From: Cavenderia fasciculata
Taxonomy: Eukaryota; Evosea; Eumycetozoa; Acytosteliales; Cavenderiaceae
Assembly (NCBI RefSeq): GCF_000203815.1
Contig: NW_004457639.1
Coordinates: 1,178,001-1,242,000, forward strand
Direction: 5' to 3'
Length of the DNA stretch: 64,000 bases
Part shown: positions 1 to 64,000 of the stretch, in pieces
Layout: each line of letters opens with the position of its first letter
Numbering within the stretch: position 1 is the first letter of the stretch
Made by a program: the position numbers and the translations under genes
The notes under the pieces: model-generated
What the model was told of the DNA's origin: nothing
Seen by the model: only the letters and a program-made list of their open reading frames with translations
Database searches by the model: none

Positions 1-708
1 ATTGCCATTTCACGTGTATTTAATCGTATCAAAGATCAAACCAATGGTTTCACAATACCTTGGAAATCGTTGGTCTCTGGAGGAGGACTGGATGATCAAC
101 AACAATCACCATCTATTCAATTGGAAAGTATTGAAATGTTAGATTATTTCATTGGGATGGGTAAAGGTGGAAATAGTATAGAGGCATTGACAAGGTTGTA
201 CCATTTCACGGACAAGGAATTTCAATATTGTTGGCAATTGCATGCATTTTTGTTTGAACGACGATATGGTATGGGACAGTACCATGTATGGATGGTACGG
301 GTATTTGCACCATTCTTTTTATTCAAGATGATGCTCTATCAAGAGGATACGGCCGATGTAGACAGTCCGAGACTAGTCATACACCACTCGGAAAGATTGT
401 TGGCCGAGTACAACACGTCCATATACCAACGTCGAGACGATATCAAGACACTGTACGACATTGAGGTTGCACCGATTCATTTCGAGTCGCAATCATTCTA
501 CCATGTCTATTCGATTGGACAGGAACTACTACAATACATAAACGACCGATACATCTCCAACAATGGTGTGGATGGTGGACTCGTCCACTATGACTTTATC
601 AAACCACTATGTATTGTCAAAAACTCTACAGATCAATTGGTTCAATTTTTAGTCACTAGAGGTTTTACTATCAACCAAAACAATAATAATAATAATTATA
701 ATAAATGA
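1..708 (+). CDS. 3' part of an uncharacterised protein (5' end outside window)
   Basis: The frame is open from base 1 (ATT GCC ATT...) to TGA at 706-708, giving 235 visible residues. There is no convincing start in the window, so the gene begins upstream. The visible part is helix-rich, has several aromatic residues, and ends in an Asn tract. The stretch just before the tail (LVQFLVTRGF) looks like an ankyrin-type helix, as in the repeat-rich dictyostelid family found further right, but no family can be assigned with confidence. No intron is evident in the visible part. Confidence 0.6.
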   Translation: MAISRVFNRIKDQTNGFTIPWKSLVSGGGLDDQQQSPSIQLESIEMLDYFIGMGKGGNSIEALTRLYHFTDKEFQYCWQLHAFLFERRYGMGQYHVWMVRVFAPFFLFKMMLYQEDTADVDSPRLVIHHSERLLAEYNTSIYQRRDDIKTLYDIEVAPIHFESQSFYHVYSIGQELLQYINDRYISNNGVDGGLVHYDFIKPLCIVKNSTDQLVQFLVTRGFTINQNNNNNNYNK

Positions 709-806
709 TAATAATAATAAATGATAATAATAATAATAATAATGGTAAATAATGTTTAATGTTTAATATTATTTTAATTTAAAAGGAGGACAGACACCAA
801 TATTTC

Positions 807-1210
807 TTATCTACGTGGTAAATCCATAACCGGATGATCCATGAATTGTCTAATTGAGAGATATTCACCTTCATCGTCCTTGTCTCTGGTGATGGAGATC
901 TCCGAGGAAGGCAGTTTATAGGTTTTTCCGTCATAGACAAGGGTCGACGATGGCGATTTAAACTTTGAATTCCAAACATCTGGACCGGAAGTTTGAAAAG
1001 ACCCTTCAAAATTAATAAAGAGAGGTTCGGGAAAGATCTTGGGGGAAGGGCCTAATTGGGCTATAAAGATAAAATTATTAAGTATTTAAAATATACTTTG
1101 GAGTTGGGTTCAATATTCTGTGGTGTGAAATATATATTTATATACATACCCATTCCTTCAACAATAGAAGTTCCTCCTGCAGCAACTATAGTAAATGTAG
1201 CTTTACTCAT
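807..1210 (-). CDS. Small two-exon protein of unknown function (104 aa)
   Basis: This gene is seen only after splicing. Exon 1 (1210..1150) starts MSKATFTIVAAGG. A GTATGT donor lies at 1149 and an acceptor (TTTATCTTTATAG) ends at 1061. Exon 2 (1060..807) continues in phase 1 to TAA. The joined product is 104 residues with balanced, non-repetitive composition, which is unusual for non-coding DNA here, and a charged C-terminal half containing SITRDKDDEGEY and ending HPVMDLPRR. There is no signal peptide, membrane segment or known motif. I do not recognise the family. The clean splice junction and composition support a real gene. Confidence 0.65.
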
Positions 1211-1533
1211 ACTTTCTTTTATCTATATCTTACGATTATTTATTTAAATGATAAACAAATTCCAATTGAATTGAATAGACAAAAAGGAAGGAAGAAAAGG
1301 TGAGGAGGTGCAATGCTAATCATTGCAATGTGTAATTAAATTAAATTAAATCAATCATTAATTGAATGGGGGTCATAATTGTAATTTGGTTGGTAAGATG
1401 TTGATTGATTGAATGGGTTAAATAAACAATATCATGGTATGATTTTAGATCAGAAAAGGGTTTAAAAACAATTGCAACAATGCCCCACCTGTCTGTTTAT
1501 TTTTAAAAAAAGAAAGATCATTGTAGGGGTAAG
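1211..1533. other. AT-rich divergent intergenic region
   Basis: This lies between the minus-strand small gene and the plus-strand phosphatase, so it probably holds both promoters. It contains A/T runs and a T-rich then A-rich stretch just before the phosphatase ATG. No RNA gene or other conserved feature is visible. Confidence 0.5.
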
Positions 1534-2494
1534 ATGATAATGACCACCAATACTACTCCTAGTATAGATTTAAATCAACATGATGATCAGAGACATGCAT
1601 TTCTCGATTCAATAGACACACTTATCTTTGATTGTGATGGTGTGTTGTGGCTCGATCATCATGTCATCCCGGGTGCATGTGAAGCATTGGCAAAGTTTAG
1701 ATCGATGGGAAAGAAGATCAAGTTTGTCACAAACAATAGTACAATGACAAGACATCAATTCCTAGTCAAGATTCAATCATTTGGTATTGAATGTTCAATT
1801 GTATGCAATTTAAGTAAATAGATCAAATCAAATCAAATCATCTAACATTAATCTTTTTTCTATGTAGGATGAAATCTATGGTAGTGCATATGGTACTGCA
1901 TTATATTTAAAATCAATACAATTTAATAAGAAGATATTTATGATTGGTGAAGCTGGACTAGAGAATGAATTGAGGGATGCTGGATATAGTCCCATTAAAT
2001 TCAATACCGATCATACAGTATCGGGGATATCAAATGCTCAAAACATAGAGATTGAAAGAGATATTGGAGCTGTCATTGTTGGTATGGATACTTCATTGAC
2101 CTACTCTAAATGTGTCTATGCACACAAAGCAATCACTCAGATTCCAGGATGTATGTTTATAGCAACAAACACTGATCACAGTTACCCTGTACGTGATGGT
2201 ACTCTACCTGGAGCCGGATCAATCGTAACGATGATACAAAGCAGTACGAGCAAGGCACCAATCATTGTAGGTAAACCAGAAACACTCTTGATGGATGTCA
2301 TTATCAAAAACGAAGGGTTGGATCGATCAAGAACACTCATGGTTGGTGATCGTCTAAACACTGACATTCTCTTTGGTATCAATAGCGGCACGAAAACATT
2401 ACTTGTCCTAACCGGCATCTCAAACAAACAATCAATCATTGAAGAAAACATTATCCCTCATTTTATATTAAATACAATTGCTGATTTAATTTAA
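1534..2494 (+). CDS. HAD-superfamily phosphatase (phosphoglycolate / 4-nitrophenyl phosphatase type)
   Basis: Two exons, 1534..1800 and 1868..2494, are joined in phase 0 (donor GTATGC, acceptor TATGTAG), giving 297 aa, the usual length of the PGP/PNPP (HAD class IIA) family. Catalytic motif I is FDCDGVLW, with nucleophile Asp33 and acid/base Asp35. Motif II is TNNS (66-69), the motif III Lys is in GKPE (about 225), and motif IV is GDRLNTD (249-255). The cap lies between motifs II and III. The family dephosphorylates 2-phosphoglycolate and related small phosphates in the cytosol. All catalytic residues are present, so the enzyme should be active. The exact substrate cannot be read from sequence. 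Confidence 0.92.
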
Positions 2495-2638
2495 TTTAAA
2501 AAAGATAATAGAATATAACTTAATATTTATTTATTTATTTAAATTATACATTTTATTTTATTTATTTATACACTTTTTAATTTTAATTATTATTATTATT
2601 ATTTCTATTTCCATTTCTTTCTTTGTTTCTTTCTTTTT

Positions 2639-5145
2639 TTATTTAAAGAAATAAAAATCATTAAAATCATAACCATTATCTAAAGTTAGATGAGACATTA
2701 AATTTGAATCTTTGGCAAGATAGAAATAAGTGGCTAAAGGGATCATGTTGTAGGATTGAATAGTGTTGCCTGAAAACATGTTACGAGGTGGTTGAATGTA
2801 GGTTCTTCGATCGGTTGGATTGTGAAATAGATTACTGTGAGCTGCAACGAGACGATCCAGTGCAAAACACAATTGATCAAAATCGAGTGGTAGGTTTTGA
2901 ATTGCTTTCTCTAGGATGACTGCTGTTGGTGACATCATGTCAGTGTAGAGACGTTTAAACTCGTCCATCAACATTTTAAACATATCGTCACTAACCAACA
3001 ATGAATGTGCCATCACTTTTGCGAAAAGTTGAGAGTTTACTCGAAAACTAGCATGTGAATTGATAAGGAGTGATAAGATATCTAGGTGATTGTTGGTGAC
3101 TGCTAGTACAATGGTTTCTTCGGTTGGTCGTAATGTTGGATTGGCAGCCATGAGAAATTGGGCGATTTCAAACCGACCCGATTTGGCTGCGTCTTGGAGT
3201 ACGTATTTAGTCTCTTTTTTAAAGACTGGTTCATAGTCTCCCAAAGAGTCAAAGTCGGGACTGTGTCCTATGATTTGGTCACCTTCTTGTTGATGACGTT
3301 CGACAATGTGTTGAAAGATGGTTTTAAAGAGTGGAATATTTTCCTGGGAACAGTAGAGCAGGTAGTGTGCAATATGTATCTCTGACTCTAAGAACCCCTC
3401 CAAATGGCCGTGTCGACTCATCAACTCGATGGTGGCCAGTGGAAACACCTCTTGGTACTCGCCAGCCACCATCAATTTAAGTGACGACGTTCCAATATGT
3501 GAAAAGAGGTAGTCTTGGTTATCCTCGGTTGCTCGGATGAGTGAAGTGGCCGATATACTCAACGACATCATTGAAGCAGACGACGAAGTAGTTGTCTTGA
3601 GTTCGTTAAACTTGTTTAAAATGATTTCGATTGATTGTCGGTCGTTGGTGGATAAAGCTGTTTCGAGTGCCTTTGATAGTGATTGTCTACTAGCATCCTT
3701 TGCTACAAAATCTACCAATTCATAGTCTCGTTGTTTAATTGCCAATGCCAAACAGTCACCACGAAGTTTATGCCAATGTTGTCCTCCACCAGACCCTTTA
3801 AAATAAATAGCATCCTCCATTGTTAATGGTCTTGGTTGTGGTTGTCGTAATAGTCCATTACCTGGTACATATTTAAATCGCTGTCCATTATCCTCTTGCT
3901 TTTCGAGTAATTGGAGAATATATATTGTACAATCGATGAGTGACCGAGAGAGTGGTTGGTTGACTGCCGTACCTAGTGTCGCCGACATGACTGCCTTTGC
4001 GCCAAGATCGTTTTGCATATAATACAAAAAATCAAGGTTGCTTGCTCCAATCGCCACCATATCTCTCTCGCGTCCTTCGGTTGGTTGATAAGAGAGTGAT
4101 CGTAACGTATCCAAATCAGCATACTCTACAATACACGCATCAAACAGTCTTGGCTGTACACCATTCTTTTTCATACTATATACACTCCAAAACCCATTAC
4201 TACTATTATTTTGTTGGTGGTATTGGTCATTTAATATATACTTTTTCTTCAAGTATAATTGTAACATGTCATGATTTAAATGTAACGGCGAGTCACTTGA
4301 TATATCATCCCAACAAAGATTTTTGATTAATCCTTCTTCGTTGATTATATCAATAATCTCCATTGCTCGTTCCATATCATCTTGCATGTTGATTCGGTAT
4401 GGCTCAGTGTTTTGACCGGTCGCTGTAAAGTGATTTGATAGTTTGTACATTTCAATGGCACGACCAACCAGTTGAGGATCGTTTGCAAAGACACAGGTCA
4501 CTGTCACTTGGTGCAGCAAGTTGGCACCATACTTTAGTCGTCGACTCGACAATAGTACCTTGGCCGTTTCAAGCGACGGTTTAAACTCTGACGTTAACAT
4601 GGTTGCCGATATATCATATTTCAAGTTATCGTCATTATCTATTTCTGGTTGATTATTATCTATCAATTTTATCAAGTATTCCAATACTCTAAATTGATTC
4701 ATTTTAATTGCAAATACTATTAAACTTGATAATTTCTTATCCTAAAGCAAATAAAAAAAAGAGTAGAGAGAGAGTAAGTAAAGATGATTATGATTTTATA
4801 CTTTTATTTATTTATACATACCAACATTGATTGATATTCACCTTGTTGTAGATTTGTTTGTAGTAGTGGGATAGATTTGATGACTTGGTCGATGGGATAG
4901 TGTTTGATGAATAGATCAACACGATTAAATCGTATTAAATCATAGAGACAGTACATATGACATTCCTTTCTTCTCTCTAGTTTTAGTTGTATATGTATCT
5001 TTCTAACATGTTCAAATATATTGTTTCTTATGAACTGATTATTAATGATTGAATGAAATAATCTTGAGTGATTGTGATGATCATTGCTGCTACTACTACT
5101 ACTAATTGTCATAGTTTGTTGATCTTCCTCTTCTTTGTTGTTCAT
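2639..5145 (-). CDS. Divergent member of the repeat-rich two-exon family (family A-like), 808 aa
   Basis: Exon 1 is 5145..4822 and exon 2 is 4741..2639, joined in phase 0 (donor GTATGT, acceptor GCTTTAG). The first exon has a Ser-rich start and then a helical module (LFHSIINNQFIRNNIFEHV) that aligns in pattern with the first exon of the tandem genes at 5286-18242. The second exon opens with VLEYLIKLI, the counterpart of VLEYLLNRI in those genes. The remainder is a long alpha-helical solenoid of irregular ankyrin-like units (for example SGRFEIAQFLMAANP followed by NNHLDILSLLIN). This is typical of large dictyostelid-specific families without known function. It is intact, more diverged than the tandem copies, and on the opposite strand. 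Confidence 0.8.
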
Positions 5146-5285
5146 CTATACACATCAATATCTCTTTTATCTCTATCTTTAATATTTCTTTCTAAATGAA
5201 AGAGTTCTTCCCAAATTTGGGACTTTGATTTTTTTTAATATTCTATTTTTTTTTTTTTTTGTTCGTACATATACTCATAAAGATA

Positions 5286-7724
5286 ATGGAAGATACAAAT
5301 AGAATAGAAAAGAATAAGATTAAAGTCCAATCTCATTCAATATCAACCCAGGTGTTCAAATTTATATTAAATCAATCATATCTTAGAAGATTGATATTCA
5401 ATCATGTCAGTTCTATTCACAAACAATTAGAGATTACAACTGTTAAAGTATCATCACTTTACACTCTGATTGATTATATTAGATATGGTTTAAATGATCT
5501 ATTCTTTAAACATATTGATCAACTTTGGTCATTGATGTTTCCTGATGATGGTAGATATAGAAATGATAATAATGGTGTAAGTGTCTAACTAGCTTGTGAA
5601 TTATAGATAGAACAATTTGATCGACTTACATATCACATTTTATCAATTGATAGAGATTAACTAGAATCATTACAACATCAATTGATTATCATAATGATAT
5701 AGTTTTAGAATACTTGTTGAATAGAATTAAAAAAGAGATTGGACCATTTCAAACGATGGTTAGAATCAATTACGATCACACAAAGACATTTTTGGGTAGT
5801 TATCAAATTGTAAACTGTATCAGTGCAAATATATTCAAGTTGTTGGTGGATGACAATGTGTTTATCGAATCTGATGATTTGTTGCAAAGAATGGCAAAGA
5901 CTACATTTACGGTGATTGGGGACACTGATACCATTCAAAATCTATTCCAACGATACAAACTCAAGAATCTTTGTTATTTATTTGCCGACACAACAAACGA
6001 CAACAAAACTATTACAATTTTCAAATACAAGAATGATTACGAGTTGATCCAAGTCTACAACGTAGTCAAAAAGGTGAATGGAATGATTGACACAAGAAGC
6101 AACATACATATATTTATTCAAGCATTGATATACGGCCGTTTCAAATTTATCAGCCATTTGCATCTATCCTTTCAGGACCCACAATTCAATGACTGGAGAC
6201 AGCATCTTGTTCCACTATTATCTCCATTCTCTACCAAAAATACCATAGAGAATGAAAGAAAGAGGGCACTTTTTAAAAATAGATCCTCTTTCTGGAGCAA
6301 AGAATTGTTTGCCAAATTTGGTAATGCAACAGACTTGGATTTCTTACAATACAAGTATTGGATTCATCTGATTTAATATCTTTTATCAGTAATCTATGGA
6401 GTTTCTCGGCATCTCTAGAGAATGGAGCAGAACAAGTTGTCAACCACATTTTAGCATTGTCGCCATTTGGTGGGTTCAAGTTTGTTACATGCCAAACAAA
6501 TTCAAACGTATCCATCCAATCTTTTGTTCACGTCGATACATTGATCTATTGTCTATGCATCGTTATTCTATTCTCTCAAACACCTATTCTCAAATAGTTC
6601 GATCAACACTCCAACAAGCTCCCATTGGAAAAGAGTATGAAGAATTGGATTATCTACTCAACTCTTCTTTCGGTCAACAACTAACAATTAATTTGGTAGA
6701 TGCGTTTGAATCAATCATTGATCATATGGGTGGTGATGACAGCCAACACTTGATTGAAAGATTGGTCGCTCATGTTCACCAACACCCCAATCGGTGTGCA
6801 TTGCCAGTCAAGTCTATATCCAAATTCATCAACTCTAACCACCCCGGTCGGGATCAGTTCATTTCTTTTGTGAGAACCATCACCAATGAGATATTACCAG
6901 ACTTATATAAATTCCCGTACAATCCAATGCCTCATCTTCTTCACCCATCAATTGTCGCAAGCATTTCAAAACAATTTGATGGTTATTCATATTACTTTCT
7001 GACAAGTGCAGCCATGTCAAATGATTTTGAACTGTACAAACGTATTTATAAATTACTTGGTAAGAATCCTCTAAGAATGGACCACTATTCAATCAAAATG
7101 ATTCTTTCAATTATCAATGCAGGTTACCATGAAATTGCATCACAAATATTGGATTTCAACCCTCCAATCAAACTATTGCCACCACCTCAAGGAAAGATGC
7201 CTTTAAAAAAGTGTATCAATCTTTTGTTTCCTTTATGTTTTAGTTTTATTATGGCTGGATATTGGAAATCTGCCAATACATTAATTGAAATTGTACAACC
7301 AAAAAAACAACATGAAATAATCTATTATGCAATTGAATTGACAGACGATCAATTCAGCTCACTTTGGAAGAGATATTCAAAGGATATTGAAATTTCAAAA
7401 TGGTTAGATTATCCAATGCATCATCTCAAACATTTAAAATATGATCAAAAGTTTTTTAATCATTTACAAAGAATCTATAACCATATCAAACAAGATCAAC
7501 TTGATCAATACCAATTCATCAAATATCCAATGAATCCACCTCCATTGATAATTGAATATATTGGAATTTGGAATCAATGTTTACAAAATTATTATTTCCA
7601 AAACAATAATATTAATAATAATAATAATAATAATAGAATAGTAAATAATTATACTCAAAAAGAATATGAAGACTTTATGAGTTGGGCAATTGAATTTGGT
7701 TTCATCATTCCAAAGTTGGAATAA
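5286..7724 (+). pseudogene. Family A tandem copy 1, frame broken twice
   Basis: Exon 1 is 5286..5576 (ATG GAA GAT; the IFNHVSSIHKQLEITTVKVSS module) and exon 2 starts at 5654 after GATAG, phase 0. Relative to the intact copy at 9606-12156, the frame is lost near 6360: the first frame stops at 6376, while homologous sequence continues in a second frame as far as about 6490. It is lost again near 6490-6510, after which a third frame runs from the HPIFCSRRYIDL segment to the family C-terminus (YTQKEYEDF..AIEFGF). Both breaks shift the same way, so they do not cancel. The rest is well preserved, so the copy is either recently inactivated or carries base-call errors. Confidence 0.7.
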
Positions 7725-7854
7725 AAAAATCTAAAAAGATTATTTTGTTTTTCCTCAAAGTAGATATATATACCAACGATTGCATAATAATTAATTCAAT
7801 ACCTCATCATTTGTTTGTTTATTTGATTGATTGATTGTTGTTGGACTATTTTTT

Positions 7855-9039
7855 TTATGAATGGTATGGTGGGTTACAAGTGGCTGTTATTATTTGTCCA
7901 TTCATACATTTTGGTTGACTTATTTGTAGATTTTGTGATGTCATGTAATGAATGGAACATCCATTACGGGGTGACCCCGATCCACCTGATCCAGAGGTAC
8001 TACCACTCGTTGGAATATTCATATTTGAACCATTTGGATCACCCGATGAGAATTGACCTGTCGACAAGATACTGCCACCTTCACCGGTACCAGTGGCAGC
8101 TCCACTGACGCCACCGCCCGACGAGACAACCGGCACTAAAATTCCGTCATTATAGATCGATAGTTTGACGTAGGTTTGGTTACATGCAAGAGTTGCAAAA
8201 AAGACAGAGTTGATTGCACTACTACCTCCACTTCCTGATCCAGTACTATATCCATTTCCTGTTCCAGTATTAAATCCACCACCAGTCAATCCAGTACTAA
8301 CAGTTCCCAATAATTCAATGCTACTACCACTATTTGCAAAATCATACTCCTCTTCTCTCTCCTCCTCTTGAAGGATTTGATTGTGATTAAAGTTGATAAA
8401 GTCCAAGAAATCAAGATACTTGTCCAAGAAATCCATTGAGTTTATCTTTTCGATGTTTTGGTGTAAAACAGATCCTGAAGATCCAGACCCTGATGAAGCA
8501 GAGGCACTACCGCTACTTGTAGGGGGAGTGGGAAGCACCAATCTCGAGATGGTCATACACTTGTAGGTTGGTACCCAACGGTAACTAGTGAGAGATGATG
8601 GACCGATATTACAGGTATCATAGGTCGCGTAGGACATTGAACGGGCTGGAACAGATGGAAGTGTGTCTGAGCACGTGTAGGTATTGTAGAAACCTCTGGC
8701 TAGAGGCTGGAGTGCGTTGCAGGCACCAGAGGTATATTGTGTAGTATTCTGGATTGTTTGACACTCTGTATCGTTGTATATTTGAATAGTGACAATGTTG
8801 TTGTCGTCACAAGATACTTCTTGTCCATTGAAACATACTCCTGATTTAAAAACAATACCGCCCATACTCGAACTCTCCAAATCACATTGTGCTTCGTTGA
8901 ACGCTTCAACTATCACCCATGGTGATGATGATGATGACGAAGATGATTGAGCAGAAGTAGTAGTAGTAGTAGTAACAACTATAATAGTAAATAGTAGTGT
9001 TACAAATACAAATAATCTATTATTATTATTATAATACAT
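7855..9039 (-). CDS. Secreted Ser/Thr/Gly-rich protein, Cys-containing N-terminal domain (394 aa)
   Basis: I chose the ATG at 9039 because it gives a signal peptide: MYYNNNNRLFVFVTLL followed by hydrophobic and small residues, with likely cleavage near TSAQS. A Ser run then leads to a domain with about ten Cys residues (residues about 50-180; QCDLESS, CFNGQ, SCDDNN, TECQTI, CNALQ, YTCSD), and N-glycosylation sites such as QNTTQ. The centre and C-terminal half are Gly/Ser/Thr-rich linkers around a second short Cys-containing segment (ATLACNQTYVKLSIYNDG) and a final CSIHYMTS...CNPP part. Two similar domains separated by linker are likely. This is probably an extracellular or cell-surface protein. 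The family is not recognised. Confidence 0.75.
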   Translation of the reverse strand: MYYNNNNRLFVFVTLLFTIIVVTTTTTTSAQSSSSSSSSPWVIVEAFNEAQCDLESSSMGGIVFKSGVCFNGQEVSCDDNNIVTIQIYNDTECQTIQNTTQYTSGACNALQPLARGFYNTYTCSDTLPSVPARSMSYATYDTCNIGPSSLTSYRWVPTYKCMTISRLVLPTPPTSSGSASASSGSGSSGSVLHQNIEKINSMDFLDKYLDFLDFINFNHNQILQEEEREEEYDFANSGSSIELLGTVSTGLTGGGFNTGTGNGYSTGSGSGGSSAINSVFFATLACNQTYVKLSIYNDGILVPVVSSGGGVSGAATGTGEGGSILSTGQFSSGDPNGSNMNIPTSGSTSGSGGSGSPRNGCSIHYMTSQNLQISQPKCMNGQIITATCNPPYHS

Positions 9040-9605
9040 TTTGTTAAGTAAATATATGAATAAGAGATGAGTCTCTTTGAGCAACTATTTATAATGAGAC
9101 ACCATGATGTTGCGTCGGAGGATAGGTGTTGTAGTTGTAGTAGTTGATTTCAAGATATTTTCTCTTGATGGAATTCCGTTCTATTCAAGAAGAACCTAAC
9201 CAAACCATCAATAAAAATTGTCGATGCTTATTCCTCTCTGTTCGATGGAACGCGACGACGAGATATTTTGGATAAAATAAATAATTTAATTTTAAATAAT
9301 TATACCAAACCAGTATTTGTAATAGACGAATAATACGTAGTGCCCTTGATAAATTAATTAATCAGCTGTCAGATAGATAAATAATGTGTAATTTACATAA
9401 TAATAGAATAGAAAATAAATATACTTGAATTTGGTTCATCCCAACTTTTCTTTGGGTTGGAATAAAAAAATCTAAAAAGATAATTTTGTTTTAGTTTTCC
9501 TCGAAGAAGATATTTTCGAATTTTTTCAGATGACGCCTTCTTCACATGTGTTAGATGTCATATTTTGTTATTGGTCAGAGAGACAGATACACATACAGAT
9601 AGATA
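9040..9605. other. Intergenic region with a family A tail remnant
   Basis: Divergent spacer between the secreted-protein gene and family A copy 2. At about 9430-9500 it repeats the end of copy 1: ...GGTTGGAATAAAAAAATC followed by TAAAAAGATAATTTTG matches 7716-7748, preceded by a degraded GGTTCATCCC segment. Thus a 3' family A fragment lies directly upstream of the next copy. Nothing else is recognised. Confidence 0.55.
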
Positions 9606-12156
9606 ATGGAAGATATAAATACAAGAGAAAAGAAAAAGATGAAAGCACCAACTACTTTATCATCAACATTATTCAAATCTATACTTAACCATTCGTATCT
9701 TAGAAGTTTGATATTCAATCATGTTAGTTCTATTCACAAGCAGTTAGATATTACAACTGTTAAAGTATCATCACTCAATACTGCCAATGATTATATTCGA
9801 TATGGTTTGAATGATCTATTCTTTAAACATATAGATCAACTTTGGTCATTGATGTTTCCCGATGATTATAGAAATGATAATGTATGTAATATAATAGGCA
9901 GATAGATAGATAGATAAACAATTGTTATAAATACTGACTCATTATTTATTCAATTTAATCTTGAAGAAAATAACTAAAATAATGACAACAGCAATTGATT
10001 ATCATAATGATAGAGTATTGGAATACTTGTTGAATAGAATAAAGAGAGAGAGTGGACCTTTTCAAACAATGGTTACTGTCAATTACGAAAAGAAACGAGC
10101 AAGTCATATAGTCAAACTACTAAGTGCAAATGTGTTTAATCTATTGGTAGATGACAATGTACAAATAGAGTCTGATGGTTTATTACATAGAATGGCAAAG
10201 ACTGCAATCATGGTAGTTGGAGATGTAGATGTCATCAGACACTTGTTTAATCGATACAACCTCGTCGACAATCTTTCCTCACTCTTTACAGAGTATCAAC
10301 AAGCGGGTTGTGCATCTCCAACAGCCATGAAAGAATTATTCGAGAAAAAGACAGACCTAGAGTTGATCGAGTTGTACCGTGCAGTCATCAAAGTCAACAA
10401 AAATGATGGCACTAGAAGCCAGACTGAAAACATTTTGAATGCATTGGCCAATGACCGTATCAAACTCGTTCAAAACATCTTGAACGTATCCTCAAGACGA
10501 GATAATCACATGAGTGATTGGAAACGAAGCGTCTCGTGGCAACTATTTTCACCGTATGCAACCAAAAAGACAAGTGAGAATGTTCGCAAGAATGAACTCA
10601 ACCATTTCTCACTGTCATGGGATCGCTACGATTACGATGATCAAGGATTATTGGAAAAGTTCAAAAATGGAACAGACATTGACATGCTTGAATTCATGGT
10701 ATCACGACAGAACAGCAACTCTGCAGCATTCAAAGAGTTTATCAATCAAAAATGGCCGTTTCCTCTATCACTTGCATCTGCATCTTCAAAAGAGGCAGTA
10801 TCATTCTTACTAGAGTATGCTCAAAAAGATGGTACCTTTGTCATCAATGTCGGCACAAACTATCCGTATCATCCCATCAAAGAGATCGATCCCATCTTTT
10901 GCTCGCGTCACTATATTGATCTCTTTTCAAAGTATGTTGTATTTAGATACTCCACATCATCTTCTACATCCAATATCGTCCGATCAACACTCCGACAAGC
11001 ACCCAAAGGTCAAGAGTATGAAGAATTGGATTATGTACTCAAATCAAAGTTTTGTCATAATTTAAATATCGATTTTGCAGACTCTCTTGCGTCAATCATT
11101 GACTTGTCTAGTGATGATGGAAATGAACATTTCATTGAAAGATTGGTAGCATATGCAAACGAATACCCTACAAAATGTCTATTTCCAATGGAATCAGTTC
11201 ACAAGTACACCCAAGATGATTATCATGGTCGTGATCAATTCTTGTCAGTCGTTGCAAGAGTACTTGATGAATGTGGAATCGATGAAACTGATGACGAACC
11301 TATATTCATAACTGGAGAGAGTGACAAGTGGATACTACCACCTTTACTAGTTGAAACGATGGCTGACCAGTTGAGTGTCTATCACTACTACTTTTATCTG
11401 TCAAGTGCAGCCATGACAACCAACATGGAACTCTACAAAAAGATGTTTAAACTATGTTCAGAGGGAAACAAAGTCGACAGTTTTGATCTAGTCAGAATCG
11501 TTTCATTGTTGGTCAATGCAGGACACTATGCATTTACAAAGGAATTCATCATCAACTCATACATTGATTTGACAGCCGAGAAACCAAAAACATTGAAAAA
11601 ATCAATGGACATTATATTCCAATTATACTTTGATTTGGTTAAAAAGGGTACACTGGCAAAAGAGGATGATGGTATGGATATTGACCAACAAGACTATCAA
11701 GAATTGGCTGAAGAAATTTTAAATCTATTACCAACTGAAAATCAATTTGAAATACTGTATTATGCAATGGACATGACTGATGATCAGTTCAATAATATTT
11801 GGGACCAATTCTACAATGATTCAAATGTTGGAGATTGGTTGGTAGACCCATCAAAACATTTAGAATCATTAAAATACAATCAAAAATTCTTTAATCATCT
11901 TGAAAGATTGTATAGACTCTATCAACAAGATCAACTTGACAGACACCAAACTATCAAATATCCAATGAATCCACCTCCATTGATAATAGAATATATTGGA
12001 ATTTGGAATCAATGTATACAAAATTATTATTTCAACAACAAAGATAATAATAGTAATAATAATAGAATAGTCACAAATTATACTCAAAAAGAATATGATC
12101 ATTTTATGAAATTGGCAATTGAAATTGGTTTCATTCCAGACAAGGAATTAAAATAA
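9606..12156 (+). CDS. Family A tandem copy 2, the intact member (821 aa)
   Basis: Exon 1 is 9606..9881 and exon 2 is 9967..12156, joined in phase 0 (donor GTATGT, acceptor TTGAAG). Exon 1 encodes a basic start (MEDINTREKKKMK) and an F-box-like helical module with NHVSSIHKQLDITTVKVSSL and YIRYGLNDLFFKHIDQLW. Exon 2 encodes an all-helical solenoid with recurrent landmarks shared by all copies: NRIKRESGPFQTMV, DPIFCSRHYIDLFSKY, YEELDYVLKSKF, YLSSAAM, YPMNPPPLIIEYIGIWNQC, then a poly-Asn loop and the C-terminus NYTQKEYDHFMKLAIEIGF. No catalytic motif is visible. Function is unknown; a protein-interaction role is inferred only from the solenoid character. It serves as reference for the broken copies. 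Confidence 0.85.
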
Positions 12157-12295
12157 ATAAATAGAAATGGACTTATATTCATAATAATAAATATAATAAA
12201 ATCAGAGTTGGTGCTATAAAGTTGTACAATTTAATTTATTCAATGTAAATGTTTAGTTTAGACTGCTGGCGAGAGTAATATGTATGACATATTAC

Positions 12296-12590
12296 TCATT
12301 TAAAACCTTTAAAGCCTTTCTTACCCTTGAAGCCTTTGTGCTTGTAACCCTTGTGCTTGTAGCCCTTGAAGCCCTTGTGTTTGTATCCTTTATGATGTCC
12401 GTGATGATAATAGGAAACGTGAGCACCGTGTGATGGTGGGTAGGCTCCTGGTGGATAAGCTCCTGGTGGTGGGTAAGTGCCTTGAACGGCACCTGGTGGT
12501 GGGTAGGCACCTTGAGGGTAGGCTCCTGGTGGGTAACCTTGTTGTGGATAGGCAGCGCCTGGTGGATAAGCTCCTGGTGGTGGGTAGCCG
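12296..12590 (-). CDS. XYPPX-repeat (Gly/Pro/Tyr) protein with Lys/His/Gly-rich tail; 5' exon not resolved
   Basis: Reading from GGC TAC at 12589-12584 to TGA at 12298..12296 gives tandem GAYPPPGA/GAYPPGA units (about nine Tyr-Pro repeats). These are followed by a HVSYYHHGHHKGYKHKG-type segment and KGFKGYKHKGYKHKG repeats ending FKGFK. This matches the architecture of XYPPX/glycine-proline-rich proteins (repetitive YPP head, basic His/Lys/Gly tail). The frame has a TAA just upstream (12600), so the exon must start at an acceptor such as ATTAAAG or GTATCAG around 12590-12594. The short upstream exon with the ATG, probably within 12600-12780, could not be fixed. The 3' end of this gene has a duplicated remnant at 15436-15540. 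Confidence 0.7.
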
Positions 12591-12600
12591 CTGATACTTT

Positions 12601-12988
12601 AATCTAAAAATAATAAAAGACAAATTGATTGTTAATATATATGTTATTGATAGAGATATAGAGATAGAGAAAGAGAGAGACATATAATTATTTAAAATAC
12701 ATACAATTATTATGTGATAAAGGTAAAATATCATAAATATAAAATCATGCACAGAGTTTCTTATATCATCAAACATTTTGATGTCATCAATAAAATCGCT
12801 TGCGATTTAAACTCCAAGGAAAATATCTTGACATCAAACCCATTCGAAGGGGACAGAGAGAGATGGATCACACAAAAACATCGACCCACAAGAGTGGATC
12901 GTTGGATAGATTCACCCTCTTCAACTCAACACTCAACTTGAACAAACTTCATTTTTGATTTCTTTTTATTTTAATTTTTGACCCTCAC
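12601..12988. other. Spacer with probable intron/5' exon of the XYPPX gene
   Basis: On the minus strand this contains T/C-rich sequence ending TTATTATTTTTAG, typical of a 3' splice site, and a possible donor (ATTGTATGTATT) near 12708. No in-frame ATG joins convincingly to the repeat exon. A short inverted repeat, AAATCGC/GCGATTT, lies at about 12793. No other feature is visible. Confidence 0.35.
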
Positions 12989-13258
12989 TTATTTTTTGGT
13001 GATTAACTTATTGTTTTCACGGATCAATGTCATACCATAAAATGTAAATACAAATATGATTAAAATTTTTGATATGGCATCAAAGAAACGTGTAATCTTG
13101 TCATAATCGTATAGATCGGGAATGATATAATAGTTTAACATTATAATGACTAGAAAACCTGTCAATACAATGGCCACACCATAGACACATCGGTCTACCA
13201 ATCCTCTCTTTCTGTAATCAATCTTTTGGTCATAGAGTATATTTGTATTGATATCTAA
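12989..13258 (-). pseudogene. 5'-truncated membrane-protein exon
   Basis: From 13258 to the stop at 12989 the minus strand encodes about 89 residues with two hydrophobic helices (YGVAIVLTGFLVIIMLNYY and ILIIFVFTFYGMTLI) and a basic KRGLVDR segment between the N-terminus and the first helix. There is no in-frame ATG at its 5' end. Instead, a good 3' splice site (TATATCTTCCATTTAG) precedes it, so this is an internal or last exon. The upstream exon would fall inside the plus-strand family A copy 3, whose ATG overlaps this acceptor. I infer that insertion of the family A copy removed the 5' part. A still-working exon of a nested gene is less likely. Confidence 0.5.
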
Positions 13259-15441
13259 ATGGAAGATATAAATAAAAGAGAAAAGAGGATGGATGTAGTC
13301 GTACAATCATCATCAAATCAATTGTCAACATCATTATTCAAAGCTGTATTAAATCAATCATATATTAAAAGATTGATATTCAATCATGTTAGTTCTATTC
13401 ACAAACAATTAGAGATTACAACTGTTAAAGTATCATCACTTTATACTCTGATTGATTATATTAGATATGGTTTGAATGACCTATTCTTTAAACATATAGA
13501 TCAACTTTGGAGTTTAATGTTTACTGATGGTAGATATAGAGTTGATCATAGTCTGGTATGTAATATTAAATGAAATAAAATAAGATGAACAATCATATTA
13601 ACTATCTTTTTCCTTTCTTTCTTTCTTTCTTTACTATATCTTTATTTTATAGAGATTAACTAAAATCATAACAACAGCTATTGATTATCATAATGATAGT
13701 GTATTGGAATACTTGTTGAAGAGGATCAAGACTGATATCAAGGAAAATCTTGCACCAGATCAAACAATGGTGATTGTCAATTACGATCACAATGGTAGTT
13801 TGAAAGTAGAATCTAAAGATATTAAATGTCTAAGTTCAAAAGTGTTTAATCTATTGATTGAAGACAATGTATTCATTCTTTCAAAAGTATTATTACATAG
13901 AATGGTAAAGACTGCTATCTTGGTGATTGGGGATATCGATGTCATTAAACTCAAAAAATACAATCTCAAAGATATTCAAAATTTAATTAAAGTATGGTGC
14001 TTGGAAATCAGTCAAAAGAGTGGCGATGATTTATTGAAGAAAAAGACAGAATCATTTGCCAATTCATTGGCATCTGGATCACAAGAAGCTGTCTCATCGT
14101 TTTTCAAGTCTGCACACCAGGACAACTACTTCCAAATCAACACCGATGGCATCAAGTCAATTGATCCAGTATTTTGCTCTCGTCATTACATCAAACTCTT
14201 GTCAAAATATGTTGATCCAGTTGGAGGTTCTCTCACCAATATCATCCGATCAACACTTCAACAATCAGCAAAAGGTCAAGAGTATGAAGAAATAGATTAT
14301 GTACTCAAATCAAAGTTTTGTCAAAAACTAAAACTCGACATTGCAGACTCTATTGCTTCAATCTTTGACATTACTAGTGGTGACGGTCATGAACTTTTGG
14401 TAGAGAGATTGATCAAATATGCAAAGGAATTCCCCAAAAAGTGTAAATTTCCAATGGAATCAATTCTCAAGTACACACAAGATGATTACCTCATCGAGAT
14501 TCATTCATATATGTCTCTGTACGGGTTTTTGAAGTATTCAGTAAACCATTCATAGAATTTGATGAGAATTATGACAAATGGATACTACATCCAGCTCTTA
14601 TTGAAAAGATGTCCCATCTTCCAAATTCTTGTCTGAAATATCTAGATCATTTCTACTTTTATCTCTCTAGTGCAGCCATGACTATCAACATGAAACTCTT
14701 CAAAAAGATTTCCAAAACTTGTTTATTTGCAGAAAATGTTCGCCATTATCTTGTTAAGATCCTTTCCTTATTGGTCAATGCCGGCCATTACCAATTTCCA
14801 TCTGAATTCATCAACGAATTCATTGATGTGAATAGCATTACTCCAATGAAATAATATCAATCGAAACTCTATTCCAATTATACTTTGATTTATGCAAGAT
14901 TGATAAACAACCAAAGGATGATGGTAATGATATTGACCAACAGCAAGGCCAATCAAATTTTAAATTTAGTACCAACCGAAAAACAAAGTGACCTAATATA
15001 CTATGCAACAGAATTGACAGATGAACAGTTTGTTCCACTTTGGGAACTGTACAAAAAGGATATAAATGTTGGAAAATGGTTGGAAGATCCATCAAAACAT
15101 GCAAAGCTTTGGTCCACCCATCCAACCATCACACTGATATTAAATATGATCCAAATTTCTTTAATCATATTAAAAGATTGCATAGACTAAATCAACAAGA
15201 CCAACTTGATTCATATCAATACATCAAATATCCAATGAATCCACCTCCATTGAAAACAGAATATATTGGAATTTGCAATCAATGTTTACAAAATTATTAT
15301 TTCCAAAACAAAGATAATAATAATAATAATAGAATAGTAAAGAATTATACTCAAAAAGAATATGAAGACTTTATTAATCAGGCAATTGAAATTGGTTTCA
15401 TCCCTTCCAGAAAGAATTACACAAAATCACAGTTGATGTAG
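13259..15441 (+). pseudogene. Family A tandem copy 3, degraded
   Basis: Exon 1 (13259..13555) and the start of exon 2 (from 13653, after TTTTATAG) are intact and in phase 0. About 90 residues are then missing after the NLIKVW segment compared with copy 2, and the frame ends at 14555. Homology continues in other frames: 14540-14854 (the FYFYLSSAAM segment), about 14856-14945 (LFQLYFDLCK), 14940-15115 (NQILNLVPTEKQ to EDPSKHAKL) and 15115-15441 (FFNHIKRL to the YTQKEYEDF..AIEIGF end). At least four frame changes plus an internal deletion make this a pseudogene. The last 30 codons diverge (SRKNYTKSQLM), unlike the other copies. Confidence 0.85.
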
Positions 15442-15630
15442 TACAATATAAATTTATTAAATGTATATGTTTAGTTTAGTTTATACTGCTGGCGAGAGCA
15501 ATATGTTGGGCATTTTCTCATTTAAAACCTTTAAATCCACCTCCATTATTTAAACACAAATAATAATAAAAATAATAATAATAGTATGATTTTATGAAAT
15601 TGGTTTCATCCCTTCGAATCTTGATCAAAA
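15436..15630. other. Chimeric remnant: XYPPX-gene tail fused to family A tail
   Basis: Bases about 15436-15535 resemble 12215-12315 (GTACAAT...TTTAGTTTA, ACTGCTGGCGAGAG, TCATTTAAAACCTTTAAA), which is the 3' flank and last codons of the XYPPX gene. Directly after comes AATCCACCTCCATT and then GATTTTATGAAATTGG plus TTTCATCCC, both landmarks of the family A 3' end. These are therefore collapsed leftovers of the duplication unit (family A gene plus the tail of the opposing XYPPX gene). The rest of 15442-15780 is AT-rich spacer with a GATA run before copy 4. Confidence 0.6.
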
Positions 15631-15780
15631 AAAAAATATATTGATGGAAAAGCAAACATCCACAATTTGTTATTTCATTATCATTTTCTACTAAATACAT
15701 TTAATCAACTAGACAACTCAAAAATGAACATCATCATATTGTTAAATAATAAATAGATACTAGATAGATAGATAATAATA

Positions 15781-18242
15781 ATGGAAGATACAAATACAAG
15801 AGAAAAGAAGAAGATCAAAGTATTATCAAATCAATCAACAAAAGCATCATCATTATTCAAATTTGTATTGCACCAATCATATCTTAGAAGAGTGATATTC
15901 AATCATGTCAGTTCTATTCACAAACAATTAGAGATTGAAACTGTTAAAGTATCATCACTTTATACATTGGTTGATTATATTAGATATGGTTTAAATGATC
16001 TATTCTTTAAACATATTGATCAACTTTGGTCATTGATGTTTCCCGATGATGGTAGATATAGAAATGATCATAGTCTGGTATGTAATTTTAATACCTACAT
16101 TAGATTGTACAATAGTATTAACCGTTACTATATAATATTTTATAGAGATTAACTAGGATCATATCAACAGCAATTGATTATCATAATGATAGAGTATTGG
16201 AATACTTGTTGAATAGAATAAAGTCAGAGATTGGACCATTTCAAACAACATTGATAATCAATTACGATCACAATGGTAGTTTGAAAGTAGAATCTAAATA
16301 TATCAAATGTTTTAGTCTAAAGATGTGTAATCTATTGATAGATGACAGCGTATTCATTGAATCAAAAGAATTATTACATAGGATTGCAAAGAGTGTAATA
16401 TTGGTGATTGGGAATGTAGATATCATTCGAAACTTTTTCAAGAGATACAATCTCTCAAATCTCAGTAATCTCTTTCTGTATAAAGAGTACCAAGAAAAAG
16501 GTGGACCTCCAACAATCATCAAAGATTTATTCAACAAAAAGACTGATAGCGAGTTGATAGAACTTTACAAAGCTGTTACAAATATCAATAGAGAGAAACA
16601 ACCCGGAATTTATTTAAATGGATATGCCCATGACCGTATCAAACTCATCGAGCAATACACTCTGGAAAAAATTGGCATCCAAATTCACCAATCCACAACT
16701 CTTTTCACCATATGCAACAAAAAACATAAAAGAGAATGAGAGAAAGAAAGAATTAGACCAGGTTTCTCGTTGTTACTGGACAAATTACACAGACTATGGG
16801 TATAACGGCGACGACCAGGGATTGTTGTACAAGATCAGAGATGGAACAGATATAGGATTTATTCAATACATGTCTCAGACAGACAACATCTGCTATTTTG
16901 AGGGATTTATCCCCCAACATGGAGTTTTGGAGACTCACTGGCATCTGGATCAGAAGAGGTTGTTTCGTTAGGCAATGTCTGTGATGTTTTCGTTGAGTCG
17001 ATTCATCCAGTATTTTGCTCTAGTCGTTATATCGATCTCTTTTCAAAATATTTATATGTCATTAGAGACAACAACTCTACCAATATCATCCGATCAACAC
17101 TTCAACAATCACCAAAAGGCCAAGAGTACAAAGAATTGGATTATGTACTAAAATCAAAGTTTTGTCAATCAGTTAATCTCGATTTTGCAGACTCGGTTGC
17201 ATCAATATTGGACTTGACTGGTGGTGACGGTGATTTCAATATCGATTTGATAGAGAGATTGGTAGCATACGCAAATTTCTTCCCCTCACTGTGTCAATTT
17301 CCAATGGAATCAGTTCACAGGTATACACAAGATGATTACCCACATCGTGATCAATTCATATCGGTGGTTTCAAGAGTACTAGAAGAATCAGGACAACCTA
17401 TTTTCATCCTTGGAGAGAGTGACAAGTGGATACTACACCCAACTCTGATCGAAAAGATGATCCAACTACCAAGATCTTGTTTAGATTATGAAGAACTATA
17501 CTACTTTTATCTATCTAGTGCTGCTATGACTGCCAACATGAAGCTATACAAAAAGATTTCTAGTGTTTGTACATTTGATGAAAATACTGATATGGCATAT
17601 TATCTTGTCAAAATCCTTTCATTGGTGGTCAATGCAGGTCACTATCAATTTGCAACTGAATTCATCAACGAATACAAAGAAGAGTTGAAACTTATTTCCT
17701 CTGAAAAGTTGAAATGGTCAATCAGAACTCAATTTAGATTATATTTTCATTTATGCAAGAATCAGGTCTTACAAGACCAACAACAAGACTATCTACAACT
17801 TGCCAATCAAATTTTAAATCTAGTTCCAACTGAAAATCAATTTGAAATTCTCTATTATGCGTCGGATTTGACCGATGATCAATTCAACACTCTTTGGAAA
17901 AGATTCAAAAAGCATTCAAATGTTGGAAAGTGGTTGGCTGGCTCCTCAAAACAATCCAAACTGTTAAATTATGATCAAACATTTTTTAATCATATTGAAA
18001 GAATGTATAAATTACATCAACAAGATCAACTTGACAAATATCAATACATCAAATATCCAATGAATCCACCTCCTCTCACAAGAAGATATATTGGAATTTG
18101 GAATCAATGTTTACAAAATTATTATTTCAACAACAAAGATAATAATAATAATAATAGAATAGTAAAGAATTATACTCAAAAGGAATATGAAAACTTGATG
18201 AATTTGGCTATTGATATTGGTTTCATTCCATTCCATAAATAA
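15781..18242 (+). pseudogene. Family A tandem copy 4, two opposite frame shifts
   Basis: Exon 1 is 15781..16077 and exon 2 begins at 16146 (acceptor TTTTATAG), phase 0. The reading frame is lost around 16665 at a run of six A (CTGGAAAAAATTGG); homology continues in the next frame (PQLFSPYATKNIKENER to about 16930). It then returns to the original frame near a run of five C (16911-16915) and stays open to TAA at 18242 with the full C-terminal half. The two breaks cancel, and both lie at or near homopolymers, so a sequencing error is quite possible. If errors, the product would be about 800 aa and functional. Confidence 0.65.
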
Positions 18243-18474
18243 TGACATGCAAATATTAAGTAAGATATTTGTAAAAAATAAATAAAAATCACGGTTCAAC
18301 GAAGCAGCACCATTCGAACCTCACACAACTAAAAACAAGAAATTAATAGTAACAAAAGACTAGTCACTTCACAACATGTAAACAAACAACAGATTATCAA
18401 AAGTAAACTCTTTTTACTTTATTAACAACAACAACAACAACTACAATAGAATAATAAGAATAAGAGAGAGAGAA

Positions 18475-21169
18475 ATGAGTACTGTAACAAAGAATGGTAA
18501 AGCACTACCACAACCATCATACCAAAACTACTTTGAAAGATTCAATGAGAGATTAGGAGCAGTTGGGTGTCGATGCGGTCTAAGTGCATACGGTATGGCC
18601 GACAATAGAATAAAGTACTTTGCATTGGAAGAGTGTGTCATCAATGCAAAGGTCAACGATCTCTACTCGACCTCGATCATTCGACAAACATTCCTCAACA
18701 AGCTGACGGTGCCTGTAGAGGCGAGCTATCGTATCCCGCTACCTCCCAACACTAGCGTCACCGACTTTGTCGTCACCTACCAGAACCAACGTCTCCAAGG
18801 TGCCATCAAGACCAAAGATGACGCATTCAACACGTTCTCTGATGCTATTGCCAACGGGTATCAATCGTTTTTGGCCGAAGTAGACGACTCGACCTTTGTC
18901 ATCTCGATTGGTAATATCCCACCACCCTCTAATCCAATGTCAAAGGAATTGAGCAGTGACAATACTGTCACCATTGAAACGACTATTCAAAGCATGCTAG
19001 GTACTCAGACCAACGACCTGCACTACTACATGCACAAGTGTTTCTTCCCAACCTCTCAATACTCTCCCAACTTTTCATTGACTATGAATGTCCAAGTAGA
19101 GCTTTCCTCTCCCATCCAAAACATCCTTGTTCAGCCGTACAAACACAACACCGTCATTGAAGGCAACAAAGCGACGATTACAGTCACCAAGACAACCTCT
19201 GTACTCGCCACCTTTTTATTGTCCATCACTCCATCATCCAATCAACAGAAACCTCTCTACCACATGGAATACAATCCAACCACCAAATCAACTGCCCTAG
19301 GTATTACCTTTTACCCTCAATTTGATCATCTTTCAATTGATGATATTCAAACTAAAGGTGAATGTATGTACATATTAAACATTATTTATTTATTTTGTAT
19401 CTAAAATTAATTTTATTTTCTTTTAGTTATATTTTTAATTGATTGTAGTGGATCAATGGCAGGATTTACAATTGAAAAGGCAAAGAAAACATTACAAATA
19501 TTGATGCGTAGTTTACCTACCAATTCATACTTTAATATCTATTGTTTTGGTGGTACCTATAAATCTCTATTTCAAACATCCGTCTTGTACGACGACGATA
19601 ATCTAGCAGCTGCATCGGAATACATTAGTTCTATCGATGCCAATATGGGTGGTACTCAATTAATATCACCTTTAAAAAGAATTTATGATTTTGAAACTTT
19701 TCCAAATCATCCAAGACAAATATTTATTAGTATGTATAAACCACAAATCAACATTAAAATAAACAAATATTAATTAACTTATTTATTTAATTATTTTAGT
19801 TACTGATGGTGAAATTCCAAATAGAGATTATGTAATTGATTTTGTAGCATCTAAAAGGGATGTATCTAGAATCTTTACGGTTGGATTAGGTAGTGATGTA
19901 GACAAGGCATTAGTGACTGGTCTGTCAAATGTTTGTGGAGGGTATTACGAGTTGGTGACTAATAATGCTACAATGGAAACTCAAGTACTTTCATTGATGG
20001 CTCGTTCAGTCGAACCTGCTCTAACCAATATTAAAATTGATTGGAAAGATTTACAACAAAAGTTTAAAGACAGTAATAATAATAATAATAAGGGAGAGAT
20101 ATTGATATCACCACAAACACCACCATTTAAAATTAGAACAGCATTTAATAATGAACGTTTAATGCTTTATTATTTGATTGAAAATATGAATATCGATCTT
20201 GACAATCCTCCTCAACACTCGATTCAATTAATTTGTGACGATCCATGTGGAGGAAAAGAATTGGCAATGGATATTGATTTGGATTGGAAGCATGCAAATA
20301 TTGTCAAAGGTAGTGTGGACACTAACAAGAGTAATTTCAATAGTTTGGTAGCCTCACATATCATTTCAATGATGGAGAAGCAGAATGGTAGTCCTGACAA
20401 GATTAAAGAGTTGGGATTAAAGTATGGTGTAGTTTCAACTCAAACCTCGTATGTAGTTGTCTCTGAATCGGGCGAGCCTGTCAAAAACACAATGCAAAAA
20501 ATATTCGTTGGACAAACATATGGTGGTGGAAGAGGAGGAGGTATCAGATCAGGTTCTAGAGGTGGAGGAATGGGTGGAGGAAGAGGAGGAGGAAGAGGAG
20601 GAATGCCATTAGGAGGAGGAGGAATAGATAGAGGACAACCAATGAAAAGAATGGTAGCACCACCAGGAGCAATAGGAAGAGGTGGTCCAATGATGTCATC
20701 ATCAACTTCTTCTTCTTCTGTTCATTACGAAAGTGAGGGCACCTCCTCTAGTACAGAGAAACACACCTTTTCAACAAGAGATACTATTATGGCAACTGCC
20801 AAACCATTACAAAAGTTTATAGTTACCCCTAGTTCATTGAAAACAGACGATCTATTGTTTAGATTAATATCTTCACAAAAGGCAGTTGGCAATTGGACAG
20901 ACCAATTGATTGGATTTGACAAATTGATTCTTGCAGCCTTTGAATCATCTTGTAAAAAGGTGGTCACTGACCAACAAACATACAACAAGGTACCATCCGA
21001 CGTATGGACCACTCTCTTGGTACTAGTCATCATGAACAAGCATTACCAATCTAAAAAGGTGCAATTTGATTTGGTTGCTTCCAAAGCCATCAAATATATT
21101 AAATCAAATCTATCATCTTTTAAAGATGATTTTTCTTTTGATCAATTATATCAACAATGTATAAATTAA
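18475..21169 (+). CDS. VIT + von Willebrand factor A domain protein (853 aa)
   Basis: Three exons, 18475..19363, 19427..19729 and 19800..21169, are each joined in phase 1 (donors GTATGT; acceptors CTTTTAG and TATTTTAG). The N-terminal third is a VIT (vault/inter-alpha-trypsin) domain: ALEECVINAKVNDLYSTS..., then YRIPLPPNTSVTDF. Exon 2 opens the vWA domain with a complete MIDAS motif DCSGSM (Asp302, Ser304, Ser306), followed by MGGTQL and, in exon 3, FIITDGEI. A Gly/Arg-rich RGG-type segment (about residues 590-650) and a helical C-terminal domain (FRLISSQKAVGNWT to LLVLVIMNKHY) follow. Intracellular VIT-vWA proteins (PARP4, VWA5A, LOH11CR2A type) share this layout. There is no signal peptide, so a cytosolic location is inferred. 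Confidence 0.88.
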
Positions 21170-21339
21170 AAAAAAAACAAACAAAATGATTTAATAAATA
21201 AATAAATAAATAATAATTGTTGTGTGTATGTATGAACTTGAAAATTTAATACTACTAGTATTCACTTCATAAAAAGAATATTTTATTATTTACTTTTTTT
21301 TTTTTTTTTTTATGTGCTCTATCATTGAAAATTAAAAGG

Positions 21340-23841
21340 ATGGATAAATTATTTCATCATGTTTTAATTACAAACAAATATCTATCAAAGTTGATATGGA
21401 GTAAGGTGCCTGTAGTACATAGAGTACTGCAAATCGACACAAAGAAGGTGTCTGAAATGGTGTCGTTGGCAGACTATATCACCTTCGGTATCACTGATCG
21501 ATTCATCCAATCATTTACGTTGGATTATGTTAATACTGTCATTGATCGATCTGTATGTTATACCCATGACTGTTATGATTACTTGATTATTATCTTGTAC
21601 TAACCTTTATTTATTATCTCTCTCTCTATCAGAATGCAAGATATTATTCAGAGTTGTTTGAATTAATATTGAAAACAAAGAATCAAGTTGCAATGATTCA
21701 TATGATTGATATATTGACAAGAGTTGATAGATTTATATTCGAACCAAATACACCTTTATCATCAATCATAATCAATATTGAAATGGTTACAATACTACAA
21801 CAATATCTTACAAGACCTACTTCACCAAACAACACATTTAAATTCAAACAAAGTGATTCATTGTATGAAGTAATGTTGGTATCATCATTTTATTATGGTG
21901 ATTTGGAGTTTACTAAGATCATTGATGAACGAGAGAAATGATGAAAAGTGTATACCTATTCCTACACAACGTCAAATATTCTATCATTTCAATAATCTTG
22001 CAGAACCCAAAGACAATGACAAGATCGTCGTCATGAATGTAGATTTCAATGTGTTGGAACAAATGTTGATAGAGATTATAACCAAATGCTCAAAAGTGTT
22101 TGGTGGTGTAACATGGAGACGATTGCTTAGAGGCTCGATTGCACTCAATCTCATCAAGGTGCTAGAGCTCATCGCTCGTCTCCTCTCCTCGGACACGATT
22201 ATCCTCGTTGAACTTGAATCATTCCCTCCAAGGGGCACAACGCAACACCTCGAATTGTTTCATACTGCCATTGTGAAGCATCTAACCGTCGTATCGCCCC
22301 ACACCCAAGTCGCTGTCGACAATGACAACATTGACTATTTGGTCTATTGTAGCAAGAATTTTAGTGATTTCTGGAAGATCAATGGTCTATCCATATTTGA
22401 CAGTGCACTCAAAACAGGCAAACATCGCATCACTAATTATATTTTGGACAATATGGTGTTGTTGGAATGTAAAAAGACTGATGATAATAATAATAATAAT
22501 AGTAGTAGGATCTCGATTGAAGATATCTCACCACAACTCATTTCTCTCAGAATGATCAACTGTCTGTTTGAATTGGTCACCATCCACCAGTCTGATATCC
22601 TCTCGGGTACATTTTCAAAGTTTTTGGGACGGGCTATCCAAGCACAAGATTATTCATTGGCAAAGTACTTGTTAAACGACCAACCGGCGGCTGTTCAAAA
22701 TGATTTAGAATTTGCATTTGAAATGGCATTAGTGTCAGACAAACAAATTGCTTTGGAGATGCTCGTATCATACTCGGAGAAAACAGGTCAGAGTCTCCCA
22801 TTGCCACTCAAATCGACGAGCTCGGCAAAAAACCAACGCTATATCTTGGAGAAATTCTCAGTGGCTCATCCAATTCAAGAATTGATCATACCACTCGGTA
22901 TTCTCGTCAATCAAGAAACTATAAGAATCGTACGATCACTTGGTGGTGACCCAATGAAAATCTTTCCTTTGGAAGATCTTGTAAATGTGTATCTAGACGA
23001 AGACCTGTCGTTGCTAAAGTCACTTGTGCAGTCCCAGCCTCTGTACACTCCACATGACGGTCTAGTCGAAAAGATATGTCAATTTTACAGTGCACAACAT
23101 TTACAATGTCTTGAAGGAATCGACTTTGACTATCATAGAGACCAAGATAAATTTGGACAACTCGTAGAGTTGGCCATTATCAACCAAAATCCAATCAATG
23201 GATTAGAGATCATCAAACTATTATTCGATCAGGTAAAGAACAACGAGGATCTATCAAATACAGACAAACAAAAACTGTATGACTCTGAACAGGGATTTAT
23301 TCAATTTGCATTTTCACACAAGCATGTCGAATCTTTAATGATGGACGACGATGATTCAATAATCGAGTATTTTTGGAATGTTTTGTATTCTGGTCAAAAA
23401 TACAAAGACAAAAGAGTTATTCTAAAGGGATTCCGCAAGTTTAATAGCGGCATTCAAAACTCCCAACTTTTATCAAAAAAACAATTCACCAAGGTGGTTG
23501 ATAAATTGTCGCAACTTTCTGAACAAGCAATGAATGGAAATCAAAAAGATATTAAAGAAATCAGAGTTTATGTAGTTGGATTGATTTATGATAGAATTGG
23601 GTACTTGTCAATACGATACTCTCACTTTCTGTTGGATTATTTCTTTCAACTTTTGAAACAAAGATCACAAAAAATAATCACACCCAACATATCAAATTAT
23701 AAACTAATCATCGAAACGTTGTTATCTCTTGGATACCCTTTACATCAAGACATTATAACAAATCATAGAAACAACAATTCCATTAGACCAACAAAACTAG
23801 TCGGTTTTTTTAAAAATATTATCTCAAAAAAAAACAAATAA
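21340..23841 (+). pseudogene. Family B copy 1, single-base frameshift
   Basis: Exon 1 (21340..21552, 71 aa, ATG GAT AAA TTA) and exon 2 (from 21633 after CTATCAG) are in phase 0. The start ATG at 21340 matches the one in copy 2. At 21909-21911 a run of three T (GGAGTTTACTAAG) replaces two T in copy 2 (GGAGTTACTAAG), so the frame stops at 21941. The remaining 640 codons continue in the next frame to 23841. Everything else is nearly identical to copy 2, apart from lacking about 20 residues around LLSSDTIILVEL and a few short indels. One extra T could be a sequence error; otherwise this is a very young pseudogene. The solenoid-type protein has no recognised function. Confidence 0.7.
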
Positions 23842-23857
23842 TAATAATAATAATAAC

Positions 23858-23942
<85 letters not shown>
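23842..23942. repeat. (AAT)n/(TAA)n microsatellite
   Basis: About 100 bp of almost uninterrupted AATAAT triplets lie directly after the stop codon of family B copy 1, in the spacer before copy 2. No tract of this length follows copy 2. Confidence 0.9.
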
Positions 23943-24096
23943 TGTAAATAAATTGACTCAACAAACACCCTTTTGTTATTTTTATTCTTAGTGTCATAAA
24001 CTTGAAAATTTAATCATTAAGAATCAACATTAAATTTTCAAATATATTTTCTTTTTCTTTATTTTTTTGCAAACATAAATATATTATAACTAAGTT

Positions 24097-26654
24097 ATGG
24101 ATCAGTTATTTCATCATGTTTTAATTACAAACAAATATCTATCAAAGTTGATATGGAATCAAGTGCCTGTAGTACATAGAGTATTGCAAATCGATGCAAA
24201 GAAGGAGTCTGGAATGTTGTCGTTGGCAGACTACATCACCTATGGTATCACTGATCGATTCATCCAATCATTTACATTGGATTATGTTAATACTGTCATT
24301 GATCGATCTGTATGTTATACTATTATACCACCTTATTACATTTGTCATATTGTACTAACCTTTATTTATTATACTATTATTTTTGATAGAACCCAAGATA
24401 TTATTCAGAGTTGTTTGAATTAATATTGAAAACAAAGAATCAAGTTGCAATGATTCATATGATTGATATATTAACTCGAGTTGATAGATTTATATTCGAA
24501 CCACATACACCGTTAGCAATGATCATCAATATTGAAATGGTTACAACACTACAACAATATCTTACAAGACCTACTTCACCAAACAACACATTTAAATTCA
24601 AACAAAGTGATTCACTGTATGAAGTAATGTTGGTATCATCATTTTATTATGGTGATTTGGAGTTACTAAGATCATTGATGAACGAGAGAAATGATGAAAA
24701 GTGTATACCTATTCCTACACAACGTCAAATATTCTATCATTTCAATAATCTTGCAGAACCCAAAGACAATTACAAGATCATCGTCATGAATGTAGATTTC
24801 AATGTGTTGGAACAAATGTTGATAGAGATTATAACCAAATGCTCAAAGGTGTTTGATAGTGTAGCATGGAGACGATTGCTTAGAGACTCGCTTACACTCA
24901 ATCTCATCAAGGTGCTAGAGCTCATCGCTAGTCTCTACAGTATCCAATCCCAACGAATCGCATCGGCCAAGGAAGAAGAGATCCATTTGGATACGAATAT
25001 CCTCATTGAACTTGAATCATTCCCTCCACGGTGCACAACCCAACACCTCGAATTGTTTCATACTGCCATTGTCAAACATCTAAAAGTCGTATGTCCTTAC
25101 ACCCAAGTCGCTGTCGACAATGACAACATTGACTATTTGGTCTATTGTAGCAAGAATTTTAGTGATTTCTGGAAGATCAATGGTCTATCCATATTTGACA
25201 GTGCACTCAAAACAGGCAAACATCGCATCACTAATTATATTTTAGATAATAGTGTATTGTTGGAATGTAAAAAAAACAATAATAATAATAATAATAATAA
25301 TAGTATTATCTCGATCGAAGATATCTCGTCACAACTCATCTCTCTTAAAATGATCAACTGCCTGTTTGAATTGGTCACCATCCACTCTGATATCCTTTCA
25401 GGTACATTTTCAAAGTTTTTGGGACGGGCTATTCAAGCACAAGATTATTCATTGGCAAAGTACTTGTTGAACGAGATCAACCAACAACAAGACGAGGCAG
25501 CCACCGTTTGTGTTAAAAATGATTTAGATTTTGCATTTGAAATGGCATTAATGTCAGACAAACAAATTGCTTTGGAGATGCTCGCCTCGTACTCGAAGAA
25601 AAAAGGAGTGACTCTGATCTTGCCACTCAAATCAATGAGTGTTAGCTCGGCAGAAAACCAATGCTATGTCTTGGAGAGATTCTCAGCGGCTTGTCCAATT
25701 GAAGAATTGGTCATACCGCCGGGTGTTCGTGTGAATCGAGACACTATTAGAATCGTACGATCGCTTGGTGGTGACCCAATGAAAATCTTTCCTTTGAAAG
25801 GTCTTATAAATGCACATCTGGATGGAGACCTGTCGTTGCTAAAGTCACTTGTGCAGTCCCAACCTCTGTACACTCCACATGACGGTCTAGTCGAAAAGAT
25901 ATGTCAATTTTACAGTGCACAACATTTACAATGTCTTGAAGGCGTAGATTATGCAAGACAAGATAAATTTGGACAACTCGTAGAGTTGGCCATTATCAAC
26001 CAAAATCCAACCAATGGATTAGAGATCATCAAACTATTATTCGATCAAGTAAAGAACAACGAGGATCTATCAAATGCAGACAAACAAAAACTGTATGACT
26101 CTGAACAGGGATTTATTCAATTTGCATTTTCACACAAACATGTCGAATCTTTAATGATGGACGACGATGATTCAATAATCGAGTATTTTTGGAATGATTT
26201 GTATTCTGGTCAAAAATACAAAGATAAAAGAATCATTTTAATGGGATTCCACAAGTTTAATAGCGGCGTACAAAACTACACACTTTTAAGATTAGGTCCT
26301 CCAATTGCAAAAAAACAATTCATCAAGGTGATTGATAAATTATTACAACTGTCTGAACAGGCAATGAATGGAAATCAAAAAGATATTAATGAAATTAGAG
26401 ATTATGTATTGAGATCGATTTATGATAGAATTACAAACTTGTCAATACGAAGCTCTCATTTTATTTTAGATTATTTCTTTCAACTTTTGCAACATAGAAA
26501 AATCACCGCACCCAACATATCAAATTATAAACCAATAACTGAAATATTATTATCCCTTGGATACCCTTTACATCAAGATATTATAACAAATCAAAGACAA
26601 CCATCCAACAAAATAATTGGTTTTTTTAAAAATATAATTAAAAAAAACAAATAA
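24097..26654 (+). CDS. Family B copy 2, intact (825 aa)
   Basis: Exon 1 is 24097..24309 and exon 2 is 24390..26654, joined in phase 0 (donor GTATGT, acceptor TTTGATAG). Exon 1 encodes MDQLFHHVLITNKYLSKLIW and DYITYGITDRFIQSF, a module analogous to exon 1 of family A (helical, F-box-like, followed by a phase 0 intron). Exon 2 encodes a long helical solenoid with ankyrin-like units (for example DNIDYLVYCSKNFSDFW, TGKHRITNYILDN, QDYSLAKYLLNE) and a basic C-terminus (GFFKNIIKKNK). Shared gene structure suggests families A and B have a common origin. No catalytic motif is present and function is unknown. Confidence 0.85.
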
Positions 26655-26767
26655 TTAAAAATATAATAATAACAATGTAACTCTATGTAATAAATAAAAT
26701 AATAATAACAAAATTTGTATTTATAATATTTATATAATTAATTTTATTTTTTGATTTATTTATAATT

Positions 26768-28774
26768 TTATTTACCATATGGATTTTCTTCAGAAAAACC
26801 ATTACGAGTGTAAGAAGCTGGTTGAGAACGATCACGAGAACCACCAGGTCTTTGAGCCTTGTCCTTTGATTCGTATTTGCTGAGAGCAGAGGTGGAGATG
26901 ATGTTGGTGAGTGGGATTTTGGGTGGGTTTTGGAAGCCAAAGGCAATCGAGACGTGGCCGAGTTGGAGACTGTTGACGTCAAAGATGTCCTTGAGCGAGT
27001 GAGAGGCGTACGAGAGAATGTAACTACGGTAGGCGTCACGGGCCGAGTTGTGGAGGTAAAAGTTGTGCGAGATGAGCTTCTCGAGCTGTTCTTGCACGTT
27101 GGATACCTTCTTTTGGGGGAACTCGTACTCGTTGAGGGGCACCTTGGCGAGCTTGAGGTACTTGAGGAAACCGAGTTCTTGTGGCAACAAAAACATGAGG
27201 GCACGTCCCTTTTTGCCGGTGCCTCTGGCGGTACGACCGACACGATGGATGTATTCCTTGGGATCATCAGGTGGGTCGTATTGGATGATCCAGTCAACCG
27301 AGGGGATATCTACGCCACGAGCAGCGACGTCGGTGCAGAGAAGGATTCCCTTTTGGGCATTGACAAACTCGTAAAAGGTGTTGGTACGCAACGTTTGCTT
27401 TTGTTTGCCGTGGAACGCCAAGACTGGGATATCGATGTAGTTGAGGAGTTCGGCGTGGAACTTGACAGAGTTACATGAAGAGAAGAAAACGATTACCTTT
27501 TTGTTGAGATTCTTTTTGAGGAATGTGTAGAGGAGCAGGAAACGCTTCTCGGATGGACAGACGACGTATCCTTGCTCCAAACCCTCGACGGTCGATACTT
27601 GACGGTCGTCGTCGACACCGACGTAGACTGGGTCGCTTCTAAACGACACACGGGCAATAGCGTCGACCTTGTTGCTTTGAGTGGCCGAAAAGAGCATGGT
27701 CTGACGCTCCTTGGGGAGGAGCTTGACAATCTGATGCATCTCCTCTTCGAAACCAACTTCGAGCATACGGTCAGCCTCATCAATGACAAGACACTTGAGG
27801 TTCTTGACAACGAATCCACGTGTGTTTTGCAAGTGGTCCAACAAACGACCGGGAGTGGCAACGAGCAAGTTGACACCCTTGACGAGACGCTCAGCCTCGG
27901 CCTTTTTGTCGGCACCGCCCATAATGATACCGTGTGTCTGTGAATGGTGAGCCATCAACTCGGCAGCGACACCGTAGATTTGCAAAGCCAACTCACGTGT
28001 TGGCGACATGATAATGACACCGGTTCCATTACGTGGATAAAAGTTGGACTTGACCAACACCTCGATGGCGGGGATAAGGAATGCCAATGTCTTGCCCGAA
28101 CCCGTACGAGCAGCACCCAACATATCACGTCCTTGGAGTAATGGTACAATCGACTTTGCTTGAATTGGTGTCATTGTCTTGAATCCCATCGTTGCAATTG
28201 CCAACTTTGTCTTTTCTTCAATTGGTAACTTTTCAAATTCAATATTACCTTCAATTCCTAATTCTACAAAAAGATATAGTATGAATAGTATTAGTATAAG
28301 TAGATATAAATCAATTGAGAGAGAAAGATATAGAGAGTGAGATTGAATAAACACACCTTCAGCAGTAACATTATCGGCATTATTATTATTTTCTTCTTCT
28401 TGTTCTTGTTCTTGTTCAACTTGTTCTTCTTCTTCATCATCATCTTGTTCTTGTTCTTGTTGTTGTTTTAATGATTTCTTTTCTTGTATTTGTTGAACTA
28501 TATTTTTCTTTTTTTGGTTTCTATCTTGTTCTTGTTCGAGTGATGGTACGACAGACTTGACTTGTTCCTTTTCTTGTGTTGATTTTGCAGATGCTAAACG
28601 TTCAATTTCAGATTGCTTATTGTTACTATTACTATTATTATTATTACCACTGGCAGCATTCTTTTGTTTCTTGACAACTTTCTTTGCTGTAGTAGCTACT
28701 ATATTTTCGACTTTTTGAGATACTGACGAGGAGGATGATTCCCCATCAATCTCTTTTCTCTTTTTCTGAACCAT
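26768..28774 (-). CDS. ddx18: DEAD-box ATP-dependent RNA helicase, DDX18/Has1 type (637 aa)
   Basis: Exon 1 (28774..28357) and exon 2 (28263..26768) are joined in phase 1. The 93-nt intron has no stop, but the GTGTGT donor and TTTTTGTAG acceptor and the fit to the family show that it is spliced. The N-terminus is Gln/Glu/Lys-rich and low in complexity. The helicase core carries the Q motif (TPIQAKSI), motif I ARTGSGKT, Ia [36 protein letters not shown] and [11 protein letters not shown]. The extension ([16 protein letters not shown], then [11 protein letters not shown]) is the DDX18/Has1 signature. The yeast orthologue acts in the nucleolus in 60S and 40S ribosome assembly. Confidence 0.95.
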
Positions 28775-29049
28775 ATCTATATATCTACAACTCCTTCTCT
28801 TTCTCCTATCACAACTAAACTAAACAAACAAACAAAACTAAATTAAACGTTGCCGTGAAAGAAAAGCGACCGAGAGGTACTGTGCTGTCTCGTTCGTTTC
28901 TCTTTTTTTTTTTTTTTTTTATAAACATTTTTTTCGATTTTTTCGATTTTTTAGAAACGAAGTACGACAAACTATGCAACCTTTTATTCATTTGTTTGTC
29001 GATTGATATTTATATCTATGAATATTGTGATTGATCAATTGCTGGGCTC
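28775..29049. other. Spacer upstream of the helicase gene
   Basis: Helicase promoter region on the minus strand, with a run of about 20 T at 28901-28921 and the AT-rich junction to the rRNA fragment. No gene is seen. Confidence 0.5.
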
Positions 29050-29053
29050 ATCA

Positions 29054-29092
<39 letters not shown>

Positions 29093-29098
29093 TTGATG

Positions 29099-29129
<31 letters not shown>

Positions 29130-29593
29130 GTATGGTAGTTAGGGACAGTGGGAATGTCATTTATCCATTCATGCGCGAATTAGATGACGAGGCATTTGGC
29201 TACGTTACGTTTACTCCTCAGAGACTTTAGCTCTGACAGATGGCTCGGGTCTGGTGAGACTTTATCCATCATAACCCCTCTCGAGGCGGACCGACTATAT
29301 CTTAAGCTTGCGCCGACTGACATTTAGTCTGTGAACTGCATTCATACCATCTACAAACACGTAGTGGGTTAGAACTTGGCTGCGTGATTAACTCTATTCA
29401 TCAACTTTTTACTTATATCCTTTGCGAGGCCCTCAACTTGGTTTCCCAGTTGGTTAGTATTGATGACTTAACAAGTCGTTTCCGCAATTTGACAGTCTGG
29501 CCAACTCTTGTTGTGTAAGACACGTTAGCATATTAGAGCAATCCTGAAACCGATATATCAGGCCAATACACTTTTCTCTCCAAAGGGTATTAT

Positions 29594-29625
<32 letters not shown>

Positions 29626-29738
29626 TGCTAGGTTGAATCTCTTCACTTTGACATTCAGAGCACTGGGCAGGAATCACCCCTGGTCAACAGGCTTTCGCCT
29701 TTTCCAGGGGCTTTGTTTTAATTAAACAGTTAGATTAA
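29050..29738 (-). rRNA. Fragment of nuclear 28S (LSU) rRNA gene, degenerate, interrupted by a group I intron
   Basis: Read on the minus strand, the 144 nt at 29738..29595 match the conserved eukaryotic 28S segment with TTTAATTAAAACAAAG, CCCAGTGCTCTGAATGTCAA, GGGTAAACGGCGGGAGTAAC and TATGACTCTCT. The 159 nt at 29208..29050 resume with GTAGCCAAATGCCTCGTCAT, CGCATGAATGGAT, CAGCGAAACCACAGCCAAGG, GAACGGGCTTGG and AAGACCCTGTTGAGCTTGAC. The fragment ends abruptly on both sides in AT-rich DNA. Several usually invariant positions differ: TAACGTAGCC for TAAGGTAGCC, loss of about five bases after CATCTAATT, and AATAGCGG for AATCAGCGG. It is therefore a chromosomal rDNA scrap rather than a working gene, unless this lineage's rRNA differs. 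The sequence type is nuclear, not mitochondrial. Confidence 0.9.
29209..29594 (-). ncRNA. Group I (IC1) intron at LSU position L1925
   Basis: This 386-nt insertion lies between CTCTCT and TAACGTAGCC of the 28S fragment. P1 is explicit: the 5' exon CUCUCU pairs with the internal guide GGAGAG (about 18 nt into the intron), ending in the required U-G wobble at the splice site. The intron ends in G (omega-G). Core elements closely match the Tetrahymena intron: GUCAAAUUGCGG (P3/P4), a P5-region hairpin with a GAAA loop, GCAAAGGAUAU, CACGCAGCCAAGUUCUAA, GCAGUUCACAGACUAAAUGU (P7/P3) and AAGAUAUAGUCGG (P7 3' strand). It has no homing-endonuclease ORF. It may well retain self-splicing chemistry, although the flanking rRNA looks decayed. 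Confidence 0.92.
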
Positions 29739-30025
29739 TCTGTGGAGAGAGGAAATATAGATATCTATATATAGAATCATAATATACATATATGTATGTA
29801 TATATATATATATATATATAGAATCATGTCATTAAAAAAGATAATTAACAAAGGGACTAAAATTTCGAAATAAAATGAAAAGACGCGAAACGTCAGAAGA
29901 TTTTTCTTTGTCATTAATTTGCAAAAGGCAAATATTGCAATGAATGAATGAAAGGCCACAATCACATGTTTATTTAATTATTAGTTCCTTTATTCATATA
30001 TTTATATTTATATCACATTATCATC
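29739..30025. other. AT-rich spacer with a (TA)n tract
   Basis: Contains a TA dinucleotide run at about 29798-29820 and a few ATATAC motifs, then the promoter area of the WD40-kinase gene. No gene is seen. Confidence 0.6.
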
Positions 30026-33000
30026 ATGGGTAACAATCAAAGTACCAGTGGTGGAAATGATGTGGGAGAGGGAGGAAGATTGAATGAAGATACGTTCAGA
30101 GAGATTGGTAAACCAGTGGCATCTTTTTACGATCACAAAACTAATCACTCTATCGTTATAACTAGAACTGCATTCCTCACCTACAATGAAAAGACGAGAC
30201 AACATATATCTACTGTACCTTCCATCAGAAATATATCGGTTGTCATCTACCACAATGAATATGATATCATTGTAACTGGTGAAGATGATCTTTGTATTAG
30301 AGTTTATAGAGTATGCTATACATATACATATACATATTACAATTGTATATTAATATTCAATTATTCATTCATTCATTCTTTTTAAATGTAGGCAAGTACA
30401 GGTCAATTAATTAATACTTTACCTGTATCAGCTACTGCTCCCTCCTCTACTTCATCTGCAACACAAACACAAAAGAATGAAAAGTCATCACAACCACAAG
30501 CACATCGAGAAGTTATCAAATCATTATTATTATTGGATGAATTCCAAGATGAAGATGATTATGATGAATCATTGTTACTGTTGTCTGGTGGTAACGATGG
30601 AACGATTAGATTGTGGAATGTAGAGACGGGTGAGTTGGTGGCGGTGTATGTCGTGTCGAATAATCCGACTGGAGGGTCGTCCTATGACGACACACCGATT
30701 GCCGGCGTGTCATCTCTTGTTTTTGACCTTAGATCAAAGGTGATTGTGGCTGGTTGCTCAGATGGCATCATTCGAACATTCTCGTATCGGGATCGTATGA
30801 TGACCGGACAGTTTGAGGGCCATGGCAGAGGTGCTATCTTAAACGTGGTCATTACCAACAATGGACTACTCGTCTCATCGTCACTTGACCAAACTATTCG
30901 ATTATGGTCACTCGAAACGGGGACTGCTATTGCTGGCATCACTCATTTTGCACAGACTCTCAGTTATGATGCCTATAGAGATGTTTTGTTTGCTGGATCG
31001 AGTGAAATGGGTACTGTAACAGTCATCAAGATTGAACAGCGTGCCAGTACTACTGCTGGCGGACAAGATGGAAAGAGTGTATTTAAAAAGATTAATATGC
31101 TTGATTTTAATAGGTCGGCTGTCTTGCACCACCATTTCAACACGTTGGCAGACTCGATCATCGTCACTACACTCGAGAGTAATATATTGTTTGTGCCAAA
31201 TGTCACGGGTATCCCATTCGACCAAAAGGATTTAAAAGCAAAACGACTATATGGAAACTCTAACCACCACGACCGCGACAATAATAGCAAGTTCCTTATA
31301 TCCAACCACCAACAAATTAGTACTAGTACTCAATCAATGATGATGGCATCATCTCCACCACTGTCTTCATCATCAATGATACTGTCGGCACAGTCTGAAA
31401 AACAACTTAGAATTGAAGAAGAGTTGGACCGAGAGTTGGAACAACTCAGCAACTCATTGTCACAATTGGACTCGACTACGATTGAAAAGGGGTTGGAGGA
31501 TCTGAGATTCATCGAGATTGACGACAATTCAAAAGAGATTATAGACGAACATGACGAGACGTCCAAGAACCTCATCGACAGGATGTCTCAGCTTTCCAAA
31601 CTGTCTTTTGACCTGTTTGACGAAAAGGATGATATATCAAGATTGAGACGATCAAAGTTTAACGAAGAATTGACACGTTTAAAGCAGTTGGTTGTAGAGT
31701 TGGACAAAGAGTATAGTACAAGTCTGCACGAGTTGGTTGTGGATCAGGCGATCGGACAGACTGTACTACACCCTGAAAAGGCACGTGATACTAAAGAGTT
31801 GGATATAGCTAGACGTCGTCAAGAGATTGTCGAGAGACATCGTCGCGAGTTGGAAGAGTTTGACAAGTCGACTGAAACCGAGTTACAACGATTCGATCAA
31901 CGTCTCCCTAAACTTGTTAATCGTACCGTCCATTTGTTACTCTCCAACAGCGAGTCATTGCGTCGGTCAAAGGTTGATTTAGAGTTGGCTCTAAACACAC
32001 ATATTTCTAATTCATTCCCTTTGATTCGTCGTGACAATATTAATAGTAGTGTTGCCGAACACCAATACAAGTATCATGTAGGACCGTTAGTATCTGTACA
32101 TGCAAGTAATGTGTTTATAGGTATTGAAAACGGACCCTCTGCACCCCAGTTGGTTGCCATCAAGATGCTGCCACCGGGTGTCCCCATCCAACCACCTTCA
32201 TCTCATCCCAATCTCACTAATATCTGGACTGCCCGAACCATCAACAACCAGCAATCAACTAATGTCGTCATGGAGTATTGTTCAGGCGGTGATATTAAAC
32301 AGTTTGTCGAAGAGTTTGACAATCACACCGTCCCATTACCCCTCGTCCAAAGTATCGTCCATCAAATCCTACTATGTCTGTCACATCTCCATGACCGCCA
32401 ACTAGTCATTCGCGACCTGTCTCCAAGCCACGTTCTCATTGGGTCCGACCACCAAGTACGTCTCACTCATCTAGGTATCATGCGTGCACTCGGTGGGTAT
32501 GCCAGCGAAGTTGATGAAGATGGAAACTATTATATTGCACCAGAAATCCTTAGTCGTGCCATCAACACGTCGTCTGACATGTGGTCGTTGGGAGTCGTCC
32601 TCATCTTCCTCTTGCAAACACAAACTGAGCGTGAAACCACCCCACTCTTCCACGGACACGATGACAAGACACTGCTAGAATCGATGATCAAGGTCGTAGG
32701 AAGACCATTCTCCAAAGATATTGAACAAATGAGTGTACAGTGTAATATGGACGATCAAGGAAACGAGTTGTTGGCACATGCCAGTAGTCTCCCAGTTCCA
32801 TTCGAAGACACAATCGTCATTCTCAAAAAATATATATCTCGTGCCGACAAGACAACTCTAGATTTTATCATCCAACTTTTACAATTCTGTCCACACAATA
32901 GAATAACTGCTAAACAAGCCTTAAATCATTCGTTTTTTATTCAATCAAATAGTGGTAGTAATAATATTAATAATAATAATAATAATAGTGGTAGTGGTAG

Positions 33001-33496
33001 TAGTTATAATAATGACTATAACGAATACAACAATAGTTATAGTAGTACACCAAGTACTCCTTCGACACCAGTTGGTTCTACAAGATCACCAAAATTATCA
33101 AATGATGAAATATTACCAACTATAGATATTTCAACAAATCCATCTATCACTATTACAAATGAAGAAAAGGAAAAGGAAAAGGAAATGGAAAAGGAAATAG
33201 ATGATGATGAACTTGAAAATATTTTAAAAGAATATAGTGATAATGAAATAGTTGTCACCATTAAAGATGATGATGATGATGAAATAGAACAAGATCAAGA
33301 AATACAAGTAGAAGAAAAGAAAGTGGAAGAGGTGGAAAAAATAGAAGAAAAGGAGGAGGAAGAGGAAGAGGAAATTGTAAATGATAATCTTGTTGTTGAT
33401 CAAGAAGAAGTAGAAAAAGAAGAAGAAAAGACAAATGTTGAAGAAAGAGAAAAGGATGAAATTGAAGTTTCTATATCCTCTTTACCCTCCTCTTAA
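30026..33496 (+). CDS. WD40-repeat protein with coiled coil and C-terminal pseudokinase domain (1129 aa)
   Basis: Exons 30026..30310 and 30392..33496 are joined in phase 0 (GTATGC; AAATGTAG). The start MGNNQST suits N-myristoylation. WD40 blades occupy roughly residues 30-330 (LLLSGGNDGTIRLWNVETG; SSSLDQTIRLWSLETG). Glu/Leu/Arg-rich coiled coil covers about 370-620. A kinase-like domain follows (about 660-910): VAIK lysine near 686, MEYCSGGDIKQF hinge, catalytic loop IRDLSPSHVLI (Asp near 770 kept; His of HRD, the Lys and the Asn replaced), THLGIM in place of DFG, and an intact APE. Loss of DFG and the catalytic-loop Asn indicates a pseudokinase. The tail is Asn/Ser- then Glu/Lys-rich. It is a probable membrane-linked scaffold, which is an inference. 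Confidence 0.85.
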
Positions 33497-33857
33497 AAAA
33501 AAAAGGAGATTTATTATTATCATTGTAGAGAAATTTAAATTAATAAAACCATATTAACCAACCACCCTATATAACCAACCATGTACATGTAACTATTTTC
33601 TTTTCTTTTTTTCTTTCTTGTTGTTTGTGGAACCATGGTTTAATAATTATTATTTTGAATTCCAAACAAATATCGATATTATATTGCCATTCACTTGATA
33701 TATGGCTGCATTTCCAAACATGACAAATATTAATTAATTACTTTGTTAATTAATTACTTTGTTAACTATATTTGGGGGAATGATGATAAATCGACACAAT
33801 TGTTGAATTCTTTCTATTCATTCCTATTCATCATTCTTATTCACACCAAGATTCTGA
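33497..33857. other. Convergent intergenic region
   Basis: This 3'/3' spacer between the WD40-kinase gene and the LYR gene is AT-rich. It contains a short direct repeat of TTAATTAATTACTTTG at 33732-33764. No gene is supported. Confidence 0.5.
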
Positions 33858-34282
33858 TTAATGATCAACACCAAATATTTTATCGTGATCTGGTTCTTCA
33901 CCTTTCTTTTTCAATTCTCTCACTATTAAAAGAGGTTAGAACATAGGTCTTAAATAAATAAATATTGTTCTTGAAACTACATACTTTGATGATATTGATT
34001 CATCGATGTTAATTCCTCTTCACCTTGTTTCAATAATAGTTCAACTGTATCAAAATCCTTTACATTGTATTCCTTATTATCACTAAATTGTACAAACTAT
34101 TAATACTATTATCTTTGTATGTTATTTGTTTGTTTATTGTTTACATACCCAAACTTTGATCTAGTATACTTTAACATCATTTCACGATTCGAAAACTTTG
34201 GACATTGTAATGCTGATCGTAGACATCTACGATACAAACTCAATACTAACTTTTGATTCTCTTTAATCACTCTACTTGACAT
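33858..34282 (-). CDS. LYR-motif (Complex1_LYR family) protein, three small exons (98 aa)
   Basis: Exons 34282..34149, 34082..33985 and 33922..33858 are joined in phases 2 and 1, with GTATGT donors at both introns and acceptors ACAATTTAG and TTTTAATAG. The product begins MSSRVIKENQKLVLSLYRRC; the L-Y-R tripeptide in the first helix, followed by basic residues and SKFGDNKEYNVKDFDTV, is typical of LYRM proteins. Family members are mitochondrial matrix factors that bind acyl-ACP and assist Fe-S or respiratory-complex assembly. The C-terminus (RELKKKGEEPDHDKIFGVDH) is acidic-basic. Which LYRM it is cannot be decided from sequence alone. None of the three exons would be called reliably alone; the joins keep the frame throughout. 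Confidence 0.8.
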
Positions 34283-34499
34283 TATTATTACTACTATTAT
34301 TACTATCTTTGAAACGACCGATGTCAAAAATTCGAAATCATTATGATGGCGGAGCTGGCACTCTGTGCAAAAACTTAAAGATGGGGTTTGTGTGTGATGT
34401 TCGAAAGGTTTCATTGTGTTTTTGTTAATTAATATCAAAAACAAGAGATTGTTGTTGTGTATATTTTTATATTAGACTAATAATAATAGTTATAAAGCT

Positions 34500-35513
34500 A
34501 TGGCAAAAAAGAAGAAACAAACAAAGAAGACAGAAGAGGTTGAAGAAGAACCAGAATTCAACGTTGAAGAGATTCTAGCTAGAAAAGTATATGTATGTCT
34601 TTTGTTAAAAAGTAGAGTAGAGGGAATAGAGAGTGTAAAAGGGAATACAAAGGATAGAAAAGAGAAAGAGAAAGAGAGAAAGAATGTTATTTTATACTGT
34701 AATGATTGACTTGACTGATTACTTACTTATGTTAATATTATTGTTTGTTGTTTGTTATAATAATTTCTAGAGAAACAAAACATTTTATTTGATAAAATGG
34801 GATTCATATGCAAGAAAGGATTCAACATGGGAAGATTCAGCACATGTGTTTTGTTCAGACTTGGTAGATAAACTTGAAGAAGAATTCAAGGACAAGGAGA
34901 GTGCAGAATCACAAAAAAGTATTGAAGAGGAGTTTAAATTCCCCTTTGAAACGATCGATGCCGAGATGGGAGACGATGATGATGATGAAGATGAAGAAGA
35001 AGAGGAAACAAAGAGCAACAACAAAAAAGATAACAAAAAGCCAACACCAAAGAAAAAGGCACAAACCACAACCAACAAAAAGAGAACCTCTGAACCTCCA
35101 ACAACACCAACCAAAAAATCAAAGTCTGCCTCCAAAGACGACACCAAAGAGGAAAAAGATGAATTCTCAAATGTCAATGGAAAGCGATCCACTCGTAACA
35201 GCAGTATGGCTGCTGCAAACATTGGTGGTACTCCCGTCAAGATTGGTTTCCCTCCAGGTGAAAAAGTTGATAAAATCATGGGTTGTAAAGAAAACAATAA
35301 TGAAATCATGTTTTTTATTAAATGGTAAAATAGATAGATAGATCGGATAGATAGAAATGGATAAAGATATAAATATTAATACTATTTATTTTTAGGGTTG
35401 GTAAATCCGAATGCTCATATGTTACGAGTAATGAACTTCGTATTATAGAACCACAAATGGTGATTGATTTCTATCAATCAAAACTATCATTTGAAAAGAA
35501 AAAAGCTTTGTGA
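34500..35513 (+). CDS. HP1-like protein: chromodomain and chromo-shadow domain (254 aa)
   Basis: Exons 34500..34592, 34771..35324 and 35396..35513 are joined in phases 0 and 2 (donors GTATGT and GTAAAA; acceptors ATTTCTAG and TTTTTAG). The chromodomain (about residues 18-65) reads EFNVEEILARKVY, then FYLIKWDSYARKDSTWED, keeping the aromatic-cage positions typical of H3K9me readers. A long hinge is acidic (DDDDEDEEEEE) then Lys/Ser/Pro-rich. The chromo-shadow domain (about 198-250) reads IMGCKENNNEIMFFIKWVG followed by PQMVIDFYQSKLSFEKKK. The pair is diagnostic of heterochromatin protein 1; Dictyostelium has HcpA/HcpB. It probably acts at silenced, repeat-rich chromatin. Confidence 0.93.
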
Positions 35514-35911
35514 TAGAGAGAGAAAGAGAGAAAAAGATAACTTGTGTCTCTCTGGAATAATTATGGAATTCTTTTTTTTTTTTTAGTTAAGTTAGTTTAC
35601 CCATCCACCTGTTCTTCCATGTACAAAACAAAACAATACAACCCTAACCCAACCAACAATAACCAATCAAACAATCAACCACCAAACAATAACAAATAAT
35701 TAATTAATTTCTTAAAATGAAGAATTAAATGAATTAAAAGAGAATTAAACATTGGATGTGTTCCAAAAATCAAATCAACCAAACCATTATTAATTATTAA
35801 TTATTATTTATATTATATAATAAATCAAATCGATTATTTTGTAAATGGCTATATATTATATTATATTATATTATCTATAAGTATTTTGATTTTGTTGCGT
35901 TTATTTTATAT
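35514..35911. other. Convergent intergenic region
   Basis: CA-rich then TA-rich spacer (TATTA repeats near 35855-35877) between the 3' ends of the HP1 and TSR2 genes. No gene is visible. Confidence 0.5.
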
Positions 35912-36560
35912 TTATCTTCTTCTTCCAACTGTAACCCAACCATCTTCATCTGGTTCATTTTTCTTTCTATTATTATTATCATTATTATTATCATTATTAT
36001 TTTCTGTCATGTCTGAATCATCTTCCATCATACTATCATCACCATCTCCATCAATATCTTCATCAGAATCCTTAAATTTAAATATGAATGATTAGTTGTG
36101 ACACACGTACAAATATAAATTACTTTTACATTTTTTTACATACATCATCATTCATTGGTTTAATACATCTATCTACAGCTGAACCCATTTCAGGTCCGAT
36201 TAATTGAACTACTTGAGCAAATTGACCACGAACACAAAGGTTGAATGCTTGAACGACGAGTTCAGCAACTTCACCGCAGCTTTGATCCTCTGCAACGGTA
36301 TTTAATTCCTGTGAAAGACAATCCTCGAGAATAGGTGCAATCATATCTGTATGTACGGGTTTACCCATCAAGAACAAGTCCAATACATCTTGTCTCATCT
36401 CTTCAGCCTTTGAAGAAGATCCGAATCCTCCCCATTGATTCTCTACTGCCAATTGTAATGCTGTCCATTGTTTAAAGATACGTGCTACTGCTTCATCAAA
36501 GATTGTCCAAATCTCTTCATTTGTTGGTTGGTGTTGAATTGGTTGTTGTTGTCCTTCCAT
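35912..36560 (-). CDS. tsr2: Pre-rRNA processing protein TSR2 homologue (191 aa)
   Basis: Exon 1 (36560..36144) and exon 2 (36070..35912) are joined in phase 0 (donor GTATGT, acceptor AAATTTAAG). The WGG signature lies in LAVENQWGGFGSSSKAEEM (Trp43), the defining motif of the TSR2 family. The middle is helical. The tail is very acidic (DSDEDIDGDGDDSMMEDDSD) and ends GWVTVGRRR, like the C-terminal GWxxV motif of TSR2. Yeast TSR2 is the chaperone that escorts eS26 (Rps26) to the 40S pre-ribosome. Together with the DDX18 gene, this makes two ribosome-biogenesis genes in the stretch, though they are not an operon. Confidence 0.92.
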
Positions 36561-36784
36561 TCTCTATATATATATATCGTACTGTCACTCTCTTTATATC
36601 TTTTAAAACGAAGGGAGGTGAGTCGGTTCATTCGTTCGTTTTAAGGTTGACTACTTCAAAATTTTCGATTTTTTTGAATTTTTTTGTAAATTATTTAGAT
36701 TAAAAATAGATATATATACTAGTATATAAATCCTAATTATAATTATTTATTATTTATTAATTATTATTTAATTTAAATATTATA

Positions 36785-39220
36785 TTATAGATGACTTGGG
36801 ACATCACCATCAAGTATTACATTTGATTTTAATTTTCCAATTATATTTCCACCGCCGACAGATCCATTATTGATTGGAGATGAAGTGATGGATGGACGAT
36901 ATGGAGTGGACGGAGAAGGAGGTGGTGCCATATTTCCATTGGCAGGTTGATACTTTGTTGGTGTTGAAAATGGTGTAGTCGTAGTAGAAGTACTAGTTTG
37001 TTGTTGTTCATCCAAACTATTTCCAGCTTCTTTTAATAAAAATTCAATCCACATGTCTGTAACTGATTTATCACCTTCAGTACCATTATTTATACTACCA
37101 CCTGGTGTCATTTGCGCTCCAAAGAATGGTATTGACCATTGTCTCTTTGTTAATCCAATCTAAATAAATTAAATTAAATAAATATTAATATCTATATTTT
37201 TTTTAATATACTTTGTATTTTTTGACATACAGAAATCTTTTCATCTTCAGTAAATGATAACATTTTAGCGATGAGAGCCAAAACTTCAGTCTTTTTGTTA
37301 CCCTTGAAATAAGTAAGGAACAATTTACTAACGACACGTTTATCTACAGAATCTTGTTCATTGAGACACATGTCACTGAGACGCATGATGTTTTTGTCAA
37401 ATGCCTTTTTGAGTGGTTCAATATCCTCTCGCAAAGTGTACAATTCTTTGGCTTTGAGTTCTAGTTGAATGTTACAATCGACAATGGTTTGTTGTGACTC
37501 TGCATATTCCAATTTTAATCGTTCAAACATTTGTTTCTCTAGTTTGAGCTTGTCAATCTCTTGCAACGATTCTTTGAGCTTTTGATTGACTCCAACCAAT
37601 TCAGTTTGGATGGCTGATTCTTGATCCGCTTGGAATTGTTCTAATACAGAGTTTAGATTATTAATTACAACATTTGATCGTTTCACCTCTTCCTCTTTTT
37701 CATTCAATTCATTTCTTAATCTTTCAATCTCTTGATTCATTTCATTACTATTTTTACTCTTTTCTTCAAATTCTTTTAATCTAAAAAAATAATAAATAAA
37801 TATATATGTTTATATTTGTTTTGTGTTTCTAATATTCTACATACTTTTGAGTTAATTCATTGATTTTTTCTTCATTATCCAAATCTGATATAGTATGATT
37901 TTCTTCAACTTCAATTAAATATTGTCTTAATCTTGTCAATTCTTTGGTTGATTTTGTTATTTGTTCTTTTAATTGTTCTTTTGTTTCTCCTCCTTTTTCA
38001 GATTGATCTTTTATATTATTATTATTATCTGATTCGGTAGATGTTACAACAACAACAGGTTGTGGTGATGGTGGTGGAGGAGGAGTTGATTCTATAGTTG
38101 TTTTTAATTGTTTAATTTCTTGATCTTTTGACTCAATTAATTGTTTTAAAAGTGTAAATGTCGATTCATCATCACTATTATTATTACTATTATTATTACT
38201 ATTATTATTGTTGAAAAAAGAATGAATTTCTTTAAATTGATTTTCAAATGATTCATTTTGTTTCTTTAAATTATCAACTACCAATGTCCATTTTGATTGA
38301 TCACCATCTTGTTGATTTCTTAATACCTCATTTTCTTCTTGTAATGTTTCCAATTGATGATTCATTTTATATATCTTTTCCTTTTGTAATGATTGTAATG
38401 TTACAATTTCATTTTGATAATTTTCCGATTGGTTCTACATATCAACAACAATAACAACAAAACTTTTTGATTAGTTTTCATCCAAGATAACAAATATCAG
38501 TAAATTACTAAACCAAATTCTACCTACCTTTAATTGTTCCTTTAAATAATTAATTTCATCTTCATTATTATTATTATTATTATTATTATTTGATCCACCA
38601 TTTTGATTTCCATGATTATTATGATTATCTTCATAAATTAAATTAACATCATTTTCAAATGTTATTCCCAAGTTTGTATTATTAATCTTTACATTTTCTA
38701 TTGTTCCATCATTGTTTGTATTTGTATCATTTTCATCTTCTGTCGTTGTCGTTGTCATTGTTGTTTGAGGTGAAATGATTGAATTCTTTAGATTAACAAT
38801 AACAGATTTCAAATCGTCCATCTCTTTTTGTTTTTCAGACATGAGTGAACCAAATTCCTTTGAAACAGATACAATCCTTTCTTCAGACTCCTGTACCCTC
38901 TTTTCCATATCTCCAACAGTCTCTTTATATTTGTTAATCTAGATAAAATTAATAATCAATTAAGTAAGAGTGTTCACATGAATGTACTATATTATATATT
39001 ATATTATATTTACTTGAGCTCTTAATAAAACAGGATCATCGTTATCTTGTTGTTGATTGTCAATCATTTGACTACTTGAATGGTTTCCATTTAGATTACT
39101 GCCATTCTTTTCTTCATTCATACGACGATACTCTTCATCATACTCTGTCTCTGTTGTCATAACATCTTTGATCTGATTGAGTTGATCTGTTAATGACGCA
39201 AACCAACCTCCATTGCTCAT
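36785..39220 (-). CDS. Golgin of the GMAP-210/Rud3 type with GRAB domain (710 aa)
   Basis: Five exons, 39220..39014, 38938..38528, 38434..37845, 37780..37231 and 37159..36785, join in frame (donors GTAAAT, GTAGGT, GTATGT, GTATGT). The N-terminus MSNGGWFASLTDQLNQIKD is amphipathic, as in GMAP-210. Long heptad coiled coil is broken by Asn and Pro runs. Residues about 545-600 form a GRAB (GRIP-related Arf-binding) domain: VDKRVVSKLFLTYFKGNKK, EVLALIAKML, then after the last intron GLTKRQWSIPF. The C-terminal tail is Ser/Thr/Pro-rich. GRAB golgins bind Arf1 at the cis-Golgi and capture vesicles. Assignment rests mainly on the GRAB pattern. Confidence 0.82.
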
Positions 39221-39587
39221 TGTTGTTACTTGCTAGCTACTACTATACTCTTTTCTAAGAGTTTTTGATTATTATTATTTTAAACTAAAATACTACTTCT
39301 GGCAATGAATAAATAAATAAGACTGAATGTAAAATATATTTATTATGTTGTTGTTGTATGCATGTACTCAAACACTACTACAAATATAGATAGATAGAGG
39401 GTGGTGAAGTACTTCAAAAATGAGTCATTTGAGCCTTTATTTCAAAATGAGGAGAAAAAATTGAAAATTTTTACAAAGAGATTTGAAAAAAAAAAAAGAG
39501 AGTTAGTATGACTCAAAAAATGAAATAAATATAATCATACCTTTGAGAGCCCAAATTGTGTTGATGCCTCGGTTTTTACCCTGGCAA
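39221..39587. other. 3' flank of the Fanzor gene; possible guide-RNA region
   Basis: Directly after the Fanzor stop (minus strand), bases about 39587-39535 are much less AT-rich than the rest: TTGCCAGGGTAAAAACCGAG, then CATCAACACAATTTGGGCTC. Composition drops to ordinary AT-rich sequence at about 39530. In TnpB/Fanzor loci the omega RNA scaffold overlaps or follows the 3' end of the gene, so this is the place to look for it. The rest (39221-39500) is AT-rich and includes the golgin promoter. Confidence 0.4.
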
Positions 39588-44541
<4,954 letters not shown>

Positions 44542-44554
44542 TCGTTAAACTTTA

Positions 44555-44599
44555 AGATAATAGATAGATAGAGATAGATAGAAGATAGATAGAAGATAG

Positions 44600-44641
<42 letters not shown>

Positions 44642-44645
44642 TATA
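44555..44645. repeat. GATA tetranucleotide repeat upstream of the Fanzor ATG
   Basis: Imperfect then perfect (GATA)n/(TAGA)n tract of about 90 bp, 14 bp upstream of the Fanzor start codon, inside its promoter or 5' UTR. Confidence 0.85.
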
Positions 44646-44885
44646 GATATACCTTAAAATTTTTTTGATAACTTTAAATAGAATCGGAAGGGAGTGTGAT
44701 TGAAAAAAATTAAAATTATTTAGATCAATTGCTCGAATCTTTTGCGAGCCACGTGTGCAATGGTTCACCGAACTTGTGCATGGTGATAAATCAAGCAAAT
44801 TGATTTTAATTGTTTCGGGGTTTCGGGTCATGTGGAAGATGCCTTCGTTTGGTACTAAATAAGTAAGAAAGCGATACTTGCGACA

Positions 44886-44927
44886 ACATGTGCTATTAAT
44901 AAGTAACTACTTATTAATAGCACATGT
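44886..44927. repeat. Perfect 20-bp inverted repeat with 2-bp centre
   Basis: The left arm 44886-44905 (ACATGTGC...AAGTA) and the right arm 44908-44927 are exact reverse complements around AC. It would form a strong hairpin or cruciform. It lies about 345 bp upstream of the Fanzor start. It could be fused ends of a mobile element, a bidirectional terminator or a small hairpin RNA; nothing in the sequence decides. Confidence 0.9.
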
Positions 44928-45854
44928 AATACTATTATTTTTTTTATTTATTTTTTTTATACTATCTATATTCAATCGTAACACTTGTTAAATATAATGA
45001 AATAAATTAAAAAGATTTAATAATATTAAATAGTCATATCACGAGTGATTCACTACATGAAATATTATACATGAGTGTTTTGTTTCAAAGAGTTTTTGAA
45101 ATATTTTTTTCTCAAAGTCAGCAAGATTCAAGCACTACAAAAGGTCGAAGGGACCAGAATTGATGGTCGTCTGAGATGTAAAATAAATTTTAAAAAAGTT
45201 CACCTTTTTTTTTTGTGCAAACCGACAAGACAACGATATCTTTGTCTATTCTATACTTCTCTATTCTATCTTTATTTTATTTATTCTATTCAATAGTAAA
45301 CAAGAAAATGTAGCATACAAGGTATAATATAAAAAGATAGTTTATTGATGTAGTTGTATATTCTCGAAAGTTTTGTTCAAATAGCTCTAAACCAGACGAA
45401 GATAACAGCAGCGTGAATATTGGTGGATGGTCAAGATAATAAAGTTTGAAAATTAATTTTTTTTTAAAAAAGAAAAGCACTACAACATTCTCCTTGGCAA
45501 GACAAATACAATGGTCATAATTATATATATAAATAAAAATTTAAAAAATAATGAAAGAAAGGATTACTCCTTTTTTTCATACTAAAAAAATCGGTACCTC
45601 GACGCCGAGGGTTCCTCGTGGACTCGTACCCTTTTTCGAACTTTTTTTTTTTTTATTTGACCCCCTCGACCTCGACCCAACCAATCGAGAATTCTAAAAA
45701 AAGCAAAATCGGTACCCTCGACCTTTTGCAGTGAGATATATGTCTATCTCTATCATTACAATCAATTTAATTTAATTAAATTGATATTAAAAGATATTTA
45801 ATGAATTATCAATATTATAGATATATTTTTATCTTCATTTTAAACATATTCATC
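44928..45854. other. Gene-poor AT-rich region with a small GC-rich repeated motif
   Basis: No convincing gene. Short open frames at 45075-45296 and 45286-45480 have biased, non-protein-like composition. At 45585-45725 two segments share AAAATCGGTACC(C)TCGAC and are rich in CpG (GACGCCGAGGG, CTCGACCTCGACCC), standing out from the surroundings. Confidence 0.4.
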
Positions 45855-46232
45855 ATGAGTTCAGCAGCCCAAACTATCACTGCATCTCCAGCAGCAGTAG
45901 CAACAACAACAACAATCACAACACCACCAACAGGAGCAGTCTTTCAACCATTCATTGGCAATCGCGTTAAACCAACATACCCATTAAGACAAGTCCAACG
46001 CATTAGAAAACAAATATAATCCACGTTAAATAGACATACAGGTGGCGACCAAGAACTACAATCAGAGGTTCTAAGAAGTTTCAGCATATCTAAACATGGA
46101 AGAGGTATCAAACATGTTGCCCAGGGTTTATTCCAAAAAATCAAAATTAATTTAAAAACTTTTCTCCTCCATGTGCTTCTGATTCGTCCTTGTGCAAACA
46201 ACAGAGGTCGGGTTTTGACAGAGCAAAAATGA
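45855..46232 (+). pseudogene. Small gene of unknown family with an in-frame stop
   Basis: From ATG 45855 the frame encodes MSSAAQTITASPAAVATTTT, a Pro/Thr segment and YPLRQVQRIRKQI, then TAA at 46017-46019. The same frame continues without further stops to TGA 46230-46232 with protein-like sequence: HTGGDQELQSEVLRS, KHGRGIKHVAQGLFQKIKI, then LLIRPCANNRGRVLTEQ. The short basic, helical layout and the GRGIKHVAQGLF stretch faintly recall helix 1-loop-helix 2 of histone H4 (GGVKRISGLIYEE), but this is weak. Either one nonsense mutation has killed a roughly 125-aa gene, or a small intron removes the stop; I found no convincing splice pair. Confidence 0.4.
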
Positions 46233-46966
46233 AACGACTTTGCAGTTTATGACGAAAGGCTCTAGCTTTTTTGTAAAAGTTAAGTTAACTATATCTATAA
46301 CATGTTTAATGTGTTTTGAATTGAATCCTTATCAATGTTTGAGCCTATAACTATAGTAGTCCGCGCGTATTGGTGTTGGTATTAGTACTACTACTAATCT
46401 ATGATGATCGGTTGTAGTTATTTTATTTCTAGAAATTCGAAAGCGAAAAAACGAAAAGTTGAAAGTACAACAACAAACAAGGAAAGAGCAATTCCCTTTT
46501 TATTTCTAAATAAGATAAGAGATATATAAAGATAGAGATAAGATACAACAAAAAGAGATATCATTAAAAGTCACCTATTCAATCTACAATCCTTATACTA
46601 CTACTACTATACTTCTCCTATTCTGTCTTTATATCTTATTGTCATTGCATTGTATTGTTGTTCATTCATTCAATCAATCAATCAATCAACCATCATCATC
46701 ATCATCTTACACCACTCACACACAACACTCACAAACAACTTTGTTGTGAACATCATCCATCCATCCAACGATCGTTCACATTCTTCACACAAACAAACAA
46801 CCCACATGAATAATTATTGGAAACACTATCATCATCAAATTTGTCAATTCAACCTAAACTAGTTGGTCTCCAAATCTCTAATCTAATCTAATCTATACTA
46901 TATTCTATATTATTATCTATTGTTTTTTGAAACAAAAAGGGGGATAAAGGATCAATCATTATCATC
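46233..46966. other. Promoter / 5' region of the FHA-BRCT gene
   Basis: AT-rich with CA- and TCAA-rich pyrimidine tracts (46620-46870) typical of dictyostelid upstream regions. The small open frame at 46650-46862 has low-complexity His/Ile composition and is not supported as a gene. Confidence 0.45.
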
Positions 46967-49900
46967 ATGGCATCCTCCACCTCCTCCTCGCCTCATCATC
47001 CACCTCCTCTATTCTTTAATCGGTCACCTCCTCTCATGGTCAATGAAGAGCACGAGATACGTCGCAAACAAATAGAGCAACAAAAGAAATTAGACGCACT
47101 CAAAAAGCTACATCTCTTTAAAAAGCAGCTTGATGCCGTCGACCCTCAAACACACTCATTGTCATTCTCTGCATCAGAGCCAGAGACTATAGCCAACACT
47201 ACCAACACCATAAATAATAATCAAAGTAATAATAATCTAGTAACACCTATTACTCTACCTCCACCAAATATGATACCTAAACCAAAACCTAAACAAACAA
47301 AACAATCAAGTAAACAACCAAAACAACAACGACAACCAAGTAAACAAAGTAAACAGCAACCACAACAAAGTAATCAACAAACACAAAGTAATCAACAACA
47401 ACAACAACAGCAATATACAGACACTAACAATTCAACATCTTCTTCATCATCATCATCATCTATATCATCCACTGCGATTGTTCCTTTAGGTTATGATTTC
47501 TCAACATCTTTGGCTCAAGCTGAAATACATAGATCTCAAGTGAGAAGGAATAAACGGATGGGATCTATCGGTGGAGGTAGTAGTAGCGGTGCTTCAGACT
47601 TGTCTGAATCGGATTCTCGACAACCAGAGATTGAAGAATACTCAGAGAGTGCATGTTCTACCAATACTACCAATACTACTACATCTCCTCCATCTACTAC
47701 TGATAATATTAAACTTCTCGGACGAAAAAGATACACTTCCGAAGATGACAATCCTCCACCTCTTCCATCATCAACAAGAACCAAAAGAAATCATCAACAA
47801 CAATCACAACAATCACAACAATCACCACAACAATCACAACAATCACAACAATCGCAGTCACAACCATTCGAACCGTCACAAGAAAACGAAAGAAGGGAAT
47901 TGGATTCTGAAATGATGGTTAGTGGATTAAGTAAAACCAGTCCACGATCATCACAACAACAATCACAACAATCACAACCACAAACACAAAGAATTTATAG
48001 GGATGGAAACCAAGGATCAGTTTACAGTTATGTTAGTTCAGCATCTTCAACTTCTTCATCCAATGAATCTGATCCATTGGCTGTCGATAGCCAATCTTCA
48101 TTCCATAAAAGATATATGTATGTTATATGTTTGACAAACAATATGTTTTGGTATATTAATATCAACCTTTTCTTTTCGATTTAAATAGTCAAGCATTTGC
48201 AAGATTTACAGAGATGAACAAGAATGAAGACAAGAGAGAACATTTAGTTTGTAAAAGAGATTATACTATTGGCGGTAAAAAGGTCAATGATTTGGAGATA
48301 CATGATCGATTGAGAAAGACGTATGCTCGAGTCGTTGTAGTTCAACCTGGTTTAATCTACATTGATAATCTCCAACCAAAAGCAGTATTTGTCAATTGCA
48401 AAGAGGTTACACAACCAACTTATATATGTAATGGTGATAAGATTCAAGTTATGGATTATTTATTTTTTGTTGAAGGTAAAGTATATTATATAATATATAT
48501 ATAATAATAATATAATTTATATATTAACCTATTATTATTGTTATTATTTATAGTATTTACAGAAAACATAAGTTCAATTGATTTTGATGATCAATTGAGT
48601 GATCGTGAACTTGAGGCAATGTTGGCTTCAAGTTCATCTTGTTCTTCTCAACCTAATACTCCAACTCATCAACCACCACCTCTTCCACCACCTGCTCCTC
48701 CACCAACTCCATCATCATCACAACTACATTCAAACAACAGTGCTACCCCCTCCACCTCTCCTTATCCAGTAACTCCTCAGTCAACACATAAACACAAAAA
48801 GACAAACACCCTAAATAATATAAATACCAACTTGATCAATAGCCTTAATAATCTAATTAATATAAAGGTGGGATCAATTGTAAAATTCCAACAAAAACAA
48901 CAAAATCAACAGCAACAACAACAACAAAAGAAAAATAATAATAATGTACAAGAGGAAGAAGAACAGGAAGTAGAGGAAGAAGAAGAAGAAGAAGAAGAGC
49001 AAGAGAAAGAAGAGGAAGAGGAAAAGGTGAACCTAATCAAAAAAATACAGGCAATTCAAATTAAAACTCCACCATCAACACCATCACAAACCAAGTCATG
49101 TAAAAGTGGTTTGGAACAAAGTAATACTAACACTAACACTAAAACTCGAAATAACATTGTTACAGCAAGACAACAACAAAATAATCTAAACAACATTAAA
49201 AAAAATAACATTAAAACTCAAACCAACATTAATAATAATAATAAGAAGACCAACCACAATTCAATTTCACTTAAAAGTGGCATTTTTGCCTTTTTAAATA
49301 TTTATATATGTCATCAATTAAAAGATAAGCGTATGTTAATTAAACAAAATATTAAGGATCAAACCAATCATTTATTGACAATTATTCTTATCCACAGCCC
49401 ATTTACAAGAAATTGTCATTGCCAATGGAGGAAATTTAATCGACGAAGTCTGTGACTTGAACACATTTTTGTATATCGTACCGAATAATGTAATGTTCAG
49501 ACATACCTACTCGAAACTTTACAAGCTCAGATGCACATTTGTCAAAGAGGCATGGATTGATGATAATATGGGCCAAGGGATACTGAAGCCTGTGGGACAA
49601 TACATTTATAAACCTAAAACATTGGGTATCTATTCTAAAGTATCAGTTTTTGCAAAGGACAAGGTATGTACTTATATTCCTCAAATCAATTCCAAATCTA
49701 ATTTCTTTTTTTCAGGATCAAAAAGAATGGTACGAAAAGGAGTTATCGTTTCATGGTGCAACTCTTATCGACATATCTAACATTCATATTGATAAACCAT
49801 TGTTTGTTCTATCATTGGAAGCGCTCCAACCATCGGACATTCAAGTTAATAATTTATCTGGGTTTACAATTGCGAAAATAGATTGGTTTCACGAATGTTT

Positions 49901-50000
49901 GCAAAAAGACAAGTATACCGCTCCATCTAAAAATCCATCCTTATATTGTTATAATACACCATCGAAATCACCTTTCAGAAATCGAAAATATGAAAGATAA
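46967..50000 (+). CDS. FHA + tandem BRCT protein, MDC1/NBS1-like layout (921 aa)
   Basis: Five exons, 46967..48117, 48189..48475, 48554..49330, 49398..49663 and 49716..50000, join in phases 2, 1, 1, 0. After a Gln/Ser/Pro-rich N-terminus, residues about 385-482 form an FHA domain: DYTIGGKKVNDLEIHD, TYARVVV, IYIDNL, AVFVNCKE, YICNGDKIQVMDYLFFVEG. A long Pro, Gln, Glu and Asn linker follows. The end holds two BRCT repeats: SGIFAFLNIYICHQLKDKP, then IVIANGGNLID and CTFVKEAWIDDNM; next ELSFHGATLID, SGFTIAKIDWFHECLQKDK. FHA plus tandem BRCT proteins recognise phospho-threonine and phospho-serine in the DNA-damage response. The usual Ser and His of the FHA loop are replaced (LRKTYAR), so phospho-binding by that domain is uncertain. 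Confidence 0.85.
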
Positions 50001-50283
50001 TAATAATAAAGGATGGATTATATTAACTGTACCACGATTATATCTCAGTAATAATACGGCACATACCAACTTATTTAATGGTAATCACCATTAATGCGAT
50101 AATTTAAAAATACTTTGTTTGTTTACTATTTCTTTGAAGAACAAATTTATTTATCAGATCTCTTCTTTTCTTTTTTTTTTTGAACCACTAATTTAATTTT
50201 TATCTCTCTCTTTGACAAAACAAAGTATATAGTTTTTTTTTAGTATACTCTTTCTCTCTCTCTCTCTCTTATGGACACCAGCA
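50001..50283. other. Spacer with CT-rich tract
   Basis: AT-rich spacer ending in a (TC)n run at 50251-50270. A short out-of-frame upstream ATG at 50271 (about 29 codons) overlaps the start of the next gene and could act as a uORF. Confidence 0.45.
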
Positions 50284-51581
50284 ATGTCAACATCTACAAC
50301 AACTGTGCCACATTCACCACCTCCACCGCAACCTCCTCCATCACCATCACCAACAACTAAAAAGCATAAGAAATTGACAAAAGCAGAGAAAAAGCAAAAC
50401 AAGAACATAAGAAAACAAATTAAGCTTGAGAAAAAGAAAAATAAGTATAACAAGAATAAGATCAAAAACAAGAACAAGTACAATAAGAAAAATAAGGATA
50501 ATAATAACAATGATAGTAGCGATAAAAAGAATAATAATATAGAGGATGATAATGAAGAAGAACAAGAAGAAGAAGATTTTGATCACAAGAAATATTATAA
50601 AAAAGCACTCAAAGTTACTAGACTAGCACCTGCTCAAATCACTAGATATTCACAAATATTAAAGAATGGACAAATCAAAGGATCGTGCACATATAAATCA
50701 TCAAGATGTGTGGTTTATCCTGCCAAGACTATTCTTGGTACACCACCTCATCACTTTGCTTTTATGCAAGAACATGGAAGAAAGGAGACCATGGAGATTG
50801 ACATTTCAAAGGGAATGACTATTTGGAGTATATGTTCGACCAAGAATTGTGTCAACCCTCGTCACTTGGTCAGAGAGGTGGAGACGATCAGTAGGACAAG
50901 GGCTGGATGCCACAATGTTTTTAGGAAAATATTCAAACGTCATGGAGCTGGAATCACCATAGAGGAAATGAGATCTTTGGATAATGTTTGTAAACATGAA
51001 CCACCTTGTATTCCTACTTTTTTAAAACACCCAAAATCTATCAAAATAGTAATAACTTTAAAGATGACAATTATGACAATGGATATAACTATAATAATAA
51101 CAACTGTAATAATAATAACTATAACAATAATAACTATAATAATAACTTTAAGAATAATAATAATAACAACAACAATAGAGACAAGTATTACAATGACGAA
51201 TACAGCTGTAGTTATAACGATTCTAATAATTATTATTCCTATGATGACAATGATTATGATGAGATGGATTATACTTACAGTCAATTCTATGAAGCCAGTT
51301 ACGTAGAGAAACGACAGGATAGAAATCACCCAATCACCAATAATAGTAATCATTTTAATAACAATAATAGGTATAATAATAATAATAACAATAGTAGTAA
51401 TAATAATAGCAATAATTTTAGCGGTCATAGTTTTAATAATAGAAAAATCATTAGCAACAATAACAATTGGACAGAGAACAAAAATACTTGGACGGAGAAC
51501 AAATATAGTAAAAATGGCGCATGCCAGTCTGGATCAACCATCAAATCAAAATGTTTTAGAGGACAACAAACAATCAATTAG
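50284..51581 (+). CDS. I-PpoI-like two-zinc His-Me-finger protein, copy A (frame slip at T run)
   Basis: The start ATG at 50284 gives a Pro-rich then Lys/Asn/Glu-rich head. The domain (about residues 110-245) keeps all eight zinc ligands of I-PpoI with its spacing: RCVVYP, C-x4-C-x4-H (CSTKNCVNPRH), Cys 15 after that His, and C-x-H-x3-C (CKHEPPC), followed by the family motif CIPTF. The I-PpoI catalytic His (two before the first Cys of C-x4-C) is Ser, and the metal-binding Asn (nine after the His) is Ser. Frame is lost at 51017-51022, a run of six T where seven would keep it. The next frame continues as an Asn/Tyr-rich tail to 51581. Unlike B-D, this copy lacks the usual C-terminal module. 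Confidence 0.75.
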
Positions 51582-51892
51582 CAACGCCAAGGAAAAGATC
51601 AGCAACAACAACAACAACAACAATCCTACAGGAGCATATAAACGATTAGTAACCCCAATGTTCCTAAACCAACAAATAAGGACAATACAACCCATCCTAT
51701 CACCAAAACACCAACACCAACAACATCAACATCAACAACTTCAACATCATCAATATCAACAACCTCAAAAGATCAAAACAAATCTACTATTGGTGATTCA
51801 AGACAAAATGATATTGGATTGTATAAAAAATATATGGATCCTGTAGAAAAGGATAAAACAAGTAAACCCAACAAGGATGTTCCCAAACCAAC

Positions 51893-51939
<47 letters not shown>

Positions 51940-53579
51940 TAAATAATAATACTTTCGCCAAAACAACATCAAAAGATCAACCATCAAATCAAAATGTTTT
52001 AGAGAACAAACATACAATTAGTAATTCCAAGGCAAAGATCAACAACAACAATCCTACAGGAGCAGATAAAGCTATTAGTAACCCCAATGTTCCTAAACCA
52101 ACAAATAATAATAATAATAGTAATAATAATAATAATAATCATAGAAATAATAATAATAATAATAATACTTTGACCAAAACAACATCAACATCAACAACAA
52201 CAACAACAAATGATCAAAACAAATCTACTATAGATATTATGGGTGCTCTTTCCAAGGAAAAGATCAACAACAATCCCACAGGAACAGATAAAGGAATTAG
52301 TAACCCCAATGTTCCCAAACCAACAAATAATAATAGTAATAATATTAATAATAATAATAATATTTTCAGCAAAACTACAACAACTGACCATTGATTATCC
52401 ACCAGGTACTGTTTCTCCAAAGAAACAAGCACCTCCTTGTCAATATTTTCCAAAGATAGTCCATTGGAATGCCACCATCTTCCCTTTCTCCCAAAACCAC
52501 TGTTTCCAAAGGTGGTCCCACATACCATATCACCCGTCCCCCCTCCACCTCCTCTACAAAATACAAACCCCCAGATTGTTCATCCAAAACCTTCTACTAT
52601 ACCCGAAGTTGAAATTGATGAAAGTAGAGAGCCCAAGAGAAAAAGGAAAATCAAGATTCCTAAAGTGAAGATGGAACCAAAGTCGTCTGTTCCAGATTTA
52701 GAAATAGAAGAACGTCCAAAAAAGATTGTCAAGATACCTTGTATCGATGTAGAGGTTCCAGATGCACCGCCAACATCCACTTCCACATCTATGCCCATTC
52801 CAAAGGTGAAAATAGAACCACCTGATGATGTTGATGATTTCAAGAAAATCCCAACCGTTAAAATAGAACCAAAAGACAAACATACAACTCCATCCAAACA
52901 ACCAAAACAACAATCATTTTTCGATAATCAACAACTACAACGACAAAAAGAAGAGGAAAGACAACTACAACAACAACATGAAGATCTAGAACTACAGAGA
53001 TACCAACAACTTCAACAACAAAAACAACAACAACTCCAGAAACAAAAAGAGTATTTGCTACAAAAAGAAGAAAAACAAAGAAACCAACAATTACAAAAAC
53101 AAAAAGAGTATCAACAACAACAAGAAGAGGAAAAAGAAAGAAACAAACAACTCCAAAAACAAAAAGAGTATCAACAACAACAAGAAGAAAAAGAAAGATT
53201 CGAACTACTCCAGAGACAAAAAGAGTACTTTCAACAAGAAAAATTTAAACTATATCAAATTATAAAAGAAAAACAACGAGAATATGAACAAAAATACCAA
53301 GATAATCAACAACCACAACAACCATTGGTAGATTATCAAGATGATCACAGTTGCGAGTATTGTCTTAGTAGACCAGATATCAACGAGATACCATACGACA
53401 TGCCACATGATCACACCACCAACCCATTTGAAAGATGTTTTTGTGTAGTCTGTGTAGACAAGAGAACTTATATTGAATTGTTTGGTTGTCATTATCATCC
53501 AGATAATGTTCGCAGTCGTTATACACCAACTACTCCAACTCCACCAAAAAGAAAAAGAGCTCCAGCAAAAAAGAAATGA
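51582..53579 (+). pseudogene. Asn/Gln-rich gene continuation with a three-fold repeat and Cys/His-rich C-terminus; frames broken
   Basis: Possibly the downstream part of copy A. A module (DQPSNQNVLE..., ISNAKEKI, NNPTGADK, ISNPNVPKPTN) occurs in full or part three times at about 51530-51690, 51970-52110 and 52240-52330. Frames change near 51510 (A run) and near 51645 (GCATATAAACGATT versus GCAGATAAAGCTATT). A TGA at 52392-52394 interrupts an otherwise open frame that goes on to 53579. The later part has KIPKVKMEP-type repeats (IPKVKIEP, IPTVKIEP), a long Gln/Lys/Glu helix with QKEYQQQQEE units, and a Cys/His-rich end (DHSCEYC, CFCVVCVDK, CHYHPDNV), then a basic KKRK-type tail. No family is recognised. 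An unseen intron could remove the TGA. Confidence 0.5.
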
Positions 53580-54021
53580 AACAAAAAAAAATAAATAAAT
53601 CATTTTGTTTTGAAGAAGTGATGAATGATCATCCAAACATATAAAATATAAATCACTTTAAAATTTAAATCATGATGATCAACAAATATTGGTATTGTGA
53701 TCGATCATATTTAATGGGATCTAGTTGCAAGACAACTCATTAGATAACAAGACAACTCATTCATCTGTTAAAAATTATCGATTACAAGAAGAAGAAGAAA
53801 GAAAGAAAGATGTTATTGGTTGGTTAAACTTTATTTTTTATATTCACAGTTTTATCAACTCACCCCAATCTCTAAACAACCATTTAATTTATTATTATAG
53901 TAATATAATAAAATGTGGTGTTAGCGCACAGAGAGAGAGAGCAAGAGAGAGAGGCGTTAATTAATTATGTAAATTGGTTTGGTTGCGCACAAAGAAATCA
54001 TTATTTTTACTTGTTAAGTAG
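53580..54021. promoter_or_regulatory. Upstream region of copy B with elements shared with copy C
   Basis: ATTGGTTGGTTAAACTTTAT at 53816-53835 has counterparts at 55419-55437 and 55739-55758. AAATTGGTTTGGTTGCGCAC plus AAAGAAATCATTATTT, just before the ATG, recurs before copy C as AAATTGGTGCACATAGCC plus AAAGAAATGGTCATCATTAT. The upstream DNA was therefore duplicated with the genes, or conserved as promoter. Confidence 0.5.
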
Positions 54022-55232
54022 ATGATTGTTGACTTTAATAGTCTACCATCATATACTAGAATTCCTATCTTTCGCAACCCTCAACCTCCTCCTCGTCCTC
54101 TTCATTTATTCCCTCTTGCTCCTAGTGTAACTGAAATGGGCGACGATGATGAAGAACCAACAAGCAGCAGTACTGCTCAGGTATGTTTTACACTTAATAA
54201 TACGATAACAGAGACAATAATAATACAATACAATGTACTCACTCTCTATTAATTATATAGGAATCCGATGATTCATCTGAAGGTGACACTACCCCAGTGA
54301 CCAAGAAAACTCGCAAATCAACCAAATCAAAAAAGAGTGATAGTGACAAAAGTGATAGTGACAATAGTGATAGTGAAAAGATTGATAATACAAATAGTGA
54401 TACTAATAGTGATCCTACTATTAGAAAAAAGATTACTCGCCCACGTATCAATCCTACTGCTCAAATTCCACCCACATTTGAACCCCTTGATGTGTCGGAT
54501 ATCAATGAGAGCCAATTCACTAAACTCAAAGGATTACTCAATGACAACAAAGTTTTGGGAGACTCTACATTCAACTCTTCAAGATGTGAGGTATATCCAG
54601 ACAATTCTTTTTACAAAACACCTTCTTCCATCAAACCTCAACACGTAGCATTCATGGCTCACCGTGGAAGATTGGAAACAGGATTGATTCCCAAAACCAA
54701 ATCGCCAGACAACATGTGCATCTCCAAATTATGTTGTACCGCTGGTTGCATCAACAAAGACCATATTCTCTCAGAAACACACAAGATCTCTAAATCTAGA
54801 GGTGAATGTCACACCACGATCAAGGATATATTAAAGAAACAACTCAAGACACAAGACAGAAAAATTTCAGCAACCATCAAGCTTTGTCCTCACGAGCCCA
54901 AATGTATTCCAACATTTACCAATGGTTATCAAAAGGATGAAAGTGAAGAGGAAGATGGTAATCAACAACAAACTGTCAAAAGAAAACGTATTCCCAAGGA
55001 AAAGGTAAAGTCAACAACAACAACAAACAAACAAGCTTTGAAAAAGACAAAGTATCCTCAAGATGAAGTAGAAGTGGTAAAGACAAGTTCAGGTCAGACC
55101 ATTATCAACGTTACAATGCACTCTCAAAATGTTTTTATTATGGCAGACAATGATAACTTTGGTGGGGTTATTAATCGTTTAGTCTCTCAAGCCAGACCAC
55201 CAACAAATGGACAATCTATTTCAAACAAATAA
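54022..55232 (+). CDS. I-PpoI-like two-zinc His-Me-finger protein, copy B (376 aa)
   Basis: Exons 54022..54180 and 54261..55232 are joined in phase 0 (GTATGT; AATTATATAG). After an acidic, Ser/Asp/Lys-rich head come zinc ligands Cys162 (SSRCEVYP), Cys211, Cys216 and His221 (C-x4-C-x4-H), Cys236, then Cys262, His264 and Cys268 (CPHEPKC). These match I-PpoI C41, C100, C105, H110, C125, C132, H134 and C138, with identical spacing for C100-C125 and C132-C138. Lys209 and Ser230 occupy the catalytic His98 and Asn119 positions, so nuclease activity is unlikely. A Lys-rich linker leads to a C-terminal module INVTMHSQNVFIMADNDNF, then GVINRLVSQ, shared with copies C and D. A DNA-binding, possibly regulatory, role is inferred. 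Confidence 0.85.
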
Positions 55233-55439
55233 TAATAATCTTTTACAACATCAATCTTTTTAAATTTAATCAAAATAATAAATGTTTCTAATCAAATATT
55301 TCCATTGAAGTATCATGACAAACTAAAAACGAATCTCTATTAATATACCTATTCTAGTACAGCAAAACAAGACAACATTTTGATAAAAATTAATGGTAGA
55401 TGGTACCACAATTGGTTAAACTTAATTTATTTTATTTTA

Positions 55440-55545
55440 TTTTATGTATGTCTGACAGTCCCGTTGGTGGAATACGTTTAGTCCATCAAGTTAGACCAAC
55501 AAATACCAAATGGTCTATCTATTTCCATTAATAAAACTTTATATA
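55440..55545 (+). pseudogene. Decayed 3' end of a fifth I-PpoI-like gene
   Basis: GGTGGAATACGTTTAGTCCA and AGACCAACAAATACCAAATG, then TCTATTTCC, parallel the last codons of copy B (GGTGGGGTTATTAATCGTTT, AGACCACCAACAAATGGACA, TCTATTTCAAAC). No zinc-domain coding sequence remains. It is preceded by the same TTGGTTAAACTTAATTTATT element found upstream of copies B and C. The rest of 55233-55906 is AT-rich spacer and copy C promoter. Confidence 0.6.
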
Positions 55546-55906
55546 GTCTTTATTCTTTTTTTTTTTTTTTTTTTTTGAATCTATTACATACAAAGAGATC
55601 TGTTTAAACATCACTAATAGCTATCACTCTTCATCACAACGATAGCAACCTCAACTATTTGTCGATATGATGATGAGGTGACAGAGGGAGACCAGACACA
55701 CTCGAACATCGATAAAATTATTGGATGAGATGAAGAAGATTGGTCATGGTTAAACTTTTTATTCACCTCCATCTTCTAATTTGACAAGCATTATCATAAA
55801 AGTGAGGAGTTAACAACATCAAGTTTGTATATAAATTGGTGCACATAGCCAAAGAAATGGTCATCATTATCATCATTATTTTATTCAAGTACAACTAGCT
55901 CAAGAG

Positions 55907-57020
55907 ATGTTCAGTCTACTTCCCTCATACATGAGGAATCTTCTCGATACCCAATCCCCTACCCTCCCTCTTACACCTGGAAGTGAGACAGCTATTAAGA
56001 ATCCTACAATCACTATTCAAAAGGTATGTTCTACACTTTAAAAATTAAAAATCATTGATAAGAGCAATCAATTCAATTTATTTACACTTAGTATATTATT
56101 AGGATATTGAGGATTCATCACAATCTTTAGATGACACTATTGACGATATCTCTCAAGATATTGACTCTACTGTAAATCCACCAACCACTGGACTCGTTGC
56201 AGATAAAAACCTTAACGTGACGAAGATCACCGAGGAACACTTCACCAAACTCAAAGAATTACTCAAGGTCAACCGACTATTTGGAAATCCAACACTTAAC
56301 TCTTCAAGATGCGAGGTATATCCACAAAAGTCAATGGGATACCCTGCAGTCAAACCACAACACTTGGTATTCATGACTCACCATGGAAGACCGCAAGCAA
56401 GAATGATATCAAATGATACAGCCCGTGATAATTTATGCATTTCCAGTATATGTGGTACCACCTCATGCATCAACAAAGACCATATTCTGGCAGAGACAAA
56501 CAAGAATCACAATTCCAGAAGAGCTTGTCACAGAAAAGTAAAGGTAATCTTGAAGGGAAAGAACCAAGACAAAATTTTGGAGGTTGTAAACAGTTGTCCT
56601 CACAACCCCAAATGTTTACCAACTTTTATAGATGTCGATGATAAAGAGGAGAAAGAGAACGAGGAACAGGAACTGGTGCAAGATACAGATGAGATCGAGG
56701 AAGATGAAATTGAAGATGAAGAGGAACTGGTGCAGGATGAAGATGAAGATGAAGATGATGAAGAAATTGAAGTTGACAATCAACAATCAATTAAAAGAAA
56801 AAAAGCCCAACCATCCAATCAACAGACAAGATTGAAAAAGGTAAAGCATTCTAAGTGTGAGGAAATGGAGGCTACCGATTTGGATGCTGATTCTTGCACA
56901 ACAATTAATGTGACAATGCATTCTCAAAATGTATTTGTTCTCTCTAACAAGGACCACTTTATTGGTATCATTGATCGTTTACTCGTCTCTCAAGTTCCAT
57001 CAAAATCAATTAAAATTTAA
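55907..57020 (+). CDS. I-PpoI-like two-zinc His-Me-finger protein, copy C (344 aa)
   Basis: Exons 55907..56023 and 56103..57020 are joined in phase 0 (GTATGT; ATATTATTAG). The domain begins VTKITEEHFTKLKELLKV, as in copies B and D. Zinc ligands: SSRCEVYP, CGTTSCINKDH (C-x4-C-x4-H), Cys 15 residues after that His (SRRAC), and CPHNPKC. The catalytic His position is Ser and the Asn position is His, although an Asn lies one residue before. A long Asp/Glu tract follows, then Lys-rich sequence and the C-terminal module INVTMHSQNVFVLSNKDHF, then GIIDRLLVSQ. The same gene structure and neighbours as copies B and D point to tandem duplication. Confidence 0.85.
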
Positions 57021-57447
57021 TAAATTTTAAATTAATTATTTTTTTTTTTGCTCAAGCAATCGATGATCATTTTATTTATTAGGTATCAAAACAAACTATA
57101 AAATCAATTCAATTGTATAGATAGAATAATATTATCGAGTATGAATAGGTGTGTCATTTATTAGAGGAGAGAACAAAAGTTTGTTTACCACCATAACGTC
57201 ATTCTTATCATGATTATTGGTCAACTCTCTCTCTTTTTTGGTATAAAGTTTTATCAAACACACTCCTCTTCGTCGATCTTTTAATTTAGCGAACAACAAT
57301 GAAAGTGTGGTCAATATAGTGAGTAAATGGTGGATATTGGTTTAATTGGAAAGAAAGAAGAAGAAATCATCATCATCATCGTCATCGTCATTGTTTTACT
57401 TGCACACTACTTTACATAGTTACATAGTTTATTAAAGTGATATAGAA
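57021..57447. other. Spacer upstream of copy D
   Basis: AT-rich, with a (CAT)n run near 57369-57390 before the ATG of copy D and a short ATATTGGTTTAATTGG similar to the element upstream of copies B and C. No other gene is seen. Confidence 0.45.
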
Positions 57448-59058
57448 ATGAGAAACATGTTTCTCCCTTCCTTTTTTAAATTTGGTCCAAGTGCTGGGGA
57501 CTCTTCTGCAGTAAGTATTGATATTATATATTATAATAACTTAATTACTGGTTTATGATCTAACCAATTAATTATAATTCATTAATATTAATATTCTTTT
57601 ATTCTTAATTATTATTGACTATAGAATGATCATGATGCCAAAATTAAAGTAGATAATGATGACAACAACTCATTTGACATGCAATCTCAATCATCTGAAT
57701 TTGCAACTCAAGAAGATGATGATGATAATGATACAATGAATCAAGCTACCCCAACCAAACCACAATCTGTATGTATACTACAGGTAGTTAAATATTACAC
57801 ATAAATGTTTACTTATCCATTCTTTTCGAAAGGAAACCATTGAACCTTCATTTCTATCTACCGGTAGCTCTACACTCCAAACAAATCGATCAAATGTTGG
57901 TACACATAGCAACGGTATCAAGAGAAACATTTGCACTCCTCCTCATACACCACCTACTACTCCATCGACCTATACCTCATTCACCACCTCCACCTCCTCT
58001 ACTGCCTCTACTGCACATAGCAACAGTATCAAGAGAAACATTCCTACTCCTCCTACTCCTCCTACTCCATCGACCTATACCTCACCACCACCTCCACCTC
58101 CTCTACGACCTCCACTACCCATATCAACGGTATCAAGAGAAACATTCCTACTCCTCCTACTCCTCCTCCTACTCCATCTACCTCTACATCCTCCACCAAC
58201 GCTGCCACTAGAAATCAAAGGACATTAGAAAAAGAGACAATTGGATTAAAGGGACCTACATCTAAAGCTAATGTTCATCTCAAAGTAACCAACATTACAG
58301 AGGAGCAATTGGGAGAGTTAATGCAATCGGTCGACTTGAATTCAGCTTTGGGAGACACTACGGAAAATGGACGTTGCATGGTATGTCACCATCGATCGAT
58401 TGGAGGTAAATTGGGATTAAATGTTCAACACTTGGCATTTATGAATCAAAAAGGAGTGGCTGAAACAAAAAAGATTCCCATCGTCAAATCGGCAAACAGT
58501 CTCTCAATCTCCACCATTTGTGCTACCAAGCAATGCATCAATCCACAACATCTTATCAGTGAAATCTCCATGAGTCACCGTACAAGAGTAAAGTGTCATG
58601 CCAAGATCAAGAGAATTTTGAAACTGTCTCCCAAGAAACTCCAAAGACAAAAGATTGTCAGTGTCATTGAAAAGTGTCCTCACAAACCTCAATGTCTTCC
58701 AACTTTACCATTTCACAAGGATAAAGTAGATCAAGAAAGTGACAGTGAAGAAGAAGAAGAAGAAGAAGAAAGTGACGATGAAGATGATGTTGAAAGTGAC
58801 AACGATGAAGAGGAAAGTGACAATGATGAAGAGGAAGGGGAAGAAGAAGAAGAAGATATGGAGAATCTAAAGTCGGTTAAAAGAAAAAGATCAAGAAACA
58901 ACCATCATGGCAAGAAAAAATCAAAGCGTGGAAAGAAAAGCATGATAGTGCATGTACAGAATATGTTTGTCCTCCCCGATCAAGACCATTTTGAAAATAT
59001 TATCAGTAAAGTCGTCAAAAAAGCATCAAAACAATCAACTCCAAGAAAGAGAAAATAA
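57448..59058 (+). CDS. I-PpoI-like two-zinc His-Me-finger protein, copy D (one frame slip in Pro/Thr repeat)
   Basis: Exons 57448..57510, 57625..57768 and 57833..59058 (donors GTAAGT and GTATGT; phases 0, 0). Exon 3 contains a three-fold repeat, HSNGIKRNI plus Pro/Thr-rich sequence. Within the second unit, near 58087, TCACCACCACC replaces TCATTCACCACC, one base short, so the frame must shift for the domain to be read. After that: VTNITEEQLGELMQSV, RCMVCH, CATKQCINPQH (C-x4-C-x4-H), Cys 15 after the His, CPHKPQC, an acidic Ser-Asp/Glu tract, and an end module with VHVQNMFVLPDQDHF. The catalytic His and Asn positions are Thr and His. The slip may be a repeat-related sequence error or a real mutation. 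Confidence 0.7.
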
Positions 59059-59654
59059 TGAATTAATTTAATAATTAATTCTTTTGAACAGAATCCCTTC
59101 AAAGTTTATAAATACATATTTTACTTTTACACAATAAATAATATCATTCATTCAATTCATTTAAATTATTTCTTTATTTTTGTTATAGTTTTAATTTGTT
59201 TGGTAACGATTGATACTTCGATTGTCTTGCCGCCTCGGCGATCTAGACTTGAATTTTCCCAATCTCACCATAAATAAATTAATATAAAGTGAAGATATTT
59301 TAAAGAGGGAGAGATTTATGGTCTTTATTGAATAAAATTAAATACTTTTATTTACCGTTTGGTTATGTTTTATTAAGTGAGAACTCCGATCATTTGTTTT
59401 GCAAAAAAAATCAGGGTTTTTTTTTTAAAGTAATTCTTTTCCTGGTCTCTCCAATCGGGAAGAGTAGTACTCAAAAGTTACAAAGTTTTATTAATTATAC
59501 TTTTTAATTGACCAGCAAGAAATAAAGATTATCACAAGAAGAATTAAAGTTAATTTGTTCTGGGGGGTTTGTCCATGTCTATGATACATGTTATATGGAC
59601 GTTGATCATGTCATGAAGTACGATGTAAGAGAGAAAAAAAAAGGAGGTTTTTTT
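59059..59654. mobile_element. Spacer with a decayed 3' end of a poly(A)-tailed element (copy 1)
   Basis: On the minus strand, 59517..59427 resembles 59755..59661: TTGCTGGTCAA, AATAAAACTT, AGTA(C/G)T(A/G)CTC, then sequence running into A10 (59426-59417). The neighbouring copy runs into A13. Two similar, independently diverged 3' ends with poly(A) tails are what non-LTR retroelement or retrocopy insertions leave. The remainder (59059-59416) is AT-rich with no gene. Confidence 0.5.
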
Positions 59655-60011
59655 TTTTTTAAGCATCTCATTTCGTGGCATCCACCTGTAGGGTGGAGCA
59701 CTACTCTTTCGATTGCGAAGTTTTATTGATTGAAGTCTTTGTTTGACCAGCAATGGGAACTGAGTTTCCAAAGAAGAAACAAGTCCAATCTGTTTTTTGG
59801 GGTGCCAAATGTCTGTTCTATTTCCATCCAAGCAAAAATGGCAAGTCTTGGTGGGAGCTATTAGTTCTATTTGTTCATCAATACGACGGGAAGCTTCTTT
59901 ACCTGTTGAATCGAGTGGGGGCTGAACGGTTCTGTGAGTTACGATCCATAGTTCTTTTGTCAGATTAGTGACCAGATCGTGACTGTTGGAGGGAGTGCCC
60001 AGTGTCACCAT
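59655..60011 (-). mobile_element. Open-frame remnant ending in poly(A), probable retroelement 3' fragment (copy 2)
   Basis: From ATG at 60011 the frame reads MVTLGTPSNSHDLVTNLT, LWIVTHRTVQPPLDSTGKE, CHFCLDGNRTDIWHPKK, PLLVKQRLQSIKLRNRKSS and YRWMPRNEM, then runs into 13 A (59660-59648). Codon choice (CTG, GGC, CCC, GTC) is less AT-biased than in neighbouring genes. No known domain is recognised; a His/Cys/Trp cluster is present. Its partner copy at 59427-59517 has stops. I infer the 3' end of a mobile element; a foreign or ordinary gene is possible. Confidence 0.4.
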
Positions 60012-60597
60012 CCATATGTATGTGTGTCGAGTAATGGTTGGTGGTTGTGTCTACACCATGATTATCTATCTTATATCGTTCTGTTGTTCGTATTGTTATG
60101 TTGTTGATTGATGTTTTGATGGGATGTTGATGATGTTCATTTCCAATTGTAATAGTAATGTGAATACTGTTTTCAAACTGTATTGACTTGTTGTAATGAT
60201 AATTAAATTCCACCTAAATTATTATTCCTATTGTTTCGATACTGTTTTACTACTGTATTGTGTTGATTAGAGAAGGAGATGGAGGAAGGAGCGAGATATT
60301 TTTTTTTTTTTGGTTATTTTTTTTATTTTTTGTTTTTTTTCTTGTTGGTGATCTTTGATATAGGCAGTGCTTATGCTCGCTCGCGCCCCTTATTTATAAT
60401 AATGATAATGATATAAATAATTGAACAAGGGGCACACTAGGGCAATTAGTTGTGGCTTTTAGTGAGTGTGAAAAGAAATAGTAATGTTGATAAAAGATAG
60501 TTGAAGATAGTTGATGATTGAGTGAAGTTCTATAGTACTCTATACGTAATTCTCTGTTTCTATCTCTTTCTCTCTATTACAGAAAAATTCCAAACTT

Positions 60598-60614
60598 AAA
60601 AAAAAAAAAAAAAA
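60598..60614 (+). repeat. A17 tract 50 bp upstream of tRNA-Asp
   Basis: Seventeen A followed by GGGGGCGCGG, ending exactly 50 bp before the tRNA. TRE5-type retrotransposons of dictyostelids insert about 50 bp upstream of tRNA genes, so this may be an insertion scar. The region 60012-60597 holds no other recognised gene. It contains imperfect inverted arms GCCCCTTATTTAT/AAGGGGC around 60387-60435. Confidence 0.45.
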
Positions 60615-60664
60615 GGGGGCGCGGCGAAGCAGACTCAAATTTTATCCTAAGGGACATCAAAAAT

Positions 60665-60736
60665 TCCCTTTTGGTCTAGTGGTGAGGATTTTCGCCTGTC
60701 ACGCGAAAGGCCCGAGTTCAATTCTCGGAAGGGGAG
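60665..60736 (+). tRNA. tRNA-Asp (GTC)
   Basis: 72-nt cloverleaf: acceptor TCCCTTT/AAGGGGA with discriminator G, D arm with AGTGGTGAGG, anticodon stem TTCGC/GCGAA around loop CTGTCAC (anticodon GTC), and T stem CCGAG/CTCGG around TTCAATT. A and B boxes are typical. No intron. A T5 pol III terminator (ACTTTTTATT) follows within 10 bp. Confidence 0.96.
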
Positions 60737-60914
60737 ATACTTTTTATTTGCACTACCACAAAATTTTTTTTTCCGCATCGCACTCTCCTATTGGTGATCT
60801 ATCGTTTTATCCAACTTTGGTTTATTTCTATCAAATCCACACACATAAAACCCTATTTATAAAAATTATCATATTTTTAAAAAAAAAAAAATTTGGCGCC
60901 AATGTCTCAGATCA

Positions 60915-63075
60915 ATGATTCAATATATTCAAAGAGATCATTTAAAGCTTCAAAAAACAATGGATACAGATACAAACATCAACAATAGATCAATAGATAA
61001 TCCTATAACAGTGATTGAAGAGTTATTTCAAAAGAACTGTCAATCTCTAGTTAATCAAACAAGATCATCACCATTTAATCAAAACACAGCAGCATCTGAA
61101 GAAGATGAACTAGAGAATCTAAACATTGTAAAGAAATGGGGTATTACAGATCACTTTGAAAAGCTACTAGCAGACGATGCGATCTATCAATCACTACCAC
61201 AAGTTAGATCAGTTAGTGAAAGTGATGCTAGTATTGGTAGATTGGTTCGAATGAAATGTATGGTACAAGATATCTTTGATCCTCAATTTTATAGTGGTCT
61301 ATGTAGAATTAAAAATACAAACACCAATCAAATTGTATGTTAGTATATTAATAGTATAATTGTAGTAATATTAAACCAACTATGATTTATTATTATTATT
61401 ATAGAGATATGAAACAAATGCATTTAAAAATAGTATAGAAAATATTGGTCAAGATGAAGTTATTGATCATCATTTTGAAGGTGTAACATTTGAAAGAGGG
61501 ATGTTATTTTGTATCCCTATTCCTTGTCAAAATAATTGGGCTGTTGGTGATTTGATTAATAATAATAATAATAATAACCAACAAGAAAAGGTAGAGGTAC
61601 CTGCAACAACAGAGAAAAAATCAACTAAAAGATCACTTGAAAATGATGATATACCAATGGTAGAAGAAATCAAAGAAGATGATCAAAAGATTAAAAAGAA
61701 TAATAATAATAATAATAATAATGATAGTACCACCACTTCAAAAGCAACTTCAACATCAATGTATGAAAAAGAATCAGAGATTAAAAAAGCATACAATTAT
61801 CCTATATCAGGGATTGATGGTCATTTATCACCATTTATTGTAAAGACATATGATGGAAAGGACCAAGAATTCAAGATTAATGAAATAGTAGAGTTTGTTG
61901 GAGTCGTTTCAAAGTTTAGTCCCTCTTCACCAACACTCGACAATAATGAACAGATTGACCAAATGACCGATATTTTAATGAATGGATTAGAGATTGAAGA
62001 TCAATCACATAAAATACCAGAAAGTCTAGTTCCACAACTTCATGCAATTGCATATCGTCAAATAGATCCATACCTCTTACCAAACTCTACAACTCCATTC
62101 AACAACAACAACAACAATAGTCAACAATCAACTAATCAACAACCAACCATTGAATCAATTTTAGAAATTAGAAAAGAATTGATCACATATCTAACCAATC
62201 AATTAAATGGAGATAGTACTGCAGCAGAATATTTCCTAGTCTATCTATTTTCAAAGGTATATTTGGTTGCACAAGGATTGTGTCTTGGTAATTTCTCGTT
62301 AAATGTGATCATCAATCAAAATGATCAAGAAATCGTAGACACGTTGGAAGAATTGTTGCAACAGTTGGTGTCTAGATCACATCGATTCAAGATGACTGTC
62401 GACAATTTAGATGACGGTGATATTATCCCATTCAAGGATTATGACCGTAACCGTATTGTATCTGGACTCTTGCAACTACCGAAAAACACTCATCTCATCA
62501 TTGACGAGACACAGTTGCGTGAAGGTACACTTCACAAACAAGGTCTAAGAAATCTTCAAGCCATCAAAGATTTGGCACTCTTTCAACGTGTCGAATATGA
62601 TTTTGAATATCATCCAATTGAAATTAAAACTGATATTCAATTATTAATTACTAGTTTTGGTAAATCTTTAACTCCTGTAAGTAAAAAAAAAAAAAAATAA
62701 TAATAATAATAATATTTTATTTATAAACTGTCCTCTTTTTTCTTTTATTTTTAGGCATTTTGTCAAGTTAAATTAAATAAAAAATCTTTAGAACAAATTA
62801 AAAAAGAAGAACCAAGTAAAGAGAAATTAAATCAATTTAGACAATATATTGGATTATTAATGAATAATGGATTAGAGGCATCAAGTCAACAAGTAACAAA
62901 AGCAATTGAGGATGATTTTGTTGGTACAAGACAAAGAGATCCAGATACTCCTCAAGAAATATTCCATTATTGGCTTACCTTGGCAAGAATATTGGCCATT
63001 TCATTTGGCGAGAAATCAATTTCACTTGAAAGATGGAATTATATGAAACAATTGGAACTAAAAAGAATTATTTAA
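60915..63075 (+). CDS. mcmbp: Mini-chromosome maintenance complex-binding protein (MCMBP) homologue (670 aa)
   Basis: Exons 60915..61334, 61405..62676 and 62755..63075 are joined in phase 0 throughout (donors GTATGT and GTAAGT). ATG 60960 is an alternative start. Family landmarks: LVRMKCMVQDIFDPQFYSGL in exon 1; CIPIPCQNNW, YPISGIDGHLSPFIVKTYD and EIVEFVGVVSKF, the cut-down AAA-like region with LVYLFSKVYL and GKSLTP; and WNYMKQLELKRI at the end. MCMBP binds Mcm3-7 and helps assemble or unload the replicative helicase in the nucleus. Asn runs and a Lys/Glu insert (about 165-250) are lineage-typical. Its stop lies only 21 bp from the stop of the opposing next gene. Confidence 0.93.
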
Positions 63076-63096
63076 ATAAAATTATATATATTTAAT

Positions 63097-64000
63097 TTAT
63101 TTTTTAAAATGAATAAAACCAATTTCTATTGCTTTAACAATAAAATGATTATATTCTTTTTGAGTATAATTATTAACTAAACTATTATTATTCTTTGTAT
63201 CTTTGTTGAAATAATATTTATCTAACCATTGATTTAATATTGCAATAAATCTTAAATCCAAAGGAGGTGGATCTAATTTAATTTGAATTGATTGATATTG
63301 TTTTAATTGATCTTGTTTGAGATGATTATAAATTCTTTCTAAATGATTTGCAAACTTTTCATCATATTTTAATTGTTTGAGATGAACTGTTGTAAACCAT
63401 TTTTGAATATCCAAATCCTCTGAATATCTAATCCAAAGTGAATCAAATTGTTCATCTGTCAATTCAGTTGAATAATAAATGATTTCATGTTGACGACTTG
63501 ATGGTACTAATTCTAAAATATCATTTGCAAGATGTTGATAATCTATTTGTTCTTCTTCTACTTGATTTTCTTCTTCTTTTTGTTCAATATCATCCATCAC
63601 CTTTTCTTTTTGTTGTTTTGATTCCAAATCTTTTTTTAAAAGGTAAAAATATAATTTGAATATCTTATTAATTGCCTTTTTGAAATGTTCAATAGATAAT
63701 GAACTCATTTCGATTGGTGTGGCTTCAAGGAATTCTTTGATAAATCTAAAATGACCAACCTTGACAAGTGATCCAAGGATTTTAACTAGATCATACATAT
63801 GAACTTGGTTTTCTTCACCATCTTCATCATAACCAATATCATAGACACGTTGATAGAGATCAACGTCGGTTGACATGGCTGCACTCGAAAGGAAGAAATA
63901 AAATGGGACATATTGTGTGCTACTGACCATTCTTTCGACGAGTGGTGGAGGTAGAAACCAATTGATATCCGAGTTGTAGGACTCTGGTAGGTTTTGAGTA
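63097..64000 (-). CDS. 3' part of another family A gene (5' end outside window)
   Basis: The frame is open from the window edge (TQNLPESYNSDINWFLPPP) to the stop at 63097, about 300 residues. It matches the C-terminal third of family A copy 2: LVERM, YFFLSSAAM, LVKILGSLVKVGHFRF, IIYYSTELTDEQFDSLW, KFANHLERIY, an Asn loop, and YTQKEYNHFIVKAIEIGFI. It carries an extra Glu/Lys-rich insert (VMDDIEQKEEENQVEEEQ). It is intact as far as visible. Its location 45 kb from the tandem array and on the other strand shows the family is dispersed. Confidence 0.8.
   Translation of the reverse strand, partial: TQNLPESYNSDINWFLPPPLVERMVSSTQYVPFYFFLSSAAMSTDVDLYQRVYDIGYDEDGEENQVHMYDLVKILGSLVKVGHFRFIKEFLEATPIEMSSLSIEHFKKAINKIFKLYFYLLKKDLESKQQKEKVMDDIEQKEEENQVEEEQIDYQHLANDILELVPSSRQHEIIYYSTELTDEQFDSLWIRYSEDLDIQKWFTTVHLKQLKYDEKFANHLERIYNHLKQDQLKQYQSIQIKLDPPPLDLRFIAILNQWLDKYYFNKDTKNNNSLVNNYTQKEYNHFIVKAIEIGFIHFKK

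What the first reader, a model, noticed from the sequence alone, without database searches (positions are those of the whole stretch)
29209..29594. Group I intron at the L1925/I-PpoI site in a chromosomal 28S fragment
A 386-nt IC1-type intron splits a 28S segment exactly where the Tetrahymena intron sits and I-PpoI cuts. The guide GGAGAG pairs with exon CUCUCU ending in U-G, and P3, P4, P7 and P5-region sequences are close to Tetrahymena. Compared with Tetrahymena, one C-G pair in P3 has become U-A (GACTGUC/GUCAGUC), keeping the helix, so structure was under selection. I know of no nuclear rRNA group I intron described in dictyostelids.
Basis: partly seen in the sequence, partly recalled or inferred. 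Interest (0 to 1): 0.92.

Follow-up and report, generated by a model that had tools for sequence, protein, structure and literature searches.

The report
Self-splicing intron stranded in chromosomal pseudo-rRNA
A self-splicing type of intron, of the same kind and at the same position as the famous Tetrahymena one, sits inside a broken piece of ribosomal RNA gene in an ordinary chromosome of what appears to be a social amoeba, a group for which I found no such intron described.

Summary
Rfam's Intron_gpI model hits 29272-29603 (minus strand, 90.1 bits, E 9.5e-22) inside a eukaryotic LSU rRNA hit (163.6 bits). It follows CUCUCU, the L1925 site, and has an intact guide (U.G at the cut), P3-P8, a P5abc-like domain and a terminal G: group IC1. 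The 28S piece is not a working gene: about 300 exon nt in intergenic DNA, 5 nt of a conserved hairpin lost, and a G-to-C change in TAAGG that weakens P10. The host fits Cavenderia fasciculata (TTAGGG telomeres, 31.0 Mb), an inference. No other copy of this 28S region and no second strong intron was found in the assembly. Best reading: an intron-bearing rDNA piece was captured by a chromosome and is decaying; the ribozyme core looks intact. Published abstracts call nuclear group I introns restricted to rDNA. Whether the species' working rDNA carries this intron, and whether it splices, are untested. Four I-PpoI-family genes without catalytic residues lie 21-29 kb away.

The parts
29208..29593 (-). 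Group IC1 intron, 386 nt; longest stop-free stretch in six frames 65 codons
   Evidence: RF00028 hit 29272-29603; boundaries from exon sequence and guide pairing
29594..29736 (-). 5' exon: LSU rRNA fragment ending in ACUAUGACUCUCU (L1925)
   Evidence: RF02543 alignment; 3 of 100 strongly conserved columns substituted; in one 7-bp stem 5 pairs are changed on both sides and all 7 still pair
29051..29207 (-). 3' exon: LSU rRNA fragment starting UAACGUAGCC, degenerate
   Evidence: RF02543 to 29099, further similarity to 29051 by eye against recalled 28S; 5 of 98 conserved columns substituted and 3 of 98 deleted, part of a 5-nt gap; the UAAGG to UAACG change lies outside that count
29576..29581 (-). 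Internal guide sequence GGAGAG (3' strand of P1)
   Evidence: 6 of 6 pairs with exon CUCUCU, last pair U.G
29490..29497 (-). P3 5' strand GACUGUCA (partner UGUCAGUC 29315-29322)
   Evidence: 7 of 7 pairs around one U.U, as in the Rfam model
29391..29476 (-). P5/P5abc-like domain: P5a 7 of 7, P5b with GAAA tetraloop, P5c 3 of 4, A-rich bulge
   Evidence: Hand-drawn helices; similarity to recalled Tetrahymena P5abc
29293..29329 (-). P7 (GACUA/UAGUC), P3 3' strand, short P8 with GCAA loop, J8/7: guanosine site region
   Evidence: P7 5 of 5 pairs; model alignment
29219..29286 (-). P9, P9.1 and P9.2 hairpins
   Evidence: 4 of 4, 9 of 9 and 5 of 5 pairs in helices chosen by eye
26768..28774 (-). Flanking gene: DEAD-box helicase with SPB4-like C-terminal extension
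   Evidence: ORF, Pfam
30026..33496 (+). Flanking gene: WD40 repeats plus protein kinase domain (start read by eye)
   Evidence: Pfam on ORF 30533-33496
50284..59058 (+). Cluster of four PF05551 (His-Cys box, I-PpoI family) ORFs without the catalytic residues; possible but unproven link to the intron

Best explanation
A group IC1 intron at LSU position L1925 was carried into a chromosome as part of a piece of rDNA of about 0.69 kb (about 300 nt of 28S plus the 386-nt intron), which landed between two genes and is now a decaying pseudogene. Shown: the intron, its site, its core helices and the damaged state of the exons. Inferred: the source was intron-bearing working rDNA, most simply the host's own extrachromosomal palindrome, now or in an ancestor, taken up during DNA repair. 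If transcribed, the RNA should still splice itself by the usual two transesterifications (guanosine at P7, cut after CUCUCU, ligation to UAACG), though with a weakened P10. It has no homing endonuclease gene of its own, so it is not mobile by that route.
For: RF00028 and RF02543 hits. P1 6 of 6 with U.G. By my recount 44 of 48 RF00028 pairs are standard. Similarity to the recalled Tetrahymena intron: 233 of 373 aligned positions identical, best local match 79.7 bits against a maximum of 25.6 in 50 shuffles. The segment before the guide (ACCCUUU) complements intact UAAGG better than the UAACG now present (sequences), so the intron was probably shaped on an intact exon. 3' exon: 5 of 98 conserved columns substituted, 3 of 98 deleted in a 5-nt gap. 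One match for the fragment in the assembly; one intron above cut-off. D. fasciculatum has rDNA palindromes (PMC4931340, passages).
Against: The working LSU of this species was not available, so some exon differences may be normal for it; only the hairpin deletion and the TAAGG change are hard to explain otherwise. No RNA data. 4 of 48 model pairs are non-standard, one P5c pair fails, and folding energy is ordinary. Origin from the host's own rDNA is not tested. In one search only 27 of 2534 first-look candidates were scored.
Confidence: 0.75

Rival explanations
1. The 28S fragment was in the chromosome first, and the intron arrived later by ectopic homing or by reverse splicing followed by reverse transcription.
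For: The core helices look undamaged while the 3' exon is damaged; a family of I-PpoI-like proteins exists in the genome.
Against: The guide strand complements intact UAAGG better than the present UAACG; the four I-PpoI-like domains lack the catalytic His and Asn. The comparison of damage is weak: helices were chosen by eye and the source rRNA is unknown.
Confidence: 0.1
2. The fragment came from the rDNA of another protist by horizontal transfer. (This overlaps with the best explanation; it differs only in the source.)
For: One 28S stem differs from the Rfam consensus at 5 of 7 pairs yet pairs fully, so the source was a functional, diverged LSU; L1925 introns are known in Physarum and Tetrahymena (PMC3679873, passages).
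Against: Not testable here: I found no dictyostelid or myxomycete LSU to compare; 0 of 13 public loci matching an L1925-intron pattern carried an intron or eukaryotic LSU.
Confidence: 0.12
3. Assembly artefact: palindrome rDNA reads wrongly joined into a chromosome contig.
For: No other copy of this 28S region was found in the 21 contigs, so the palindrome's reads were probably handled apart.
Against: The piece carries a hairpin deletion and a TAAGG change not expected of working rDNA; the window holds no N.
Confidence: 0.05

Closest known systems
Tetrahymena thermophila L1925 (Tth.L1925) group IC1 intron
   Same: Same insertion site, guide logic, P3-P8 core, P5abc-like domain, P9 hairpins
   Different: 386 against 413 nt; much shorter P8; different P2 region; sits in a chromosomal pseudogene (Tetrahymena letters recalled)
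Physarum polycephalum L1925 (I-PpoI) intron
   Same: Same site, in a slime mould
   Different: Physarum's carries the I-PpoI gene and is mobile in crosses (PMC3679873, passages); this one has no such gene. Its intron sequence was not compared
I-PpoI / His-Cys box endonucleases (PF05551)
   Same: Four nearby proteins match the family above its cut-off and keep zinc-ligand positions (four by tool alignment, four more by eye)
   Different: The His98 and Asn119 slots hold T/S/K/S and H/H/S/S; PDB sequence searches did not find I-PpoI
rRNA pseudogenes of filamentous ascomycetes (PMC5555474)
   Same: Degenerate rRNA gene copies in a nuclear genome; the methods mention introns in 18S and 28S being removed before alignment (passages)
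   Different: Fungal, analysed by the paper as rDNA paralogues with RIP-type mutations; the passages that I saw do not discuss introns in the pseudogenes

Membership tests
Group I intron | Covariance-model match above the family's gathering score | tested here: met
   90.1 bits against 50, model positions 1-253 of 253
Group I intron | U.G at the 5' splice site in P1, terminal G | tested here: met
   CUCUCU/GGAGAG, last pair U.G; intron ends in ...AAACG
Group I intron | P7 with G-binding pair; P3/P7 pseudoknot | tested here: met
   P7 5 of 5, P3 7 of 7 pairs, agreeing with the model alignment
Group I intron | Self-splicing activity | not testable with these tools
   Needs an in vitro transcript
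Subgroup IC1 | P5abc extension with GNRA-capped P5b and A-rich bulge | tested here: met
   P5a 7 of 7, P5b with GAAA loop, A-rich AAGUAAAAAG; P5c weak, 3 of 4; drawn by eye, aligned with recalled Tetrahymena
Subgroup IC1 | P13/P14 loop contacts | not tested
   No call
L1925 intron family | Insertion between ..GACUCUCU and UAAGGUAGCC of the LSU rRNA | tested here: met
   Exons GACUCUCU / UAACGUAGCC, one G to C change
Nuclear rDNA group I introns | Lies in a functional rRNA gene at an rDNA locus | tested here: not met
   Chromosomal fragment of about 300 exon nt with a 5-nt gap in a conserved hairpin
Mobile (HEG-bearing) L1925 introns | Homing endonuclease gene inside the intron | tested here: not met
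   Longest stop-free stretch in the intron is 65 codons

The most novel reading that the evidence does not exclude
The stranded L1925 intron and the cluster of I-PpoI-family proteins 21-29 kb away share one history: a homing intron with its endonuclease gene entered this chromosome, the endonuclease gene left the intron, multiplied, lost its catalytic residues and was taken over by the host as a nuclear zinc-binding protein family. The cluster holds all four above-cut-off PF05551 matches that the genome search returned, and the intron is the only above-cut-off RF00028 match; a random place would lie this close with a chance of about 0.0014 (computed after seeing the pair).
Probability: 0.08. 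Interest if true: 0.82.

Novelty: new member of a known kind. Interest (0 to 1): 0.52.

Why it matters
Published abstracts state that nuclear group I introns interrupt functional rRNA genes or are restricted to rDNA (PMC3679873, PMC8395846, PMC9223047; abstract starts). A structurally intact IC1 ribozyme in a broken 28S copy in an ordinary chromosome would be a fossil of intron presence in this lineage. It would show how such introns can leave the rDNA, and it gives a testable case of a stranded ribozyme. It would also extend the L1925 family, known from the myxomycete Physarum, to the dictyostelids. Fungal genomes also hold rRNA pseudogenes (PMC5555474, passages), so similar stranded introns may exist unnoticed there.

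Tried and rejected
Energy folding as proof: rejected, z -1.03. Comparators from public collections: a core-motif pattern found nothing in viral contigs; an L1925 junction pattern gave 3 viral and 10 genome loci, of which 0 of 13 held a group I intron or eukaryotic LSU. Retroposition marks: one search lists only AT-rich or weak repeats on the two sides (the longest, 30 nt at 77%, lies off both ends), none abutting both ends; an A-run on the fragment's strand lies some 130 bp beyond the 3' end. A second intron in the genome: the C21 match is 16.3 bits, E 1.5, taken as chance (27 of 2534 candidates scored). Subtelomeric position: rejected, about 0.7 Mb from the C18 telomere. rRNA on telomere-bearing contigs: no Rfam match in the first 10 kb of C1, C6 and C8 or in C6:10001-20000. 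AlphaFold model of the PF05551 domain: mean pLDDT 46, not used. PDB sequence searches with one of these proteins and with their profile did not find I-PpoI; a direct profile comparison gave 32 columns, probability 6.4, E 0.0057, so that kinship rests mainly on Pfam. A count of intron damage by simulated mutation was not used as a test, because the helices were drawn to pair. Papers checked for an earlier stranded intron: PMC11687029, PMC10085805 and PMC5555474 (passages); none of the passages seen describes one, but PMC5555474 removed introns before alignment without saying from which copies.

Full report
What is there. On the minus strand, Rfam's eukaryotic LSU model matches 29944-29099 (163.6 bits, E 3.7e-40; the outer part is poorly aligned), and within it Intron_gpI matches 29603-29272 over all 253 model positions (90.1 bits, gathering score 50, E 9.5e-22); the only other match in the window at its gathering score is a tRNA. 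A permissive scan added two sub-threshold matches, E 0.24 and 0.38, elsewhere. The good 28S similarity runs from 29736 down to 29099 in the model alignment, and by eye to 29051. The 5' exon ends ...ACUAUGACUCUCU at 29594 and the 3' exon starts UAACGUAGCC at 29207, so the intron is 29593-29208, 386 nt.

Intron anatomy. GGAGAG pairs with the exon's CUCUCU in 6 of 6 positions, with U.G at the cut. Of 48 model pairs in the printed part of the Rfam alignment I count 44 standard. In a structure that I drew by hand, 90 of 91 pairs are standard, but the helices were picked to pair, so this is a description, not a test. P3 (7 of 7), P4, P5, P6a, P7 (5 of 5), a short P8, P9, P9.1 and P9.2 can all be drawn. 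A P5abc-like side domain with a GAAA-capped P5b and an A-rich bulge points to subgroup IC1; P5c is weak (3 of 4). By eye on that alignment, P3 (C-G to U-A), P5a and P6a differ by changes on both sides. Minimum free energy does not set the intron apart (z -1.03, 13 of 100 shuffles as low). There is no room for an endonuclease gene: the longest stop-free stretch is 65 codons.

The 28S piece is a pseudogene fragment. About 300 exon nt lie between a DEAD-box helicase gene with an SPB4-like extension (minus strand, 26768-28774) and a WD40-kinase gene (plus strand). In the 5' exon 3 of 100 strongly conserved columns are substituted. In the 3' exon 5 of 98 are substituted and 3 of 98 deleted, the latter part of a 5-nt gap in a conserved hairpin. 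In addition TAAGG at the splice junction, the partner of P10, reads TAACG, while the intron still carries CCUU, which fits the intact exon. One 5'-exon stem (CCCCUGG/CCAGGGG) differs from the Rfam consensus at 5 of 7 pairs on both sides and still pairs fully, so the source was a working, diverged LSU. No repeat abuts both ends of the fragment.

Where it is. The window is C18:1178001-1242000 of a 30,995,898-base, 21-contig genome. TTAGGG arrays lie at the ends of C2 and C18, at the starts of C1 and C8, and 1.7 kb inside C6; C18 ends at 1,919,465, about 0.7 Mb from the intron. A paper passage gives TTAGGG for D. fasciculatum and TAAGGG for P. pallidum (PMC6759168, passages). The species name is an inference. 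D. fasciculatum has rDNA palindromes (PMC4931340, passages). A DNA search of the assembly with the 718-bp fragment found only itself. RF00028 found only this intron above cut-off, plus one match of E 1.5; 27 of 2534 first-look candidates were scored. Searches with the LSU and SSU families did not complete (13 calls), so rDNA pieces elsewhere are not excluded.

Mechanism. Best supported: capture of an intron-bearing rDNA piece into the chromosome, followed by decay (0.75 overall; the own-palindrome source is an inference and overlaps with the foreign-source rival). If transcribed, the RNA should splice after CUCUCU. Transcription and splicing are untested. Rivals are later arrival of the intron, foreign rDNA, and assembly fault.

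Literature. A review's abstract states that all known nuclear group I introns interrupt functional rRNA genes in rDNA loci (PMC3679873; abstract start, passages), and two research papers' abstracts say they are restricted to rDNA (PMC8395846 and PMC9223047, abstract starts; passages of the first). PMC3679873 and PMC8395846 have 0 occurrences of 'dictyostel' in the main text. Six library searches that paired group I intron, intron or rDNA terms with dictyostelid names listed no paper whose title or abstract start describes a nuclear group I intron in a dictyostelid (one search listed 15 of 124 papers). A search on pseudogenes and nuclear group I introns listed 25 of 62 papers, none on a case like this by title or abstract start. 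Fungal rRNA pseudogenes are in print; one such paper mentions removing introns in 18S and 28S before alignment (PMC5555474, passages), so a stranded intron may exist there unremarked. The genome paper of the species was not held.

A possible neighbour. A genome search with PF05551, the I-PpoI family, returned five matches: four above cut-off, all in one cluster at window 50749-58701, and one weak match on C2. In an ungapped 32-column alignment with I-PpoI, extended to the others by a shared block, the four proteins keep the positions of the zinc ligands C100, C105, H110 and C125, but have T/S/K/S and H/H/S/S in the slots of His98 and Asn119, the active-site residues named in a figure legend. 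Four more ligand positions (recalled: C41, C132, H134, C138) match by eye columns that are invariant in 4 of 4. They are therefore probably not nucleases. Three of the four share a C-terminal motif by eye. The closeness to an I-PpoI-site intron has a chance of about 0.0014 for one random place, computed after the fact. I keep it as a bold but unproven reading.

Noticed in passing
window 50284-59058 (+): Cluster of four PF05551 (His-Cys box, I-PpoI family) ORFs that keep zinc-ligand positions but lack the catalytic His/Asn; some have acidic stretches and three share a C-terminal motif; the only above-cut-off matches returned for the genome.
   Followed up: partly
window 39588-40247 (-), perhaps with ORFs up to about 41567: Fanzor/TnpB-like piece: a sub-threshold Cas12f1-like TNB match (24.2 against 26.3 bits), best PDB match a TnpB-like protein at E 0.14 (weak); two further 100% identical copies, on C3 and C14, among 33 matches point to a recently mobile element.
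   Followed up: partly
L033, about 1057-1656 (G000 C2:1196339 region): A separate small protein with a His-Cys-like motif QHICGSKDCIRPGHL that keeps a His at the His98-like slot by eye; weak PF05551 match.
   Followed up: no
window 26768-28774 (-): The gene next to the rDNA fragment encodes a DEAD-box helicase with an SPB4-like rRNA-helicase extension; probably coincidence.
   Followed up: no
G000 C6:1705-1897 (L025): A 20,409-base contig has a TTAGGG array 1.7 kb inside its end; no Rfam match in its first 20 kb.
   Followed up: partly
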